Origin: Parvibaculum sp.
GTDB taxonomy: Bacteria > Pseudomonadota > Alphaproteobacteria > Parvibaculales > Parvibaculaceae
DNA length: 64,000 nt
Reading direction: 5' to 3'
NCBI RefSeq assembly: GCF_030694575.1
Contig: NZ_JAUYUS010000112.1
Span: 1 to 64,000, forward strand
Positions within the stretch are counted from its first letter, which is position 1, and each line of letters opens with the position of its first letter. The translations under genes and the position numbers were made by a program. The notes beneath the pieces are model-generated. The model did no database searches and was not told the origin of the DNA. It saw nothing but the letters and a program-made list of their open reading frames with translations. This document shows, piece by piece, positions 1 to 64,000 of the stretch.

Positions 1-375
1 ATGGACCGCGAGGATGCACGGATCGCGATGGCGGAAGTGGCGCCGGAGGGGATCGTCGTTTCCAATCATGGCGGACGGCAGCTCGACGGCACGCCGGCGA
101 CGCTCGACGCGCTGCCCGCGATCCGCGAGGAGGTGGGCGACCGGACGACGGTTTTCGTCGATGGCGGCATCCGAAGCGGGCTCGACATCGTGAAGGCGAT
201 GGCGCAAGGCGCGGATGCGTGCCTGCTCGGCCGCGCCTGGGCCTTTGCACTGGCGGCGCAGGGGGAAGCCGGCGTGAAGGCGATGCTCGGCACGATGCGG
301 CAGGAAATGCATGTGGCGCAAGCGCTGACGGGCTTCACGCGGGCGCGGGATATCGACGGCAGCGCGATTGCGTGA
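1..375 (+). CDS. FMN-dependent alpha-hydroxy-acid oxidase/dehydrogenase, C-terminal part
   Basis: This is the 3' end of a gene cut by the window edge, so its first ATG is probably internal. The 124 visible residues carry the family's active-site block SNHGGRQLDG (about 21-30), whose His and Arg act on the hydroxy acid, followed by the FMN-phosphate segment DGGIRSGLDIVKA (about 54-66) and GRAWAFAL. Members such as L-lactate dehydrogenase LldD, glycolate oxidase and mandelate dehydrogenase oxidise 2-hydroxy acids to 2-oxo acids. The substrate cannot be told from the C-terminus, so no symbol is given. Confidence 0.9.
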   Translation: MDREDARIAMAEVAPEGIVVSNHGGRQLDGTPATLDALPAIREEVGDRTTVFVDGGIRSGLDIVKAMAQGADACLLGRAWAFALAAQGEAGVKAMLGTMRQEMHVAQALTGFTRARDIDGSAIA

Positions 376-414
376 GACGACCGGGGCACGAGGGGCGCGG
401 ATCATCGGGAAGAC

Positions 415-876
415 ATGATGAGACCTGCTTCATATCTTTCGCTTGCGGCACTTGTTCTTGCCGCGCTCGCGCTCGTTCCGGCGGGCGCGCATCTCTTTGC
501 CCTGCCTAACAAGATCGGGCTGACGCAGGACGACTATTTCACCGTTCAGGGCATCTATCGCGGCTGGAGCCTGTTCGGCATCGTGCTCATCGGATCGCTT
601 GCCGCCAATCTCGCGTTGGCCGTTGCGCTGCGGCGAGAGCGGGTGCCCTGCCTGTTCGCGGCGGCGGGCGCCCTTCTCATGGCGGCGGTGCTGCTTCTCT
701 TCTTCGCGTTCATCTATCCGGCAAACCAGGCGACGGCGAACTGGACAGCGGTGCCGGAGAACTGGGACATGCTGCGCAGGCAATGGGAATATGGCCATGC
801 GGTGAATGCGGTGCTGACATTCGCGGCGTTCATCTGCGTCGCGGCGAGCGCACTCGGAACGCGGCGGGAAATATAG
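415..876 (+). CDS. DUF1772-like four-helix membrane protein
   Basis: This 153-residue protein has four hydrophobic segments (about 6-26, 47-70, 78-101 and 126-147). The stretch NWTAVPENWDMLRRQWEYGH between segments 3 and 4 resembles the conserved block of DUF1772 (anthrone-oxygenase-like) inner-membrane proteins. A GGGAAG motif lies just ahead of the ATGATG start. It follows the oxidase gene by 39 bases and may be co-transcribed with it. The role is unknown; the family name is from memory of the motif. Confidence 0.7.
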   Translation: MMRPASYLSLAALVLAALALVPAGAHLFALPNKIGLTQDDYFTVQGIYRGWSLFGIVLIGSLAANLALAVALRRERVPCLFAAAGALLMAAVLLLFFAFIYPANQATANWTAVPENWDMLRRQWEYGHAVNAVLTFAAFICVAASALGTRREI

Positions 877-877
877 G

Positions 878-1387
878 TCAGGCCGAGGTTCGGGGTTTTC
901 GCTTTTTCGCGGCGCGCCTGCGGGCGGCGGGGTCGATGACGATTTCGATGTCGGTCATGTCCACCGCCCTACCCTTTTCATCGACATAAGCGACGGAAAT
1001 CTTGCCGCCCGTCGTGCGCGAGCGGAGCGTGAGCGGCAGCTTTTTCCCGCCCAGATATTTGTCGCCCCATTGCGTCATCGCCATGAAGGGGAGCGCCAGC
1101 GCGCGGCCCATCTTCGTCAGCGGATATTCGACGCGGGCGCGCTGGCCCACTTCGCGATAGGCGCGCTTGTCCATGATGCCGGTTTCGACCAGCGATGCGA
1201 GGCGGGCGCTCAAGACAGTGCGCGGGATGTCGAGATCGGCCTGAAAGTCGTCGAAGCGGCGCAGGCCATGCTGCGCGGAGCGGAGAATGAGCAGCGTCCA
1301 GCGGTCGCCGATCAGCTCGAAGCTGCGCGAGAGGTTGCATTCTGCGAGCGAGACCGGCGAGCGGCGGATGGGGGCATCGTCCTTCAT
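878..1387 (-). CDS. HxlR-family winged-helix transcriptional regulator
   Basis: The 169-residue product starts MKDDAPIRR and contains the HxlR signature ECNLSRSFELIGDRWTLLIL, then a winged helix with VLSARLASLVETGIMDKRAY and PLTKMGRALALP. HxlR proteins are small dimeric DNA-binding regulators, often redox- or aldehyde-responsive. The C-terminus ends in a basic ARRRAAKKRK tail. It is divergent from the dienelactone hydrolase gene, a usual setting for a regulator and its target. In-frame ATGs at 1417 and 1447 would lengthen the N-terminus by 10 or 20 residues; 1387 fits the usual family length best, but no start has a strong ribosome binding site. Confidence 0.85.
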   Translation of the reverse strand: MKDDAPIRRSPVSLAECNLSRSFELIGDRWTLLILRSAQHGLRRFDDFQADLDIPRTVLSARLASLVETGIMDKRAYREVGQRARVEYPLTKMGRALALPFMAMTQWGDKYLGGKKLPLTLRSRTTGGKISVAYVDEKGRAVDMTDIEIVIDPAARRRAAKKRKPRTSA

Positions 1388-1472
1388 GACGCCAGCATAT
1401 CTGAGTTGCAAATTCATATCCAGCCTGTCATGGTCAGCAAAGTCCATAAAATGGATTCAGCAGGAGAAGATC

Positions 1473-2297
1473 ATGGCGCCGCAGAACCTCCACGAAGACG
1501 ACCCGCTCGACGATTTCGACCCGCGCGAGATCACGCTCAACGGCGCGACGAAGAGGGTTCATGTGAGCGGCGCCGGGCCTGCCGTGATCGTGATGACGGA
1601 GATGCCCGGCATCAGCCCGCATGTGGCGCGGTTTGCGCGCTGGGTGCGCGACGCGGGGTTCACGGTCTACATGCCTTCACTGTTCGGCCGCGACGGCGCC
1701 GTGCCGGCGGCGGAGGAAGGCGTGGCGGTTTTTCAGCGGGTGTGCGTTAGCGCCGAGTTCCGCGCCTTCGGGGCGAATACCTCGAGCCCGGTGACGCAAT
1801 GGCTGAGGGCGCTGGCGCGGATGGCGCATCAGGAATGCGGAGGGCCGGGCGTCGGCGCGATCGGCATGTGCTTCACGGGGAATTTCGCGCTCACCATGAT
1901 GCTGGAGCCGGCGGTGCTGGCGCCGGTTCTCGCGCAGCCGTCTCTGCCGCTCGACGAGCCAGCGGGACTGGAGATCGCGCCGGAGGAGCTGACGGCGGTG
2001 AAGGCGCGGCTCGACCGCGAGGACCTCACCGTTCTCGGCTATCGCTTCACGGGCGACAGAATCTGCCGGGCGGAACGCTTTGCGGCTTACGCGAACGCCC
2101 TCGGCGACCGCTTCAGAGCACGGGTGCTGCCGGACGAGGCGGCGAACACAGATGTTGCGCCCTTCTTCGCCAAGCATGTCAACTATCCGCACAGCGTGGT
2201 GACGCAGCACCTGATCGACGCGGCGGGCGAGCCGACGATTGCGGCGCGCGACGAGATACTGGCGTTTTTCGCGCAGCGGCTTGGCGAGGGGCGTTGA
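1473..2297 (+). CDS. Dienelactone hydrolase family alpha/beta hydrolase
   Basis: This 274-residue protein has the nucleophile elbow GMCFTGNFAL (Cys nucleophile), and the later motif NYPHSVVT supplies a likely catalytic His. Family members hydrolyse enol-lactones and related esters in the cytoplasm. The start is the ATG of MAPQNLHEDD, with AGGAGA at 1462-1467 six to ten bases upstream; longer upstream reading is unlikely. The divergent HxlR gene is its probable regulator. The true substrate is unknown, and no other ring-cleavage genes are nearby. Confidence 0.85.
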   Translation: MAPQNLHEDDPLDDFDPREITLNGATKRVHVSGAGPAVIVMTEMPGISPHVARFARWVRDAGFTVYMPSLFGRDGAVPAAEEGVAVFQRVCVSAEFRAFGANTSSPVTQWLRALARMAHQECGGPGVGAIGMCFTGNFALTMMLEPAVLAPVLAQPSLPLDEPAGLEIAPEELTAVKARLDREDLTVLGYRFTGDRICRAERFAAYANALGDRFRARVLPDEAANTDVAPFFAKHVNYPHSVVTQHLIDAAGEPTIAARDEILAFFAQRLGEGR

Positions 2298-2307
2298 TCC
2301 AGAGGCA

Positions 2308-2646
2308 TCAGAGATCGAGTTCGGTGCGGCAGGCGGCCTTCAGAAGGGGAAGGCGGGAGCGGACCAGCTCCCATATGATTTCGATATCGATGTCGCCGTA
2401 GTCGTGACGCAAGATCGAACCGAAGCGGCGAAGGTTCACGAAATCCGCCTCGGGATATTTTCCGTCCAGCCCATCGCCGATCTTCCGTGCAGCTTCGCAG
2501 CATCGTTCAAGACATCGCTCGACAGCATCCTGCGTCAGCGGGCTGGAGCGAAACGCCGCTTCATCCATGCCCGCTACATGCCCCTCAATACGCGCGATCT
2601 GTTCGAGAATATCTCCGAGACGTTTCAGCGGATCGCTAGAAGGCAT
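2308..2646 (-). CDS. hepT: HepT-like HEPN-domain toxin
   Basis: This 112-residue all-helical protein matches the HepT/DUF86 family. It ends with the HEPN active-site pattern RFGSILRHDYGDID, i.e. R-X6-H-X-Y. In characterised MntA-HepT modules the HEPN protein is an RNase toxin, and the Tyr of the R-X4-6-H-X-Y motif is AMPylated by the partner nucleotidyltransferase. Its start lies inside the last codons of the upstream gene (11-base overlap, 2636-2646), so the two are translated together. It converges with the dienelactone hydrolase gene with only ten bases between them. Confidence 0.85.
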   Translation of the reverse strand: MPSSDPLKRLGDILEQIARIEGHVAGMDEAAFRSSPLTQDAVERCLERCCEAARKIGDGLDGKYPEADFVNLRRFGSILRHDYGDIDIEIIWELVRSRLPLLKAACRTELDL

Positions 2647-3133
2647 AAATCTGATCCTCGGCGAGATGTTCCGCGAGTTCCGGTTTCATGCCGGCACGAC
2701 GACGAACGATATCGACCGGGACGCCGATGAGGCTTTCGACAAGGCCGCCAATACCCGCGAGGTCGAGAATATCGAAGCGGCGAGCCGGATCGATATCGAC
2801 CACGATGTCTATATCGCTTTCGGGCGTGTCTTCCATGCGGGCGACGGAGCCGAAGACGGCGAGGTGGAGAACGCCTCGTCTTTCGAGTTCGGGTTGCGCT
2901 TTCTGCAGTGTACGGAGCACATGGGCGAGGCGGCTTTTGTGGCGCGGGCGATCCGACAGGGCCGATTGCAGCGCCTGTAGGCTGGCGCGGAGGGGCGTTC
3001 CCCTGCCCTTTTCGAAATTGACCAGCGTGGCGCGGGAGATGCCGGCGCGGCGGGCAAGCTCGGCCTGGGTCAGGCGGAGGCGGGCGCGGGCGGCGCGGAG
3101 GTCGGCGGGGGTGAGGGTTTCGGCAGTTTCCAT
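2636..3133 (-). CDS. mntA: XRE helix-turn-helix fused to MNT-type nucleotidyltransferase antitoxin
   Basis: The 165-residue product has two parts. Residues about 11-60 form an XRE/Cro helix-turn-helix (LTQAELARRAGISRATLVNF). Residues about 88-165 form a minimal nucleotidyltransferase with the exact G-S-X10-D-X-D catalytic signature (FGSVARMEDTPESDIDIVV). MntA antitoxins AMPylate and silence HepT. The added XRE domain suggests that the antitoxin also represses its own promoter in the AT-rich stretch just upstream (3134-3180). It is the first gene of the pair and overlaps hepT. Confidence 0.88.
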   Translation of the reverse strand: METAETLTPADLRAARARLRLTQAELARRAGISRATLVNFEKGRGTPLRASLQALQSALSDRPRHKSRLAHVLRTLQKAQPELERRGVLHLAVFGSVARMEDTPESDIDIVVDIDPARRFDILDLAGIGGLVESLIGVPVDIVRRRAGMKPELAEHLAEDQIYAF

Positions 3134-3208
3134 GACTGAAGGATGTACAATATTTTACTTTTTGTCAAATATTTTACATCACACAGCATGTCAGGCTCGG
3201 CGCCCCCG

Positions 3209-3258
3209 CCCCAAACGGCTTGCAGCCGTTTGACCCTCCCCGAGGGGAGGGTGGGAAG
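3209..3258. repeat. Dispersed ~50 bp double-hairpin repeat, copy 1
   Basis: The first half is a perfect hairpin, AAACGGCT-TGC-AGCCGTTT. The second half is a C-rich/G-rich hairpin (GACCCTCCC ... GGGAGGGTGGG). The first 32 bases (3209-3240) are identical to 61529-61560 and the rest is nearly so. It lies between the toxin-antitoxin promoter and the 3' end of the sugar dehydrogenase gene. Confidence 0.8.
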
Positions 3259-3295
3259 AAAGATTGCCGATGAGCGTGTGTCTCTGTACTGCGCC

Positions 3296-4459
3296 CTACT
3301 CCGCTTTCGTTATGCGGAGGATCTGGCCTTCTTCTTCGTCGGTGAGGAGGTAGAGGGCGCCGTCGGGGCCCTGGCGGACGTCGCGGATGCGGAGGCCCAG
3401 GGTTTCGAGGAGGGGTTCGTCGGTCAATACCTTGTCGCCGTCGAGGGTGAGACGGCGGAGGCTCGGGATGGCGAGGCCGCCGACGAAAAGGTTGCCCTTC
3501 CATTCGGGGATGGCGTCGCCCGTATAGAAGGCCATGCCGGAAGCGCCGATGGAGGGCGTCCACTGATAATGCGGGTCCTCCATGCCGGGTGCAGATTTTT
3601 TGCCGGTGCCGACCGGCGTGCCGTTGTAGTTGACGCCGTTGGAGACGACGGGCCAGCCGTAATTCTTGCCGGGTTCGGGAATGTTGATCTCATCGCCGCC
3701 GCGCGGCCCGTGTTCGTTTTCCCAGAGTTTGCCGGTTTCGGGATTGAGGGCGGCGCCTTGCGGATTGCGGTGGCCGTAGGACCAGATTTCCGGGAGGGCG
3801 CCTTCCTTGTCCACGAAGGGATTGTCTTCAGGCACGGAGCCGTCGGGCCAGATGCGGACGACCTTGCCGAGATGGGATGAGAGGTCCTGCGCCTGGCCGC
3901 GGAATTTTTCCTGCTGGCGCTCGCCCAGCGTGACGAAGAGATGGCCTTCACGGTCGAAGACGAGGCGCGAGCCGAAATGATTGGTGCTCGCTTCCTTCGG
4001 CTGCTGGCGGAAGATGACTTCCACGTCCTTCAATTGCGGCGACATGCTTTCGGTGAGACGGCCGCGCGCGACGGCGGTGCCGTTTTTATTTTTGTTCTCC
4101 GGGGCGTCGCCTTTTTCCGAATAGGTCAGATAGACGAAACGGTTTTCCGCGAAGTCCGGGTCGAGCGCGACGTCGAGCAATCCGCCCTGGCTGCGCGCGT
4201 CGACCTGCGGCACGCCATAGATCGCATTGCCGATCTTTCCTTTGGGCGTGACGATGCGGAGGAAGCCCGGCCGTTCGGTGACGAGCATGTTGCCGTCCGG
4301 CAGGAAGGCGAGACCCCAAGGATGCTTCAGGCCCTGCGCCACCGTTTCGACGCGGATATTCGTTTCGCGGGTCGCGATATTTTCATCGAGCGCGAAGGCG
4401 GCGCCCGCCGATCCGGCAAGGAGGCAGACGGCGAGAAGGAGGCTCGGGATGCGGGGCAT
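3296..4459 (-). CDS. PQQ-dependent soluble aldose/sorbosone-type sugar dehydrogenase
   Basis: The 387-residue protein starts with a signal peptide (hydrophobic 6-20, likely cut after AFA), so it acts in the periplasm. It has the GSDH beta-propeller signatures GLKHPWGLAFLPDGNMLVTERPG, HFGSRLVFDREGHLF and GHRNPQGAALNP (each given in part). Soluble PQQ enzymes of this family (Asd/YliI type) oxidise aldoses to lactones and feed electrons to the respiratory chain. It is the second gene of a two-gene operon, starting two bases after the stop of the lipoprotein gene. No PQQ synthesis genes are in the window. Confidence 0.88.
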   Translation of the reverse strand: MPRIPSLLLAVCLLAGSAGAAFALDENIATRETNIRVETVAQGLKHPWGLAFLPDGNMLVTERPGFLRIVTPKGKIGNAIYGVPQVDARSQGGLLDVALDPDFAENRFVYLTYSEKGDAPENKNKNGTAVARGRLTESMSPQLKDVEVIFRQQPKEASTNHFGSRLVFDREGHLFVTLGERQQEKFRGQAQDLSSHLGKVVRIWPDGSVPEDNPFVDKEGALPEIWSYGHRNPQGAALNPETGKLWENEHGPRGGDEINIPEPGKNYGWPVVSNGVNYNGTPVGTGKKSAPGMEDPHYQWTPSIGASGMAFYTGDAIPEWKGNLFVGGLAIPSLRRLTLDGDKVLTDEPLLETLGLRIRDVRQGPDGALYLLTDEEEGQILRITKAE

Positions 4460-4461
4460 GG

Positions 4462-5154
4462 TTAGTTCCTTCCGGCTTCGGGCGGGCTCATATCGGCGGC
4501 GGAGCCGTTCACGGCGCTGCCTTCGTGAGCCGTTTTCGGCGGCGCGCGCAGGATTTCTCCCGTGCCCTCCGGCATGACGTCGCTGGTGGACCAGGAGATA
4601 ATGAACAAGGCGTCGTATTCGGTCTGTTGCGAGAAGCCGAAATCGGAGGCGGAACTTGAAATCAGCTTGCCGGTCTTCGCGTCGTAGCCGGCGGCGGCGA
4701 ATTTCGCGACGCCCTGGCGGCGGTCGCGCTTGAAGAGCGCGATCTCGGGCAAGCCGAGGCTGCCCGCCAGCGGGATCGGCACATCCATCTGCGGGATGCC
4801 GACGATCAGCGAGTTCTCGTCTATCGAGAGCGCGCCGGCGCGAATTTCCACGATCATGTCGGCCTGATCCCGCTTTTCGACGAGGCGCGCGCCGCGGCGC
4901 AACAGCCGGTCGCGGATGGCGGCGACGGCGTATTTGCTGTCGGTGCCGTCGAAATACGCGGAGTCGACGAAGATTTTCGTATCCACGGGAATGGCGATGG
5001 AGAGGTTCTGCGCCGCGCGGTCGGCGGCGGCGGAGATCATCAACTGTTCCGTCGCTGTACGCGAGGGGGCGGTCCGGCGCTCCGTGGTGCAGCCGGCGAG
5101 GAGAAGGGCCGCCATGGCGGCGAGAGCGAAGGGGGCAAGCGGGCGGGGTTGCAT
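4462..5154 (-). CDS. DUF6655-type lipoprotein
   Basis: From the ATG at 5154 the 230-residue product has a lipoprotein signal peptide with lipobox LLAG-C (Cys about 22), followed by TTERRTAPSRTATEQLMIS, a block I associate with DUF6655 proteins. An AAGGGA ribosome binding site sits about six bases upstream. The in-frame ATG at 5178 lacks one. The protein should be anchored to a membrane facing the periplasm. It is transcribed just ahead of the sugar dehydrogenase. The function is unknown. Confidence 0.75.
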   Translation of the reverse strand: MQPRPLAPFALAAMAALLLAGCTTERRTAPSRTATEQLMISAAADRAAQNLSIAIPVDTKIFVDSAYFDGTDSKYAVAAIRDRLLRRGARLVEKRDQADMIVEIRAGALSIDENSLIVGIPQMDVPIPLAGSLGLPEIALFKRDRRQGVAKFAAAGYDAKTGKLISSSASDFGFSQQTEYDALFIISWSTSDVMPEGTGEILRAPPKTAHEGSAVNGSAADMSPPEAGRN

Positions 5155-5277
5155 GAAATCCCTTGGGAAAGCGGTCATGAGCCGAGCTTCGCCGCAGGAG
5201 GGGACGAAAATGTGGCGGTGCGGCAAAGAGCGCGCGGTCCCTGCCCGCCAGGTCACAACATTTCGGGCGATGGAACC

Positions 5278-5321
5278 TTGACAGAAAAGGCGGGTGGCTT
5301 TTAGTTAGGCTACCGAACTAA
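5278..5321 (+). promoter_or_regulatory. Promoter with 21 bp palindromic operator
   Basis: TTGACA at 5278-5283 is a perfect -35. Seventeen bases later begins a 21-base near-perfect palindrome (5301-5321; arms TTAGTT-x-GG and CC-x-AACTAA around CTA) that covers the -10 position. A repressor bound there would block transcription of the nitronate monooxygenase gene. The size and symmetry suit a TetR or MarR dimer; the regulator is not identified. Confidence 0.65.
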
Positions 5322-5369
5322 ATGACGGCGCCGGTTTCACCCGGCCTCGCGCTTCAGGGAGTAGCCCCC

Positions 5370-6335
5370 ATGACGATCCGCACACCGCTTTGCGACCTTC
5401 TCGGCATCAAATATCCGATCATGCTGGCCGGCATGGGCGGGGTTTCCTATGCGGAACTCGCGGCCGCCGTATCCAATGCGGGCGGCTTCGGCACGCTCGG
5501 CATGGCCGGGCTGCAGCCGGAGGAGATCCGCGTGCAGATGAAGAAGGTGAAAGACCTGACGGACAAGCCGTTCGGCGTCGACCTTCTGGCGGCGGTGCCG
5601 GAATCGCTGGAGCGAACGGCGGACATCATGATCGAGGAAGGCGCGACGGCGTTCATTTCCGGTCTCGGCGTGCCGAACAACATCCTGAAGAAGCTGCACG
5701 ATGCGGGCATGAAGGTGATGAATGTGTGCGGCACCGTGAAACATGCGGTGGCGGGCGAGAAGGCGGGGCTCGACGGCGTGATCGCGCAGGGCACCGAAGG
5801 CGGCGGACATACGGGCAAGGTGGCCGGCATGGCGCTGATCCCGCAGATCGTGGACGCGGTGAAGACGATCCCCGTGATCGCGGCCGGCTCCATCGTCGAC
5901 GGGCGCGGGCTCGCGGCGGCACTTGCCTTCGGCGCGCAGGGCGTGTGGATGGGCACGCGCTTCATCGCCGCGAAGGAAAGCCATGCGGGCGACATGTACC
6001 GGCAGGTGATCGTGGACGCGAAGGACACGGACACGATCGTGACGCGCTGCTATTCGGGCAAGACGATGCGCGTGTTCAACAATCCTTACGTGCAGGACTG
6101 GGAGAGCCGTCCGCAGGAGATCCAGCCGTTCCCGCAGCAGGCGATCCTGTCGCATCAGAACAATGTGATGGGCGGTATCGGCGGGCAGATCGAAGGGCTC
6201 GACCGCGACCGCTCCTGCTTTGCCATGGGCCAGGGCGCGGGCGGTATTCACGAGGTGCTGACGGCGGCCGAAATCGTCGAGAAGACGATGGCGGAGGCCG
6301 AAGAGGTTCTGGCGCGGCTGAAGAAATACGCCTGA
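5370..6335 (+). CDS. Nitronate monooxygenase (2-nitropropane dioxygenase family)
   Basis: The 321-residue FMN TIM-barrel protein has the family landmarks PIMLAGMGGVSYAELAAAVS near the N-terminus, QGTEGGGHTGK (flavin and active-site His), IPVIAAGSIVDGRG and GVWMGTRF. Members oxidise alkyl nitronates; many homologues are generic FMN-linked enoate or quinone reductases, so the substrate is uncertain. The start is the ATG at 5370 (AGGGAG about ten bases upstream). The ATG at 5322 directly abuts the 21 bp operator and would leave no leader, so it is rejected. Confidence 0.85.
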   Translation: MTIRTPLCDLLGIKYPIMLAGMGGVSYAELAAAVSNAGGFGTLGMAGLQPEEIRVQMKKVKDLTDKPFGVDLLAAVPESLERTADIMIEEGATAFISGLGVPNNILKKLHDAGMKVMNVCGTVKHAVAGEKAGLDGVIAQGTEGGGHTGKVAGMALIPQIVDAVKTIPVIAAGSIVDGRGLAAALAFGAQGVWMGTRFIAAKESHAGDMYRQVIVDAKDTDTIVTRCYSGKTMRVFNNPYVQDWESRPQEIQPFPQQAILSHQNNVMGGIGGQIEGLDRDRSCFAMGQGAGGIHEVLTAAEIVEKTMAEAEEVLARLKKYA

Positions 6336-6424
6336 ACGAGACCGGCCGGCGGCAGGCCCGTTTCCTGCACCGCGTTCCCTGGAACCCGCACTTTTGAGGG
6401 GTGCGGACGGGAATTCGGGGCGGA

Positions 6425-6847
6425 ATGGAACAGGGACTGTCCATATTCGATACATACGGCTTCATGCGCCGGCGGAAGCGTGCGGTTTGCGCGCTGCTCG
6501 CCGCGCTGATGCTGGCCGCCGCGCCGCTTCCCCATGCCCGCGCGCTGGCGCTTCCAGGCACAATGCTGCAGCTCGCCGAGGTGCTGGGGGCCGTTCACCA
6601 TCTGCGGACGCTGTGCGGCACCAATGAGGGGCCGCTGTGGCGGAACAAGATGATCGAGATGATGAGCGTCGCCAATCCGTCCGAAACGGAGCGGCAACAG
6701 CTCATTCAACGCTTCAACGACGCCTATCACCGCTACCAGGACGCCTATCGGAACTGTACCGCCAAGGCGGCCAGCCAGTCCGACAAGCTGATGCTGGACG
6801 GGCAGAGACTGGCGGACGAGCTTGCTTCCGGCAGCTACGGCCGATAG
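6425..6847 (+). CDS. TIGR02301-type secreted protein
   Basis: This 140-residue protein has an N-terminal signal peptide (MRRRKRAVC then about 16 hydrophobic residues, ending PHARA). Its mature part carries LAEVLGAVHHLRTLCG and WRNKMIEMM, which I recognise from the TIGR02301 family of exported alphaproteobacterial proteins of unknown function. Two mature cysteines could pair. The ATG at 6425 follows a GGGG tract; GTG at 6401 and ATG at 6464 are alternatives, and the last would begin right at the signal peptide. Confidence 0.7.
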   Translation: MEQGLSIFDTYGFMRRRKRAVCALLAALMLAAAPLPHARALALPGTMLQLAEVLGAVHHLRTLCGTNEGPLWRNKMIEMMSVANPSETERQQLIQRFNDAYHRYQDAYRNCTAKAASQSDKLMLDGQRLADELASGSYGR

Positions 6848-7025
6848 CGGCGGACGAGTATCCCCTGCGACCCTATGGTTATCGGAGACGGCGTATGTCT
6901 CATCCGATATGGCGACCGTTAACCTCCGCTTCACGAAACGGGAGACATTCGCCGCGAGTGTGTTAAAAAGGCGATGTAATTCTCCGGCGCGTATGCCGGA
7001 GGCGAAAGTGCCGTAGAGAGGGACC

Positions 7026-7322
7026 ATGGCCGAAGATTTTCCTGGAGACGCCACGTTCGGTCCGCTCGACGAAGACGGATACGACGCGTCGCCGCTGACG
7101 GAATCCGAGCAGCGCCGCGTGGCATTGCAGAACATTCTCGACGCATGGGACGAAGCGCTGGGCGAAGGCGTGGAAGCCGACGTGCTGGCGACGACGGCGA
7201 TTTTCGCCGCGCTGTCCGACATGGTGGAAGCCTATGGCGAGGACGCCGTGGCGGAGATGGCGAACGGACTTGCCGACCGCGTGCGGCAGGGCGAGTTCAC
7301 GCTCAATCGCGTGCTGAACTAG
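7026..7322 (+). CDS. Small conserved acidic protein
   Basis: The 98-residue product is acidic and predicted helical (RRVALQNILDAWDEAL, ATTAIFAALSDMVEAYG). It has no signal peptide and no motif I can name. GAGGGA lies four bases ahead of the ATG, and a strong terminator follows the stop, so this looks like a real single-gene unit. The sequence resembles uncharacterised short proteins that I associate with alphaproteobacteria. No function is proposed. Confidence 0.7.
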   Translation: MAEDFPGDATFGPLDEDGYDASPLTESEQRRVALQNILDAWDEALGEGVEADVLATTAIFAALSDMVEAYGEDAVAEMANGLADRVRQGEFTLNRVLN

Positions 7323-7343
7323 GCACAAGCGGACCGCAAATCG

Positions 7344-7377
7344 AAAGCCCGCCGTTTCCTGCGAGACGGCGGGCTTT
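7344..7377. terminator. Rho-independent terminator, possibly bidirectional
   Basis: A perfect 12 bp stem (AAAGCCCGCCGT / ACGGCGGGCTTT) with a 10-base loop is followed by GATTTT on the + strand. It lies between convergent genes ending at 7322 (+) and 7400 (-) and may serve both. Confidence 0.85.
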
Positions 7378-7399
7378 GATTTTCAACGGATGATTTTCG

Positions 7400-8068
7400 T
7401 CAGAAGCGGATGTTGACGCCGAGCGAGGTGCGGTTGCTCGTCAGGTCGATATCGCCATCGACCGGCAAGCCGAACCATGTGCCGGCGTAATTTTCGGCGC
7501 CGAGATCCATGTAGAGATATTCGGCCTTCACCGACACCCTGTCGCTGATTGCATATTCCAATCCGGCGCCAGCGGTCCAGCCGACCCGGTTTTTCGTTTC
7601 GTTCACGTTCGTCGTGAAGCCGAAACCGAAATCCTGGAAATAATCGACTTCCTGCCGCGCCCAGGCGATGCCGCCCGTGAGGTAAGGAAGGAACGCGCCT
7701 GCCGCATATCCGAGACGGCCGCGAAAAGTGCTGTAGGCTTCGATCTTGCTGTGGGTTTGCGTGACGATGGTGAGGCCGACGGTGTCCACGATGTTGCGGC
7801 TGCCGGACGCCTCGGACAATCCGATGTCGGCAATAAAGCCGGTGACGATGCCGTTCGGATGCTGGTGGTCGTAACCGACCTGAATGCCGCCGGAAAAGCC
7901 GTCGAGGTCGTGGTCGTAACCGTAGTAGTCGTTCGTCTCCGTTTCAAACCAGTCGTAGCCCGCGTGCATGCCGACATAAAAACCGGACCAGTCATGGCCT
8001 CTGTCGGCGGCGAGCGCGGGCGTCGAGAACATAGCGACGGCTGCCGCGAGGCAGGCAATGCGTTTCAT
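7400..8068 (-). CDS. Outer-membrane beta-barrel protein (Omp25/31-like)
   Basis: The 222-residue protein has a signal peptide ending ALA (about residue 20), then DWSGFYVGMHAGYDW, the typical opening of small 8-strand porin-like proteins. Further alternating strands follow, and it ends in a C-terminal Phe (NIRF) as required by the BAM machinery. Related proteins are abundant structural or adhesin-like outer-membrane proteins in alphaproteobacteria. It appears monocistronic, with its own upstream region and the shared terminator at its 3' end. Confidence 0.85.
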   Translation of the reverse strand: MKRIACLAAAVAMFSTPALAADRGHDWSGFYVGMHAGYDWFETETNDYYGYDHDLDGFSGGIQVGYDHQHPNGIVTGFIADIGLSEASGSRNIVDTVGLTIVTQTHSKIEAYSTFRGRLGYAAGAFLPYLTGGIAWARQEVDYFQDFGFGFTTNVNETKNRVGWTAGAGLEYAISDRVSVKAEYLYMDLGAENYAGTWFGLPVDGDIDLTSNRTSLGVNIRF

Positions 8069-8134
8069 GGAGGGGCCCCCTTACCAAACTCATAATTTCA
8101 CTCACGCAAATTAAGGAGCATTGGTGCGAGGTCA

Positions 8135-8174
8135 ATAAAAAACGGGCGGCGAAGGGGGAGCCCCCTCGCCGCCC
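8135..8174 (-). terminator. Rho-independent terminator of the catabolic operon
   Basis: Read on the - strand, a GC-rich stem of about 14 bp (GGGCGGCGA-GGGG type, 8144-8157 with 8161-8174) is followed by TTTTTTATT. It lies directly after the ThDP enzyme gene and ends the four-gene unit that starts near 13.3 kb. Confidence 0.85.
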
Positions 8175-8195
8175 GGGCATCTGCCAAATGCCGGA

Positions 8196-9740
8196 TCAGA
8201 GCATCACTTCGATAAGGCGCGGCCCCTTCTGCTTCATGGCCGAAGAGAAAGCGTCGGCGAATTCTTCCGCCGTTTCCACCCGGACGGATTCGACGCCCAT
8301 GCCCTGCCCCAGATGCACCCAGTTCAGTTCCGGGTTGTGAAGATCGAGCATGGAGAGCGCCTTGGGGCCGGGGTTTTCGGCGCCGACACGCATCAGCTCG
8401 ATATTGAGGATGGCGTAGGAGCGGTTGGCGAAGATCACGTTGGTCACGTCGAGCTTTTCGCGCGCCTGCGTCCAGAGGGATTGCAGCGTGTACATCGCGC
8501 CGCCGTCGCCGTGGAGACAGACGACCTTGCGGCCGGGACAAGCGACCGCCGCGCCGGTGGCGAGCGGCAGGCCCTGACCGATGGCGCCGCCGGTGAGCGA
8601 GAGGTGATCGTGTGGCGCGGCGTTCACCGTCGCGATCATGGAGCCGATGCCGGAGGTCGCGGCTTCATCCGAGACGATGGCGTTGTCCGGCAGATAATGC
8701 GCAATGATCTGGCCGGCCGTGAACTGGTCGAGCGCGCCTTTCGGCAGATCGGGCTTTTTCAGGGGCGCGACATTCGCCGGCTCTTTCGGCGCGGCGATGG
8801 CGGAGGCGACGGCTTCGAGCGCGGCGGTGCCGTCTTCATGCGGATGGGCGAGATAGATGATGTCGGCGCTTTCGGGCGTGCACCAGCTCGGCTTGCCGGG
8901 ATAGGCGAAGAAGGAGACGGGCGGCTTCGAGCCGACGAGGATCAACTGCTCGACGCTCGCCAGCGTTTCGACCATCTGCTCGGCGAAATAGGGGATGCGC
9001 TCGATGACGACGCGGCCCGCGCCGCGCTGGAGGCGGGGCGCGAAGGTGTCGCACATGATGCGCGCGCCGGATGCCGCGGCGATGCGGCCGGCGGCGGCGA
9101 GGCCGCGTTCCTTGAGCGCCGCACCACGGACGAGGATCGCGGTCTTCTTGCCGTTCTTCAGCGCCCTGGCAGCGGCGTCGATGGCTGCCGAGGAGACTTC
9201 GGCGGGCGCCGTCAGCGGCAGCTTCGGCGCGGGATGCTCGGCGTCGAGCCAGGCGGTGTCGGCGGGGAGGATGAGCGTTGCGATCTGGCCGGGCGGTTGC
9301 ATGGCGGCATGGACCGCGCGGGCACCATCGGCGGCGACGGTTTTCGGGCTGGTGGAAGATTGCACCCAGCCGGAGACGGGGCGCGCGAAGCCGACGATGT
9401 CGGAGGCGAGCGGCGCGTCGTATTGGGCGTGGTAGGTGGCGTGGTCGCCGACGATGTTGACGATGGGCGTCTGCGCGCGGCGGGCGTTGTGGAGATTGGC
9501 GAGGCCGTTGGCGAGGCCCGGCCCGAGATGGAGAAGCGTCGCGGCGGGCTTTTCGGCCATGCGGCCATAGCCGTCCGCCATGCCGGTGACGGCGCCTTCG
9601 AAGAGGCCCAGGATCGCGCGCATGCCCTCGACCTTGTCGAGCGCAGCAACGAAGTGCATTTCCGAGGTGCCGGGGTTGGAGAAACAGACCTCGACGCCCG
9701 AATCCACCAGCGTCCGCACCAGACTTTCCGCACCGTTCAT
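8196..9740 (-). CDS. Acetolactate-synthase-like thiamine diphosphate enzyme
   Basis: The 514-residue protein has the ThDP enzyme layout: an N-terminal Pyr domain with catalytic Glu in GLFEGAVTGMADGYGR (about 49), a middle domain, and a C-terminal PP domain with the GDGG...N metal motif (CLHGDGGAMYTLQSLW ... FANRSY). It is annotated by family as an acetolactate synthase large subunit, but it is shorter than biosynthetic IlvB (about 570 residues), and no small subunit is adjacent. A 2-oxo-acid decarboxylase or lyase role in catabolism is as likely. The start has GGGAG eight bases upstream. It is the last gene of the operon with fcs- and acuI-like genes. Confidence 0.8.
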   Translation of the reverse strand: MNGAESLVRTLVDSGVEVCFSNPGTSEMHFVAALDKVEGMRAILGLFEGAVTGMADGYGRMAEKPAATLLHLGPGLANGLANLHNARRAQTPIVNIVGDHATYHAQYDAPLASDIVGFARPVSGWVQSSTSPKTVAADGARAVHAAMQPPGQIATLILPADTAWLDAEHPAPKLPLTAPAEVSSAAIDAAARALKNGKKTAILVRGAALKERGLAAAGRIAAASGARIMCDTFAPRLQRGAGRVVIERIPYFAEQMVETLASVEQLILVGSKPPVSFFAYPGKPSWCTPESADIIYLAHPHEDGTAALEAVASAIAAPKEPANVAPLKKPDLPKGALDQFTAGQIIAHYLPDNAIVSDEAATSGIGSMIATVNAAPHDHLSLTGGAIGQGLPLATGAAVACPGRKVVCLHGDGGAMYTLQSLWTQAREKLDVTNVIFANRSYAILNIELMRVGAENPGPKALSMLDLHNPELNWVHLGQGMGVESVRVETAEEFADAFSSAMKQKGPRLIEVML

Positions 9741-9792
9741 GTTGCCGTCTCCCACGCGATTTTTTATTGCGAACCGGAATTCCAGTTCGAGA

Positions 9793-10434
9793 TTAGAGCA
9801 AAACCCTCGCCGCGACACGTGCGAGAATGAGGATACCGAAACCGAAGATGAGCACCCCCGAGACACGGTTCACGATCACCAGCATGTGGTCGTTCATGCG
9901 ATGGCGGAACAGGCTGACGAAACCGGAGACGCTGGCCCACCAGAGGATCGAGCCGGACATGACGGCCAGCACGATGGTGGCGGCGTGACCGTAATCCTCG
10001 CCAGCAGCCGCGAGACCCGCGATGCCGCCGAAAATGGCGATGAAGCCGAGCATGGTGGCCGGGTTGGTGATGGTGAGGACGAAGGTGGCGGCGAAGACGG
10101 CCGCCATGGCGCCGGAAGCGTTGACCGGTTCCTCGTCGCCGAAATGGGGACGGGCAAACCAGGTACGCAGGCCGAGGCCGATGAGGAAGAAGCCGCCGAT
10201 GAACTGCAGCACGGTTTCGAAGCTGATGACGAAATCGACCGCGGCGGTGAGGCCGAAGGCGGCGATGGCGGCGAAGATCGCATCGCCCGCCGCCGCGCCG
10301 CCGCCGGACAGAAAACCGTTCAGCCAGCCGTAGCGGAGCGTGCGGCGGATGACGATGAGATTGACCGGGCCGATGGGCGCGGCAACCGCCACGCCGATCG
10401 CGACACCATTTGCCGCCAGTCCAAAATCGATCAT
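9793..10434 (-). CDS. LysE/RhtB-family exporter
   Basis: The 213-residue protein has about six hydrophobic helices and the LysE-family N-terminal motif VAAPIGPVNLIVIRRTLRYG, plus TITNPATMLGFIAIF in the middle. Family members export amino acids or small organic acids across the inner membrane. Its ATG overlaps the stop of the CoA-ligase gene by four bases (ATGA), so translation is coupled. In this setting it may expel an overflow acid of the pathway; that is inference. Confidence 0.85.
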   Translation of the reverse strand: MIDFGLAANGVAIGVAVAAPIGPVNLIVIRRTLRYGWLNGFLSGGGAAAGDAIFAAIAAFGLTAAVDFVISFETVLQFIGGFFLIGLGLRTWFARPHFGDEEPVNASGAMAAVFAATFVLTITNPATMLGFIAIFGGIAGLAAAGEDYGHAATIVLAVMSGSILWWASVSGFVSLFRHRMNDHMLVIVNRVSGVLIFGFGILILARVAARVLL

Positions 10435-12287
10435 ACGACTACAACGTCGTTGCCCGGCGGATTCGCATAAAGCTTTTCGACGAGAGCGGCGCGGCGGCCG
10501 AGCGCCACGGACTGATTGATGTAGCCCTTGTCGGTAAGCTCGCCCGCATCGACGCTGGGCGGCTCGGCCATGAGCAGCGCACGGACGATGCGCGTGCTCG
10601 ACCCCGGATGGGTCTTGTTGTGCTCACGCATGCCATCGGCGAGACGCTCCAGCACGGCCGGGTGGCGGATCAGGTCTTCGACGGCAAGGGAGGGATCGCC
10701 GGCGATGTTGCGGCAGGCGGGAATGTTGGGGAAGCCGAGAATGCCGACGAAGGCGCGGTCGAGGCCGGCGACGAGCGCGTCGGACAGAACACCGTTCGAG
10801 CCAGCGACGACATCGACGCGGAGCTTGCCCGCGCTCACCCATGTGCCGGTGGAAAGCTTGAAGTCTTCCGCCACGCGGCCGTCGAAGACGAGACCTTCGA
10901 GCGGGTTTTCGGGATCGAGGAAACGGGCGCCGTCGCCGAGGCGATAGAAGCCTTCTTCGTCATAGGCCTCGCGCGTCTTCTCCGGGTTCTTGTGGTAGCC
11001 CTTCGTGATGCAATCGCCGCGCACGCGGACTTCCATCTTCTGGCCGACGGGCGCGAGCTTCAGTTCGATGCCGGGCAGCGGCAGGCCGAGAAGGCCCATG
11101 CGCTCGGTCGGCCAATGGACGTTGCAGATCGTCGGCGCGGTTTCGGTGGCGCCGTAGCCGGACGAGAAGACGATGCGCTCGCCCACCGTGCGGATCGCGA
11201 CCTTCTGGATGCGGTCGTAAAGGTCCTGGCTCAGGGCAGCGCCGCCGTAAGCCATGGTGCGGATGCGCGAGAAGAAGTTCTTCGCCAGCGCCTCGTCGTT
11301 CTCCAGCTCGTCCACCAGCATGGTGTAGGCGGCGGGAACATTGGAATAGGCGGTGGGCGCGATCTCGCGGAGGTTCTGCACCGTTTCCGCGAAGCCGCCC
11401 GGGACGGGACGGCCGCCGTCGATATAGAGCGTGCCGCCGGAGACGAGGAGATTGTTCAGGATGGCGTTGCCGCCGAAGCAATGGTTCCAGGGGAGCCAGT
11501 TGAGGAGGACGGCGGGCTCCTCGTTTTCCTCTTCCAGCGTCACGCTTTTCGGCATCACCGAATTCACGCACATCATGCGCTGCGTGGTGATGACGGCTTT
11601 GGGCATACCGGTGGAGCCGGAGGTGAAGAGATACTTCGCGACCATGTCGTAGTTCTGGCGCGCATAGCTCTCTTCGACCGCATTGCCCGGCGCCGTGGCG
11701 AGAAGATCGGCGAAGGCGGTGCCGCGCGAGCCATCGACGGTGACGAGTTCGACGCCGTCGAGATCGAGCGCCGCGAGGCCGCGTTCGAAGGGCGCGGCTT
11801 CCTGCATGAAGATGAGCTTCGGTTCGACGAGATCGAAGACGTAGCGCAGCTTGTCGAAATCCGAACTCATGGTGCTGTAGGAGGGCGAGACCGGCGCGAC
11901 GGGAACGCCCGCCAGGATCGCGCCATAGGTCATCAGCGCATGTTCGATGGAATTGCCTGAGAGGATCATCACCGGCGAGGACTGATCGAGGCCGCGATCG
12001 AGCAGCGCCTGCGCGATGGCGTTCACCTGCCGGTTGGTGTCGGCATAGGTGAGAAGTTCCCACTCGCCGAAGCCTTCCTTCGACGGCCTGCGCTTGCCGA
12101 GCCAGACGCGGTCCGGCGCTTCAGCGGCCCATTTGCGGATCGGCGCGATGAGATTTTCGGGCACGCCGCGCAAGGGATGGGGATTGCGCATCACGATCGA
12201 GCCGTCGGCGCGGTGCTCGATGTCGAGCTTCGGCTCGACATAGTTCGGGAAGCGGAACGGCGGCAGGTTCATATCGGGCTTTGTCAT
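10431..12287 (-). CDS. Feruloyl-CoA-synthase-like acyl-CoA ligase
   Basis: This 618-residue adenylate-forming enzyme has the AMP-binding P-loop-like motif YLFTSGSTGMPKAV (about 218-231), the GYGATETAP signature, and the C-terminal block VFDGRVAEDFKLSTGTWVSA typical of feruloyl-CoA synthases. The reaction would be acid + CoA + ATP to acyl-CoA + AMP. Feruloyl-CoA hydratase and vanillin dehydrogenase genes are absent nearby, so ferulate itself is not assured; another aryl or alkenoic acid is possible. It starts nine bases after the acuI-like gene and overlaps the exporter gene by four bases. Confidence 0.82.
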   Translation of the reverse strand: MTKPDMNLPPFRFPNYVEPKLDIEHRADGSIVMRNPHPLRGVPENLIAPIRKWAAEAPDRVWLGKRRPSKEGFGEWELLTYADTNRQVNAIAQALLDRGLDQSSPVMILSGNSIEHALMTYGAILAGVPVAPVSPSYSTMSSDFDKLRYVFDLVEPKLIFMQEAAPFERGLAALDLDGVELVTVDGSRGTAFADLLATAPGNAVEESYARQNYDMVAKYLFTSGSTGMPKAVITTQRMMCVNSVMPKSVTLEEENEEPAVLLNWLPWNHCFGGNAILNNLLVSGGTLYIDGGRPVPGGFAETVQNLREIAPTAYSNVPAAYTMLVDELENDEALAKNFFSRIRTMAYGGAALSQDLYDRIQKVAIRTVGERIVFSSGYGATETAPTICNVHWPTERMGLLGLPLPGIELKLAPVGQKMEVRVRGDCITKGYHKNPEKTREAYDEEGFYRLGDGARFLDPENPLEGLVFDGRVAEDFKLSTGTWVSAGKLRVDVVAGSNGVLSDALVAGLDRAFVGILGFPNIPACRNIAGDPSLAVEDLIRHPAVLERLADGMREHNKTHPGSSTRIVRALLMAEPPSVDAGELTDKGYINQSVALGRRAALVEKLYANPPGNDVVVV

Positions 12288-12296
12288 TCCGGCCGC

Positions 12297-13289
12297 TCAC
12301 GCATTCACGTCGATGACGGCGCGTCCGCGCACATGGCCCGCGATGATTTCTTCCGCGAGCTTCGGCACGTCGTCGAGCTTCGCCCGGAAGCTCATGGCGT
12401 CGAGCTTCTTCATGTCGAGGTCGGTGGCGAGGCGCTTGTAAGCTTCGACGCGCTTTGCCATCGGCGCCATCACGCTGTCGATGCCGGCGAGCGTGACGCC
12501 GCGCAGGATGAAGGGCGCGACGGAAGCGGGAAGGTTCATGCCCTGCGCAAGGCCGCAGGCAGCGACCGTGCCGCCATATTTCGTCATGGCGAGGACGTTT
12601 GCCAGCGTGTGGCTGCCGACGGCATCGACGGCGCCGGCCCAGCGTTCCTTGCCGATGGGCTTGCCGGGGGCGGAAAGCTCGTTGCGGTCGACGATTTCGG
12701 AGGCGCCGAGGGATTTCAGGTAATCAGCTTCCGAGGCGCGGCCGGTGGAAGCGATCACCGTGTAGCCGAGCTTCGAGAGGAGCGCGATGGCGACGGAGCC
12801 GACGCCGCCCGCCGCGCCGGTGACGAGGATGGGGCCGCTTGCGGGCGTGACGCCATTATGTTCGAGCGCGAGGACGCAGAGCATGGAGGTGTAGCCGGCG
12901 GTACCGATGGCCATGGCGCGCTCGTTCGAGATCGCGTCGGGAAGCTTCACCAGCCAGTCGCCCTTCACGCGCGCCTTCTGCGCATAGCCGCCATTGTGGC
13001 CTTCGCCGACGCCGTAGCCGTTCAGCACGACGCGGTCGCCGGGCTTGAAACCGGCATGGGAGGATTTCTCGACCTTGCCGGAGAAGTCGATGCCCGGGAT
13101 GAGCGGGAAGGAACGGATGATCGGCGCCTTGCCGGTGAGGGCGAGGCCGTCCTTGTAGTTCACCGTCGAATAATCGACCGCGACGGTGACGTCGCCTTCC
13201 ATCAGATCGGCTTCGGTGAGGTTCACGAATTCGGCTTTCGGGCCGGCTTCGCCCTTCGAGACGCGGATGGCGCGGAACGTATCGGTCAT
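12297..13289 (-). CDS. acuI: AcuI/YhdH-type NADPH acryloyl-CoA reductase
   Basis: This 330-residue medium-chain reductase shows DYSTVNYKDGLALTGKAPI and FPLIPGIDFSGKVE near the N-terminus and the Rossmann motif VTGAAGGVGSVAIALLSKLG, as in AcuI. AcuI reduces acryloyl-CoA to propionyl-CoA and protects against this electrophile during DMSP or 3-hydroxypropionate use. It is the first gene of the operon. The pairing with an acyl-CoA ligase suggests handling of an unsaturated acyl-CoA. Close relatives are annotated only as quinone oxidoreductases, so the substrate is inferred. Confidence 0.83.
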   Translation of the reverse strand: MTDTFRAIRVSKGEAGPKAEFVNLTEADLMEGDVTVAVDYSTVNYKDGLALTGKAPIIRSFPLIPGIDFSGKVEKSSHAGFKPGDRVVLNGYGVGEGHNGGYAQKARVKGDWLVKLPDAISNERAMAIGTAGYTSMLCVLALEHNGVTPASGPILVTGAAGGVGSVAIALLSKLGYTVIASTGRASEADYLKSLGASEIVDRNELSAPGKPIGKERWAGAVDAVGSHTLANVLAMTKYGGTVAACGLAQGMNLPASVAPFILRGVTLAGIDSVMAPMAKRVEAYKRLATDLDMKKLDAMSFRAKLDDVPKLAEEIIAGHVRGRAVIDVNA

Positions 13290-13569
13290 GGGTCGGGCTT
13301 CCTGTTTGACGCTTCCGGGTGGCTATTTTTGTGCCTGTTGTGGCGACAAACGAACCCAAATCCGGCGCGGGGTCAAGCAGCGGAGGGACGGCCCTGCGGC
13401 GGCGCGGGAGACGGCTGGCACTCACCGCGGGAAGAGAGTGCCAAGTCCCTGATTTTGTTGAACGAATCGGCTTGCTTCAGCGTTTGTCAATATCGACGTG
13501 TGTAATTTTGGTGACTACGATTCACTGACACATGTTCTGTTCTGGATTGTTCGATCTGGAGGGCGTTGC

Positions 13570-13842
13570 GTGAAACAGGTTTCGGAACTGAAGAAGCTGA
13601 TCGAAGGCTACCGGCTGGTGACGGCCGAAATTCTCTACCGGATGCCCGACCATCCGAAGCTGCTGCAGAGCTATCTCTGGCAGGATTACGACCTCGAACC
13701 GAAATATCCGGCGCTCTCCAGGTTTCTCGACTTCTGGTCGCGGGAGCTTGAGGGACCGATTCATTCGGTGCGCGTCGGTACGCGGCGGGTGATCCATCCG
13801 AGCGAGCTGATCCGGGCGGATTTCGTGGCGACGATTCATTAG
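13570..13842 (+). CDS. Usg family protein
   Basis: The 90-residue product contains LIEGYRLVTAEILYRMPDHP, LLQSYLWQDYDLEPKYP and FLDFWSRELEGPIHSVRV, the near-invariant core of Usg proteins found in alphaproteobacteria. Usg was named as an ORF upstream of a tryptophan gene; its biochemical role is unknown. The start is GTG at 13570, with a strong GGAGGG six bases upstream (13558-13563). Longer in-frame reading from 13498 has no such site. It stands alone and is followed by a long inverted repeat. Confidence 0.85.
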   Translation: MKQVSELKKLIEGYRLVTAEILYRMPDHPKLLQSYLWQDYDLEPKYPALSRFLDFWSRELEGPIHSVRVGTRRVIHPSELIRADFVATIH

Positions 13843-13850
13843 TACCCTCC

Positions 13851-13955
13851 TCGTCATTGCGAGGAGGCGAAGCCGACGAAGCAATCCAGAAGCTGCAAAG
13901 GCGGAGCCTGCCGCCCCTGGATTGCTTCGCTCCCTGCGGTCGCTCGCAATGACGA
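13851..13955. repeat. Palindromic intergenic repeat (GTCATTGCGAG ... CTCGCAATGAC)
   Basis: The outer arms TCGTCATTGCGAG (13851-13863) and CTCGCAATGACGA (13943-13955) are perfect inverted repeats. Inside are a second pair, AAGCAATCCAG (13879-13889) and CTGGATTGCTT (13917-13927). Elements of this sequence type are widespread in alphaproteobacterial intergenic DNA. It sits between convergent usg and pyrC and could fold as a transcript end. Confidence 0.85.
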
Positions 13956-13961
13956 TGATTT

Positions 13962-15299
13962 TCAGTGGCGCGGGAGGTTCTCGACGAAGGTGATCGGTTC
14001 GCCGGTCGCTTCCGCATCCAGTTCGTCTTCCCACATGGCGCGGTGGCCGCGGACGATGGTGCCGATGGGCCAGCCTTTGACGGTCATGCCGTTATAGGGC
14101 GTCCAGCCGCATTTCGAGGCGATCCATTTATCCTCGATCGTGCGGGTGGCCGACATGTCGACGATGGTGAGGTCGGCGTCGTAGCCGACCGCGAGGCGGC
14201 CCTTGCGGGACATGCCGAAGATGCGCTGCGGGCCGGCCGATGTCAGGTCCACGAAACGCTGCAGCGTCAGGCGGCCTTCGTTCACATGGTTGAGCATCAC
14301 CGGCACCAGCGTCTGCACGCCGGGCATGCCGGAGGGCGACTTCGGATAGGTCTGTTCCTTTTCTTCGATGGTATGCGGCGCGTGGTCGGAGCCGAGCACG
14401 TCAACGATGCCGGCGGCGAGACCTTCCCACAGACCGGCGCGATGTTCGTGGCCGCGGATGGGTGGGTTCATCTGCGCCAGCGTGCCGAGCGCCTCGTAGC
14501 ATTCGGGCGCGGCGAGCGTCAGGTGTTGCGGCGTGACTTCGACGGTGGCGATGTCCTTGTTCTGCGCGAGGATCGGCATTTCATCGGCTGTTGAGATGTG
14601 CAGCACATGGATGCGCTTGCCGGCTTCGCGCGCGAGGCGGAGAACGCGCGTGGTGCAGAGAAGGGCGGCTTCGGCGTCGCGCCAGACATGATGCGTCTCG
14701 ACATGGCCGAGCAGTGCCAGCTCGCGGCGTTCGCGCAGGCGGAACTCGTCTTCCGAATGGAAGGCGGCACGGCGGTTGATCGCCTTCAGCACGCGCAGCA
14801 CGTCCTCGTCCTTTTCAACGAGCAACGTGCCGGTGGAGGAGCCCATGAAGACCTTGATGCCGCAGCAGCCGGGCGTCCGCTCGATGTCGGCGAGGATGTC
14901 GACATTCTGCGTGGTGGCGCCGCCGTAGAAGGCGAAGTCGCAATACATGCGGTGGCGGGCGCGGGCGACCTTGTCGGCGATGGCGTCGGGCGTCGTGGTC
15001 GGCGGGGCGGTGTTCGGCATTTCGAAGACGGAGGTGACGCCGCCGAGCGCGGCGGCGCGGCCGCCCGAGGCGAGGTCTTCCTTGTGTTCGTTGCCGGGCT
15101 CGCGCAGGTGGACCTGGCTGTCGACGACGCCGGGGAGGATGTGGAGCCCTCTCACGTCGATCGTCTCGGCGGCGGAGACGCGCGAGAGATCGCCGATGGC
15201 GGCGATGCGGCCGTCCTTTACCGCGACATCGGCGAGGCCGGTGCCGTCATGATTGACGATGGTGCCGCCCCGGAAGACGAGATCGCAGGTCATGCTCAC
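13962..15299 (-). CDS. pyrC: Dihydroorotase
   Basis: This 445-residue amidohydrolase has the metal motif DSQVHLREPG (about 60-69), the carboxylated-Lys segment GIKVFMGSSTG, AFHSEDE, HVLHIST and the catalytic LGSDHAPH. It closes N-carbamoyl-aspartate to dihydroorotate in pyrimidine synthesis. The start is GTG at 15299, with AAGGAA eight bases upstream and a GTGA overlap with the preceding stop; the ATG at 15293 is less well placed. The long class I form (not the 340-residue enterobacterial type) is usual here. It forms an operon with the GT9 gene. Confidence 0.9.
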   Translation of the reverse strand: MSMTCDLVFRGGTIVNHDGTGLADVAVKDGRIAAIGDLSRVSAAETIDVRGLHILPGVVDSQVHLREPGNEHKEDLASGGRAAALGGVTSVFEMPNTAPPTTTPDAIADKVARARHRMYCDFAFYGGATTQNVDILADIERTPGCCGIKVFMGSSTGTLLVEKDEDVLRVLKAINRRAAFHSEDEFRLRERRELALLGHVETHHVWRDAEAALLCTTRVLRLAREAGKRIHVLHISTADEMPILAQNKDIATVEVTPQHLTLAAPECYEALGTLAQMNPPIRGHEHRAGLWEGLAAGIVDVLGSDHAPHTIEEKEQTYPKSPSGMPGVQTLVPVMLNHVNEGRLTLQRFVDLTSAGPQRIFGMSRKGRLAVGYDADLTIVDMSATRTIEDKWIASKCGWTPYNGMTVKGWPIGTIVRGHRAMWEDELDAEATGEPITFVENLPRH

Positions 15300-16291
15300 G
15301 ACAAATTTCCTTTTTCCAAGATGGGCACGGCATTCTGGCCGCTCACGTCCGTTTGTGCCAGCAAGGCGGTGGCGGCTTCCAGGACCGTTTCGACCGCGAG
15401 GTCTTCCATGTGGTTGCGGCCGTGCCAGTCTTTCTCCACGCCCTCCCCCGCCCGGACCTCGCCCACTGCGCGCGGGACCCGCACGGCAACGGTCTTCGGA
15501 CCCCAGGGCGCATAGATGGCGTCGTCGCTCGGCCCGAAAAGACCGACGGTAGGCGCGCCGGCGGCGGCGGCAAGGTGCATGAGGCCGGAATCGTTGCCGA
15601 CATAGAGGCGGACGCGCTCGAAGCAGGCGGCGGTTTCGTCGATGGCGGCACCCACGAGGTCGATGCGGTGCGATTCAGGCACGGCGTCGAGGACCGGCTG
15701 GCAGGCCGCGCGGTCGCCCGGACCGCCCGTTACGAGAAGATGCGCGCCTTCCATGGCGCCGCCGGGTCCGAGCAGGCGCCGGGCCAGTTCGGCGAAACGG
15801 TCCGCCGGCCACATCTTGCCCTCCCAGGCGGCGGCGGGGCCGATGGCAAGGACCTGCATGCCGTCCGGGATCACGGTACGGGCGCGGGCCTGCAGTTCAG
15901 CACCCGGCCAGACGCGCGGATCGGGCGGCGGCGAGAAGCCCGCCACATTTGCGTTGTGGACGACGCGGTGCAGCGTGTGATCGGGCTTGAGGATGTGGCG
16001 CTTCCGCGTCCATAGCAGCCAGGCGGTCGCGGAGCCGCGCAGGTCGATCACCGCCTCGAAGCGGTGGAACATCGTGGCCTTGAGGAGTTTGCGCCAGTGG
16101 CCGGCGCGCTTTTCCTTGCGCATTTCGATGATGCGGGTGACGCCCGGCGCGTGGCGGAAAACGCCGGTCGCGAGCGGGCCGCAGGCGACCCAGAATTCGG
16201 CGCCAGGATAGCGCTCGATCAGGCCGCCGAGGAGACCCGTCGACAGGACCGCATCGCCGATGCGGTTGGAGGCAATAAAGAGAATACGCAT
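15296..16291 (-). CDS. Glycosyltransferase family 9 (heptosyltransferase-like)
   Basis: The 331-residue protein opens MRILFIASNRIGDAVLSTGL, the typical start of ADP-heptose:LPS heptosyltransferases. It has the C-terminal sugar-nucleotide motif YVGNDSGLMHLAAAAGAPTVGLFGPS. It likely adds a heptose or related sugar to lipopolysaccharide core on the inner leaflet. Start 16291 is chosen because the GT-B fold begins there. It overlaps pyrC by four bases, a link with no obvious metabolic logic. Confidence 0.87.
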   Translation of the reverse strand: MRILFIASNRIGDAVLSTGLLGGLIERYPGAEFWVACGPLATGVFRHAPGVTRIIEMRKEKRAGHWRKLLKATMFHRFEAVIDLRGSATAWLLWTRKRHILKPDHTLHRVVHNANVAGFSPPPDPRVWPGAELQARARTVIPDGMQVLAIGPAAAWEGKMWPADRFAELARRLLGPGGAMEGAHLLVTGGPGDRAACQPVLDAVPESHRIDLVGAAIDETAACFERVRLYVGNDSGLMHLAAAAGAPTVGLFGPSDDAIYAPWGPKTVAVRVPRAVGEVRAGEGVEKDWHGRNHMEDLAVETVLEAATALLAQTDVSGQNAVPILEKGNLS

Positions 16292-16446
16292 ATAAAATCC
16301 GCCAGCGGCGCGAAGGACGGGCGAACCGCCAGCCTCGGGGTTCACCGGGTTATAAGTGGCCGGGGCGCCGCTGCCAAGGTTCCGGGTGCTTGCGGACCGC
16401 CCTCGCCGGGCCTACATCTGATGGCCGGAACGGAACGAGGCAGGAC

Positions 16447-17352
16447 ATGACAGGGGCGTTGGCCTCGGCGCTTTCGAAGCGCGGGGTTCTGAGGGTCGCG
16501 GGCCCGGAGGCGCGGAGCTTCCTGCAGGGCCTTGTCACCAACAATGTCGAGCTTGCGAGCGGCGATACGGCCGTTTACGCCGCGCTGCTGACGCCGCAGG
16601 GCAAATTCCTGTTCGATTTCTTCATTGCCGCCGACCCCGCCGACAAGGACGCCGTGCTGCTCGATTGCGACGGCGCGCGGGCGGATGCGCTGGTGAAGCG
16701 GCTCACCATGTACAAGCTGCGGGCCAAGGCGACCATCGAGGACCTGAGCGACACGACGACCGTGCTGGCGCTGTGGAACGAGGACGGGAGCCCGCTCGCC
16801 GAGGGCCCGGGCTTCGCGGACCCCCGGCTTCCCGGCATGGGACGGCGGGCCATCCTGGCTTCGGGCGATGCCGAGGGTGCAATTTCGGCGGCGAAAGCGC
16901 GGGCGGCGGGCGAGGAAGAGTACCACCGGCTGCGAATAATGCTCGGCGTGGGCGATGCCGCGCAGGATTTTGAACCGGATCGGACCTTTCCTCTCGAGGT
17001 GAATATAGCGGAGCTTAACGGGATCGATTTCCACAAGGGCTGCTTCGTCGGGCAGGAGGTTACCTCGCGGACGAAACGGCGCGGCAGCGTACGGAAACGG
17101 CTGCTGCCGGCGCATGTGGAAGGCGATCTGCCGCCGCATGGAACGCAGGTGAAGGGTGTCGCGCGCGAAGTGGGCACGGTGCTGTCCGGCGACGAAGAAA
17201 CGTCGCGCGTGCTGGCACTGCTGCGGCTCGATCTCATTCGCGGCTCGGTGCTGGAAGCGGGCTATTCGGAAATCCGGCCGGAAGTGCCGTCATGGCTGCA
17301 TATCGATCTCGACGGCAGCGACGAGGAAGCGAGCACGGGCGATGGCGACTGA
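16447..17352 (+). CDS. ygfZ: YgfZ/GcvT-like folate-binding protein
   Basis: The 301-residue protein bears the diagnostic motif KGCFVGQEVTSR (about 198-209) plus an N-terminal LQGLVTNNVEL and LLTPQGKFLFDFF. YgfZ (COG0354, human IBA57) binds tetrahydrofolate and supports repair or assembly of certain Fe-S enzymes, including the tRNA methylthiotransferase MiaB. It starts MTGALASALS with GAGGCAGGA upstream. Its last 11 bases overlap the start of the tag gene. Confidence 0.9.
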   Translation: MTGALASALSKRGVLRVAGPEARSFLQGLVTNNVELASGDTAVYAALLTPQGKFLFDFFIAADPADKDAVLLDCDGARADALVKRLTMYKLRAKATIEDLSDTTTVLALWNEDGSPLAEGPGFADPRLPGMGRRAILASGDAEGAISAAKARAAGEEEYHRLRIMLGVGDAAQDFEPDRTFPLEVNIAELNGIDFHKGCFVGQEVTSRTKRRGSVRKRLLPAHVEGDLPPHGTQVKGVAREVGTVLSGDEETSRVLALLRLDLIRGSVLEAGYSEIRPEVPSWLHIDLDGSDEEASTGDGD

Positions 17353-17938
17353 GACGAAACGATGCCCGTGGCCGGGCGAAGACCCGCTCTATGTGGCCTA
17401 TCACGACGACGAATGGGGCGTGCCGGAATATGACGATCGGGCGCTTTTCGAGAAGCTCGTGCTCGACGGATTCCAGGCCGGCCTCTCGTGGATCACGATC
17501 CTGAGAAAACGCGAGAGTTTCCGCGAGGCTTTCGACGGCTTCGAGCCGGAACGGATCGTGCGCTATACGCCGGCGAAGGTGGAGAAACTGCTGAAGAACC
17601 CCGGCATCATCCGCCATCGCGGCAAGATCGAAGCGACGATCGGCAATGCGCGCGCTTATCTCGACATCATGGAGAAGGACGGCAGCTTCGCCGACTTCCT
17701 CTGGGCGTTCACCGACGGTGTGCCGCAAGTGAACAAATGGAAGCGCATCACCGACGTGCCGGCGGAAACGCCGATGAGCGTCGCGATGTCGAAGGCGCTG
17801 AAGGCGCGCGGCTTCAAATTTTGCGGACCGACGATCGTTTATGCCTTCGCGCAGGCGGTCGGCATCGTCAACGACCACCTCGTCACCTGTCCCCGACACG
17901 CGACTTGTTCCGCAATGGTTGGAATCTCCAACCAATAA
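17342..17938 (+). CDS. tag: DNA-3-methyladenine glycosylase I
   Basis: This 198-residue enzyme shows the Tag hallmarks: RCPWPGEDPLYVAYHDDEWG at the N-terminus, GLSWITILRKRESFREAFDGF in the helix-hairpin region, and the zinc-binding C-terminus NDHLVTCPRHATC. It removes 3-methyladenine from alkylated DNA. Its ATG lies within the last codons of ygfZ, so expression is coupled to a Fe-S maintenance gene; the significance is unclear. Confidence 0.93.
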   Translation: MATETKRCPWPGEDPLYVAYHDDEWGVPEYDDRALFEKLVLDGFQAGLSWITILRKRESFREAFDGFEPERIVRYTPAKVEKLLKNPGIIRHRGKIEATIGNARAYLDIMEKDGSFADFLWAFTDGVPQVNKWKRITDVPAETPMSVAMSKALKARGFKFCGPTIVYAFAQAVGIVNDHLVTCPRHATCSAMVGISNQ

Positions 17939-17965
17939 TTAAGCGTCGTTATGTCCTGCTGTGTC

Positions 17966-17985
17966 GGCGGAATCAATGTTCCGCC
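17966..17985 (+). terminator. Possible hairpin terminator after tag
   Basis: GGCGGAA-TCAATG-TTCCGCC is a perfect 7 bp stem with a 6-base loop, located 28 bases after the tag stop. It lacks a T tract, so termination would be weak or Rho-aided. Confidence 0.35.
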
Positions 17986-18057
17986 ACATTGTCGGCACAT
18001 ACGGGCCACGTTGGAACTCTATTCTACGCTTGTTCCAGCCAGTGGAGGGGAAATCAA

Positions 18058-18726
18058 ATGTTCAAGCGCCCAAAGGGTGTTTCCGATTCCGATCCGGCGC
18101 CAACGCCTGGGTCTTCCGGCGTACGCGCGGAAGACGTCACGCCGACTCAAACACCGCCGGACATAAACCCGGACGAGCGCGACCGCGACAATGCCGGTAC
18201 GCGCGTCATCACCCCATCCTATCAAGTAAGGAAGCCGCCCGTGCGCACTCTTCAATCGACTCATCCTTCGTCCGCTGCTCCCGCACCTGCCGCCAACCTG
18301 CATGTGGGCCGGGGACTGAAGCTCGAAGGCAAGATCCAGTCCTGCGACTCGCTCGTCATCGAGGGCGACGTGCAGGCGACCATCGAAAGCGGAACGCTGA
18401 CCATCTCCGAAACCGGCGACGTGCGCGGCGAGGCGACAGTCGACGAAGCCGAGGTGAACGGCAAATTCGACGGCACGCTGACCGTGAAGAAGTGCCTGAC
18501 GATCAATTCGTCGGGGCGCGTTACCGGCACGGTGCGTTATGGCGAACTGAAGGTCGAGCAAGGCGGACAGGTGAGCGGCGAAATCCGCGCGGCCGACGAC
18601 GCCAAGCCGGACGACAAGGCGGAGACGGCCCGCATCGGTGGCAAATCCGGCAACGGCGACACCAAGAGCGACACGACGCGAAGCGACAGCAGCGAGAACG
18701 GGACGCGCACCGCGTCGATGATCTGA
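18058..18726 (+). CDS. Bactofilin (polymer-forming cytoskeletal protein)
   Basis: The 222-residue protein has a disordered Pro/Ser/Asp-rich N-terminus (about 1-80), a central bactofilin beta-helix (HVGRGLKLEGKIQSCDSLVI to VSGEIRAADD, about 80-180), and a disordered polar tail. Bactofilins form non-polar filaments that organise cell-wall enzymes or stalks at the membrane. A GGAGGGGAA ribosome binding site precedes the ATG. No M23 peptidase, the common neighbour of bactofilins, is adjacent. It converges with the next gene one base apart. Confidence 0.9.
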   Translation: MFKRPKGVSDSDPAPTPGSSGVRAEDVTPTQTPPDINPDERDRDNAGTRVITPSYQVRKPPVRTLQSTHPSSAAPAPAANLHVGRGLKLEGKIQSCDSLVIEGDVQATIESGTLTISETGDVRGEATVDEAEVNGKFDGTLTVKKCLTINSSGRVTGTVRYGELKVEQGGQVSGEIRAADDAKPDDKAETARIGGKSGNGDTKSDTTRSDSSENGTRTASMI

Positions 18727-18727
18727 A

Positions 18728-19429
18728 CTAGGGTATGAGCCATTCCATCCGCGCCGCGTCCGCCTGCCAGCGGATGCGGGCGCGGCGGTGGCCCGTGCGG
18801 CTGAGCACCACCACATCCGCGTCGTCGAAGGTAAATTCGAGCAACGCAAAATTCCGGCGTCCCTGGTCCAGCCGTTCGGCAGACGGGATCACGCCTTCGA
18901 CATCGGCGGGCAATCCCGAAACCGGCATCGCACTTGCCGTTCCGGGGGCAGCGGTGACGAGGTAGGCGCGGCGGCTCGACAGGGGCGCCCCCTGCCATGC
19001 GGCTTCCGCCCCATCGTCCTCCGTCCGAATCCTCGCTCTTCCCGAAAGCCTGACCTGAACATCGCAGCGCGGCTCATAAAGGAGGAGCGATGCGCGCGGA
19101 TCGCGTGCGAGTTCGGCAACTTTTATCGAGCGGGCGTCGGTGAAGGCGAAGAGTGCGCGCGAGGCGCGGTCGAGATCGCGGAGAAAAACCGTTCTGAGGG
19201 CCGGGGCGCCAGTGGCCGAAACGGTGGCGAAGGCCGGTTTACGCAGGGGCGACGCGGCATTGGCGACACCTTCGGCCGCCAATACGAAAGCCAGTTCCGC
19301 CATGTCCCCGAGCGTTAACGCACGCAGCGCTGCGCCCTCGTAAGGCGCGCCGGGGAGCGCAAACCCGCCTTCTTCCGCCTGCCCTTCATTGCCCATGCCC
19401 TGCTCCCCCTCCATTCCCTGCCGTTCCAC
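18728..19429 (-). CDS. Pyridoxamine 5'-phosphate-oxidase-family flavoprotein
   Basis: The 233-residue protein has a split-barrel FMN fold with ATVSATGAPALRTVFLRDLD, DARSIKVAELARDPRASLLLYEP and QVRLSGRA, matching the Alr4036-type PNPOx-like family rather than true PdxH. These proteins bind FMN and reduce small molecules, often of unknown identity. The Gly/Glu-rich N-terminus (first 22 residues) is probably disordered, and a later start is possible. Confidence 0.75.
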   Translation of the reverse strand: MERQGMEGEQGMGNEGQAEEGGFALPGAPYEGAALRALTLGDMAELAFVLAAEGVANAASPLRKPAFATVSATGAPALRTVFLRDLDRASRALFAFTDARSIKVAELARDPRASLLLYEPRCDVQVRLSGRARIRTEDDGAEAAWQGAPLSSRRAYLVTAAPGTASAMPVSGLPADVEGVIPSAERLDQGRRNFALLEFTFDDADVVVLSRTGHRRARIRWQADAARMEWLIP

Positions 19430-19565
19430 AGTGGAATCCTCCGCATAGCTGTTCTATTTTAACCTCCGTGGCTGGGGGAAAGCCGCATCATTTCATTCCG
19501 GGTATAACCGATCAAAAGACCCAGGATGCACGCCGGCAACGAGATCAAGAAGAATCGGGTGGACA

Positions 19566-20690
19566 GTGACCAAAGTCGTCATCAGCGGGACGGGCGTTTT
19601 TACGCCGCCTTATTCCGTCAGCAATGCGGAACTCGTCGAGACCTTCAATACGTATGTAGATAAATACAACAAGACGCATGCGGCGGAGATCGAGCGGGGC
19701 GAGGTCGAGCCGCTCAACCAATCGAGCGTCGAATTCATCGTGAAGGCGTCGGGCATCGAATCCCGTTACGTGATGGACAAGTCCGGCATCGTCGATCCGG
19801 AGATCATGGCGCCGCGCCTGCGGCAGCGCTCCAACGACGAGCCGTCGATCCTCGCGGAAATGTCGGTCGACGCCGCGCAGAAGGCCCTGAAGCGCGCCAA
19901 CAAGACGGCCGCGGATATCGACGCGGTGCTGGTTGCGTGTTCGAATCTCGAACGTCCCTACCCCGCCATCGCCGTCGAGGTTCAAGAGTTGCTCGGCATC
20001 GAGGGGTTCGGCTTCGACATGAATGTCGCCTGCTCGTCGGCCACTTTCGCCATCCAGACGGCCTACGACATGCTGCGCTCGGGCTCGGTCGATTGCGTGT
20101 TGATCGTCGACCCGGAAATCTGCTCGGGGCATCTCAACTTCCGCGACCGCGACAGCCATTTCATTTTCGGCGATGTCGCCACGGCGATCGTCGTCGAGCG
20201 CGAGGAGACCTGTACCGCGAAGGGCGCCTGGGAAATTCTCGGCACACGGCTGCTGACGAAATTCTCGAACAACATCCGCAACAATTTCGGTTTCCTCAAC
20301 CGCGCGACGCCGGAAGGCATCGGTGCGAAGGACAAGCTGTTCGTGCAGGAAGGTCGAAAGGTCTTCAAGGAAGTCGTGCCGATGGTTTCGCAGCTCATCC
20401 TCGAGCACATGGCGGATGAAGGGCTCGACCCGAAGGACCTGAAGCGCATGTGGCTGCATCAGGCCAACAAGAGCATGAACGACTTCATCGGCCGCAAGGT
20501 GCTGGGCCGCGACCCGGAGCCGGGCGAGCAGCCGAATATCCTGCACGAATACGCCAATACGAGTTCGGCAGGCTCCATCATCGCCTTCAGCAAATTCAAC
20601 GAAGACCTGAAGGAAGGCGATCTCGGACTGATCTGCAGCTTCGGGGCGGGATATTCGGCCGGCAATGTGCTGGTGAGAAAGCGGGCGTAG
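19566..20690 (+). CDS. Long-form beta-ketoacyl-ACP synthase III family enzyme
   Basis: The 374-residue thiolase-fold protein keeps the KAS III triad: Cys in NVACSSATFAIQ, His in MWLHQANKSMNDF and Asn in EYANTSSAGSII. It is about 55 residues longer than E. coli FabH, with extra sequence near residues 25-55 and 130-240. Long homologues such as Pseudomonas PA3286 condense acyl-CoA with malonyl-ACP, so a role at the CoA/ACP interface is plausible. The start is GTG at 19566. It is not next to plsX or other fab genes, so it is probably not the main FabH. Confidence 0.82.
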   Translation: MTKVVISGTGVFTPPYSVSNAELVETFNTYVDKYNKTHAAEIERGEVEPLNQSSVEFIVKASGIESRYVMDKSGIVDPEIMAPRLRQRSNDEPSILAEMSVDAAQKALKRANKTAADIDAVLVACSNLERPYPAIAVEVQELLGIEGFGFDMNVACSSATFAIQTAYDMLRSGSVDCVLIVDPEICSGHLNFRDRDSHFIFGDVATAIVVEREETCTAKGAWEILGTRLLTKFSNNIRNNFGFLNRATPEGIGAKDKLFVQEGRKVFKEVVPMVSQLILEHMADEGLDPKDLKRMWLHQANKSMNDFIGRKVLGRDPEPGEQPNILHEYANTSSAGSIIAFSKFNEDLKEGDLGLICSFGAGYSAGNVLVRKRA

Positions 20691-20708
20691 CTTCCCGCCC
20701 GCCCGGAA

Positions 20709-21080
20709 CTACTTCTTCAGCGGTTCGACCGTGACGATGCGGAAGGTGAGCATGTCGCCGTCCTGTTCGGTAACGGAAAGATATTCCCCCGCCTTGAACT
20801 CGTGACGGTCGAGCTTGAAGAAGGGCTCGTCGCCTTCGCGCGTCGTCGCATCGTAGTCGATCACCCAGCCACGGCCGATATGGCGGAGAAGCCCCTTCTG
20901 GTCGGGCTCGCCACGCCAGAAGCGCCGCACGAGGCATTCCTTGGCATGGGCCTTCCAGGCTTCGGGGTCGAGCTTCATTTCGCCGTCGAGCGGCACGACG
21001 AGATCGTAACCGTGCGCGGGCGAACCGTCGGGGAACTCCTCGTTGCGGGCAAGCGTCATGTGGACATGGTAGAGGGTCAT
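20709..21080 (-). CDS. Conserved hypothetical protein
   Basis: The 123-residue product begins MTLYHVHMTLARNEEFPDGS and is mixed beta/alpha with many charged and aromatic residues (GWVIDYDATTREGDEPFFKL). It has no signal or membrane segment. It lies 29 bases after the universal stress protein gene on the same strand and probably ends the lon-usp-usp transcript. I do not recognise a family with a known function. Confidence 0.7.
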   Translation of the reverse strand: MTLYHVHMTLARNEEFPDGSPAHGYDLVVPLDGEMKLDPEAWKAHAKECLVRRFWRGEPDQKGLLRHIGRGWVIDYDATTREGDEPFFKLDRHEFKAGEYLSVTEQDGDMLTFRIVTVEPLKK

Positions 21081-21109
21081 CGGAATTTCCGTTTCTTCTA
21101 TGCGTGGTT

Positions 21110-21970
21110 TCAGTGCGCCATCAGGACGGGGATGGTGGCGTGAGAGCGGATATGCTGTGTCGCCCCGCCGATGATGAATTCGCGAAGGCGGCTGTGGCTG
21201 TAGCCGCCCATGACGAGGAGATCGGTTTTCGATTTCTCCGCCTGTTCGAGCAGCACCTCGCCGTATGCACGGGTCTGCGCGTCGACGAGATGCACATCCG
21301 CGACGACGCCGTGAAGCGCCAGATAATCGGCGAGCGTGGAACCGGGAGTGGGGTCCAGTTCCTTGCCGCCGATGCAGAGGATGGTGACCGACTTCGCTCT
21401 TTCGAGGAAGGGGATCGCGGCCGTGACGGCGCGCGCGGCTTCGGCGCTGTCGTCCCAGCCGATGGCGACGGTGCCGCCGACCGGCGACCATGCCTTCTTC
21501 GGCGCAATCAGGACCGGACGGCCCGCGCTCATCATGGCCGCTTCAAGCGCCGTGCCGCCCGCCGTTCCGGTGGTGCCCTCGCCGAAGACAATGAGATCGG
21601 AGAGGCGGCTATGCGCGGCGACGACTTCGTCGCGGCGGCCGGTCACGTCGAGGAAGCGGGCGGAGGGCAATTGCGGGTCCGCGCCCTTCACAGCGACGGG
21701 GATGCCCATTGCGGCGGCGGATTTTTCCAATGCGGCACGGACGCGAGCGGAAGCCTGATCCGCACCTTCGCGCGCGGCCTGCATCAGATCCTCGATCACC
21801 TGCCCCGAAACGCCGTCGCCGAGATAGGGCAGCGCCTCGCTCGGATCCGGACGCGCGAACAGCCCGACAAGCTGCGCCTTGAAATCGCGAGCGACCGAAA
21901 GCGCCGTCGCCAGCACTTCATCATCCTCGGGCCGGCCGGCGAGAGGGACGAGAATCTTACGGACGGACAT
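21110..21970 (-). CDS. Tandem-domain universal stress protein
   Basis: The 286-residue protein has two UspA-like halves. The second keeps the nucleotide-binding pattern VMGGYSHSRLREFIIGG-AT. The start is ATG at 21970, which has GGAGG five bases upstream, inside the codons that would follow ATG 21982. Universal stress proteins bind ATP or signal under stress in the cytoplasm. The gene overlaps or abuts the end of the preceding usp gene, and both follow a Lon-type protease. Confidence 0.87.
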   Translation of the reverse strand: MSVRKILVPLAGRPEDDEVLATALSVARDFKAQLVGLFARPDPSEALPYLGDGVSGQVIEDLMQAAREGADQASARVRAALEKSAAAMGIPVAVKGADPQLPSARFLDVTGRRDEVVAAHSRLSDLIVFGEGTTGTAGGTALEAAMMSAGRPVLIAPKKAWSPVGGTVAIGWDDSAEAARAVTAAIPFLERAKSVTILCIGGKELDPTPGSTLADYLALHGVVADVHLVDAQTRAYGEVLLEQAEKSKTDLLVMGGYSHSRLREFIIGGATQHIRSHATIPVLMAH

Positions 21971-21971
21971 A

Positions 21972-22853
21972 TCAGCCTCCATCTTCCATGTGGGACGGCG
22001 CGGGACGCGGGGCGCGCTCCGAACCGAGAATCAATACAGGACATCCGGCAGATGCCGAAAGACGCGCCGCATCCTCATCATCGCCGAGCCAGGCCGCATT
22101 GACCACGATCAAACCGACGCCGTCCCGGCGGGCGGCATCCGCGATATCGGCGGCGGATTTACCCTTCGCGGAAAGGCGCCGGAAGGGGGCGCCGATGCGC
22201 GCGGCAAGGGTTTCGGCAAAGGCGGCGCAACTTTCGGCCAGGCTCGAGCCTTCGTCGACGGTGGCGACGGGACGGCCCGGCATGACGGCCTGAAGCGCGT
22301 TGGCGGGGCGCGCGGGCGCGGCGAGCCGGGTTTTGGCGAGCGATGCGCGGAGACCGACGCCACGCCCCACAAGGAGCACGTCGGCATGAACTTCCCGCGT
22401 TGCCGCGCGGACGGTGCGGCCGACTTCGCGCGAGGCGGAGCCGGGCGAGCGGATGACAAGCGTATCATCCGCACCGGCGCTCGCGGCGAGCGAGGCGAGC
22501 GGGCGGCCGCGGCGGACATCGAAGCTCCAGTCCACATTCGCCTCGGCCGCGATCCGCGCGAGCGTGCGGCGAACGCTTTCGGCCTGCGCCTTCATCGCAC
22601 GGAGCATACGTTCCGGATCGACGCTGCGGATTTCGCCGGAAAGGGAAATTTCGCGGGCAAACGGCAGGTCGGCCAGCGTCAGCAGGTTTTCATCCTCGAC
22701 GAAGACACCCTTCAGGCGCGCATCGACCGAGGCCGCAAGACGCGCGGCAAGAGAAAGGGCCTCGCGCGCAACCAGCGAGGTGTCGAGGCCGATCACGACC
22801 CGCGTCTCGGGCGCCTCGGTCTTTTCGGGCTCCGTCTTTTTCGGGGCCGCCAT
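21972..22853 (-). CDS. Degenerate universal stress protein-like protein
   Basis: The 293-residue product starts with a charged KKTEPEKTEAPETR leader and then RVVIGLDTSLVAREALSLAA, the first strand and helix of a Usp domain. The C-terminal half has GVGLIVVNAAWLGDDEDAAR and CPVLILGS but lacks a clear ATP-binding G-2X-G-9X-G motif, so it may not bind nucleotide. Its ATG overlaps the TAA of the protease gene (TAATG), so it is translationally coupled. Confidence 0.75.
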   Translation of the reverse strand: MAAPKKTEPEKTEAPETRVVIGLDTSLVAREALSLAARLAASVDARLKGVFVEDENLLTLADLPFAREISLSGEIRSVDPERMLRAMKAQAESVRRTLARIAAEANVDWSFDVRRGRPLASLAASAGADDTLVIRSPGSASREVGRTVRAATREVHADVLLVGRGVGLRASLAKTRLAAPARPANALQAVMPGRPVATVDEGSSLAESCAAFAETLAARIGAPFRRLSAKGKSAADIADAARRDGVGLIVVNAAWLGDDEDAARLSASAGCPVLILGSERAPRPAPSHMEDGG

Positions 22854-25390
22854 TACGCCCCCTTCCTCCCGTTTGTGCCGCTCTCGTCCGCCGGACGCTG
22901 GGCAAAGCGGATCTGGTTGTCGGCGAAGGCGGCGAGCCTCTGCTCGGTGCGCGCATAGATGCTGCCGTCGGGGAATTTTCCGTCCGGTCCGCGTATGCCG
23001 GCGGGAGCGCCCATCAGCAGTTCGACGCCTTCCTCCACATGCTCAACAGGATAGATCGCAAACATGCCGCGCTCCACAGCGTCGACGACGTCCTGCCGGA
23101 GCATAAGGTGCTTCACGTTGGAGGCAGGGATCAGCACGCCCTGATCGCCGGTGAGGCCGCGGCGCATGCAGATGTCGAAGAAGCCTTCGATCTTGTCGTT
23201 GACGCCGCCGATCGCCTGCACCTCGCCGAGCTGATTGACCGAACCGGTGACGGCGAGGCCCTGCGCAATGGGCGCTTCGGCAAGCGCGGAGATGAGTGCG
23301 TAGAGCTCGGCGGAAGAAGCGCTGTCGCCGTCGACGCCGCCGTAGGATTGCTCGAAGACGACGCTGGCGCTCATGGAAAGAGGAATGGCGGGGAGAAACT
23401 GACCCGAGATGTAGCCCGACAGGATGAGCACGCCTTTGGTGTGGATCGGGCCGCCCAGCGCCACCTCGCGCTCGATGTCGATGACGCGGGCACTGCCGAG
23501 GCCCATACGGACGCGCGCGGTGATGCGGCTCGGGCGGCCGAAGGAGACGCTGCCCATGGAGAGGACCGAGAGGCCATTCACCTGGCCGACGCGCTCCCCC
23601 TCGGTGTCGATCATGACGATGTCGCGCGTGATCATTTCGAGGCTGCGTTCGCGCAGACGGTCAGCGCGGGCGATCTGCGCGTCGACGGCTTCGTCGATGT
23701 GATGCGCCGAAATTGCGGCGGCGGCTTCGCTGCGGGCGATGTGGTCGGCCTCGCACAGGAGATCGACGATGGGGCGCATGACGGTGGAGAGCTTCTCGGC
23801 GTCTTCCGCCTGGCGCGAGGAACGCTCGATGACGCGGCCGACGCCGGAACGGTCGAGCGGTAACAGGCCTTCCTCGCGGCATGTGCTCGCGATCAGGCCG
23901 GCGTAGAGCTGATCGTTGTCGGGCTCGCGGTCGATCTCGTCCTCGAAGTCGGCGGCGACCTTGAAAAGTTCGCCGAAATCCGGGTCGAGGTTGCTCAGCA
24001 TGTAGTAGAGATAGCGGTCGCCGAAGAGGATGATCTTGATGTCGAGCGGGATCGGATCGGGCTCCAGCGTCACGGTGCTGATGAGACTCAGATACTCGCC
24101 GGCGCTTTCTATCACGACCTTGCGGCGGCGAATGGCGCGCTTCAGCGCTTCCCAGGCGAGCGGCTCGCGCAGCAGCTTCAATGCGTCGATAAGGAGGTAG
24201 CCGCCATTGGCGCGGTGGAGCGAGCCCGGCTTGATGAGCGTGAAATCGGTGACGAGCGCGCCCATCTGCGGCATGTGCTCGACGCGGCCGAGCAGGTTCG
24301 CCATGGTCGGATGGTCTTCGTAGAGGATCGGGGCGCCGCCGCCGATATAGCCGCCCGCGTCCGCGATGTCCTGCGCGCGCCATTTGGAGGAACCGCTCTT
24401 GCGGGCTTCGTTGCTGTTGTCGACGACGATGTTGACTTCGTAACGGCGGAGGGGATCGCTTGCGCCGAGATCGGGACCGCGGCCCTGCATCGCGGCCTGC
24501 ATGGCGATGATTGCGCGCTGCTGCTCCGGCACCGCATCGCCGCCGCTTGCGAACATGCCGATATTCTCGACGAGATCGCCCATCACCGCGGTGAGCCAGG
24601 CGGCGACCGCCGTCATGCCCTCGAAGAGCGAGCGCAGTTCGCGCATGGCGCGCTCCACGGCGCGTTCGGCGACCTCGCGGTTGAGCGCGCGGACACGCTG
24701 GCGATGCTCCTTCTCCCAGCCCGGCACATGCTCGATGGTTTCGGCAAGCTCCTTCTGCAGCGTCTCGATGGTGTTTTCGATCCGCTTGCGTTCCTGCTCG
24801 GGGAGCTTGTTGAATTCGTCCGGCTTCAGCACATTGCCGTCATGCACGGGTGCGAGCGCGAAGCCGGCGGGCGTGCGGAGGAGCGCGATTTCCTGCGTCT
24901 CGGCCTTGGCGCGCAATTCCTCGAAGGCCTGTTCCTGCTTCTCCTGATATTCCTCGTCTATCGACTGGCGGCGGTTCTGGTATTCCTCGCTCTCGATGAT
25001 CGAGGGGATCGTGACCTTGAGGTCGTCGATCAGGCGCGCCATGCCCTCCTTCAGCGCGCGGCCGGTGCCGGCGCCGAGTTCAAGGGCGACCGGCTTGTGG
25101 GGCGTCCGGAAATTGTTGACATAGACCCAGTCGGAGGGCGCGCGCTCCTTGAGCGCGACGCCGGATAGGAAGCGCAGGACGGCCTCGTGCTTTCCCGCGC
25201 CATCCTGCCCCAGCACGAAGATGTTGTAGCCCTGGCGGCGGATGCCGGTGCCGAAACGGAGCGCCTCCAGCACGCGCTCCTGGCCCACGAGGCCCGCATG
25301 ATCGTCAAGCTCGGCCGTGGTCTCGAATGTGAACTGGCCCACATCGCAGGCACGATAAAGCATCTCGGCAGGAACAGGTTCAACAGCCAT
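22853..25390 (-). CDS. Lon-type ATP-dependent protease (AAA_32/LonB-like)
   Basis: This 845-residue protein has an N-terminal nucleotide-binding region (FVLGQDGAGKHEAVLRFL, about 58-75), a long coiled-coil-like insert (about 150-260, EEYQEKQEQAFEELRAKAE), and a C-terminal Lon protease domain with catalytic Ser in VDGDSASSAEL and Lys in GGVNDKIEGFFD. The P-loop-like segment (GQDGAGKH) is atypical: it has GAGK followed by His rather than Ser or Thr. It differs from housekeeping Lon and resembles LonB-like proteases. It heads the operon with two usp genes, suggesting a stress-protein quality role. Confidence 0.85.
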   Translation of the reverse strand: MAVEPVPAEMLYRACDVGQFTFETTAELDDHAGLVGQERVLEALRFGTGIRRQGYNIFVLGQDGAGKHEAVLRFLSGVALKERAPSDWVYVNNFRTPHKPVALELGAGTGRALKEGMARLIDDLKVTIPSIIESEEYQNRRQSIDEEYQEKQEQAFEELRAKAETQEIALLRTPAGFALAPVHDGNVLKPDEFNKLPEQERKRIENTIETLQKELAETIEHVPGWEKEHRQRVRALNREVAERAVERAMRELRSLFEGMTAVAAWLTAVMGDLVENIGMFASGGDAVPEQQRAIIAMQAAMQGRGPDLGASDPLRRYEVNIVVDNSNEARKSGSSKWRAQDIADAGGYIGGGAPILYEDHPTMANLLGRVEHMPQMGALVTDFTLIKPGSLHRANGGYLLIDALKLLREPLAWEALKRAIRRRKVVIESAGEYLSLISTVTLEPDPIPLDIKIILFGDRYLYYMLSNLDPDFGELFKVAADFEDEIDREPDNDQLYAGLIASTCREEGLLPLDRSGVGRVIERSSRQAEDAEKLSTVMRPIVDLLCEADHIARSEAAAAISAHHIDEAVDAQIARADRLRERSLEMITRDIVMIDTEGERVGQVNGLSVLSMGSVSFGRPSRITARVRMGLGSARVIDIEREVALGGPIHTKGVLILSGYISGQFLPAIPLSMSASVVFEQSYGGVDGDSASSAELYALISALAEAPIAQGLAVTGSVNQLGEVQAIGGVNDKIEGFFDICMRRGLTGDQGVLIPASNVKHLMLRQDVVDAVERGMFAIYPVEHVEEGVELLMGAPAGIRGPDGKFPDGSIYARTEQRLAAFADNQIRFAQRPADESGTNGRKGA

Positions 25391-25580
25391 ATTCGTCCCG
25401 TTTCAGCGGCCTTGCCGCAGGCGTTTCTTGTGCCGCAACTGTATGCTGCGCCGCTGCCCGGGGCAAACGAGCGGCCTGCGGCGGATCAGCCGACGGCGGA
25501 GGCCCGGCTGGATCGGGCAGCGGGTGACAAGCTTTCCCGTCCGCCCTAAGTTGCGCCTTCACTTTCAACTCCGGCATCTC

Positions 25581-26204
25581 ATGGCATCGCACGACGGAAA
25601 ACGCGAAACCGCTCCGAAGCCCCGCGCCTGGCAACGCATGCTGAGCGGGCGGCGCCTGGACCTGCTCGATCCCTCGCCGCTCGATGTCGAGATCGACGAT
25701 ATCGCACACGGGCTTGCGCGCGTGGCGCGGTGGAACGGACAGACGGAAGGCGACCACGCCTTCACCGTCGCCGAGCATTGCGTGCTGGTGGACGATATCT
25801 GCGCCCGCTTCAGGCCGGGCTGGCCTGTGAAGTGGCGGCTCGCGGCGCTGCTGCACGATGCGCCCGAATATGTGATCGGCGACATGATAAGTCCGTTCAA
25901 GGCGGCGCTCGGCATCGACTACAAGGCGTTTGAACACCGGCTCGCCGCCGCCATTCACATGCGCTTCGGGTTGCCCGCGGAACTGCCGCAGAGCGTGGAA
26001 GACCTCATCAAGCGGGCGGACAAGGCCTCGGCTTTTTTCGAAGCGACGCAGATCGCCGGTTTCTCCGACGAGGAGGCAGCGCGGATCTTCGGGCGGCCTC
26101 GCGGGCTGACCCCCATGGCCATCGAACCGCTGCCGACGAAGAAAGCCCAGGCGCGGTTCCTGAAGCGGTTTGCGGAACTGGCGGACGGCGATTCGAACCC
26201 ATAA
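25581..26204 (+). CDS. HD-domain phosphohydrolase
   Basis: The 207-residue protein carries the HD signature H...HD...D: the second element is LAALLHDAPEYVIGDMISPFK, with an upstream His in FTVAEHC and a later Asp in IKRADKASAFFEA. This pattern matches small YfbR-like HD hydrolases that dephosphorylate nucleotides. The start MASHDGKRE lacks a strong ribosome binding site, so it is uncertain. It is divergent from the protease operon and leads toward the phosphatase and NadQ genes. Confidence 0.82.
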   Translation: MASHDGKRETAPKPRAWQRMLSGRRLDLLDPSPLDVEIDDIAHGLARVARWNGQTEGDHAFTVAEHCVLVDDICARFRPGWPVKWRLAALLHDAPEYVIGDMISPFKAALGIDYKAFEHRLAAAIHMRFGLPAELPQSVEDLIKRADKASAFFEATQIAGFSDEEAARIFGRPRGLTPMAIEPLPTKKAQARFLKRFAELADGDSNP

Positions 26205-26304
26205 AGGCCCGCCAACGCTGGATTTCGGCCCGGCTTTGCACAAATTTGTGTTATTAGGATCGTATGTTCCACTTCGCCACGATTCAGCCGCCGACGAGCG
26301 ACAG

Positions 26305-26853
26305 ATGATTTATGTAAGCCCTCTAAGTGCCGTCGAAGATGCGATCCGCGACATCCGGCCTTCGCATCTCGTCAGCCTGCTCGATCCCGAAACGATGATC
26401 GGTACGCCGGAGGGCATTCTGCCCGACCGTCACTTGCGGATCGGCATCAACGACATCGCGGAAGCGATCGACGACCTCGTGCCACCCAGTGCCGGGCATG
26501 TGTCGGCGCTGATCGACTTCGTGCGCGGGTGGGACCAGCAGAACCCGCTTCTCGTTCACTGCTGGGCCGGGATCAGCCGTTCGACGGCGGCGGCATTCAT
26601 CGCGCTCTGCACGATCAACGAGGCGCATCCAGAGGACGAACTTGCGCGGCATGTGCGCATGTGCGGTTCCCATGCACATCCGAACCGGCTGATGGTCAAG
26701 CTCGCCGATGAGCTTCTGATGCGCGAAGGGCGGATGTCGGCCGCGGTCGAGGCGCTCGGCCCCGGACGCGCCTGCTGGGAAGGCGAACTCTTTTCCATTC
26801 CGCTCCGACCGGGCCTCGATCGTCAGGCTTCGCTCCATCCGGGGAGCCGCTGA
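26305..26853 (+). CDS. Protein-tyrosine/dual-specificity phosphatase-like protein
   Basis: The 182-residue protein has the phosphatase loop HCWAGISRSTAAAF (H-C-X5-R-S, about 85-98) and an upstream Asp region (GINDIAEAIDD) that may supply the general acid. It is of the compact bacterial DSP type. The start MIYVSPLSA is set by GAGCGA eight bases upstream; longer forms run through the AT-rich intergenic DNA. It ends five bases before nadQ, so the two are very likely co-transcribed. The substrate is unknown. Confidence 0.85.
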   Translation: MIYVSPLSAVEDAIRDIRPSHLVSLLDPETMIGTPEGILPDRHLRIGINDIAEAIDDLVPPSAGHVSALIDFVRGWDQQNPLLVHCWAGISRSTAAAFIALCTINEAHPEDELARHVRMCGSHAHPNRLMVKLADELLMREGRMSAAVEALGPGRACWEGELFSIPLRPGLDRQASLHPGSR

Positions 26854-26858
26854 GGGGC

Positions 26859-27914
26859 ATGACCAAGGTGCGCGTAAAGCCATCCGTTCAGTCCGCCGCC
26901 GAGGCGGCGATGCGCGCGGACAAGGCCGTCGTCATCGGCCTCAACGCGGCCATCGTCACCGTTTCCGACGACGAGCCGAAAATTCTCGTCGTACCGCATA
27001 ATGAAACGGACGGCGCGAGTGGCTGGGACGCGCTGCCCTTCGGTCCGTTCAATCCGCTGCGTCACCGTACCCTCGAAATCGGCCTGCGCTCATGGGTTCA
27101 GGAGCAGACGCAGATCGAGCTCGGCTATGTCGAACAGCTTTACACGTTCGGCGACCGGGGGCGGCATTCGCTGGAAGTGGAAGCGCCGGGAGAGCATGTC
27201 GTTTCGGTTGGCTATCTGGCGCTGACGCGCAGCCATGACGAGGCGCTGAAGGGCGCCGCATGGCGCGACTGGTATCAGCATTTCCCGTGGGAGGACTGGC
27301 GCGACGGCAAGCCTCAGATCATCGACCAGGTGATCGTGCCGCTGCTGCGCGAGTGGGCGGGACGGCAAAGCGAAGCCTCGCCGGAGGAACTTGCCCGCGG
27401 CAAGCGCCGCGACCGGATGCGCCTCTGCTTCGGCGTGGACGGCGTCGCATGGGACGATGAAAAGGCGCTGGAGCGCTACGAACTTCTCTACAGCGCGGGG
27501 CTGCTGCTGGAAGCGGCGCGCGACGGGCGGCCGAACGCCCAGAAACTTCTCAACGGACAGGCGCCGCAGCTCGGGCGGCCGATGCAGTTCGATCACCGGC
27601 GCATTCTCGCGACGGCCATGAGCCGCCTGCGCGCGAAGATCAAGTACAGGCCTGTCGCCTTCGAACTGATGCCGCCGGCTTTCACGCTTTATGAGTTGCA
27701 GAAGACCGTGGAGGCGCTGCTGGGTCTTCATGTCCACAAGCAGAATTTCCGGCGGCTGGTCGAGAATGCCGGCCTCGTGGAACGGACGGGACGCATGTCG
27801 ACGCGCACGGGCGGACGGCCCGCCGAGCAATTCCGCTTCCGCCGCGAAGTGCTGAACGAGCGCCCGGCGCCCGGCCTCAAGCTTGCGCCTTCGCGCAGCC
27901 GTGCCAACAGCTGA
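26859..27914 (+). CDS. nadQ: NadQ-type NAD biosynthesis repressor (Nudix-like + winged helix)
   Basis: The 351-residue protein has an N-terminal Nudix-like fold (KAVVIGLNAAIVTVSDDEPKI, WDALPFGPF, SYVQEQ-type helix) lacking a catalytic Nudix box, and a C-terminal winged helix (FTLYELQKTVEALLGLHVHKQNFRRLV, given in part). This plan matches the COG4111/NadQ group of alphaproteobacteria, which is related in layout to NrtR. Such regulators sense an NAD-related ligand and repress nad genes. Here nadA-nadB-nadC lie just downstream with a perfect palindromic operator. It starts after a GAGGGGC ribosome binding site. Confidence 0.82.
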   Translation: MTKVRVKPSVQSAAEAAMRADKAVVIGLNAAIVTVSDDEPKILVVPHNETDGASGWDALPFGPFNPLRHRTLEIGLRSWVQEQTQIELGYVEQLYTFGDRGRHSLEVEAPGEHVVSVGYLALTRSHDEALKGAAWRDWYQHFPWEDWRDGKPQIIDQVIVPLLREWAGRQSEASPEELARGKRRDRMRLCFGVDGVAWDDEKALERYELLYSAGLLLEAARDGRPNAQKLLNGQAPQLGRPMQFDHRRILATAMSRLRAKIKYRPVAFELMPPAFTLYELQKTVEALLGLHVHKQNFRRLVENAGLVERTGRMSTRTGGRPAEQFRFRREVLNERPAPGLKLAPSRSRANS

Positions 27915-27931
27915 TCATCGGGAGACGGAGC

Positions 27932-28306
27932 ATGAACGGCATTTCCATCAAGGCAATTCTTGTCAGCTCGATCTTCGGTTTCGTGCTGATGCTCGTTCTC
28001 ATCATGATCCTGGGCGCGCTCTATCCAGTGCTGTTCAACGGCGGCACTGCGGCAGATTTCGAGCAGTCCTGGTTCTCGATGCTGGCGCTGGCAGCGCCCG
28101 TGGCGGCGGGCTATCTCGCGGCGCGACAAGCCCAAACGCGGCCCGTGCTGCATGGCGCCTTGTCGCCCGTCCTCAATGTGCTCTGGGGATTGATCGCCAT
28201 GACATTTCTGGTGCCGCCAACGGCTTTCACGGTAGCCGTGCTGGTGGCCAATGTCCTGCTCGGCGCGCTGGGCGGCTACCTATATCCAAGCGTCAGAAAA
28301 CATTGA
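27932..28306 (+). CDS. Small inner-membrane protein
   Basis: This 124-residue protein has four hydrophobic segments (about 8-32, 48-64, 72-94 and 97-117). There is no recognisable motif beyond the helices; Gly and Ala are frequent in the last two. It starts 17 bases after nadQ, with GGGAGACGGAG upstream, so it is probably in the same transcript. Whether it relates to NAD metabolism (for example precursor transport) cannot be told. Confidence 0.65.
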   Translation: MNGISIKAILVSSIFGFVLMLVLIMILGALYPVLFNGGTAADFEQSWFSMLALAAPVAAGYLAARQAQTRPVLHGALSPVLNVLWGLIAMTFLVPPTAFTVAVLVANVLLGALGGYLYPSVRKH

Positions 28307-28363
28307 TCTTTTCAGGCTGCCCTATTTTGAACGGCGCGCATCGCGCAAGCGGGATATTCCTTG

Positions 28364-28393
28364 TTGACGCTTGATAATACTCAAGCGTAGCAT
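28364..28393 (+). promoter_or_regulatory. Candidate nadA promoter with 22 bp inverted repeat
   Basis: TTGACG (28364-28369) and TAGCAT (28388-28393, 18-base spacer) form a candidate promoter. Between them is the perfect inverted repeat ACGCTTGA-TAATAC-TCAAGCGT (28367-28388), which would hide both elements from RNA polymerase when bound. Confidence 0.55.
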
Positions 28394-28444
28394 ATCTATC
28401 GTTAGAGCCCGGCCCTCTCGGAGTGCCGGTGTTTTTGATCCCTT

Positions 28445-28469
28445 ATATATACTCACAGTGAGTATATAT
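28445..28469 (+). promoter_or_regulatory. Perfect 25 bp palindrome, probable NadQ operator
   Basis: Arms ATATATACTCAC and GTGAGTATATAT flank a single central A. The site ends 23 bases before the nadA ATG. With a NadQ-type regulator encoded 530 bases upstream, it is the best candidate operator of the nadABC operon. Confidence 0.8.
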
Positions 28470-28492
28470 GGGCAGCGAACAGGGAGGTCATC

Positions 28493-29572
28493 ATGGCCCT
28501 CGCAGGTAGCATGCAGCAGCAAAAGACGGGCAGCGTAACGCCCGCAGGAGCGCGCAAGTTCAAGCCGCTGGAGATGCCCGAGCTTGAATACACGCCCGGC
28601 CTCGCGAAGGAGATGGCGCCTCTCTACGAGAAGGTGAAGAACGTCATTCCGTCGGTCGAGTGGCCCTTCTTTGCGCCCTATATCCACGCCATCAACCGGC
28701 TGAAGAAAGAGCGCGACGCCGTTGTGCTCGCGCATAACTACCAGACGCCGGAAATCTTCCATTGCGTCGCCGACATCGCGGGCGACAGCCTGCAGCTTGC
28801 CAAGGAAGCGGCGAAGGTCGATGCCGACGTGATCGTGCAGTGCGGCGTCCACTTCATGGCCGAGACGTCGAAGCTGCTCAACCCGCACAAGACCGTGCTC
28901 ATCCCCGATGTTAAGGCGGGCTGCTCGCTCGCCGACTCGATCACGGGCGCCGATGTGCGCCTGCTGCGCGAGACTTATCCGGGCGTACCGATCGTTACCT
29001 ATGTGAACACGTCCGCCGAAGTGAAGGCGGAGAGCGACATCTGCTGCACCTCTTCCAACGCATTGAAGATCGTGGAGAGCTTCGGCGTCGACCGCGTGCT
29101 CTGCATTCCGGACGAGTTCCTGGCGAAGAACATCGCCAAGCAGACGGATGTGAAAATCCTTACCTGGAAGGGCCATTGCGAAGTGCATGAGCGCTTCACG
29201 GCCGAGGAACTGCGCCAGTATCGCCGCGACGACCCGAACATCGTCATCATCGCGCATCCCGAATGCCCGCCGGAAGTCGTGGCGGAAGCCGATTTCTCCG
29301 GCTCCACGTCCGGCATGATCAACTGGGTGAAGGAACATCAGCCGAAGCGCGTCGTCATGGTGACCGAGTGCTCCATGAGCGACAACGTCGCGGTGGAAAA
29401 TCCGAACGTCGAGTTCGTGCGTCCCTGCAACCTCTGCCCGCATATGAAGCGTATCTCGCTGAAGAACATTCTCGAGAGCCTCGTCTATATGCGCGAGGAA
29501 GTGACCGTCGATCCTGCCGTCGCCGTTCGTGCACGGCAGGCCGTCGAGCGGATGATCAATCTCGGCAACTGA
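28493..29572 (+). CDS. nadA: Quinolinate synthase A
   Basis: The 359-residue protein contains the NadA hallmarks [23 protein letters not shown] (given in part: AHNYQTPEI), [25 protein letters not shown] and [12 protein letters not shown]. The conserved cysteines bind the [4Fe-4S] cluster. It condenses iminoaspartate from NadB with dihydroxyacetone phosphate to quinolinate. AGGGAGG lies five bases before the ATG. The operator-bearing leader and order nadA-nadB-nadC indicate one regulated operon. Confidence 0.96.
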
Positions 29573-29594
29573 CAAGGTCTCGGGAGACGCCATC

Positions 29595-31208
29595 ATGGCT
29601 CAGGGCAACATCGTCGATGCCGGCGACGTTCTGATCGTCGGCGCGGGGCTTGCGGGCCTCTTCACGGCGCTGAAACTCAGCCCGCGTCCCGTCACCGTGC
29701 TCGCGGGCGCGCCCATCGGCGACGGCGCGTCGAGCGCCTGGGCGCAGGGCGGTATCGCAGCGGCCATCGAAGCGGGCGACACGGCCGAATCCCACGCCGC
29801 CGACACGATCGCGGCGGGCGCGGGCACGGTGGACGAGGAAGCCGCGCTTTCGATCGCACGCGAAGCGGCCTTCCGCATCGAGGATCTGCTGAAGCTCGGC
29901 GTCCCCTTCGACCGCGACATCGAGGGCAAGCTCTCGGCGGGCCGCGAGGCCGCGCACAGCCACCGCCGTATCGTCCGCGTGAAGGGCGATCAGGCCGGCA
30001 AGGCCATCATGCAGGCGCTTGTCGCCGCCGTGCGCGCCACGCCTTCCATCCGCGTGATGGAGGGACTCTCGGCCTATGAACTTGCCATCGAGAACGGACG
30101 CGCTGTCGGAATTTTCGCCCGGCCGGCCCATGCCGCCACCGCGCCTCAGCCGCTGCTCATCAAGGCGCGCGCCGTCGTGTTGGCGAGCGGCGGTGTCGGC
30201 CAGCTTTTCGCGGTCACCACCAATCCGCTTCAGGCACGCGGCGAAGGCGTCGCCATGGCGGCGCGCGCGGGCGCGCTGATCGCGGATCCGGAATTCGTGC
30301 AGTTCCATCCGACCGCCATCGCCTCTCCGCGCGACCCGGCGCCGCTCGTCACCGAGGCGCTGCGGGGCGAAGGTGCGGTCCTGATCGACAATATAGGCCG
30401 GCGCTTCATGCCGGCCATTCACGCCGACGCAGAACTCGCGCCGCGCGATATCGTGGCGCGCGCGATCTTCCGCGAGATCGAGGCGGGGCGTGGTGCCTTT
30501 CTCGACGCACGGGCAGCGCTCGGCGAGCGCTTCGCCACCGCCTTCCCGACCGTTTACGAGACCTGCATGTCGCTCGGCATCGACCCGGCGCGTCAACCGA
30601 TCCCGGTCGCGCCCGCCGCGCACTACCACATGGGCGGCATTCATGTGGATGCGCGCGGCCGGAGCAGCATCGAGGGGCTCTGGGCCTGCGGCGAAGTCGC
30701 CTCGACCGGCATGCACGGCGCGAACCGTCTTGCCAGCAATTCGCTTCTCGAGGCCATCGTCTTCGGCGCGCGCATCGCCGCCGATATCGACGGCTCCGTA
30801 CCCGGTGCCCGCGCGGGCGCCCATGTGGCGCCGCCGGTGCTCGGTTCCGCCTCCACCCCCGAGGCGCCGATGCTGGCGCAGCTTCGCCAGATCATGACGG
30901 CGCATGTCGGCGTGGAGCGCAATGCGCCGGGGCTCGCCTTCGCGCTCGGCGAAATCGCGCGGCTCGAACGCGCGGCGGGGCCTGCGAGCCTCTTCGGCAA
31001 TATCGCGACGACCGCGAAACTCATCACGGCTGCAGCCTATGCACGCGAGGAAAGCCGCGGCGGCCACTATCGAAGCGATTTCGCCACCGCGCGCGCGCCC
31101 TGGCGGCATCGCACCTTCATCACGTTGAAAGAGGCTGCGCGGATCGCCGAAGCCGCCATCGCCGAAGCCCCGGCCGCGACCGCCGCCGACGCGCAGGCCT
31201 GTCTATGA
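29595..31208 (+). CDS. nadB: L-aspartate oxidase
   Basis: The 537-residue FAD enzyme begins with the dinucleotide motif [17 protein letters not shown]. It has [12 protein letters not shown], the active-site regions HSHRRIVR and QFHPTAI, and [16 protein letters not shown] in the capping domain region, as in the succinate dehydrogenase/fumarate reductase superfamily. It oxidises aspartate to iminoaspartate for NadA. It lies 22 bases after nadA and overlaps nadC by four bases. Confidence 0.95.
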
Positions 31209-32074
31209 CGCTTCACCTGACGCCGCTGCCCGCACTGATGATCGAGCCTGCCGTGCGCGCGGCGCTGGCGGAGGATCTCGGCCGCGCAGGCGACATCACC
31301 ACGCAGGCGACCGTGCCGGCGGAGGCGAAGGCGCGCGTGCTCATCAATGCGCGCCAGCCCGGCCGCGTGGCGGGGCTCGATTGCGCGCGCATGGCTTTCC
31401 GGCTTGTCGAGCCGCTGCTGAAGGTCGCGGTGGTGAAAGGCGACGGCTCGGATGTGGAGCCCGGCGACACCATCGCCGCCATCGAGGGGCCGGCGCGCGG
31501 CATTCTCACGGGCGAGCGCGTGGCTTTGAATTTCCTCGGCCACATGTCCGGTATCGCGACCTCGACGCGCGAGATCGCCCGCGCCATCGAAGGCACGAAA
31601 GCTCATGTCTGCTGCACGCGGAAGACGACACCGGGCCTGCGCGTGTTCGAGAAATACGCGGTGCGCGCCGGCGGCGGCATGAACCATCGCTTCGGCCTCG
31701 ACGATGCCGTGCTCATCAAGGACAACCACATCGCCATGTCCGGCGGCATCGCCGCCGCGATAGCGCGCGCGAAAGCGGCGAGCGGCCACATGGTCAAGAT
31801 CGAGGTCGAGGTCGACACGCTCGACCAGCTCGACCAGGCGCTTGCCGCGGGCGTCGACGCGGTACTGCTCGACAACATGACGCCGGAAATGCTTGCCGAG
31901 GCCGTGCGCCGCATCGGCGGCCGCGCCATCGCCGAAGCGTCGGGCCGCATCACGGCAGCAACGGCGCCCGCCATCGCCGCCAGCGGCGTCGATCTCATTT
32001 CCTGCGGCTGGATCACCCATTCCGCGCCCTGCCTCGATATCGGCCTCGACTTCGATAGTCTGACGGCCTCCTGA
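31205..32074 (+). CDS. nadC: Nicotinate-nucleotide pyrophosphorylase (carboxylating)
   Basis: The 289-residue enzyme shows the type II phosphoribosyltransferase motifs [37 protein letters not shown] and [12 protein letters not shown]. It converts quinolinate and PRPP to nicotinate mononucleotide, CO2 and PPi. Its ATG overlaps the nadB stop (ATGA). The last codons (DSLTAS-stop) are part of a 23-base segment repeated 33 bases downstream. Confidence 0.95.
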
Positions 32075-32109
32075 CGGATGCCTTGGGATAGCCTGACGGC
32101 CTCCTGACG
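32054..32109 (+). repeat. 33-bp-period duplication at the nadC stop
   Basis: A 23-base segment at 32054-32076 recurs at 32087-32109 with one mismatch. Each copy reads DSLTAS-stop in the nadC frame, because the period is 33 bases (11 codons). Confidence 0.85.
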
Positions 32110-32190
32110 CGTCAGTTCCCATTGGCTTTGCCGTCTCATCTTTCGCTAGACTGCGGTCCATCGAAACCACAGAAGCGGCGGGAGGCTCTC

Positions 32191-33009
32191 ATGGGACAGG
32201 CGAACGGGCGGCAGAGCATTTTCATCACAGGCGCGGCCTCGGGCATGGGGCTCGAGACGGCGCGGCTTTTTCATGCGAAGGGCTGGTTCGTCGGTTGTTT
32301 CGACGTCAACGGCGTCGGCCTTGCGGCGCTTGAAAAGGAACTCGGCCCCGACAATTGCTTCGTGCGCAAACTCGATGTTACCGACAAGGCAGCCTATGAC
32401 GCCGTCGTCGCCGAATTCGGCGAGGCGACGGGCGGCAAGCTCGACCTCCTCTTCAACAATGCGGGCATCGGCAAGGGCGGGCTCTTCGAACAGATGCCGT
32501 TCGAGGACATCATGGCCGTGGTGAATGTGAATTTCGTCGGCGTGCTGAACGGGATTTATGCGGCGCTGCCGCTTCTGAAGGCGACGGAGAATTCGCTCTG
32601 CTTCACCACGTCCTCATCCTCCGCCACCTACGGCATGCCGGGCATCGCCGTCTATTCGGCAACGAAGCATGCGGTGAAGGGGCTGACCGAAGCGCTCTCC
32701 ATCGAATTCCGCCTGATCGGCGTGCGCGCGGCGGATGTGTTGCCGGGTCTTATCGACACGCCGATCCTGCCGGAAGGCACGGCCGCGAACGCACCCAAGG
32801 AAGGCATGTTCCGCGCGATCCCGCCGGTCGAGGTTGCGAAGGTCGTGTGGGAGGCTTACGGCTCGGACAAGTTGCACTGGTTCGTGCCGCCGGAGCTTGT
32901 GGAACTCGACAAGGCGGCGGGCAACGCGCCGGAGCTGGTGCGCGAGCAGATCGCGACGACGGGGCCCATCGCCGCGCTGTTCAAGGAAATGGAAGCCGCA
33001 AAGGGCTGA
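32191..33009 (+). CDS. Short-chain dehydrogenase/reductase
   Basis: The 272-residue protein has the NAD(P)-binding motif ITGAASGMGLETARLF (TGxxxGxG), NNAGIGKGG, and catalytic YSATKHAVKG (YxxxK) preceded by a Ser-rich strand. GGAGG five bases before the ATG fixes the start. The Asp at the end of strand 2 (CFDVNG) favours NAD over NADP. The substrate is unknown; it is a classical SDR. It converges with the SleB gene. Confidence 0.9.
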   Translation: MGQANGRQSIFITGAASGMGLETARLFHAKGWFVGCFDVNGVGLAALEKELGPDNCFVRKLDVTDKAAYDAVVAEFGEATGGKLDLLFNNAGIGKGGLFEQMPFEDIMAVVNVNFVGVLNGIYAALPLLKATENSLCFTTSSSSATYGMPGIAVYSATKHAVKGLTEALSIEFRLIGVRAADVLPGLIDTPILPEGTAANAPKEGMFRAIPPVEVAKVVWEAYGSDKLHWFVPPELVELDKAAGNAPELVREQIATTGPIAALFKEMEAAKG

Positions 33010-33026
33010 GCGCTTCGCCGGGCCGT

Positions 33027-33052
33027 ACCGAAGGTCAGGACTTACCTTCGGT
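33027..33052. terminator. Hairpin between convergent SDR and SleB genes
   Basis: ACCGAAGGT and ACCTTCGGT form a perfect 9 bp stem with an 8-base loop, spanning the SleB stop codon and 17 bases after the SDR stop. There is no T tract. Confidence 0.4.
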
Positions 33053-33772
33053 GCGTGCCGGGCGATAGAAGATGTGACGGCCGATCTTCTTGACCTCCAC
33101 CATGCTCGACGCCCAGTAAGGCTGCACATAGTCGGCGTGGTAGAACATGGCCGGGGCAAGCGTCGTGTCGATATCCCGGCCCATCGTCACATATTGCGCC
33201 GTGCGGCGCGCCTTCGCCCAGGCACGGCGTTCATTCGGCAGTTTGTTCAGCTTGCCGTCGCAGGTGAACGAGAACTGGCAGCCGGTCTTGCGGCTCGCGC
33301 CCTGATAGACGACGCCGCAAATGCTGTCCGGGTAGTTCGCCGAGCCGACGCGGTTGAGGATCACGCGCGCAACCGCGAGCTGGCCCTCGGTCGACTCGCC
33401 CCGCGCCTCGAAATAGATGCCGGCGGCGAGGCAGCGGCGTTCCTCTTCCAGCATGCGTGCCTTCAGTTGCACCAGAGGCGTGTCCACGTCCATCGGCACG
33501 CCGGGCGAGGGAAGAATGATGCTGGCGTTCTGCACATGGGCATCGAACATCTGACCGTCGCCCGCGAAGGCGCCCGCCAGATCGCGGCCGTGAGACGGCG
33601 CATAGGCGATCATGGGTGCTGCATTGCGGAGGGGTTCGACCTGCGGCGTCGGCGTCGCCATGGCGCTGAGAACGGTGCCTGAGACCACACCGAGGCACAC
33701 GAGAGCCGCAGCCGTCTGGGCAGCACCGCCGACAATGTGGCCCAGGTCGAGCCATTGAAACAATTTACGCAT
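33035..33772 (-). CDS. SleB-type cell wall hydrolase
   Basis: The 245-residue protein has an N-terminal hydrophobic helix (about 15-38), a linker, and a C-terminal Hydrolase_2 domain with AAGIYFEARGESTEGQLAVA (catalytic Glu), VILNRVGSANYPDSICGVVY and CQFSFTCDGK. SleB domains are lytic transglycosylases acting on peptidoglycan; in alphaproteobacteria they are not sporulation proteins. It probably acts from the inner membrane in the periplasm during wall growth. The cysteines (CGVVY, GCQF, FTCDG) could form disulfides. Confidence 0.88.
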   Translation of the reverse strand: MRKLFQWLDLGHIVGGAAQTAAALVCLGVVSGTVLSAMATPTPQVEPLRNAAPMIAYAPSHGRDLAGAFAGDGQMFDAHVQNASIILPSPGVPMDVDTPLVQLKARMLEEERRCLAAGIYFEARGESTEGQLAVARVILNRVGSANYPDSICGVVYQGASRKTGCQFSFTCDGKLNKLPNERRAWAKARRTAQYVTMGRDIDTTLAPAMFYHADYVQPYWASSMVEVKKIGRHIFYRPARTEGKS

Positions 33773-33960
33773 CGTTCTCTAAACCGTCTGCTTTGTTGTT
33801 CTTGCAGTCCCCTAGGCGTCCCCTTTAGGGAAATCGCCCGGCTCCTTTGGGGGAGCCTTTTCGAGGCCTGTCGGACAGCACCGCTATAAACGTGCCAGAG
33901 CCCGATGCCGCATCGACACCTGGGCAATCACTACCCGTTAATCAGTGAAACGGAGGTAGC

Positions 33961-34029
33961 ATGTGGATTCCGGCGCAACAATGTCCGAATTGCGGCAGTA
34001 TTAGCGCGGAATGCTATGTCGTTGAGTAA
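33961..34029 (+). CDS. Candidate 22-residue zinc-ribbon-like small protein
   Basis: ATG at 33961 is preceded by CGGAGG four to nine bases upstream, a strong ribosome binding site. The encoded peptide MWIPAQQCPNCGSISAECYV (then VE) has CPNCG plus a third Cys, as at the knuckle of zinc ribbons. It sits in an otherwise non-coding AT-rich gap. It is too short for family assignment and could be a chance ORF; the placed ribosome site is the main support. Confidence 0.35.
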   Translation: MWIPAQQCPNCGSISAECYVVE

Positions 34030-34136
34030 CAAGGGCTTTTACGGTGCGACAAAATGTAATGCAGTGTGATTATGGGTTATGTGCACGTGGTTAAATCGTG
34101 CCCCACGTCGCATTTCACACGACTCAAAGCGTTAAT

Positions 34137-34153
34137 GAAATTGACTCAATTTC
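34137..34153. repeat. 17 bp perfect palindrome
   Basis: GAAATTGA-C-TCAATTTC is perfectly symmetric and lies in the AT-rich gap downstream of ppdK. It may be a regulator site or a structural element; no gene starts close by on the + strand. Confidence 0.5.
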
Positions 34154-34228
34154 GTCATATATATTAATGCTCCGTACACGTTTTATCCCGATACGGGACA
34201 ATCCGCATACGGAAAATAGCGTCGAGGC

Positions 34229-36928
34229 TCAGGCCGTGCCGCTTCCCTGCGCGGTGCCTCCCGCAACTGCGAGCGCCGATTGTGCGGCTGCGAGACGGGC
34301 GATCGGCACGCGATAGGGCGAGCAGGAGACGTAGGTGAGGCCGATCTCCTCGCAGAAAGCGATGGATGCCGGGTCGCCGCCATGTTCGCCGCAGATGCCG
34401 AGCTTGATATCGGGCCGCGCCGCCCTTCCCCGCTCCGCCGCGATGCGGACGAGCTCACCCACGCCGTCGATATCGAGCGAAACGAAGGGGTCCTGCGTCA
34501 GGATTTTCTTGCCCAGATAGTCGTTCATGAACTGTGCGGCGTCGTCGCGGCTGATGCCGAAGGTCGTCTGCGTCAGATCGTTGGTGCCGAATGAAAAGAA
34601 TTCCGCCGACGAAGCGATTTCACGCGCCATCAGCGCCGCGCGCGGCAGCTCGATCATCGTGCCGACGGAATAGGCGAGTTTCACGCCCTGCTCCTTCTCG
34701 ACCAGCGCCGCCACGGCAACGATGCGCGTCTTCAGGAAGTCGAGTTCGGCCTTCATGCCGACCAGCGGGATCATGATTTCAGGGATCACGGATGCGCCCG
34801 TCTCCTTCGCGGCGAGAAGCGCGCCTTCGAAGATCGCCCGCGCCTGCATTTCGTAAATCTCGGGATACGAAATGCCGAGGCGGCAGCCGCGATGACCGAG
34901 CATCGGGTTCGTCTCCGCGAGGTCGGCGAGGCGGCGCGCCAGCTTGTCGGCCGGAATGCCGGTGTCCTTCGACACCTGCGCGATTTCCTCTTCGCCCTTC
35001 GGCAGGAATTCGTGCAGCGGCGGATCGAGCAGGCGGATCGTCACGGGCAGCCCTTGCATGATCTCGAAGAGCTGGCGGAAATCGTCGCGCTGCATCGGCA
35101 GGATTTTTTCAAGCGGCGCGACGCGGCCCTTCGGATCGTCGGCAAGGATCATCTGCCGCACGGCGACGATGCGATCCTCGTCGAAGAACATGTGCTCGGT
35201 ACGGCAGAGACCGATGCCTTCGGCGCCGAACTTCCGCGCCGTCTCCGCGTCGTGCGGCGTCTCGGCATTGGTGCGCACCTCCATGCGGCGGTGCTTGTCC
35301 GCCCATGTCATCAGCGTCGCGAAATCGCCGGAGAGTTCGGGTTGCAGCGTCGGGATCTCGCCTTTGAGAACCTGTCCCGTCGAGCCGTCCACCGTGACGA
35401 TGTCGCCCTTCTTCACGGTGACGCCCGCGGCGGTGAAAGTCTCGGTCTTGTAGTCGATGCGGATGGAGCCCGCGCCGGAGACGCAAGGCCGCCCCATGCC
35501 GCGCGCGACGACGGCCGCGTGGCTCGTCATGCCGCCGCGCGTCGTCAGGATCGCGACGGCGGAGTGCATCCCGTTGATGTCTTCCGGGCTCGTCTCGACG
35601 CGCACGAGCACGACATCCTTGCCCGCCTGCCGCATGGCGGCGGCTTCGTCGGAATTGAAGACGACCGCGCCCGAGGCCGCGCCGGGCGATGCGGGCAGGC
35701 CCGTCGCCAGAACATCGCGCGGCGCGTCGGGGTCGAGCGTCGGATGCAGCAACTGGTCGAGCGAGGCGGGATCGACGCGGCCGATGGCCGTTTTCTCGTC
35801 GATGAGCCCCTCGCCCACCATCTCGACGGCGATCTTCAATGCCGCTTTCGCCGTGCGCTTGCCCGCGCGCGTCTGCAGCATCCAGAGCTTGCCTTCCTGC
35901 ACCGTGAATTCGACATCCTGCATGTCGCGGTAATGCTTCTCCAGGCGCTCGAACACGGCGGCGAGTTCGGTGAAGGCGGCGGGCATCGCTTCTTCCATCG
36001 AGGGCTTCTTGTCGTTGCCTTCGAGGCGCGCCTTTTTGGTCAGGCTTTGCGGCGTGCGGATACCGGCGACCACGTCCTCGCCTTGAGCGTTCACAAGGAA
36101 CTCGCCGTAATAGGCTTTCTCGCCGGTCGAGGGATTGCGCGTGAAGGCGACGCCGGTCGCGCTCGTGTCGCCCATATTGCCGAACACCATCGCCTGGATG
36201 TTGACGGCGGTGCCCCAGCTTTCGGGAATGTTGTGCAGGCGGCGATAGGTTTCCGCGCGGCGGTTGCGCCACGAGCCGAAGACCGCGTCGATCGCGCCCC
36301 AGATCTGTTCGTTCACATCCTGCGGGAAGGGCTTGCCCAGTTCTTCCTGCACGCGCTCCTTGTAGCGCGCGATGACGTTCTTCCAGTCGTCGGCGGAAAG
36401 CTCCGTGTCGAGCGCGTATTCCTGCTCTTCCTTGAAATACTCCAGTATCTCTTCGAAGTTGTGATGCTCGACCCCGAGCACCACGTCGGAATACATCGAG
36501 ATGAAGCGGCGATAGCTGTCATAGGCGAAGCGTTCGTCGCCCGCGCGCTTGCCGAGGCCCGCCGCCGTCTCGTCGTTGAGGCCGAGGTTCAGCACCGTGT
36601 CCATCATGCCCGGCATGGAGGCGCGCGCGCCGGAGCGCACGGAAACGAGGAGCGGGTTCGCGGGATCGCCGAAATGCGCGCCGACCGACGCGCCGATATC
36701 GGCGAGCGCCTTCTCGACCTGTTCCTTCAGTCCGGCGGGGAAGGCACGGTCGTTTTCATAAAAGGCGGTGCAGACTTCCGTGGTGATGGTGAAGCCGGGC
36801 GGCACCGGCAGACCGATATTCGACATCTCGGCGAGGTTCGCGCCCTTGCCGCCCAGCAGATCGCGCAACGACGCCGCGCCTTCCGCCTTGCCGTCACCGA
36901 AGGAATAAACCCACTTCTTCTCAGCCAT
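34229..36928 (-). CDS. ppdK: Pyruvate, phosphate dikinase
   Basis: The 899-residue enzyme has the N-terminal ATP-grasp domain (GGKGANLAEMSNIGLPVPPGF), the swivelling phosphohistidine domain GGMTSHAAVVARGMGRPCVS (catalytic His), and the C-terminal PEP domain with FGTNDLTQTTFG and GICGEHGGDP (catalytic Cys). It interconverts pyruvate + ATP + Pi with PEP + AMP + PPi, giving a gluconeogenic or anaplerotic PEP supply. The length is normal and the frame is intact. It is followed by the AT-rich gap and preceded by a palindromic repeat. Confidence 0.96.
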   Translation of the reverse strand: MAEKKWVYSFGDGKAEGAASLRDLLGGKGANLAEMSNIGLPVPPGFTITTEVCTAFYENDRAFPAGLKEQVEKALADIGASVGAHFGDPANPLLVSVRSGARASMPGMMDTVLNLGLNDETAAGLGKRAGDERFAYDSYRRFISMYSDVVLGVEHHNFEEILEYFKEEQEYALDTELSADDWKNVIARYKERVQEELGKPFPQDVNEQIWGAIDAVFGSWRNRRAETYRRLHNIPESWGTAVNIQAMVFGNMGDTSATGVAFTRNPSTGEKAYYGEFLVNAQGEDVVAGIRTPQSLTKKARLEGNDKKPSMEEAMPAAFTELAAVFERLEKHYRDMQDVEFTVQEGKLWMLQTRAGKRTAKAALKIAVEMVGEGLIDEKTAIGRVDPASLDQLLHPTLDPDAPRDVLATGLPASPGAASGAVVFNSDEAAAMRQAGKDVVLVRVETSPEDINGMHSAVAILTTRGGMTSHAAVVARGMGRPCVSGAGSIRIDYKTETFTAAGVTVKKGDIVTVDGSTGQVLKGEIPTLQPELSGDFATLMTWADKHRRMEVRTNAETPHDAETARKFGAEGIGLCRTEHMFFDEDRIVAVRQMILADDPKGRVAPLEKILPMQRDDFRQLFEIMQGLPVTIRLLDPPLHEFLPKGEEEIAQVSKDTGIPADKLARRLADLAETNPMLGHRGCRLGISYPEIYEMQARAIFEGALLAAKETGASVIPEIMIPLVGMKAELDFLKTRIVAVAALVEKEQGVKLAYSVGTMIELPRAALMAREIASSAEFFSFGTNDLTQTTFGISRDDAAQFMNDYLGKKILTQDPFVSLDIDGVGELVRIAAERGRAARPDIKLGICGEHGGDPASIAFCEEIGLTYVSCSPYRVPIARLAAAQSALAVAGGTAQGSGTA

Positions 36929-36980
36929 CGCACTCGCCTTTGGTTTGAGCCTTTGTCCGGACCGCCAAGCCCAAACAACC

Positions 36981-37067
36981 TGTCTTGCCCGGACTTGATC
37001 CGGGCATCCAGGGCCGTTTGCTCAGAGCTTTGTTACCCTGGATTGCCGGGTCAAGCCCGGCAAAGAC
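36981..37067. repeat. Palindromic intergenic repeat with two hairpins
   Basis: Two hairpins, TTGCCCGGACTTGATCCGGG (36986-37003 region) and TTGCCGGGTCAAGCCCGGCA (from 37043), are arranged so that the whole element is roughly self-complementary (arms around CCAGGG/CCCTGG). Such sequences are frequent between genes in alphaproteobacteria. It separates glyS from ppdK on the same strand. Confidence 0.8.
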
Positions 37068-37088
37068 GAACATAGGAAAGCCGGGGGC

Positions 37089-39263
37089 CTACCCCTCGAC
37101 CTTCGAAAAATCCGCGACCTCGTGCAAGGCCGCGCGAATCTGCGCCAGAAGCTTCAGCCGGTTCGCGCGGAGCTTTGCGTCGTCGGCATTCACCGTCACC
37201 TTCTCGAAGAAGGCATCGACGGGCGCGCGGAGCTTCGCAAGCGCCGACATGGCGGCGGCGAAGTCTTCCCTGGCGACGGCGGCTTTCGCCTCCGTCGTCG
37301 CGGCTTCGATGGCGGCGCCCAGCGCCTTTTCCTCGTCCTGCGCGAAGAGCGATGCGTCCGGCGCGGCGTTAAACGCGCCCTCGCCGTCCTTCTTCTCTTC
37401 GATGCGAAGAATGTTCACCGCACGCTTGTAGCCCGCGAGCAAGTTCTTGCCGTCCTCGGTCGCCAGAAACTCCGACAGCGCCTCGACGCGCTTCACGATG
37501 AGGACAAGATCGTCCTGGACTTGGCCAAGCTCGTTCAATGAGAATACTGCGTCGACGAGATCATGCCTTGCCCCACGATCACGCAAATAGACTTTCAGGC
37601 GGTCGGCGAAGAAGGCGAGAAGATCATGGACCATGAGCTCCACGCCACTGGGATACGATGGGTCGACGATTACATCCTCACCGCTGAATTCCATCGCGGT
37701 TGCCAGCTTTCCTTGTGTCAGCCAGCTCTGAAAACTCAAACCCCGGAGACTCCATTGCACAGCTTCCGCCACAACTATCCTTAGAAGCGGAACTCTAAGT
37801 TCACCTTCCAGAATAATGCGAATGATACCGAGAGCGGCGCGACGTAGTGCGTAAGGATCCTTCGAGCCCGTTGGCTTCTCCTCGATGACCCAAAAACCGA
37901 CAAGCGTGTCGACCTTGTCGGCGAGCGCAACTGCCTTGCCAAGCGGCGTCGAGGGCACGTCGTCGGTGGGACCGACGGGCGAATAATGCTCTGCGATAGC
38001 GTGGGCGATGCCGTCGTCGAGTCCGTCATTGCGTGCATAGTAGGCGCCCATGAGGCCCTGCAGTTCCGGGAACTCGCCGACCATGCCGGTGGTGAGGTCG
38101 GCCTTGGCGAGTTCGCCTGCGACACGCGCCTTTTCTGCCGCGGCACCTCGGACGAAAGGCGCAAGCGACTTGGCGAGCTTGCCGATGCGCATGGCCTTGT
38201 CGTGCACCGTGCCGAGCTTCGCGTGGAAGACGACCTCTTGCAGCTTCGGCAGACGGCTCGTCAGCGTCTGCTTGCGATCCTGATCCCAGAGGAAGCGCGC
38301 ATCGGCGAAGCGGGCGCGGAGGACGCGCTCGTTGCCGTTGACGATGGCCTTGCCGCCGTCTTCCGCTTCGAGGTTGGCGATCACGACGAAGCGCGGCGCG
38401 AGCTTCCCCGTCTTGTCATGGAGCGCAAAATATTTCTGGTTCGCGCGCATGGTGCTGGTCAGCACTTCCTGCGGCACGGACATGAATTCGTCGTCGATGC
38501 GGCCGATCAGCGGCACGGGCCATTCGACAAGGCCCGCCACTTCATGCAGCAGCGCCTCGTCCTCGACCAGCACGAGACCTTCGGCCTCCGCCAGCGCCCT
38601 TGCGCCATCATGGATGAAATGCGCGCGCTTCGCCGGGTCGAGCACGACCTTCGCATCGAGCAGTTTCATCTCGTAGTCGGCAAAATCCGTCACCGCGAAA
38701 GCATCCGGCGCCATGAAGCGGTGACCGCGCGTCGCGTTGCCGGATTTGATGCCGTCGATCTCGAAATTCACCACCTTGCCGCCGAGCAGGCAGAGGATCG
38801 AATGCAGCGGCCGCACCCAGCGCAACGTGCCGGCGCCCCAGCGCATCGACTTCGGCCAGGGGAAGGCGCGGATGACGGCGGGGACGATTTCGGCGATCAG
38901 CGCGCCCGTGTCGCGGCCCTGTCTCTCGGTGACGGCGACATAGAAGGCGCCCTTCTTGTCTTCCCGCACCGTCGCTTCGTCGATGCTCGCGAGGCCCGCC
39001 GCGCGCAGGAAGCCGTCGATCGCCTGTTGCGGCGCGCCGACTTTCGGGCCCTTTCGCTCTTCCTTCACATCCGGCGTCTTGTCGGGCAGTCCGTCGATCA
39101 CCAGCGTCAACCGGCGCGGCGTCGCGAAGGCGCGTGCATTCCTGCCCTCGACACCTGCCGCCTTCAGCGCGTCGGTGACGAGACGCACGAGGTCCTCGCC
39201 CGCACGCTTCTGCATGCGGGCCGGGATTTCCTCGGAGAAAAGTTCGAGAAGCAGCTCGCTCAT
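37089..39263 (-). CDS. glyS: Glycyl-tRNA synthetase beta subunit
   Basis: The 724-residue protein begins [18 protein letters not shown] and has [27 protein letters not shown] and the C-terminal DALR-like anticodon-binding region. With GlyQ it forms the alpha2beta2 enzyme that charges tRNA-Gly. The start overlaps the glyQ stop by four bases. Bases about 37500-37900 are much poorer in G+C than the rest (by hand count 95 of 180 at 37681-37860, against 42 of 60 at 38281-38340) although the frame stays open. Confidence 0.95.
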
Positions 39264-40153
39264 TCCGCGCCCCCCGCCGGCGTCTTCAGCCAGGCTTCGG
39301 CGCAGGCTTTCGCCAGCGCGCGGACGCGGCCGATATAGGCCTGCCGTTCGGTGACCGAGATCACGCCGCGCGCATCGAGCAGATTGAAATTGTGGCTCGC
39401 CTTGATGACCTGGTCATAGGCCGGCAGCGTCAGCGGCGTGTCGCGATCCAGAAGCGCGGCGCATTCCTTCTCCGCGTCCTCGAAATGACGGAACAGCATT
39501 TCCGTGTTCGCCGCCTCGAAGTTGTGCGCGGAATATTCGACCTCCGCCTGATGGAAGACGTCGCCATAGGTGACGCGGTCGGCACCCGTCGCGCCGTTGA
39601 AGTCGAGTTCGTAGCCGTTATCGACGCCCTGGATGTACATGGCGAGGCGTTCGAGGCCGTAGGTGAGTTCGCCGGAGACGGGCGAGCAGTCGAAGCCGCC
39701 GACCTGCTGGAAATAGGTGAACTGCGAGACTTCCATGCCGTCGCACCAGACTTCCCAGCCCAGCCCCCAGGCGCCCAGCGTCGGGCTTTCCCAGTCGTCC
39801 TCGACGAAGCGGATGTCGTGGTTCCGCGCATCGACGCCCAGCTCTTCGAGGCTTTCGAGATAAAGCTCCTGAAGATTGTCCGGGTTCGGCTTCAGGATCA
39901 CCTGAAACTGGTAATAGTGCTGGAAGCGGTTCGGGTTCTCGCCATAGCGGCCGTCCGTCGGGCGGCGCGAGGGCTGCACATAGGCCGCCTTCCAGGGCTT
40001 GGGGCCGAGCGCGCGCAAGGTCGTCGCCGGATGAAACGTGCCCGCGCCCATCGACATGTCGTAGGGCTGCAGGATGACGCAGCCCTGCCGCGCCCAATAG
40101 GCCTGCAGTTTCAGGATCAAAGACTGAAATGAATTGTCGGGCTTCGCCGTCAT
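39260..40153 (-). CDS. glyQ: Glycyl-tRNA synthetase alpha subunit
   Basis: The 297-residue protein carries class II catalytic motifs: [33 protein letters not shown] and [13 protein letters not shown]. It forms glycyl-adenylate and transfers glycine with GlyS. It is the first gene of the glyQS operon with ATGA coupling. The neighbours (small membrane protein and SppA) recur beside glyQS in many alphaproteobacteria, as I recall. Confidence 0.96.
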
Positions 40154-40317
40154 TTTGGCCTGTCGCGTGTCGCGCCTCTCAGGCTCGGCTCAGCATGCGG
40201 GCCGGGCGGCGGGCGCCGCCCCTGAAGGCGCGCGCAAGGTAGCCGCCAGCCCCCTTAGGGTCAAGCAAGCGGATTTGCCGCCAAGCGACGGGAATCACAG
40301 GATATTCAGGGCCGCGC

Positions 40318-40518
40318 TCAGCGGTCGCGGCGGCTGTGCTCCGGCACGTAGATGCCGTCGCCGGCATCGCGCAGCGTGCCGAGATCGCGCGGCTCTACCC
40401 GGCGGTGGCTTCGCGCGCGGGCGAAAGCCTCGCGCTGGCGTTCGGCCGCGCGGGTCAGGGCATTGTAGGCCGCATAGCAGGCCGCGATGAACACGGCTGC
40501 AAAGACGATCTTCGTCAT
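40318..40518 (-). CDS. Small single-pass membrane protein
   Basis: The 66-residue protein has one N-terminal hydrophobic helix (about 4-20, IVFAAVFIAACYAAYNAL) and a basic cytoplasmic-type tail (RQREAFARARSHRRVEPRD). It lies between sppA and glyQ on the same strand. The position and layout recur in related genomes as I recall, but no function is known. It is short, so coding status rests on context. Confidence 0.6.
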   Translation of the reverse strand: MTKIVFAAVFIAACYAAYNALTRAAERQREAFARARSHRRVEPRDLGTLRDAGDGIYVPEHSRRDR

Positions 40519-40563
40519 GTCATCGTCCTCTCAACTACCGGAACTCATGCCCCGGACACCCCA

Positions 40564-41466
40564 TTAAAGGCCAAAACGGCCCCAAAGGGAACGCCTCTCG
40601 GCTGCGGCGATCAGTCCCTCGCCTATTTGTGATGCGAATCCGGCCCCGAAACCCTGAAAAGCGCCGTCGAATCGGCTGGAAGCGATGCCGCCGCCGGGCC
40701 GCCACCAGGGCGTGCGCGGCGAGACGAGCTTCAGCTTCACGTCCTTGCCGAAGAGGTCGCGCATCTTGCCCCGGAGGTCGGCCACCCCGTCGATGAGGCC
40801 GCGTTCGAGCGCGCCGGACGCCGCCCAGAACTCGCCGGAGAAGATCGCCGGGTCGTCGGCCTTGAGGCGTTCGCCGCGCGCGTCCCGCACGAGCTTCTTG
40901 AAGTTCTCGTGGACATCGAGCTGCAGCGCGAGGAGCCGCTTCACGTCCTCTTCCTTTTCCGGCTGGAAGGGATCGAGCATCGCCTTGCTCTCGCCGGCCG
41001 TGTGGACGCGGCGCTCGACGCCGAGCTTGTCGATCAGGCCGGTGAAACCGAAGCCCGCCGAGACGACGCCGATCGAGCCCACGATCGAGCTTTCATCGGC
41101 ATAAATCTCGTCGGCCGCGCAGGCGATCATGTAGCCGCCCGACGCCGCCACGTCTTCGGCGAAGGCGTAGACCGGCAGGCTCTTCTCCTCCGCCAGCGCG
41201 CGGATGCGCTTGTAGATGAGCGAGGACTGCACCGGCGAGCCGCCGGGCGAATTGACGATCAGCGCCACCGCCTTCACGCCGCGCATGGAGAAGGCCGCTT
41301 CGAGCGGCCCGGCGACACCCGCGAGGTTGAGCCCGCCGCGCAGCGGTTGCGATGGGCCGATGGTGCCCGAAAGCCGCACCACGGCGACCACCGGCTTCGG
41401 CTGCCAGTCCGGCGCGATGCGGGTACGGAGAGGGCTCGGGAGATAGGGAGCGATGAGGTTTTTCAT
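40564..41466 (-). CDS. sppA: SppA-type signal peptide peptidase (S49 family)
   Basis: The 300-residue protein begins MKNLIAPYLPSPLR and contains VNSPGGSPVQSSLIYKRI, the Ser nucleophile region EDVAASGGYMIACAADEIYA and the Lys region GLIDKLGVERRV of the Ser-Lys dyad. It is the short, single-domain SppA form that works as an oligomer on the inner membrane, degrading cleaved signal peptides. Upstream in-frame ATG 41502 would add 12 residues. Confidence 0.87.
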   Translation of the reverse strand: MKNLIAPYLPSPLRTRIAPDWQPKPVVAVVRLSGTIGPSQPLRGGLNLAGVAGPLEAAFSMRGVKAVALIVNSPGGSPVQSSLIYKRIRALAEEKSLPVYAFAEDVAASGGYMIACAADEIYADESSIVGSIGVVSAGFGFTGLIDKLGVERRVHTAGESKAMLDPFQPEKEEDVKRLLALQLDVHENFKKLVRDARGERLKADDPAIFSGEFWAASGALERGLIDGVADLRGKMRDLFGKDVKLKLVSPRTPWWRPGGGIASSRFDGAFQGFGAGFASQIGEGLIAAAERRSLWGRFGL

Positions 41467-41507
41467 AAGACCATAGATAGGAGGGCGGCACGCCTGCGGC
41501 AAGAAGC

Positions 41508-42290
41508 CTAGGCCACCGGTTGATCGAGCAGCAGCGCCTCGCCGCCCCGGAGCAGCGCTTCCGTCCGGTCGGTGAAGCGCCCGTCGCGGCCATGCAGCAC
41601 GAGGCCGGAGCGGAGCGTGAGCGGCGCGCGGGAGCCGCGAATGCCCCGCACGAGGACGCGCGTGGCGGGTTTTCCCGCCGCCGGCCAGAGCGGAAAAATC
41701 TCGATTCCGCCAAGGTGGCCCGTCATCGCGGCAAGCAGCGCGGCCAGCGCGTCGGCGCGGTGGATGAAGGTGACCGTGCCCTTCGGCCGCGCCATCACGC
41801 AGGCGAAGCGCACCCAGTCGTCGAGGTCGGAGCCGAGCGTCAGGTGTGCCTGCGCCTTGCTCGCATCGGGCGGCGCCGGGCTCGTTGCCGGATCGTGAAA
41901 CGGCGGATTGGCGAACACATGGTGCCAGCCGTTCGGCTCCAGCCCCATCGCCGCCAGGTCGCGCACCGGGCTGCCGATATCGCCTTCGAAGATGGAAACG
42001 CGCTCCGACAGCCCGTTGCGCGCGATGTTTTCGGATGCGAGGCGCACAAGCTCCGGTTGCAATTCGATGCCCGCCACATCAAGCCCGGTCACACGCGAGG
42101 CGAGGCAGAGGCTCGCGACGCCGACGCCCGCGCCCGCCTCCAGCGCACGTTCGCCCGCGCGCGCCGGCACCGAGGCCGCGAGCAGCACCGCGTCGAGCCC
42201 GGCACGGTAGCCCTTTTCCGGCTGCAGCAGTTTCAGCCTGCCGCCGAGAAATCCGTCATCGGTCGTGCCGTCATGCGTGGTGCCGCTCAT
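41508..42290 (-). CDS. TrmN6/YfiC-like SAM-dependent methyltransferase
   Basis: The 260-residue protein has SAM motif I (ALEAGAGVGVASLCLA) and the N6-adenine methyltransferase motif NPPFHDP. It also has LLQPEKGYRAGLDAVLLAA at the N-terminus, typical of COG4123 enzymes such as TrmN6, which methylates A37 of tRNA1-Val in E. coli. The tRNA target here is inferred. Its ATG overlaps the stop of the DUF2007 gene (ATGA). Confidence 0.85.
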   Translation of the reverse strand: MSGTTHDGTTDDGFLGGRLKLLQPEKGYRAGLDAVLLAASVPARAGERALEAGAGVGVASLCLASRVTGLDVAGIELQPELVRLASENIARNGLSERVSIFEGDIGSPVRDLAAMGLEPNGWHHVFANPPFHDPATSPAPPDASKAQAHLTLGSDLDDWVRFACVMARPKGTVTFIHRADALAALLAAMTGHLGGIEIFPLWPAAGKPATRVLVRGIRGSRAPLTLRSGLVLHGRDGRFTDRTEALLRGGEALLLDQPVA

Positions 42291-42502
42291 CGCTCCTCGC
42301 CTCGTTTGACCTCGTCGAGAATTTTCCGCGCATCGTCGTAATCGTCATCGACCACCATGATACGCTTCGGCAGAATGCCAAGCGAGCCTTCCATCAGGCT
42401 CATATGCATGTCCATCTGGAAGGGTTCGATGCCCGCTTCCTCCAGCCTGTGCACCAGATAGGAAACGAGCACGGGATCGTTGGTACGAATCAATTCCTTC
42501 AC
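42287..42502 (-). CDS. DUF2007 domain protein
   Basis: The 71-residue product runs VKELIRTNDPVLVSYLVHRL ... MEGSLGILPKRIMVVDDDYD, the DUF2007 pattern (putative small signal-transducing or PII-like protein). The start is GTG at 42502 with GGAGGAAAGG upstream; extra upstream frame to 42625 has no ribosome site. It is the first gene of a unit with the methyltransferase and divergent from the polyprenyl synthase. Confidence 0.8.
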   Translation of the reverse strand: MKELIRTNDPVLVSYLVHRLEEAGIEPFQMDMHMSLMEGSLGILPKRIMVVDDDYDDARKILDEVKRGEER

Positions 42503-42727
42503 GCTCTGCCTTTCCTCCACGCATGCTGAAATAGCCGGTGCGACATATGGCCGTCGGCCCTCAACAAGCCGTGAGTTTGCCGGTCGCCGTGGGTTTTCAT
42601 CGTCCCTCCAGCCCTTGCCGCACAAGGGGGGTCAACCTATGCTCACTATGACGGCAGGATAACACAAGCCGTATGTGGAAAATCGGGCTCCGTCAAAGGG
42701 GCCCGCGCTCAGATTCAGGAGTGGCGA

Positions 42728-43747
42728 GTGGGCGTTGTTATACCCCTTGAGGAAGATCGCGGACGCGGCCAGAACGCCGTGGCGCAGCTTCAGGCCCTGG
42801 TGGCGACGGAAATGGAAGCCGTCAACGAATTCATCCGTGAGCGGATGGCTTCGGAAGTGCCGATGGTGCCTGAGCTGGCGAGCCACCTCATCAATTCGGG
42901 CGGCAAGCGTCTGCGCCCCATGCTCACCATCGCCGCCTCGCGGATTTGCGGCTACACGGGCACGGACCACATCAAGCTCGCGGCGACCGTCGAATTCCTC
43001 CACACCGCGACGCTCCTTCACGACGATGTCGTGGACGAGAGCGACATGCGGCGCGGCACAAAGACGGCGCGGATGCTCTGGGGCAATCAGGCGAGTGTGC
43101 TGGTCGGCGATTTCCTGCTCGGCCGCGCCTTCAAGCTGATGGTCGAAACGAAATCGCTGCGCGCCCTCGAAATCATCGCGGATGCCGCGTCGATCATCGC
43201 CGAGGGCGAGGTGATGCAGCTTGCCGCCGCCAAGGATACGGGCACGACGGAAGACGCCTATCTCCGGGTCATCCAGGCGAAAACAGCCGCGCTCTTTGCC
43301 GCGGCAACGGAAATCGGCGCCGTCATTTCCGGACGGAACGGCAGCGAGGCGGCGGCCCTCGAATCCTATGGCCGCAATCTCGGCATCGCCTTCCAGCTTG
43401 TCGACGATGCGCTGGACTATGGCGGCCGTGCGGCGGCGCTCGGCAAGAATGTCGGCGACGATTTCCGCGAGGGCAAGATCACGCTGCCCGTGGTGCTCGC
43501 CTTCCGGCGCGGCAACGCGGAGGAGCGCGCCTTCTGGGAACGCACGCTGCAGCAGGGCGACCGGCAGGAGGGCGACCTCGAACACGCCGTCAATCTCATG
43601 AACAAGCATGCGGCGCTCGAAGACACGATCCTGCGCGCGCGGCACTACGGTGCCATTGCGAACGATGCGCTCGCGATCTTCCCGGACAGTCCCTACCGGC
43701 AGGCGCTGACGGATCTCGTCGAGTTCTGCATCAACCGCAACCACTAG
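42728..43747 (+). CDS. ispB: Polyprenyl diphosphate synthase (octa/decaprenyl type)
   Basis: The 339-residue protein shows both aspartate-rich motifs: LLHDDVVDESDMRRG (first) and LVDDALDYGG (second), plus GGKRLRPML. It elongates isoprenyl diphosphates for the ubiquinone side chain; chain length cannot be read by eye. The start is GTG at 42728 with AGGAG seven bases upstream. Its stop overlaps the stop of convergent ispE at the shared CTAG. Confidence 0.92.
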   Translation: MGVVIPLEEDRGRGQNAVAQLQALVATEMEAVNEFIRERMASEVPMVPELASHLINSGGKRLRPMLTIAASRICGYTGTDHIKLAATVEFLHTATLLHDDVVDESDMRRGTKTARMLWGNQASVLVGDFLLGRAFKLMVETKSLRALEIIADAASIIAEGEVMQLAAAKDTGTTEDAYLRVIQAKTAALFAAATEIGAVISGRNGSEAAALESYGRNLGIAFQLVDDALDYGGRAAALGKNVGDDFREGKITLPVVLAFRRGNAEERAFWERTLQQGDRQEGDLEHAVNLMNKHAALEDTILRARHYGAIANDALAIFPDSPYRQALTDLVEFCINRNH

Positions 43748-44616
43748 GCTCCGGCGGCACTTGCCTCCACCCACCAGTTGGGGTGCGCCGCCTTGAGCGT
43801 GCGCGCGACTTCGCGCGCCTCTTCCTCCCCCGGATAGATGCCGAAGCAGGTCGCGCCCGAGCCCGACATGCGCGAGAGCCGGCACTCGGCCGTCGATGCC
43901 ATCGCCGTCAGCACTTCGCCGATTTCCGGGGCCAGCGCGCGGGCGGGCGCTTCGAGGTCGTTTCCCTCCGTCGTCAGCCAGGCGACGAGATCGCTCAGCG
44001 TAGCGAACGGCGGAGGCTGCGGATCGTCCGGCACGCCATCGAGCGCGGGGGCAGCGAGTTCGCGGAAGACGGCTGCCGTCGACAGCGCGACGCCCGGATT
44101 TACCAGCACAAGCCAGAAGCGTGGCAGCGCGGCAAGCGGCGCGAGGCTTTCGCCCCTGCCCCACATCAGCGCCGGACGCGACAGCAGGCACACAGGCACA
44201 TCGGCGCCGAGCGTGGCGGCAATCCGCGCGAGCATCTTGTCGCCGGGCGCCACATGCCACAGTCTCGTCAGGGCCCGCAGCGCCGCCGCCGCATCCGCCG
44301 ATCCGCCGCCGATGCCGGATGCAATGGGCAGGTTCTTTTCCAGCGTCAGATGCGCGCCGCCCATAAAGCCCGCCGCCTCACCCAGCGCTCGCGCCGCGCG
44401 CAATACGAGATTGTCCGCCTCGCCTTCCAGCGCGGCGGCAAAGGGCCCCGTGAGATCGAGTTTGAAATCGCCGGCCTCCCGCGCGGTCAGCCGGTCGCGG
44501 ATGCCGGCGAAGACGACGAGGCTCTGCAATTCATGATAGCCGTCGGCGCGCTTGCCGAGAACGCGCAGCGTCAGGTTGATTTTCGCGCGTGCCTCTTCCG
44601 CGACCGGGCCGGACAC
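43744..44616 (-). CDS. ispE: 4-diphosphocytidyl-2-C-methyl-D-erythritol kinase
   Basis: The 290-residue GHMP kinase has ARAKINLTLRVLGKRADGYH at the N-terminus, the ATP motif LPIASGIGGGSADAAAALRAL, and MSGSGATCFGIY at the C-terminus. It phosphorylates CDP-ME in the MEP pathway that supplies precursors for IspB. The likely start is GTG at 44616, four bases after the TPR gene stop; no strong ribosome site is visible, so coupling is probable. Confidence 0.93.
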   Translation of the reverse strand: MSGPVAEEARAKINLTLRVLGKRADGYHELQSLVVFAGIRDRLTAREAGDFKLDLTGPFAAALEGEADNLVLRAARALGEAAGFMGGAHLTLEKNLPIASGIGGGSADAAAALRALTRLWHVAPGDKMLARIAATLGADVPVCLLSRPALMWGRGESLAPLAALPRFWLVLVNPGVALSTAAVFRELAAPALDGVPDDPQPPPFATLSDLVAWLTTEGNDLEAPARALAPEIGEVLTAMASTAECRLSRMSGSGATCFGIYPGEEEAREVARTLKAAHPNWWVEASAAGA

Positions 44617-44620
44617 GAGA

Positions 44621-46420
44621 TCAGGAGCCCGCGGGCGCCGGCGCGGTCTTCTCGTTTTCGGCCTTCTCGGCGCTCTCGCCGGCTTCCAGTCCGAAATCGA
44701 GTTTCGTGCGCAGAATGTCCTCGCGCTTCTTCTCGGGTTCCAGCGCCAGCGCGTGACGCCACTGGAAGCGCGCCTCGATCTTGCGTCCAACCTTCCACAG
44801 CGCATCGCCGAGATGCTCGTTGATGGTCGGATCGCCCGGCTGCAATTCGGCGGCGCGTTCGAGGTATCTCACGGCGAGATCGTATTCGCCGAGCCGGTAG
44901 CGTGCCCAGCCGAGGCTGTCGACGATGAAGCCGTCGTTCGGACGGCGCTCGACCGCCTTCTCGATCATGGCGAGTGCCTCGTCGAGACGGTGGTGCTGCT
45001 CGATCCATGAATAGCCGAGATAATTGAGCACCAGCGGGTGTTCGTCGGAAAGTTCGAGCGCGAGCGTCAGGTCCGCCTCGGCCTTCTCCCATTCGCCGAG
45101 CCGTTCGGCACAAATGCCGCGCGCGTAATAAAGCGTCCAGTCGCGTTCGTCCGGCTCGCCCGACAGCGCAATGGCACGGTCGTACTGCACGGCGGCTTCG
45201 GCATATTTTTCCTTGGCGCGGTAGATGTCGCCCATCGCCACGTGAGGCTCGACGGCTTTCGGATCGTCCTTCGCCAGGCGCTCCAGAACGGAGATGGCCT
45301 CGGCCTCCTTGCCCAGCCGGTCGAGCGCCAGCGCCGACTGGATGCGCGCATTCATGTAGAGCGGCGTTCCCTTGCCGACCTTGCCATAAGCCGCAATGGC
45401 GTCGGCCCAGCGCTGCTGCGCCTCATAGGTACCGGCCAGCAGCGAGCGCGCGATGTCGAAATCGGGGCGCATGTAGAGCGCGAGGTTCAGGTAAAGCTCG
45501 GCGAGATTGCTCGATGTGTCGGTCGCAAGGGCACTGCCGAGCCCGTAAAGCGCCTCGGCCACGCCCTCCGCCGCGTCGGTCACGAGCGGCGGAGGCGTCT
45601 TGCCGGCATTGAGCTGCCGCAGTTCGTCTGCCGCCAGCGGATGCTCGGGCGAAAGCGCGAGGAAGCTCTCAAGCAGCGTGCGGGCATCGTCCGTGCGGCC
45701 ATTGCGCGCGAGGTAGCTCGCATAGGCCTGGATCACGCGGATGCTGCCGCCGCCGCTCGTCTCCATCGCTTCCTGATAGGCTTTGCCCGCGCCTGCGGTG
45801 TCGCCGAGCACTTCGAGCATCAGGGCTTCGTGATAGGCGCGGAAAAGCGAGAAGGCCGCGCGGCCCTCGAAGGCGCCGAGCTTTTCGAGCGCCAGCGCCT
45901 TGTTGCCCTCGCCCGCCGCCGCCCAAGCGGAGGCGAGCACGCCGACAAGCGCGGTGAAGGGGCCGGGCGCCGCCTCCGCGATCTCGTCGCGCGCAGCCGC
46001 GTAGTTGCCGTTCTTCACGTCCGCCAGCGAAAGCGTGAGCCGCGCCATGCGCTGGCCGGGTTCGATCGCCACGAGCCGCTTCGCGAGCGGCACGGCGCGT
46101 TTCATGTCGCCCGCCGTCACCGCCGCCATGAAGGCGCGTTCCAGAATGATGGGATCGTTCGGCTGGTCCTTCAGCGCGACGTCGTAGAAGGCGGCGGCTT
46201 CGCTGTTATCGTTGACCGACGCCGCATGCCGCCCCGCCAGATAGGCGCCATAAGGGCTTTCGGACTTGCTGGTGGAGAAAAGGCCGCCCGAAAACCCGCT
46301 CGTGCCGGCGCAGCCGCTCAGGCTTGCGCCGAGCACCGTCAGCATCGCAGCGAGGAAAGCCCCTCTCCTCAAACGCAGGACCGGCGTTCCACGGGCAAAC
46401 GCCGTAACGACACACATCAT
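44621..46420 (-). CDS. TPR-repeat lipoprotein
   Basis: The 599-residue protein has a signal peptide with lipobox SLSG-C (Cys about 37) and then repeated TPR helices from about 60 to 575 (for example YDVALKDQPNDPIILERAFM, YLERAAELQPGDPTINEHLG). It ends in a Glu/Lys/Ala-rich tail. It is probably anchored in a membrane facing the periplasm as an assembly scaffold. It is co-directional with ispE, four bases apart; the functional link is unclear. Confidence 0.85.
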   Translation of the reverse strand: MMCVVTAFARGTPVLRLRRGAFLAAMLTVLGASLSGCAGTSGFSGGLFSTSKSESPYGAYLAGRHAASVNDNSEAAAFYDVALKDQPNDPIILERAFMAAVTAGDMKRAVPLAKRLVAIEPGQRMARLTLSLADVKNGNYAAARDEIAEAAPGPFTALVGVLASAWAAAGEGNKALALEKLGAFEGRAAFSLFRAYHEALMLEVLGDTAGAGKAYQEAMETSGGGSIRVIQAYASYLARNGRTDDARTLLESFLALSPEHPLAADELRQLNAGKTPPPLVTDAAEGVAEALYGLGSALATDTSSNLAELYLNLALYMRPDFDIARSLLAGTYEAQQRWADAIAAYGKVGKGTPLYMNARIQSALALDRLGKEAEAISVLERLAKDDPKAVEPHVAMGDIYRAKEKYAEAAVQYDRAIALSGEPDERDWTLYYARGICAERLGEWEKAEADLTLALELSDEHPLVLNYLGYSWIEQHHRLDEALAMIEKAVERRPNDGFIVDSLGWARYRLGEYDLAVRYLERAAELQPGDPTINEHLGDALWKVGRKIEARFQWRHALALEPEKKREDILRTKLDFGLEAGESAEKAENEKTAPAPAGS

Positions 46421-46558
46421 CTAGGGGCCTGGCCTCCGAGCCTCGGGGATCGGCCCGCCGACGCGGCGGACCGTCACCACACTATATAAAAGCGGACCCG
46501 GGATATAGTTGCGACAGGCCTCCGCCGCACTCATCGTCGCGGTTTCGGCACCGAATTC

Positions 46559-48232
46559 TCACATATTCGGGTAATTCGGGCCGCCGCCGCCCTCCGGCAC
46601 GGTCCAGTTGATGTTCTGGGCCGGGTCCTTGATGTCGCAGGTCTTGCAGTGGACGCAGTTCTGCGCGTTGATCTGGAAGCGCGGATTGGCGCCGTCGGCG
46701 TCCCGCACCACCTCGTAGACGGCCGCCGGGCAGTAGCGCTGCGCGGGTTCGTCGTACATCGGCAGGTTGTAGGCAATCGGGATCGCGGGGTCCTTCAGCT
46801 TCAGGTGGACCGGCTGGTCTTCCTCGTGGTTCGTCGCCGAGAGGAACACCGACGAGAGCTTGTCGAAGGAAATCTTGCCGTCCGGCTTCGGATAGGCGAT
46901 CGGCTTGCACTCGCTCGCCTTCTTGATCGACTCGTAGTCCGCCTTCTTGTGTCTCAGCGTGAAAGGCAGGCCCAGCCCGAGATTGTTCATCCACATGTCG
47001 ACGGCGCCGAGGCCGATGCCGAAGAAGGTGCCGAGCTTCGACCAGAGCGGCTTCACGTTGCGGACGCGCTTCAGGTCCTTGTAGACCGCGCTCTTCTCAT
47101 AGGCCTGCGTATAGGCGGTCAGTTCGTCGCCCTGACGTCCGTCCTTCACCGCCTCAAAGGCCGCTTCCGCACCCATAATGCCGGTCAGGATCGCGTTGTG
47201 GCTACCCTTGATGCGCGGCACATTGACGAAACCGGCCGAGCAGCCGATCAGCGCGCCGCCCGGGAAGACGAGCTTCGGCACGGACTGGAAACCGCCTTCG
47301 GTGATGGCGCGCGCGCCATAGGCGATGCGCTTGCCGCCGACGAATGTGTCGACGACCGACGGGTGATGCTTGAAGCGCTGGAATTCGTCGAAAGGCGAGA
47401 GATAGGGGTTCTTGTAGTTCAGGTGCAGCACGAAGCCGACGGAGACGAGGTTGTCGCCGAAGTGATAGAGGAACGAGCCGCCGCCGGTCGAGTTGTCGAG
47501 CGGCCAGCCCATCGTGTGCTGCACGAGGCCCTTGCGATGCTTCGCCGGGTCGATTTCCCAGAGTTCCTTCAGGCCGATGCCGAACTTCTGCGGCTCGCGG
47601 CCTTCGTCGAGCTTGAACTTGCGGATCAGCTCCTTCGAGAGCGAGCCGCGCACGCCTTCCGCGAACAGCGTGTACTTGCCGCGCAGTTCCATGCCCGGCG
47701 TGTAGCTGTCCTTGTGGCTGCCGTCGCGCGCCACGCCCATGTCGCCGGTCACGACGCCGCGTACGGAGCCGTCTTCCGCGTAGAGCACCTCGGCGCCCGG
47801 AAAGCCCGGATAGATTTCGACGCCCAGCGCCTCCGCCTGCTCGGCGAGCCAGCGGCACAGGTTGCCAAGGCTGCCGATATAATTGCCGTGATTGTTCATC
47901 AGCGGCGGGAACAGGATATTCGGAATGCGGATGCCGCCGGCGGGCCCGAGATAGATGAAGTGGTCGGCGGTCACCTGCGTGTCGAGCGGCGCGCCCTTTT
48001 CCCGCCAGTCCGGGATCAGCGTGTTGAGGCCGATCGGGTCGATCACCGCGCCCGAGAGGATATGCGCGCCGATTTCCGAGCCCTTTTCGATCACGCAGAC
48101 CGAAATGTCGAAATCCTCTTCCGCCGCAAGCTGCCGCAGCCGGATCGCCGCCGACAGGCCGGCCGGGCCGCCGCCGACGATGACGACGTCATATTCCATG
48201 TATTCGCGTTCGACTGCCGCCTGGTCGCTCAT
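46559..48232 (-). CDS. Electron transfer flavoprotein-ubiquinone oxidoreductase
   Basis: The 557-residue enzyme begins with the FAD motif YDVVIVGGGPAGLSAAIRL. It has the membrane-associating and quinone region GCSAGFVNVPRIKGSHNA and a C-terminal [4Fe-4S] motif CVHCKTCDIKDP with an upstream RYCPAAVYE Cys. It passes electrons from ETF (fatty-acid and amino-acid oxidation) to the ubiquinone pool at the inner membrane. A palindromic operator lies on its predicted -35 element. Confidence 0.95.
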   Translation of the reverse strand: MSDQAAVEREYMEYDVVIVGGGPAGLSAAIRLRQLAAEEDFDISVCVIEKGSEIGAHILSGAVIDPIGLNTLIPDWREKGAPLDTQVTADHFIYLGPAGGIRIPNILFPPLMNNHGNYIGSLGNLCRWLAEQAEALGVEIYPGFPGAEVLYAEDGSVRGVVTGDMGVARDGSHKDSYTPGMELRGKYTLFAEGVRGSLSKELIRKFKLDEGREPQKFGIGLKELWEIDPAKHRKGLVQHTMGWPLDNSTGGGSFLYHFGDNLVSVGFVLHLNYKNPYLSPFDEFQRFKHHPSVVDTFVGGKRIAYGARAITEGGFQSVPKLVFPGGALIGCSAGFVNVPRIKGSHNAILTGIMGAEAAFEAVKDGRQGDELTAYTQAYEKSAVYKDLKRVRNVKPLWSKLGTFFGIGLGAVDMWMNNLGLGLPFTLRHKKADYESIKKASECKPIAYPKPDGKISFDKLSSVFLSATNHEEDQPVHLKLKDPAIPIAYNLPMYDEPAQRYCPAAVYEVVRDADGANPRFQINAQNCVHCKTCDIKDPAQNINWTVPEGGGGPNYPNM

Positions 48233-48300
48233 ATTTTTTCTCCCTGATCCGGCACGTCGGGCCTTCGCGCGCGCCGGATCGCCGCTAAAAACAGGGCTCC

Positions 48301-48330
48301 GTTATGGTGCGATTGACCCCATTGGTCAAT
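48301..48330 (-). promoter_or_regulatory. ETF-QO promoter with 19 bp palindromic operator
   Basis: On the - strand TTGACC (48329-48324) and CATAAC (48306-48301) are spaced by exactly 17 bases. The -35 lies in the palindrome ATTGACC-CCATT-GGTCAAT (48312-48330), so a bound regulator would compete with RNA polymerase. A TetR-type fatty-acid or amino-acid degradation regulator is plausible. Confidence 0.65.
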
Positions 48331-48499
48331 ATATTGAGGCGGATAGCGCGCGACCCGCCAGTTGCATGTTATTCTCAACAAACGCCGCGCTTCTGCCCCC
48401 GGAAAGAACGAGTGTAGAAGGGTGTTTGTGACCGTCAAACGCGACGCACCCTGTTGCAGGCGTGAACACTGTCCGGCCGCAAAGGAAACCTGATCGTCG

Positions 48500-49369
48500 A
48501 TGAACCGTTCCGGCCCCCCTTCGGAAATGACGCCTGAAGACGCTGCCGCGCTGCTTGCCTTCTATGTCGAGGCGGGCGTCACGGACGCGCTTGGCGACGA
48601 GCCGGTCAACCGGTATGCGCTGGCGGATGAGGCGGCGCGGGCCGCGCCTGCATCCCGCGAGCCGGATGCGCCGCGCGCCATCCGTGCCGATCCGCGCGGC
48701 GATATGGCGCCGCCGCCCGCTGCCCGCGTTGCCGCGCCCGCCGCCATTCCGCTCGAGGATTCGCAGGCCGCCGAAAGCGCCCGCATCGTTGCCGCGCGCT
48801 GCAAGACGCTCGACGAACTGCGCCAGGCACTCGCGGTATTCGAAGGCTGCCCGCTCCGCTACACGGCGAAGAACCTCGTCTTCGCCGACGGCAACCCCGA
48901 AGCCCGCATCATGCTGGTGGGCGAGGCGCCGGGCCGCGACGAGGATTTGCAGGGCCTGCCCTTTGTCGGCCGCTCCGGGCAATTGCTCGACCGGATGCTC
49001 GCCGCCATCGGTCTCGACCGCACCTCCGTCTATATCGCCAACACGCTGCCCTGGCGGCCGCCGGGCAACCGCACCCCGACGCCCGCCGAACACGCCATCT
49101 GCATGCCCTTCATCGAGCGGCATATCGAACTCATGGCGCCGAAGGTGCTGCTTCTTCTCGGCGGCGTTTCCGCCAAGCAGCTCCTCCATACCGATACCGG
49201 CATCATGCGGCTCCGGGGCAAATGGACGGCGGCCCGCATCGGCGAGCGCGATATTCCGGCCCTGCCGACGCTCCACCCCGCCTATCTGCTCCGCCAGCCG
49301 GCACAGAAACGCCTCGCCTGGCGCGATCTCATGGCACTGCGCGCCTGGCTCGACACCAATCCGGACTAA
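48500..49369 (+). CDS. Uracil-DNA glycosylase, family 4-like, lacking Fe-S cysteines
   Basis: The 289-residue protein has a disordered N-terminus (about 1-95) and a UDG core: [20 protein letters not shown] (motif A), [17 protein letters not shown], and [13 protein letters not shown] (motif B). Classical family 4 enzymes bind a [4Fe-4S] cluster with four cysteines. Here only CKTL, CPLRY and CMPF are visible, and the N-terminal C-x-x-C is absent. I recall a cluster-free variant in Bradyrhizobium. It should remove uracil from DNA. Confidence 0.85.
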
Positions 49370-49444
49370 CTACAGCGTCCAGATTCGGCACATTCTACCT
49401 ATGCGTGCTTGTCGCCGCCGTTTCGCTCATTAAGATACGCCCCC

Positions 49445-51292
49445 ATGAACCGGGGGGCTTGCCATCCTTCCGCCGCTCTGCCGGCGGACCGTCTTTTCAG
49501 TGTGCTCGTCAGGAAGGCGGCGCTTTTCGCGCTGCCGCTCCTCGGCGCGGTGCTTTTCGCCGCCATGCAGCCGGCCCGCGCCGGCGTCCTCGTTGCCGAT
49601 GCCTCGGCCGCTGGCCAGCCCGCCATGCGCATCTGGAGCCCGGAAATCCTGAGCGGCGCCGACCGCGAGCTCTACCGGAAAATCTTCGACGCCACCGAAC
49701 GGGGCCGTTTCGCGGAGGCCGACAAGCTTGCCGCGCAACTGAAAGACCGTCGCCTCATGGGCTATGTGCTCCAGGCGAAATACATGGGCGCGCATTACCG
49801 GACGAGCTATGCCGAGCTGAGGGACTGGCTCGCCAAATATAACGACCTGCCGGGCGCCGCCGATATTCACAAGCTCGCGCTGAAACGGCGTCCCGCCTCC
49901 GCCGCCATGCCGGAGCGGCCGGTGCAGCGCCGCTGGCGCCAGCCCGTTCACGCCGCCTATGCGGTCGATGACGGCATGACCGGCAACCCTTCGCCGCGCT
50001 TCCGCGAGATCGACAATGAAATCCGCCGCATGGTGCGCGACGGCAAGGCCGACACGGCCCATGCCTATCTCAAGCGCCGCAATATCGGCGCCGCGCTGAC
50101 GGGTACCGAACTCGACAGGATCCGCGAGCGCATCGTCGCCTCCTATTTCCTCGAAGGCGAGGACAACAAGGCCTATCTGCTCGCGAACGAGATCCTGCAA
50201 AACCATGCGCGCGAAGTGCCGCTTGCCGACTGGTATGCCGGGCTTGCCGCATGGCGGATGGACGCTTACGGCAATGCCGCGCGGCATTTCGAACGGCTCG
50301 CCCGCTCGGCCACCGTGTCCAACTGGTCGAAGGCGGCCGGCGGCTTCTGGGCCGCGCGCGCCTGGCTCGCCGACGGCGCACCCGAGAAAGTCGCGCCGCT
50401 CCTCGAACTCGCCGCCGACACCGGTCCGACCTTCTACGGCATCCTCGCCACGCGCCAGCTCGGACGCGACCTGCAGATCGACTGGGTCGAACCGCGCCTC
50501 GACGAGAAATCCTTCCGGCTGCTGACGGAAAACGACGCCGTGGCCCGCGCCGTCGCGCTGGTGCAGATCGGCCGTCGCGACATGGCGCGCGAGGAACTGG
50601 TGCGCGCGCACGCGCATATCGACCCCTCGCTCGACCAGGCGCTCATCGCGCTCGCCATCGCCTACGATCTTCCGGCCGTGCAGTTGCAGGTCGCCAATGC
50701 CGCCCATCTTCCGGCGCAGGGCGCGAAGCGGGGCCGCATTTCGCTCAATGCCGGGCTCTTCCCCGTGCCGGACTACAAGCCGAGCAACGGCTACAAGGTC
50801 GACCGCGCGCTGCTGCTGGCCTTCATGCGGCAGGAGAGCAAGTTCCAGCCGGACGCGATGTCGTGGGCGGGCGCGCGCGGATTGATGCAGATCATGCCGG
50901 CAACCGCGAGCCACATCACGCGGGACAATTCGCTGGCGCTTGCGAACAAGGACAGGCTGCTCGACCCGACCTTCAACATCACGCTGGGACAGGAATATCT
51001 CGCCGAACTGATGGGCGCGGGCGAGCCCTACGGCAATCTCTTCATGCTCACCACCGCCTATAATGGCGGCCCCGGCAATCTCAATCGCTGGCTCGCGAGC
51101 ATGGATTTCAAGGGCGACCCGTTCCTCTTCATCGAGAGCATCCCGGCCGCCGAGACGCGCGGCTATATCGAGCGCGTCGTCACCAATTACTGGATCTACA
51201 GCGAGCGCCTCGGCCAGCCCGTCGGCTCGCTCGACGCCTCGGCATCGGGCACATGGCCGGTCTACGAGAGCGCGGTCGGCAGCATTCGCTGA
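49445..51292 (+). CDS. slt: Soluble lytic murein transglycosylase (Slt-type)
   Basis: The 615-residue protein has a signal peptide (hydrophobic about 25-42, ending ARA), a long superhelical alpha-solenoid (about 60-440), and a C-terminal SLT domain: FMRQESKFQPDAMSWAGARG (catalytic Glu), LMQIMPATA, and TTAYNGGPGN. It cleaves peptidoglycan glycan strands in the periplasm with 1,6-anhydro product formation. The start is ATG at 49445; earlier frame uses a weak TTG. Confidence 0.92.
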   Translation: MNRGACHPSAALPADRLFSVLVRKAALFALPLLGAVLFAAMQPARAGVLVADASAAGQPAMRIWSPEILSGADRELYRKIFDATERGRFAEADKLAAQLKDRRLMGYVLQAKYMGAHYRTSYAELRDWLAKYNDLPGAADIHKLALKRRPASAAMPERPVQRRWRQPVHAAYAVDDGMTGNPSPRFREIDNEIRRMVRDGKADTAHAYLKRRNIGAALTGTELDRIRERIVASYFLEGEDNKAYLLANEILQNHAREVPLADWYAGLAAWRMDAYGNAARHFERLARSATVSNWSKAAGGFWAARAWLADGAPEKVAPLLELAADTGPTFYGILATRQLGRDLQIDWVEPRLDEKSFRLLTENDAVARAVALVQIGRRDMAREELVRAHAHIDPSLDQALIALAIAYDLPAVQLQVANAAHLPAQGAKRGRISLNAGLFPVPDYKPSNGYKVDRALLLAFMRQESKFQPDAMSWAGARGLMQIMPATASHITRDNSLALANKDRLLDPTFNITLGQEYLAELMGAGEPYGNLFMLTTAYNGGPGNLNRWLASMDFKGDPFLFIESIPAAETRGYIERVVTNYWIYSERLGQPVGSLDASASGTWPVYESAVGSIR

Positions 51293-51302
51293 GGGGCAGC
51301 CT

Positions 51303-51890
51303 CTACTCCGGCCACACCTTCATCGCCATTTCCGCCACCTGCTTCAGCTCCTTCGCCGTCGCGCCGCTTGCGGCCTGCACGGACATGCCGCGCATGACGG
51401 TGGAGATGTAGCGGGCGAGCGCGGCGGGGTTCGCCTGTTTCGGCAGGTCGCCTTCCTTCTTCGCGCGCTCCAGCCGTTTCCGGATATCGATCTCGCCCGC
51501 CTTGCGGCGCTCGGCCAGTTCCTCGCGGATGGCGCTGCTCTCCTCGCCGCCCGACAGGCCCGCCGTCACCAGCAGGCAGCCATGCGGGTGGCCCTCGTCG
51601 CATTGGCGCGAGGCCGACTGGCAGAGCAACCGTTCCACCGCCTCGCGCGCCGTCGGCGCGGCCAGCGCCTCTTCTATATAGCAGCCCTGCTGGGCCTCGT
51701 ATCTGTCGAGGGCGCGGCGGAAGAGCCCCTCCTTGTTGCCGAAGGCGGCATAGAGGCTCGGCGGATTGATGCCCATCGCGGATGTCAGTTCCGACAGCGA
51801 CGCGCCCTCGTAGCCCTTCCGCCAGAAGACGGTGAGGGCCTTGTCGAGGGCCTCGTCCACGTCGAAGGCGCGGGGACGTCCCATTGCCAT
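51303..51890 (-). CDS. TetR-family repressor of the RND operon
   Basis: The 195-residue protein has the N-terminal helix-turn-helix FWRKGYEGASLSELTSAMGI ... SLYAAFGNKEGLFRRAL and a C-terminal ligand domain with three cysteines. GGAGG lies six bases before the ATG. It is divergent from the RND adaptor gene with 200 bases between them, the usual setting for an efflux repressor. The inducer is unknown. Confidence 0.9.
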   Translation of the reverse strand: MAMGRPRAFDVDEALDKALTVFWRKGYEGASLSELTSAMGINPPSLYAAFGNKEGLFRRALDRYEAQQGCYIEEALAAPTAREAVERLLCQSASRQCDEGHPHGCLLVTAGLSGGEESSAIREELAERRKAGEIDIRKRLERAKKEGDLPKQANPAALARYISTVMRGMSVQAASGATAKELKQVAEMAMKVWPE

Positions 51891-51919
51891 CTTGTTCCTC
51901 CGTGTCTTTTTTTAGTTAC

Positions 51920-51982
51920 CGATACATAAGCATCTTGATAGGCGGCCTTCAACCCCCATATGCGTAGCCTTCGATACACAAG
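51920..51982. promoter_or_regulatory. Direct repeats CGATACATAAG / CGATACACAAG in the tetR-RND spacer
   Basis: The 11-mers at 51920-51930 and 51972-51982 differ at one base. GTTAC precedes the first and follows the second by two bases. They are candidate half-sites for the TetR protein, with the first close to the tetR start. Confidence 0.4.
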
Positions 51983-52090
51983 TCGTTACAGAAGTCCCCT
52001 CATCTGCCGCCGGACCGCCCCTCCCCTCCCGGTCGTCTCCGGCAAAATATGTAGCCCGATCAAGGCCTTGTCAGGCCGAAGGAGTTTGCC

Positions 52091-53308
52091 ATGAAGAGCT
52101 TCGCCCCCCATACCCTCCGCGGCCGTCTCATTGGCGCGGGCATCGCCGCTGCCGCCGTCGCCGGGATCGCCGGTTTCGGCCTCGCCTCCGGCGACGACGC
52201 CGAGGTCGCCGCCGCCCCGCAGGCCGTTGTCGTTTCGGTCGCCACGGTGAACGAGCGCGACGCCGCAAGCTGGGACGAGTTCTCCGGCCGGCTCGAAGCC
52301 GTCGAGCGCGTCGACATCCGTCCGCGCGTGGCGGGTGTCATCGAAGAGGTGCATTTCCGCGAAGGCGCGCTGGTCCGCAAGGGCGACCTCCTCGTCACCA
52401 TCGACCGCGCCCCCTATGCGGCGGAAGTCCAGCGGGCCGAGGCCGAGCTTGCCTCCGCCAGGTCGCGCTATGCCTTCGCCAAAGTCGATCTCGACCGCGC
52501 GCGCCAGCTCGTCGGCAAGGGCACCATTTCCAGGCGGACGCTCGATGAGCGCGTCAACGTCTATGGCGAGGCGGAAGCCGCCCTTCATGCCGCCGAAGCC
52601 GCCCTGCAATCGACACGCCTCAACCTCGAATACACGGAAATCCGCGCGCCGATCTCGGGCCGCGCGGGCAAGGCCGAAATCACGGCGGGCAATCTCGTCG
52701 CGGCCGGTCCCGGCGCGCCGGTTCTCACGACGCTCGTTTCGGTGAGCCCCATCTATGCGAGCTTCAATGCCGACGAGCGGGCCGTCGCCCGTGCCCTGAA
52801 GGGTCTCTCCGGCTCGGACACCCATACGCAGGTCGACCGCATCCCGGTCGAGATGGGCACCTCCGCGATGGACGGCACGCCGCTGCGCGGCCGCCTCCAG
52901 CTCATCGACAACCAGGTCGACGCGCTGAGCGGTACGGTCCGGGTCCGCGCGGTCTTCGACAATGAGGACGGCAGCCTGCTTCCCGGCCAGTTCGCCCGCC
53001 TCCGCATGGGACAGGCCCATTCCCGGCCGGTACTCGCCATCACGGAACGGGCCGTCGGCATCGATCAAGACAAGAAGTTCGTACTCGTGGTCGATAGCGA
53101 CAACCGGGTCGCCTATCGCGAGGTGACGCTCGGCGAGGCCCTGGGGCCGCTGCGCGAAGTGACGGGCGGCCTCGCCGCCGGCGAGCGGATCGTGGTCAAC
53201 GGGTTGCAGCGGGTCCGCCCCGGCGATCTCGTCGAGCCGCAGTCCGCCTTGATGGAGGCCCCTGCCCTGGTCGCGGATGCCCGCGGCGAGAGCACGGCGA
53301 CACGCTAG
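52091..53308 (+). CDS. RND efflux periplasmic adaptor (MexE-like membrane fusion protein)
   Basis: The 405-residue protein has an N-terminal membrane anchor (about 12-32), the lipoyl half-motifs DIRPRVAGVIEEVHFREGAL and LEYTEIRAPISGRAGK, an alpha-hairpin (about 105-165), and a beta-barrel to C-terminal domain. It bridges the inner-membrane pump to an outer-membrane channel. It shares an operon with the RND gene 161 bases downstream. No outer-membrane factor is encoded in the window. Confidence 0.9.
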   Translation: MKSFAPHTLRGRLIGAGIAAAAVAGIAGFGLASGDDAEVAAAPQAVVVSVATVNERDAASWDEFSGRLEAVERVDIRPRVAGVIEEVHFREGALVRKGDLLVTIDRAPYAAEVQRAEAELASARSRYAFAKVDLDRARQLVGKGTISRRTLDERVNVYGEAEAALHAAEAALQSTRLNLEYTEIRAPISGRAGKAEITAGNLVAAGPGAPVLTTLVSVSPIYASFNADERAVARALKGLSGSDTHTQVDRIPVEMGTSAMDGTPLRGRLQLIDNQVDALSGTVRVRAVFDNEDGSLLPGQFARLRMGQAHSRPVLAITERAVGIDQDKKFVLVVDSDNRVAYREVTLGEALGPLREVTGGLAAGERIVVNGLQRVRPGDLVEPQSALMEAPALVADARGESTATR

Positions 53309-53469
53309 GGCCGCAGCGAACAAATCCGCCCGTGTTTGCAGCGGGTATCGGCGGGAGCTTCGGCGTATCCGAAGCCCGGCCAGCCGATGCCCGCTGCATT
53401 CATGTCCGGGCCTGAAAACCGATCGCTGGTACGGCGCAGAGGCCGCCGCCAAGCCGGAGGAACACAGCC

Positions 53470-56400
53470 ATGAACATCTCCAGGTTCTTCATCGACCGCC
53501 CCATCTTCGCCGGCGTGCTGTCGATCATGATCTTTCTCGCGGGTCTGCTCGCCATGCCGAACCTGCCGATCTCGGAATATCCCGACGTCGTGCCGCCTAC
53601 CGTCGTCGTCCGCGCGCAATATCCCGGCGCCAACCCCAAGGTGATCGCGGAGACGGTCGCAACGCCGCTCGAGGAATCGATCAACGGCGTCGAGGACATG
53701 CTCTACATGTCGAGCCAGGCCACGACCGACGGGTTGATGACGCTCACCGTCACCTTCCGCCTCGGCGCCGATGCGGACAAGGCCCAGCAGCTCGTCCAGA
53801 ACCGCGTCTCCCAGGCCGAGCCGCGCCTGCCGGAAGAGGTCCGCCGTCTCGGCGTCACCACGATCAAGAGTTCGCCCGACCTCACCATGGTCGTGCATCT
53901 GATCTCGCCCAATGGCCGCTACGACATGACCTACCTGCGCAACTACGCCGTCCTCAACGTGAAGGACCGGCTCGCGCGGATCGAGGGCGTCGGTCAGGTG
54001 AACCTGTTCGGCTCCGGCGACTATTCCATGCGCGTCTGGCTCGATCCGCAGAAGATCGCCGAGCGCGGCCTCTCCGCCGGCGACGTCGTGCAGGAAATCC
54101 GCTCGCAGAACGTGCAGGCCGCCGCCGGCATCATCGGTGCCTCGCCCTCGTTGCCCGGCGTCGATCTGCAATTGTCGGTGAACGCGCAGGGCCGCCTGCA
54201 GACGGCGGAGGAATTCGGCAACATCATCATCAAGACGGGCGGCGACGGCGAGGTCACGCGCCTGCGCGACGTCGCGCGCATCGAACTCGGCGCAGCGGAA
54301 TATGCGCTCCGCTCGCTCCTCAACAACAAGAGCGCCGTCGCCGTGCCGATCTTCCAGGCGCCCGGCTCCAACGCCATCCGGATTTCCGACAATGTCCGCG
54401 CCACCATGGCGGAACTGAAGGAAAACATGCCGGAGGGCGTCGATTACGAGATCGTCTACGATCCGACGCAGTTCGTGCGCGCCTCCATCAAGGCGGTGAT
54501 CCACACGCTGCTCGAAGCCATCGCACTCGTCGTCATCGTCGTCATCCTCTTCCTCCAGACGTGGCGCGCCTCCATCATCCCGCTGCTCGCGGTGCCCGTC
54601 TCCATTATCGGCACCTTCGCCGTCATGTATCTCTTCGGCTTCTCGATCAACGCGCTCAGCCTGTTCGGGCTGGTGCTCGCCATCGGCATTGTCGTCGACG
54701 ACGCGATCGTCGTGGTCGAGAATGTCGAGCGCAACATCGAGCGCGGTCTTCAGCCCTTGCAGGCGAGCTACCGGGCGATGCGCGAGGTCTCCGGGCCCAT
54801 TATCGCCATCGCGCTCGTCCTCGTCGCGGTCTTCGTGCCGCTCGCCATGATCTCCGGCCTCACCGGGCAATTCTATCGCCAGTTCGCGCTCACCATCGCG
54901 ATCTCGACGGTGATCTCGGCGATCAACTCGCTCACGCTCTCGCCCGCCCTCGCCGCGCTGCTGCTCAAGGGCCACGACGCGCCGAAGGACGCGCTCACGC
55001 GCTTCATGGACCGCTGGCTCGGCTGGCTCTTCCGCGGCTTCAATGCCGTCTTCTCGCGCGGCTCGGAAGCCTATGGCACCGGCATCGCGAAGGTGCTCAC
55101 GCGCAAGACCGCCATGATGGGCGTCTATCTCCTGCTGGTCGGCCTCACCTTCATCGTCTTCCGCGCGGTGCCGGGCGGCTTCGTGCCGGCGCAGGACAAG
55201 CAGTATCTCGTCGGTTTCGCGCAACTGCCGGAAGGGGCCACGCTCGACCGCACGGAGGATGTCATCCGCCGCATGGGCGAGATCGCGCTCGACCAGCCCG
55301 GCGTCATCAACGCCATCCAGTTCCCCGGCCTGTCGATCAACGGCTTCACCAACAGCGCCAATGCCGGCATCGTCCTTCTCGGCCTCGATGCGTTCGACAA
55401 GCGCAAGGATCCCGCGCTCAGCGGCTTCGCCATCGCGGAAGAGCTGAACAGGAAGTTCGGCGATATCCAGGAAGCCTATATCGCCATCTTCCCGCCGCCG
55501 CCCGTGCAGGGCCTCGGCACCATCGGCGGCTTCAAGCTGCAGATCGAAGACCGGGCGGGGGGCGGCTACGACGAGCTCAACTCGGCCGTGCAGGCCTTCC
55601 TTGCCGGTGCCGGGAAGGCGCCGGAACTGACCGGCCTCTTCACCAGCTATCAGGTCAACGTGCCGCAGCTCTATGTCGATCTCGACCGCACGCGCGCGCG
55701 CCAGCTCAACGTGCCCGTGACGAGCGTCTTCGAGACGATGCAGATTTATCTGGGCTCGCTCTATGTGAACGACTTCAACGCCTTCGGCCGTACCTATTCC
55801 GTGCGCGTGCAGGCGGATGCGCAATACCGCGCGCAGCCGGAGGACATCGGCAGGCTTCAGGTGCGCTCGAACTCGGGCGAGATGGTGCCGCTCTCCGCGC
55901 TTGTCCGCGTCGAGCCGAGTTCGGGGCCGGAACGCGCCATGCGCTACAACGGTTTCCTGTCGGCGGATGTGAATGGCGGGGCCGCGCCCGGCTATTCGAC
56001 CGGCGAGGCGCAGGCCGCCGTCGCGCGCATCGCGGCCGAGACGCTGCCCAAGGGCTTCGAATATGAATGGACCGAGCTCACCTATCAGGAAATCCTGGCG
56101 GGCAATTCCGCGATCCTCGTCTTCCCCATTGCGATCTTCCTCGTCTTCCTGGTGCTCGCCGCGCAGTATGAAAGCCTGACGCTGCCGCTCTCGATCATCA
56201 TGATCGTGCCGACGGGTCTTCTCGCCGCGATGACCGGCGTCTGGCTCTCGGCGGGCGACAACAACGTCTTCACGCAGATCGGCCTCATCGTCCTTGTCGG
56301 GTTGTCGGCGAAGAACGCGATCCTGATCGTGGAATTCGCGCGCGAGCTGGAATTCGCGGGGCGCACGCCCGTCGCGGCCGCGCTCGAGGCGAGCCGCCTT

Positions 56401-56670
56401 CGCCTGCGGCCGATCCTGATGACGTCCATCGCCTTCATCATGGGCGTGCTGCCGCTCGCCACATCGTCGGGCGCAGGCTCGGAGATGCGCAACGCGATGG
56501 GCATCGCCGTTCTCTCCGGCATGCTCGGCGTCACGCTTTTCGGCATCTTCCTCACGCCGGTCTTCTACGTGCTGCTCAGGAAGCTCGCCGGCAACAGGAA
56601 GCTGCGCCAGCACGGCGAGGCCATCGACTTCGACGCGCCGGACGGGCATCCCATGCCCGGCCAACATTGA
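53470..56670 (+). CDS. RND multidrug efflux transporter (AcrB/MexF-like, HAE1)
   Basis: The 1066-residue protein has the HAE1 layout of 12 transmembrane helices and two large periplasmic loops. It opens MNISRFFIDRPIFAGVLSIM and has the TM4 proton-relay pair in GIVVDDAIVVVENVERN (D-D) and the TM10 Lys in GLSAKNAILIVEFAREL. GGAGG is seven bases before the ATG. It exports hydrophobic drugs or solvents with the adaptor. Closest in style to MexF/BpeF by eye. Confidence 0.93.
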   Translation: MNISRFFIDRPIFAGVLSIMIFLAGLLAMPNLPISEYPDVVPPTVVVRAQYPGANPKVIAETVATPLEESINGVEDMLYMSSQATTDGLMTLTVTFRLGADADKAQQLVQNRVSQAEPRLPEEVRRLGVTTIKSSPDLTMVVHLISPNGRYDMTYLRNYAVLNVKDRLARIEGVGQVNLFGSGDYSMRVWLDPQKIAERGLSAGDVVQEIRSQNVQAAAGIIGASPSLPGVDLQLSVNAQGRLQTAEEFGNIIIKTGGDGEVTRLRDVARIELGAAEYALRSLLNNKSAVAVPIFQAPGSNAIRISDNVRATMAELKENMPEGVDYEIVYDPTQFVRASIKAVIHTLLEAIALVVIVVILFLQTWRASIIPLLAVPVSIIGTFAVMYLFGFSINALSLFGLVLAIGIVVDDAIVVVENVERNIERGLQPLQASYRAMREVSGPIIAIALVLVAVFVPLAMISGLTGQFYRQFALTIAISTVISAINSLTLSPALAALLLKGHDAPKDALTRFMDRWLGWLFRGFNAVFSRGSEAYGTGIAKVLTRKTAMMGVYLLLVGLTFIVFRAVPGGFVPAQDKQYLVGFAQLPEGATLDRTEDVIRRMGEIALDQPGVINAIQFPGLSINGFTNSANAGIVLLGLDAFDKRKDPALSGFAIAEELNRKFGDIQEAYIAIFPPPPVQGLGTIGGFKLQIEDRAGGGYDELNSAVQAFLAGAGKAPELTGLFTSYQVNVPQLYVDLDRTRARQLNVPVTSVFETMQIYLGSLYVNDFNAFGRTYSVRVQADAQYRAQPEDIGRLQVRSNSGEMVPLSALVRVEPSSGPERAMRYNGFLSADVNGGAAPGYSTGEAQAAVARIAAETLPKGFEYEWTELTYQEILAGNSAILVFPIAIFLVFLVLAAQYESLTLPLSIIMIVPTGLLAAMTGVWLSAGDNNVFTQIGLIVLVGLSAKNAILIVEFARELEFAGRTPVAAALEASRLRLRPILMTSIAFIMGVLPLATSSGAGSEMRNAMGIAVLSGMLGVTLFGIFLTPVFYVLLRKLAGNRKLRQHGEAIDFDAPDGHPMPGQH

Positions 56671-56988
56671 ATGTTTGTCACGCAGATTGGAATCGTTCTT
56701 GAAAATACGGCAGGACATCCCATATCTGTAGCGTCCGCTAATAAAGAGGAAACCTCCTCTCCCTGCCCGGGCGCGATTCCGGGTCAGCGTCCCCCTCCCC
56801 CCGAGGCCCCCATGGACGCTGCTCCGCGCCGGGCAGCAGCCGCCGCGCCGTCTTCATGGCTGATGGCGCGGCGGCGACGGCGGGACTTATGAAAACAATT
56901 CGGTTATAAGCTGCCATTCCCTTACGGAAAGCCGCCCCCACCACATCGGGGCCCCTCCAACAGGCCCCCATCACAGGCGAGTATCCCC
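56671..56988. other. 318-base gap after the RND operon
   Basis: I see no gene here. The gap contains an 11 bp GC-rich hairpin GCCGCCGCGCC / GGCGCGGCGGC (56839-56875, 15-base loop) without a T tract, a possible Rho-independent-like end for the RND operon, and then the untranslated leader of moaB. A 73-codon open frame at 56671 has no ribosome site or family resemblance. Confidence 0.6.
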
Positions 56989-57528
56989 ATGTCCGGCATC
57001 GATACGTCACGCGAGTTCATCCCCCTCAACATCGCTCTTCTCACCGTCTCCGACAGCCGCACGCCGGAGACCGATGCATCGGGGGACGTGCTCGCCGAGC
57101 GCATCGGAAAGGCCGGACACAATATCGCCGCGCGGCAGATCGTTTCCGACGACATCGTGCTCATCCGCAGGCTGCTCAAGCAGTGGATCGCCGACAGCCG
57201 GATCGACGTCGTCATCTCGACAGGCGGCACCGGCCTCACCGGCCGCGACGTGACGCCGGAAGCCTTCAAGTCCGTCTACGACAAGGAGATCGAAGGCTTC
57301 GCGGCCGTCTTCCACCGCATCAGCTACGACAAGATCGGCACCTCGACCATCCAGTCGCGCGCGACCGCCGGCGTCGCCGACGGCACCTACCTCTTCGCGC
57401 TGCCGGGCTCGCCGGGCGCCTGCAAGGACGGCTGGGACGAAATCCTCGTCCACCAGCTCGACCACCGCTTCCGCCCCTGCAACTTCGTCGAGATCATGCC
57501 CCGCCTCGCCGAGCACAAGCGGAAGTAG
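56989..57528 (+). CDS. moaB: Molybdenum cofactor biosynthesis protein B
   Basis: The 179-residue protein has the MPT-binding fold motifs IALLTVSDSRTPETDASGDV, DVVISTGGTGLTGRDVTPEA and YLFALPGSPGACKDGWDEIL. MoaB/MogA proteins bind molybdopterin and activate it by adenylation, as MogA does in enterobacteria. It is 179 residues, normal for MoaB. No other mo genes are adjacent. It converges with the alcohol dehydrogenase gene. Confidence 0.93.
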   Translation: MSGIDTSREFIPLNIALLTVSDSRTPETDASGDVLAERIGKAGHNIAARQIVSDDIVLIRRLLKQWIADSRIDVVISTGGTGLTGRDVTPEAFKSVYDKEIEGFAAVFHRISYDKIGTSTIQSRATAGVADGTYLFALPGSPGACKDGWDEILVHQLDHRFRPCNFVEIMPRLAEHKRK

Positions 57529-57532
57529 GCGA

Positions 57533-58672
57533 TCAGCCGGCGACTGCCTCCTCGAAGAGGCGGACATAGTCGTCGCTATTGGCGGCGCGGGGATTGGTGA
57601 AGGTGCAGACGTCCCGGGCCGCATGTTCGGCGAGATAGTCGATCATGTCGCCGGTCACGCCCATGGCGCCGAGATTCGCGGGCAGACCCAGACGAATATT
57701 CAGCGCGGTAATCTCCTCGGAAACATCGGCGCCGCCGGGCAAGCCCATCGACGTCGCGATACGCTCCAGCGCCGGTCCGATCTGTGCGTGATTGAAGCGC
57801 AGCACCGTCGGCAGGCAGACCGCATTGAGCGTCCCGTGATGGAGGCGCAGTCCCGGCAGCGCCCCGCATGCATGGCTCATCGAATGCACGGCGCCGAGCC
57901 CCTTGGTGAAGGCCATCGCGCCTTCGGTCGACGCCATCATCATGTTCCAGCGGGCATCCTTGTCGGCCCCGTCCGCCACCGCACGCTCAAGAAATCCCTG
58001 TCCAAGCGCACGCCGGATGCCGTCGAGGCCCACGGCGTCGGCCGGCGGATTGACCTGGCGCGAACAGACGGCCTCGATGCAATGGACGACCGCATCCATG
58101 CCGGTCGCGGCGGTCAGCAGCGGCGGCAGGCCGAGCGTCAGATCGGGATCGCAAATGGCGATGCGGGGCACCAGATGCTTGCTTGCCAGGATGAGCTTTT
58201 TGCCGTTCGACATGATGACGACGGCGCCGGTCGAAACTTCGCTTCCCGTCCCCGCCGTGGTCGGCACGGCGATCAGCGGCGCGACCGCGCCGATCTTCTG
58301 CGCGCCGCCGCGTCCGGCGGTGAAGTCGATCAGATTTCCTTCATGCGTGACCGCGAGCGCCACCGCCTTGCCGAGGTCCATCGACGAACCGCCACCGACG
58401 GCAACGATCCCGTCGCAACCCGCCTCGCGGTAAACCCCGGCGGCGGCCAGAACGGCCTCTTCGGTCGGGTTCTCCGGCGTATCGTGGAAGATGGTCAGGG
58501 CGAGTTCGTTCGAGAGCGCGCCGCGCACCCGGTCGACGATGCCGGCGCGGACGAGCCCCATATCGGTGCAGATCAGCGGGCGCGAGATGCCGTTCGACTT
58601 CAACGCAGCCCCAAGCTGCGCCAGTGCGCCGTGATCGAATATGGCCGTCGTGCAGAATGTCAGCGTTGCCAC
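57533..58672 (-). CDS. Iron-containing alcohol dehydrogenase
   Basis: The 379-residue group III dehydrogenase has the NAD-binding GGGSSMDLGKAVAL, PTTAGTGSEVSTGAV, and metal ligands in GMDAVVHCIEAV (Asp, His), HSMSHACGALPG and LHHGTLNAVCLP (His). Such enzymes act on alcohols or aldehydes, including maleylacetate and lactaldehyde; the substrate is not determined. It is followed on the - strand by moaB's converging stop four bases away. Confidence 0.9.
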   Translation of the reverse strand: MATLTFCTTAIFDHGALAQLGAALKSNGISRPLICTDMGLVRAGIVDRVRGALSNELALTIFHDTPENPTEEAVLAAAGVYREAGCDGIVAVGGGSSMDLGKAVALAVTHEGNLIDFTAGRGGAQKIGAVAPLIAVPTTAGTGSEVSTGAVVIMSNGKKLILASKHLVPRIAICDPDLTLGLPPLLTAATGMDAVVHCIEAVCSRQVNPPADAVGLDGIRRALGQGFLERAVADGADKDARWNMMMASTEGAMAFTKGLGAVHSMSHACGALPGLRLHHGTLNAVCLPTVLRFNHAQIGPALERIATSMGLPGGADVSEEITALNIRLGLPANLGAMGVTGDMIDYLAEHAARDVCTFTNPRAANSDDYVRLFEEAVAG

Positions 58673-58691
58673 CGAATATCCCCTTTTCGTT

Positions 58692-58943
58692 TCAATACGG
58701 GTGTTCGCTTGTCGGCCAGTCCTGCGCGAGCGCGGTGTCCGAATGGTCGAAGCGCGCCAGGAAGAGCCGCCACAGCATTTCGTCCGGCCCCTCGTCCAGG
58801 AGCTTCAGCCTCAACCGCAGCGACGGGCGCGTGAGTTCGCCCTCGCGGAACCGTTCGATCAGGTCGATAAATTGCATCGCCTGTTCGCGCGACAGCTGTA
58901 CGGATTGAATTGCACTCATCGGCTCAACACCCGCAGCCGCCAT
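58692..58943 (-). CDS. Small hypothetical protein downstream of the COG0523 GTPase
   Basis: The 83-residue product is mostly helical and acidic/hydrophobic (QAMQFIDLIERFREGELTRP, LKLLDEGPDEMLWRLFLARF). Its ATG at 58943 overlaps the GTPase stop (TGATG), so it is translationally coupled; a later ATG at 58919 is possible. It may be a partner of the zinc-responsive GTPase, but no motif supports this. Confidence 0.6.
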   Translation of the reverse strand: MAAAGVEPMSAIQSVQLSREQAMQFIDLIERFREGELTRPSLRLRLKLLDEGPDEMLWRLFLARFDHSDTALAQDWPTSEHPY

Positions 58944-60160
58944 CAGGCCGCCGCGTCGCTGCGCCATTCGGGGAAGGGATCGGGCAGGCGGTCCCACGAC
59001 TTGAAGTCGAATTTCGGTTTTTCATCCGAGCCGAGCAGGCAGGCATCGAGTTCGGCCCTTATCCAGGCCTCGTCCATGTCGCGGCCGATAAAGACCATCT
59101 CCTGCCGGCGGTCGCCCCAGACCTCGTGCCAGTTCCGGTCCAGATGCGCGCGCCATTCCGGATTTTCAGGCCAGCGTTCGCGCGGCAGCGCGTCCCACCA
59201 GAAGCCGATCGCCTCGTTGCGGACAAGCGCGCCCGCCTGGCTCATCTCGCCGACCCAGTGCGGCCGCGTCGCCAGCCAGAAATGCCCCTTGGCGCGAATG
59301 ACGCCGGGCCAGTTCGCATTCAGGAACCTGTGAAACTTTGCGGGATGGAACGGCCGTCTTGCGCGATAGACGAAGCTCCTGATGCCGTATTCCTCGCTCT
59401 CCGGCGTGTGGTCGGCGAAACCGAAGAGTTCCTTGTACCAGAGCGGATGTTGCTGCGCCTTTTCGAAGTCGAAAAGCCCGGTGTCGAGAATGCGGGCGAG
59501 CGGCGCGCGTGCGAAATTCGTCTCGACGATCTCCGCATCGGCATTGAGCGCGCGGATGATGCTGCGCGCCAGTTCCAGGTCCCGGGGCGTCGAGGCATCG
59601 ACCTTGTTCAGCACGATCACATTGGCGAATTCGATCTGTTCGACCAGCAGGTTGACCAGCGAGCGGTTGTCGTCTTCGCCGAGGCTTTCGCCGCGGTCGC
59701 GCAGGAAATCGGCCGAGGCGTAATCCTTGAGCAGGTTCGCCGCATCGACCACCGTCACCATCGTGTCGAGCCGCGCGACGTCGCCGAGGCTTTCGCCCGC
59801 CTCGTCGCGGAAGTCGAACGTCGCCGCCACCGGCAGCGGTTCCGAAATCCCGGTCGACTCGATCACCAGATAGTCGAAGCGGCCCGCTTCCGAGAGCGCG
59901 CGCACTTCCTTCAACAGGTCGTCGCGCAGCGTGCAGCAGATGCAGCCATTGGTCATTTCCACAAGCTGCTCTTCCGAGCGCGTGAAGGCCGCGTCGCCGG
60001 CGCGCACGAGGTCGGCGTCGATATTGACCTCGCTCATGTCGTTGACGATGACCGCCACGCGACGGCCCTCGCGATTGTTCAATATGTGGTTGAGCAGCGT
60101 CGTCTTGCCCGCGCCGAGAAAGCCGGACAGGACGGTGACGGGAAGTTTCCGCTCGGACAT
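58943..60160 (-). CDS. COG0523 (CobW-type) zinc-responsive GTPase
   Basis: The 405-residue protein has the P-loop [16 protein letters not shown], the metal-binding [12 protein letters not shown] (C-x-C-C) and NKVD. The C-terminal CobW domain contains [17 protein letters not shown]0523 proteins act as metallochaperones, and those behind Zur boxes help during zinc starvation (ZigA/YeiR types). The start is placed at ATG 60160 with GAGAG upstream; an ATG at 60208 falls inside the Zur palindrome and is rejected. Confidence 0.9.
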
Positions 60161-60187
60161 GGAACGCATCTCTCGGCCCCGGATTAC

Positions 60188-60207
60188 TGTTATGTTATAA
60201 CATAACA
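60188..60207 (-). promoter_or_regulatory. Zur-type box ahead of the COG0523 GTPase
   Basis: TGTTATGTTATAACATAACA is a perfect 20 bp palindrome of the Zur type (GTTATR-like arms around a TATA core). It is 28 bases upstream of the GTPase start and 119 bases upstream of divergent mscL, so it most likely represses the GTPase when zinc is replete. Confidence 0.85.
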
Positions 60208-60217
60208 ATTAATATGA

Positions 60218-60754
<537 letters not shown>

Positions 60755-60761
60755 GCCCTTT

Positions 60762-61379
60762 TCATCCTGAAGGGGTCGAGGTCTTGCGCTTCCATTTCGC
60801 GTAATCCGCGCCCGTGTCGATGTCCGGCAAGCTCTCCAGCATCGCCACGCTCATGCTCTGCCTACGGACATTCGCCACCGTGTCCGCCAGCGCATGTTCG
60901 CTCGACCAGCGCACGCCCTCGAAAATGTCATGTATGCGCGGCCGCCGCTTCAGGCCCACCAGCCAGTAGCCGCCATCCTCCGCCGGGCCGAACACCGCAT
61001 CGTGCTGCCCCAGCGCCGCGAAAGCCGCCGCCACATGTTCCGCGCCGATGCCCGGAATATCCGCGCCGACAATCACCACGGGGCCCGGCGGCAGGTCGCG
61101 GAAAAGCCGTCCCATGCGGTGGCCGAGATCGCCCGGCCCCTGCGCGATGCGCGGAATGCCCTCCGGCCAGATGCCCTTCTCATGCACCGCCCGGTCCGGC
61201 GCCAGCGCCAGCACGGTCCGCCAGCGCGGATCGCCGCCGACGCGCCGGATCAGCCCCGCGCTCGCCCCGCGAAAGAACCGCAGTGCCTCGACGCCGCCAA
61301 TATCCCGCGCCAGCCGCGTCTTCACACGGCCGATCAGCGGCGTCTTCGCCATGATGACGAGTTGCGGATCGAGGGACAT
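60762..61379 (-). CDS. TIGR04282-type transferase (DUF2064)
   Basis: The 205-residue protein opens LVIMAKTPLIGRVKTRLARD and has VVIVGADIPGIGAEHVAAAF and FGPAEDGGYWLVGL, the nucleotidyltransferase-like pattern of TIGR04282. It is often paired with TIGR04283 enzymes and a radical SAM protein in arsenosugar or related pathways. The partner gene lies upstream on the same strand, separated by repeat elements. Confidence 0.85.
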   Translation of the reverse strand: MSLDPQLVIMAKTPLIGRVKTRLARDIGGVEALRFFRGASAGLIRRVGGDPRWRTVLALAPDRAVHEKGIWPEGIPRIAQGPGDLGHRMGRLFRDLPPGPVVIVGADIPGIGAEHVAAAFAALGQHDAVFGPAEDGGYWLVGLKRRPRIHDIFEGVRWSSEHALADTVANVRRQSMSVAMLESLPDIDTGADYAKWKRKTSTPSG

Positions 61380-61403
61380 GAGGTTGGAGACTTCCGTTTT
61401 TTC

Positions 61404-61430
61404 TTCCCACCCTCCCCCTGTGGGAGGGTC
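61404..61430. repeat. Inverted partner of the dispersed repeat
   Basis: TTCCCACCCTCCCCCTGTGG-GAGGGTC is the exact reverse complement of 61552-61578 (27 of 27 bases). The pair brackets about 120 bases between the TIGR04282 and TIGR04283 genes. Confidence 0.85.
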
Positions 61431-61528
61431 GACAAAATTCGAGCGGGACGCGAAGAATTTTTCGGGGAGGGGATGCAGCGGAAAATGTGAAAAATGACGG
61501 CCGATATAGCCGCGATGTCCCTACCCCT

Positions 61529-61578
61529 CCCCAAACGGCTTGCAGCCGTTTGACCCTCCCACAGGGGGAGGGTGGGAA
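61529..61578. repeat. Dispersed ~50 bp double-hairpin repeat, copy 2
   Basis: The first 32 bases are identical to 3209-3240, including the hairpin AAACGGCT-TGC-AGCCGTTT. The second part ends GGGGGAGGGTGGGAA and pairs with 61404-61430. Confidence 0.85.
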
Positions 61579-61597
61579 ATCAAGAAAGCCGTCTCCC

Positions 61598-62305
61598 TCA
61601 CCCGTACATCCGCGCAATCACCCTTGGCGGCACGTGCAGATAATAAAGAGCGAGGCAGAAGAGATTGCGGAAGGAGCGCGCGACGAAGCCTTCCTTCAGG
61701 TAGCGCGCCGGGCTCGTCACGGCGAGCGTCCGCATCATGACGAGGCGGCGGCGCGGAATGCGGCGGACGAGATCGACATCCTCCATCAGCGGCAGATCGC
61801 GGAAGCCGCCCACGCGGTCATAGAGCCTGCGGTTCACCAGCAAGCCCTGGTCGCCGTAAGGCAGCCTGAACAAAAAGCAGCGCAGCCCCACCATCCGCTC
61901 GATGAAGCGCGCCCAGCCGGAAAAATCGTCCAGTGCGAAGCGGAACGCCGCCGCCATCTCGTGGTCGCGGAAGCGTCCGCTCTCGATCTGTTCGAAGAAC
62001 TTCTCGACTTCGGAAACCCAGCCGGGTTCCAGCACCGTGTCGGCATGGAGAAAGAGCAGCCAGTTGCCGCGCGCCGTCTTCGCGCCCGCCATGAGCTGCG
62101 TGCCCCGGCCGCGCTCGGCCTTGATGAGCTTCGCCCCCGCGGCCTCGACGATCTCCAGCGTCTCGTCGCTGGAGCCGCCATCGACCACGATCACTTCCTG
62201 CACCAGTCCGCGCACCGCCGCCGGCACCAGCGGCGCCAGCGTCCGGGTCAGGGTCTCTTCGGCATTCAGCGTGGGAATGATGACGCTCAACATGGCGCGC
62301 ATCAT
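61598..62305 (-). CDS. TIGR04283-type glycosyltransferase (arsenosugar-pathway-like)
   Basis: The 235-residue GT2-fold protein has LSVIIPTLNAEETLTRTLAP, VIVVDGGSSDETLEIVE, LLFLHADTVLEPGW and GYGDQG-like LPYGDQGLLVNRRLYDRVGG with MEDVDLVRR. TIGR04283 enzymes belong to arsenosugar biosynthesis or related pathways with a radical SAM partner. The start is at 62305 or, four codons later, ATG 62293; neither has a clear ribosome site. Confidence 0.85.
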   Translation of the reverse strand: MMRAMLSVIIPTLNAEETLTRTLAPLVPAAVRGLVQEVIVVDGGSSDETLEIVEAAGAKLIKAERGRGTQLMAGAKTARGNWLLFLHADTVLEPGWVSEVEKFFEQIESGRFRDHEMAAAFRFALDDFSGWARFIERMVGLRCFLFRLPYGDQGLLVNRRLYDRVGGFRDLPLMEDVDLVRRIPRRRLVMMRTLAVTSPARYLKEGFVARSFRNLFCLALYYLHVPPRVIARMYG

Positions 62306-62367
62306 AGCGATCCAAAGGTTTTAGCCAACTGACGGCGCGGCCATTCCCGTGGAGAAAGCGCCTCTCC

Positions 62368-62389
62368 TTCCCGCCCTCCCCCTGTGGGG
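62368..62389. repeat. Partial copy of the dispersed G/C-rich repeat
   Basis: TTCCCGCCCTCCCCCTGTGG-G matches 61404-61424 at 20 of 21 bases. It lies just upstream of the SOS-like box. Confidence 0.6.
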
Positions 62390-62401
62390 GTGAAGAACAA
62401 T

Positions 62402-62433
62402 GTTCTTGTTATGTTCTCATGCTGCGCTATACT
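62402..62433 (+). promoter_or_regulatory. Promoter overlapped by GTTC-N7-GTTC (LexA-type) box
   Basis: GTTC (62402-62405), seven bases, GTTC (62413-62416) matches the alphaproteobacterial SOS box. It covers TTGTTA (62406-62411), which with TATACT (62428-62433, 16-base spacer) forms a promoter. A palindrome AAGAACA-A-TGTTCTT (62393-62407) overlaps it. The next gene would be read from a nearly leaderless transcript. Confidence 0.7.
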
Positions 62434-62440
62434 CAATTCC

Positions 62441-63676
62441 ATGACGATGAGTCGCGACATAGCGCCCCCCGGCCGCCCCGTCCGCGCAAATGCCAATTCC
62501 CCGGTTGGCGCGCGTGACGTTCAGCGGTCCCGCGGGCTCCCGGACCACAGCCCCTCCCCCCGTGGGGCCGCCCTCGTACCCCCGAGCGTCCGCGAGCCTA
62601 TTCTGCCCGAGAGCGGCCGCCGCGGCCGGGGCGCGCTTACCAACAAGAGTGGCCGCTACGAGCCGCAGTCCCGCACGCAACTGGACGACGGCTGGGACAC
62701 GATCGAGGAGGCGCCGCCGCCCCTCAAGACCCATGTGACGGAAGAGGCCGCGCGCAACATCATCACGCGCAATGCCTCGCCCGATATCGGTTTCGACCGC
62801 TCGATCAATGCCTATCGGGGCTGCGAGCATGGCTGCGTCTACTGTTTCGCGCGGCCCACCCATGCCTATATGGGCCTGTCGCCCGGGCTCGATTTCGAGA
62901 GCAAGCTGTTCGCCAAGCCGAACGCGGCGGAGCTTCTCCGCAAGGAGCTCGCGAAGCCCGGCTACAAGGTCGCGCCCATCGCGATGGGCACCAATACCGA
63001 TCCCTACCAGCCGATCGAGCAGCGATACCGCATCACGCGCAGCCTTCTCGAAGTGCTCTCGGACTACAATCACCCGGTGACGATCCTCACGAAGTCGGCG
63101 CGCATCACGCGCGACCTCGACATCCTCACCTCGCTCGCTAAGCGCAACCTCGTCCGCGTCGCGCTCTCGGTCACGACGCTCGACCCGAAACTCGCCCGCG
63201 CGCTCGAGCCCCGCGCCTCCGCGCCCGCGCGCCGCATAGAGGCGATCCGCATTCTCTCCGAAGCCGGCATCCCCACCGGCGCCATGATCGCGCCGATCAT
63301 TCCCGCGCTCAACGACGCCGAGATCGAAAAGCTTCTCACCGGCGTCGCCTATGCCGGCGCCGAAAGCGCCAACTTCGTCATCCTCCGCCTGCCGCTCGAA
63401 ATCCGCGACCTCTTCGTCGAATGGCTGGAGGAACATGTGCCCGACCGCGCGTCCCGCGTCATGTCCCTCATCCGCCAGATGCGCGGCGGCAAGGACTACG
63501 ACAGCACCTGGGGCGAACGCCAGTCCGGCACCGGCCCCTACGCCTGGCAGATCGCGCGGCGCTTCGAAATCGCCTCGAAGAAACTCGGCCTCGACAAACG
63601 CCCCCTGGAATCCCGCGCCCTCGACTGCTCCCAATTCATGGTCCCCGGCAGAGGCAAGCAACTGGCACTGCTTTGA
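62441..63676 (+). CDS. PA0069-family radical SAM protein
   Basis: The 411-residue protein has a Pro/Arg-rich disordered N-terminus (about 1-75) and a radical SAM core with the cluster motif RGCEHGCVYCFARPTHAYMG (C-x3-C-x2-C). It resembles spore photoproduct lyase-like SPL family proteins (PA0069). The C-terminus has STWGERQSGTGPYAWQIARR. The role is unknown; DNA repair is suggested by the SOS-like box. The start at ATG 62441 lies eight bases after the predicted -10. Confidence 0.88.
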   Translation: MTMSRDIAPPGRPVRANANSPVGARDVQRSRGLPDHSPSPRGAALVPPSVREPILPESGRRGRGALTNKSGRYEPQSRTQLDDGWDTIEEAPPPLKTHVTEEAARNIITRNASPDIGFDRSINAYRGCEHGCVYCFARPTHAYMGLSPGLDFESKLFAKPNAAELLRKELAKPGYKVAPIAMGTNTDPYQPIEQRYRITRSLLEVLSDYNHPVTILTKSARITRDLDILTSLAKRNLVRVALSVTTLDPKLARALEPRASAPARRIEAIRILSEAGIPTGAMIAPIIPALNDAEIEKLLTGVAYAGAESANFVILRLPLEIRDLFVEWLEEHVPDRASRVMSLIRQMRGGKDYDSTWGERQSGTGPYAWQIARRFEIASKKLGLDKRPLESRALDCSQFMVPGRGKQLALL

Positions 63677-63702
63677 GGGAGCAAAACTAAAAATAAAGTG
63701 TC

Positions 63703-63722
63703 ACCCCGGCGAAAGCCGGGGT
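63703..63722. repeat. Small palindrome with GAAA loop
   Basis: ACCCCGGC-GAAA-GCCGGGGT is a perfect 8 bp stem with a GNRA-type loop. Similar CACCCCGGC...GCCGGGGTCCA elements are frequent between alphaproteobacterial genes. It separates the radical SAM gene from the GIY-YIG gene. Confidence 0.7.
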
Positions 63723-63744
63723 CCATGTGCGGAACGGCAAACAG

Positions 63745-64000
63745 ATGAGTTACTTCGTCTACATCCTCACCAATCAACGAAACGGCACTCTCTATGTCGG
63801 CGTGACAAACGACATCGCGCGGCGCGCATGGGAACATCGCGAAGGAACAGGTTCGCAGTTCACCCGGAAATACGGCGTGCATCGTCTCGTCTATGCCGAA
63901 ACGCATGACGATGCGGAGCAGGCCATCCGAAGGGAAAAAGCGCTCAAGGAATGGAAGCGAGACTGGAAGATCGAGTTGATCGAAGGCGCCAATCCGAACT
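63745..64000 (+). CDS. GIY-YIG family endonuclease-like protein, 5' part
   Basis: The gene runs off the window. The visible 85 residues start MSYFVYILTNQRNGTLYVGV (GIY-YIG signature with T-N-D-I-A-R-R) followed by WEHREGTGSQFTRKYGVHRL, RREKALKEWKRDWKIELIE. This is the short UPF0213/YhbQ-like form, usually 90-100 residues; its cellular role is unclear. The start has ACAG upstream only. Confidence 0.88.
   Translation, partial: MSYFVYILTNQRNGTLYVGVTNDIARRAWEHREGTGSQFTRKYGVHRLVYAETHDDAEQAIRREKALKEWKRDWKIELIEGANPN

Follow-up and report, generated by a model that had tools for sequence, protein, structure and literature searches.

A conserved promoter palindrome in Parvibaculum as the putative operator of a MarR-type repressor of acyl-CoA genes

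The promoter of a gene annotated as nitronate monooxygenase (NMO) in Parvibaculum sp. contains a palindrome to which a repressor very probably binds that is encoded just outside the 64,000-nucleotide stretch of DNA analysed here (contig NZ_JAUYUS010000112.1, positions 1 to 64,000, in the following referred to as the window). We consider it likely that the palindrome is the operator of a MarR-type repressor whose gene is located at approximately G000:C99:19421-19897 in the genome from which the window was taken, and that this repressor blocks RNA polymerase at genes of acyl-CoA metabolism; an acyl-CoA may release it from the DNA. The small regulatory circuit is apparently undescribed but conventional; a literature search, with subscription papers mostly outside its scope, yielded nothing on this MarR regulator or its operator. 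What had been an orphan palindrome becomes a testable set of regulator, operator and targets in Parvibaculum (Table 1), and acyl-CoA metabolism becomes a functional clue for a gene whose labelling as nitronate monooxygenase is probably misleading. Regulator, site and gene are repeatedly found together or missing together, a pattern that can moreover serve as a natural experiment.

Table 1. Features of the putative regulator-operator-target set (positions without a contig or locus label are those of the window)
Feature	Position	Strand	Remark
FMN-dependent hydroxy-acid dehydrogenase gene, 3' part	1-375	+	Upstream part on contig C99, together with the MarR gene
-35 element TTGACA	5278-5283	+	TTGAC before the operator in 22/22 orthologous promoters
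Hexamer TTTAGT, -10-like, which overlaps the operator's left arm	5300-5305	+	Predicted; placed by the 16-nt spacer
Putative operator TTAGTTAG-N5-CGAACTAA	core 5301-5321	+	Conserved 22/22; co-occurs with the MarR gene; recurs at the thiolase-like gene
Ribosome-binding site CAGGGAG	5355-5361	+	Precedes ATG 5370 by 8 nt; conserved among the aligned promoters
NMO/FabK-family FMN oxidoreductase gene (321 aa), controlled gene (predicted)	5370-6335	+	Pfam NMO and FabK matches
Thiolase-like gene, second target (predicted)	G000:C68:43262		TLP1-type C-terminal domain
Putative operator of the same type	L069 7396-7416		Before an enoyl-CoA hydratase operon
Putative operator of the same type	L070 7364-7384		Flanked by an acyl-CoA carboxylase operon and a small divergent gene

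The promoter and the conservation of its operator

A first-pass annotation of the window had pointed to a TTGACA -35 element followed by a near-perfect palindrome over the -10 region, and both are indeed present: the palindrome TTTAGTTAGGCTACCGAACTAAA (5300-5322) is found 16 nt after TTGACA, and its arms, TTTAGTTAGG and CCGAACTAAA, are complementary in 9 of 10 positions with a 3-nt centre between them. The hexamer in the -10 place agrees with TATAAT in 4 of 6 positions; because it has no A in the second position, a strict sigma-70 consensus scan of the promoter reported nothing.

As a bare palindrome the operator is unremarkable, the window containing 29 23-mers with at least 9 of 11 self-complementary pairs versus about 17 expected from base composition. 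The exact arm pattern TTAGTT-N9-AACTAA, for which a search of the complete genome had been proposed, has a single occurrence in the genome of 3.8 Mb; when as many as 2 mismatches are allowed, the 64 kb window contains 1 occurrence versus 0.03 expected. The operator recurs upstream of a thiolase-like gene, where ATGGTTAGCATTACGAACTAA lies just downstream of a promoter that we read as TGGACA-N16-TATTCT. Other sites with 2 mismatches (e.g., G052:C7:443210, G008:C166, G005:C293, and those in G045 and G049) showed no recurrence among the sites listed and are taken as chance, and among 385 genomes sampled from the class, a sample showing no g18 or g21 genome, the exact operator was found in the window's own genome only.

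That the site is above chance follows from its conservation across orthologous promoters. It is present with no or one mismatch in all 22 of those found in the order, which comprise 18 orthologues of the window's genus (that of G012 from a second contig, L044) and those of G052, G053, G041 and G042. Conservation of this kind agrees with the earlier view that the operator is of a type read by a dimeric regulator of the MarR or TetR type, against which the lack of any conserved instance upstream of orthologues would have counted. In the arm columns the commonest letter averages 98% versus 49% in the flanks of the 22 promoters, the site columns being somewhat favoured because the rows of the alignment were anchored on the site. 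The distance from TTGAC to the hexamer in the TTTAGT position is 16-18 nt in 20 of the promoters and 12 nt in G041 and G042. When arm positions 7 and 15 are left free, 17 of the 40 genomes of the order match, and all matches share an A/C mismatch between the arms (GTTAG vs GTTCG). In Zavarzinia, which is outside the order, the hexamer in the -10 place is AATAGT, and 2 of 3 sites are perfect palindromes over TAGTTCGTG-N-CACGAACTA.

Two findings would fit an inverted repeat that arose by chance, or a promoter sequence whose conservation is due solely to the sigma factor: palindromy by itself comes close to what base composition predicts for the window, and the -10 is part of the left arm. Such an origin is nevertheless highly improbable: the right arm, which lies beyond the -10, is conserved in 22/22 promoters apart from one variable column, and the same element is found downstream of a different -10 at the thiolase-like gene as well as in another order.

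The MarR gene and its association with the site

The first-pass annotation had assumed an unlinked regulator, and this assumption has to be given up. As judged from the contigs, a MarR gene is present on the same strand just past the left edge of the window, about 1 kb left of position 1 and about 6.3 kb upstream of the site. This placement rests on three observations. Contig C99 ends 1.1 kb beyond the MarR gene, in 141 nt that recur exactly as the first 141 nt of the window. The pieces of a dehydrogenase gene on C99 and in the window match residues 17-323 and 277-400, respectively, of one and the same G013 protein. And in G013 the gene order is continuous: MarR, dehydrogenase, other genes, site and NMO-like gene. 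Because the start of the window is the start of a contig overlapping the end of C99, the dehydrogenase gene is taken to be cut by the assembly and not by mutation. The 141-nt overlap could in principle be a repeat, but the continuity of the gene and the gene order in G013 argue against it. In relatives the MarR gene directly adjoins the site (G018, G041, G042 and all 3 Zavarzinia loci), in G042 directly upstream of site and NMO-like gene. Upstream of the MarR gene itself no site was found.

By sequence and by its predicted fold the regulator belongs to the MarR family. It scores 48.9 bits with Pfam MarR_2 (cut-off 27) and 37.4 bits with Pfam MarR (cut-off 24.6), indicating the winged-helix domain, and its AlphaFold model (pLDDT 76.9) matches structures of the MarR family, MepR, HpaR and MarR among them, with Z values of 14-16 over about 130 residues.

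Several other genes surround the site. At 2308-3133 on the minus strand a gene for a HepT-like (HEPN) protein is located beside that for an Xre-type HTH/nucleotidyltransferase fusion, which together look like a toxin-antitoxin pair of the HEPN/MNT type; in G004 (L118) the MarR and NMO-like genes have a similar-looking pair between them. An HxlR-family regulator gene is found at 878-1447 on the minus strand, with similar genes near the locus in G001 and G002. After the NMO-like gene, at 6401-7322 on the plus strand, a DUF2385 gene and a gene for a 98-aa protein without Pfam match follow. Similar genes are in the same place in several relatives, and in G054 and G055, where the NMO-like gene is missing, they come directly after MarR.

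MarR and the site are several genes apart in most Parvibaculum genomes, and in the window the HxlR regulator and the HTH protein (2636-3133) are also near it. It should therefore be considered that another regulator binds the site and that the MarR gene merely shares a conserved neighbourhood. This appears unlikely, since in g18 and in Zavarzinia MarR directly adjoins the site and the genes called at the locus in G018, G042 and Zavarzinia include none for HxlR, and since sites at the distant thiolase-like gene track the presence of MarR. There the operator was found in 17 of 22 readable MarR-bearing genomes versus 0 of 14 MarR-less ones, the 17 positives having been seeded from the site search, the other 19 having been read irrespective of the site, and the MarR-bearing G008, G011 and G053 having been left out as not readable at this gene. 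The MarR-less genomes keep the thiolase-like gene, nearly all of them with a similar TGGAC promoter (G043 differs), and their best site there has at least 5 mismatches. The MarR-bearing genomes without the site are G004 (4 mismatches), G041, G042, G054 and G055.

Assignment of the site to MarR is also consistent with the distribution of the two. Of 40 genomes of the order, 25 have a MarR orthologue (E below 1e-45), and a site with at most one mismatch was found in 24 of these 25 versus 0 of the 15 MarR-less genomes (Fisher 4e-10, uncorrected for kinship). The sole exception, G051, has 2-mismatch sites only. If 2 mismatches are allowed, three MarR-less genomes (G045, G049 and G050) have one match each; that in G050, a 70% complete assembly in which no MarR was found, precedes an acyl-CoA dehydrogenase gene, and G051 has an identical site. 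None of the 15 MarR-less genomes has the NMO-like gene, which G051, G054 and G055 lack as well. Co-occurrence of MarR and operator is not independent of kinship. The tree used, built from 35 thiolase-like proteins, shows at least 4 changes of the MarR state, 3 of them forced by well supported branches, and on it a paired sign test was not significant, there being too few pairs.

Close relatives of the MarR protein were found at 26 loci (Parvibaculum, Parvibaculaceae, Rhodobiaceae, Hyphomicrobiales, Alphaproteobacteria, Tepidicaulis and Zavarzinia), with one distant match in addition, by a scan with two conserved peptides that would miss remote members. A MarR profile search of 9 genomes of other orders (E 1e-15), which had no positive control, found nothing. 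The NMO orthologues in G028 (75% identity) and G027 (66% identity), both outside the order, have no such site upstream, and this MarR search detected no MarR in either genome.

The controlled genes and the proposed mode of action

The gene behind the promoter had been named nitronate monooxygenase. Its family is confirmed by the Pfam NMO domain (PF03060; 227.9 bits, cut-off 28), whereas the enzyme name is doubtful, the product probably being nearer to FabK-type enoyl reductases. The PF03060 family also includes FabK enzymes, and a match to it is therefore no proof of nitronate oxidation. The best PDB matches are FabK enzymes, nearly over the full length and with about 205 bits, whereas PA1024 (2gjl, 6e2a) reaches 134 bits and the other nitronate monooxygenases deposited there reach 131 bits; these lower scores neither prove nor exclude nitronate oxidation. 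With the NCBIfam FabK equivalog TIGR03151 the score is 260.8 bits over the full length, which is below the cut-off of 453.1, and the protein is therefore not filed as FabK. The accessible part of a review on enoyl reductases (PMC9260719) contains nothing separating FabK from nitronate monooxygenases. The listed open reading frame starts at 5322, at the edge of the site; ATG 5370, after CAGGGAG, is the conserved start and likely the start codon.

Further sites were found in G054 and G055, before an enoyl-CoA hydratase/acyl-CoA dehydrogenase operon and before an acyl-CoA carboxylase operon, and at the 3 Zavarzinia loci a MarR gene (63-65% identity), TTGAC, the operator and an acyl-CoA dehydrogenase gene stand in succession. 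Because the other targets all act on acyl-CoA compounds, the role of an enoyl-thioester reductase is the better guess for the controlled enzyme, and only a guess.

From the site and its association with the MarR gene we infer binding and repression by MarR as follows. A MarR dimer would bind the pseudo-palindrome of 21-23 bp and, provided that TTTAGT is the -10, would occupy positions from about -12 to +9, including the likely start point. Because the dimer would lie over the -10, RNA polymerase would be kept from opening the promoter of the FabK/NMO-like gene. MarR would also control the thiolase-like gene, which lies in another part of the genome, and the genes for enoyl-CoA hydratase, acyl-CoA dehydrogenase and acyl-CoA carboxylase in related genera. 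A ligand would release it, for which an acyl-CoA thioester of the pathway is the foremost candidate; the target genes suggest a MarR of the CoA-thioester-responsive type, and this ligand step, taken alone, is plausible rather than probable.

The site overlaps the -10 at the NMO-like gene and is just downstream of the -10 at the thiolase-like gene, and operators at such places usually block polymerase. We therefore regard it as improbable that the MarR protein activates, or that it activates at some promoters and represses at others, in spite of the fact that some MarR proteins are described as activators in the accessible part of PMC4737184.

Repression by an acyl-CoA-released MarR leaves room for a broader reading, which is speculative and for the present rather doubtful: a lineage-restricted MarR of Parvibaculaceae and Zavarzinia would sense acyl-CoA and control acyl-CoA genes at scattered places as one regulon, among them that of a FabK-like FMN enzyme whose reaction is the reduction of enoyl-CoA and not the oxidation of nitronates. 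If true, the operators would keep one mismatched half-site in Parvibaculaceae, next to the perfect palindromes at two of the three Zavarzinia loci.

Comparison with known MarR systems

According to the accessible parts of two papers, CouR and BadR are MarR repressors of CoA-thioester pathways, have operators that are inverted repeats at promoters, and are released from DNA by CoA thioesters (PMC9795900, PMC4737184). Both have the MarR fold in common with the protein described here, and CouR is among its sequence and fold matches, although the sequence similarity is low (32 bits). The operators differ: as far as given in these sources, that of CouR is cATTGA-N5-TCAATg over the -35 and that of BadR is CAATnnATTG, as compared with TAGTTMG-N5-CGAACTA over the -10 in our case.

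FabT, a MarR protein that represses fatty acid synthesis in streptococci and enterococci, is likewise similar in fold (6jbx; Z 14.2 at 17% identity). Many other structures tie with it, and because of such ties the fold comparison cannot separate a FabT-like from a CouR-like protein. An identity with FabT was rejected, the score with the NCBIfam FabT equivalog being 22.9 bits versus a cut-off of 200. FabT controls fabK, and the gene predicted to be controlled here is likewise of the FabK superfamily; FabK itself, an FMN-dependent enoyl-ACP reductase II, provides its nearest PDB relatives, yet its score stays below the cut-off for that enzyme. FabT regulates fatty acid synthesis, whereas the other targets here look like acyl-CoA metabolism and not like a fatty acid synthesis operon. 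Should the broader reading given above be true, the pairing of a MarR regulator with a FabK-type enzyme would have been reached independently of FabT.

Follow-up and report, generated by a model that had tools for sequence, protein, structure and literature searches.

A terminator-like hairpin at nearly fixed spacing before a predicted NadQ operator in the nadA leaders of Parvibaculum sp. and other alphaproteobacteria

A NadQ (COG4111) regulon has been described in alpha-, beta- and some gammaproteobacteria, with the published consensus ttATRCTCannntGAGYATaa (PMC5343134), and the locus studied here shares with it the regulator family, the motif and the target genes nadABC. In its published summary the regulon is described with single palindromic sites and no mechanism is given; a second site fused to a -10 box and a leader hairpin, both presented below, are not described there. 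Roadblock repressors, namely PurR, GalR, CcpA, CodY and LacI (PMC10310618) and C.Kpn2I (PMC6237814), resemble this locus in having an operator inside the transcribed region, where they can stop the elongating polymerase; their release is ascribed to Mfd or possibly Rho, whereas here an intrinsic-terminator-like hairpin lies just 5' of the operator. In H-NS-aided termination (PMC4337669), as in our proposal, a DNA-bound protein raises pausing and termination, but that case involves bridged filaments and Rho, while our proposal has a site-specific repressor act together with an intrinsic-type hairpin. The nadA motif (NAD+-I riboswitch) is also a nadA leader element; unlike it, the leader here has no conserved aptamer-like sequence and gave no Rfam match up to E 1 (28200-28700).

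How NadQ acts on DNA is not settled in the published accounts searched. The regulator, the motif it recognises and its nadABC regulon are already known; a terminator coupled to the operator of NadQ or of another repressor was not found in the literature searched, and the hairpin-operator unit may provisionally be considered new.

The window analysed was the whole 64,000 bp stretch of Parvibaculum sp. contig NZ_JAUYUS010000112.1 (positions 1 to 64,000), a genome that by its relatives falls in or near Parvibaculum, and the genes of the region were as follows.

26859..27914, + strand: nadQ, transcriptional regulator of COG4111 type (Pfam NrtR_WHD, E 1.8e-19; PDB 7q91 'NADQ transcription factor', E 7.7e-86)
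27932..28306, + strand: ORF between nadQ and nadA for a small membrane protein; DUF3792/TIGR04086-like, with scores under the curated cut-offs
28482..28487, + strand: ribosome-binding site GGGAGG, from sequence
28493..29572, + strand: nadA, quinolinate synthase, from profile matches
29595..31208, + strand: nadB, L-aspartate oxidase, from profile matches
31205..32074, + strand: nadC, nicotinate-nucleotide diphosphorylase (carboxylating), from profile matches

The original prediction had placed a Nudix-wHTH regulator of NadQ type just upstream of nadA. Its identity as NadQ held well, the best PDB match being 7q91-7q94 (E 7.7e-86, aligned over residues 29-346); the structure of NadQ is said to be the subject of a paper by Minazzato et al. 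2022. Pfam recognised an NrtR-type winged helix but no Nudix domain. The protein is like NrtR (the Nudix-related regulator of NAD genes) in its homologous winged-helix DNA-binding domain and unlike it in an N-terminal domain that Pfam does not recognise as Nudix, and its NCBIfam NrtR score was 73 against a cut-off of 400. The regulator gene is near nadA but not immediately adjacent, with the ORF 27932-28306 intervening; this ORF is missing or replaced in several relatives. The motif scan of the window found no NadQ site 5' of nadQ that would point to autoregulation. Far from this locus, the window also carried a palindromic repeat of about 55 bp at 3204-3257 and 61524-61578 (93% identical), a REP-like dispersed element that has at least 54 genomic matches, of which some form inverted pairs with a spacing of about 100 bp.

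Seven elements were located in the region upstream of nadA, and they are listed here in order.

28364..28369, + strand: -35 hexamer TTGACG; TTGAC invariant in 33/33 family leaders
28367..28388, no strand: IR1, the 22-bp inverted repeat originally predicted, with 8-bp arms and a 6-nt loop; judged coincidental
28377..28393, + strand: operator A (predicted), imperfect NadQ site ATACTCAAGCGTAGCAT that differs from the motif at 2 positions and overlaps both promoter spacer and -10 box
28388..28393, + strand: -10 hexamer TAGCAT, equal to the right half of operator A
28409..28429, + strand: leader hairpin with stem CCGGC (28409-28413)/GCCGG (28425-28429), from conservation and folding
28432..28436, + strand: T-tract TTTTT, terminator-like, 12 bp 5' of the operator B core
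28445..28469, no strand: operator B (predicted), equal to IR2, a perfect 25-bp palindrome ATATATACTCAC-A-GTGAGTATATAT; NadQ core 28449-28465

IR2 was exactly as described originally, with perfect 12-bp arms around one central base, 23 bases 5' of the nadA ATG (28493), and it was the sole palindrome in the window with 12-bp arms and a loop of 0-3 nt. Its NadQ core, ATRCTCANNNTGAGYAT, showed 0 mismatches to the motif; no other exact match, and none with one mismatch, was found in the 3.8-Mb assembly. Allowing up to 2 mismatches, the window contained 3 matches against 0.22 expected. The conservation of either palindrome in relatives having nadQ had been proposed as the check, and we ran it on nadA upstream regions from a class-wide sample of 289 genomes. 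A site with at most 1 mismatch preceded nadA in 66/72 NadQ-positive regions and in 0/28 NadQ-negative alphaproteobacterial regions (P 2.7e-19), while IR1 was intact in few relatives (see below). By the published motif and by conservation the 25-bp palindrome (28445-28469) is thus a predicted NadQ operator, kept along with the regulator and missing from regions that lack NadQ.

Among the exact motif matches away from nadA, several that were inspected had no hairpin or promoter and resembled coding sequence. One exception, L267 (G041:C44:47704), was an exact NadQ site preceded by a hairpin and T-tract at a contig end. NadA was not found by search in its genome, G041, and this site may belong to a nadA leader truncated in the assembly. 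In the same genome as the window, a NadQ-like match with 2 mismatches (L309 position 1418, C68:54917) resembled the operator A form and was intergenic, behind a ClpX-like gene; with no TTGAC and no adjoining NAD gene, it was rejected as a NadQ site and is probably a chance match.

The second operator of the proposed pair was found at another place than predicted. IR1 exists as described, with arms ACGCTTGA (28367-28374) and TCAAGCGT (28381-28388) separated by 6 nt, lying between and partly over TTGACG and TAGCAT. That it is itself a NadQ operator is very hard to believe, although it is palindromic and in the right location. Repeats with 8-bp arms of this grade numbered 27 in the window against 13-28 in simulated sequences (n=10), a chance frequency, and therefore IR1 is unremarkable alone and would need other support. 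Read in its own register it fails to match the NadQ motif, and both arms were intact in only 6/33 distinct family leaders, whereas the overlapping element 28377-28393, to which the conserved letters belong, was kept in 33/33; IR1 was rejected as an operator on these grounds.

This conserved element, operator A, overlaps IR1 10 bp out of register. The 33 distinct family leaders gave a consensus of the invariant TTGAC, a near-constant distance, and then ATRCTCAnnnnTAGYAT, which agrees with the NadQ motif but for a single constant difference, TAGYAT in place of GAGYAT. The TAGCAT of the window is 18 bp 3' of TTGACG. The element was also found class-wide at the -10 position, and TTGAC stood at the expected distance from it in 29/32 leaders having both operator A and a hairpin. 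Judged by motif and conservation, 28377-28393 is a second, imperfect NadQ-type site, the right half of which doubles as the predicted -10 box. The right half presumably departs from the motif because it must also serve as -10, and this would explain the mismatch that all members of the family share at one base of the promoter operator. As far as the motif and its conservation tell, the original prediction of two sites holds, with two NadQ-type sites present, and the first palindrome named is the wrong element.

Between operators A and B we found a hairpin and T-tract (28409-28436) that the original prediction had missed. A simple terminator scan did not list it either, because the stem has a long loop. 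A stem followed by a T-tract was present between A and B in 33/33 family leaders, and the T-tract ended 11-12 bp before the B core in all of them. The window leader folded better than its own shuffles (z -2.6), with a TG between stem and T-tract. Class-wide, the hairpin unit was found in 28/70 sampled NadQ-positive leaders, a few of which (G081, G317 and G118) were less convincing for their long loops or odd spacing. Pooled with named Hyphomicrobiales, the hairpin and T-tract occurred in 49/91 leaders against 2.5 in shuffles, counts which treat related genomes as separate so that P values overstate; the number of families, 17 besides that of the window, is the safer measure. There were 24 distinct pairs of stem arms, for example GCGGA/TCCGC, CCCGA/TCGGG, GACGG/CCGTC, GGGGC/GCCCC and CCAGC/GCTGG. 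The leader had no match in a plasmid collection, and an order-level genome sample added no new families with respect to those already sampled.

The T-tracts clustered 10-14 bp before B. Since the hairpins were picked by complementarity, the shuffle control is the fair test of kept structure: T-tracts ending 9-14 bp before B had a stem in 56/61 cases against 8.5 expected, and at other distances no excess of stems was observed, save for a lesser excess at 40-59 bp (10, with 2.9 expected). The spacing from T-tract to B was 9-13 bp in almost all leaders, and the distance from A to the hairpin ranged from 0 to 70. With a G+C-rich stem, a T-tract, and a structure kept while the sequence changes, the unit is a predicted intrinsic terminator.

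The arrangement of the two sites went with the presence of the hairpin. In leaders with a hairpin, A and B were 55-121 bp apart (32/32), against mostly 22-28 bp start to start in those without (13/17 leaders with A; P 9e-9, overstated by relatedness as above). Nearly abutting sites with no hairpin between them were seen, for example, in L193, L205, L195 and L217. Another layout was present in 13 Rhizobiaceae-type leaders (L287-L290, L292-L298, L301 and L302), composed of TTGCAA ... GAAACTTTCTAAATC, a CCGGC/GCCGG hairpin and TTTTCTT ahead of just one NadQ site, so that a hairpin and then B are present with no operator A at the promoter; the conserved TTGCAA stretch may be the promoter.

We suppose that NadQ blocks initiation at operator A and at operator B acts as a roadblock promoting termination at the leader hairpin, and consider this to be slightly on the probable side. 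NadQ bound to operator A, which covers the spacer and the -10 box, would exclude RNA polymerase. Operator B is 52 bp past the predicted -10 (the start position is itself predicted) and would be about 45-70 bp inside the transcribed leader, too distant for a block of initiation; lying well inside the leader, it should therefore act on the elongating polymerase. NadQ on B would be an elongation roadblock, halting the polymerase during transcription of the U-tract when the hairpin has just emerged, and through this stalling a leader terminator of modest strength would become efficient. When NadQ, which is reportedly ATP-responsive, is off the DNA, initiation and read-through would both be restored.

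Intrinsic termination takes place about 7-9 nt past the stem, corresponding here to 28436-28438, which leaves 11-13 bp to the operator core. When a bound protein acts as a roadblock, the RNA end of the stopped polymerase lies roughly 14 bp short of its site, and from the spacing of T-tract and B a stalled polymerase would therefore sit on the U-tract. The arrangement, the constancy with which it recurs and the leaders with B only speak for NadQ-gated termination. Against it, the stems are short (often 5-6 bp) and the window has the TG gap, leaving the strength of the terminator uncertain; a hairpin is lacking in about 60% of the NadQ-positive leaders sampled, so that NadQ control does not need one; and the fixed spacing could have other causes than coupling.

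An alternative is conventional repression by A through promoter exclusion and by B as a plain roadblock or through cooperative binding, the hairpin being a constitutive attenuator independent of NadQ or an mRNA-stability element. Leader terminators and 5' hairpins are common, and the many NadQ-positive leaders without a hairpin agree with this. We consider it rather unlikely, because it leaves unexplained the nearly fixed distance from hairpin to B (9-13 bp, with a variable one to A) and the link between the hairpin and the separation of A and B.

The hairpin might instead be the terminator of upstream genes, shielding a nadA that starts from a promoter at B, and the upstream gene in the window is indeed co-directional. 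This is improbable: the promoter with invariant TTGAC lies 5' of the hairpin, and at the equivalent place before B a complete TTGAC was found in 2/49 leaders, against 29/32 for A, so a promoter overlapping B was rejected for its unconserved -35. An insulating terminator was rejected as well, the hairpin being kept behind a divergent neighbour, an FkbM methyltransferase gene, in L047. That the hairpin belongs to a leader RNA sensing a metabolite is extremely doubtful; other bacteria do have riboswitches before nadA (cited in PMC8632094), but besides the absence of an Rfam match given above, the promoter is often only 20-60 nt from the T-tract, and across the class neither stem nor loop is conserved in sequence.

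Returning to NadQ-gated termination, we might more broadly speculate, with somewhat less confidence than in the mechanism at this locus and short of holding it probable, that NadQ bound about one polymerase half-footprint past the U-tract gates an intrinsic terminator, combining control of initiation (A) and attenuation (B) in many alphaproteobacterial families, with the Rhizobiaceae using the terminator and B alone. If true, a conserved terminator hairpin followed after 9-13 bp by an operator would give a repressor control of attenuation by a natural design, without a riboswitch, leader peptide or RNA-binding protein, and the same hairpin-operator module could be searched for at other repressors.
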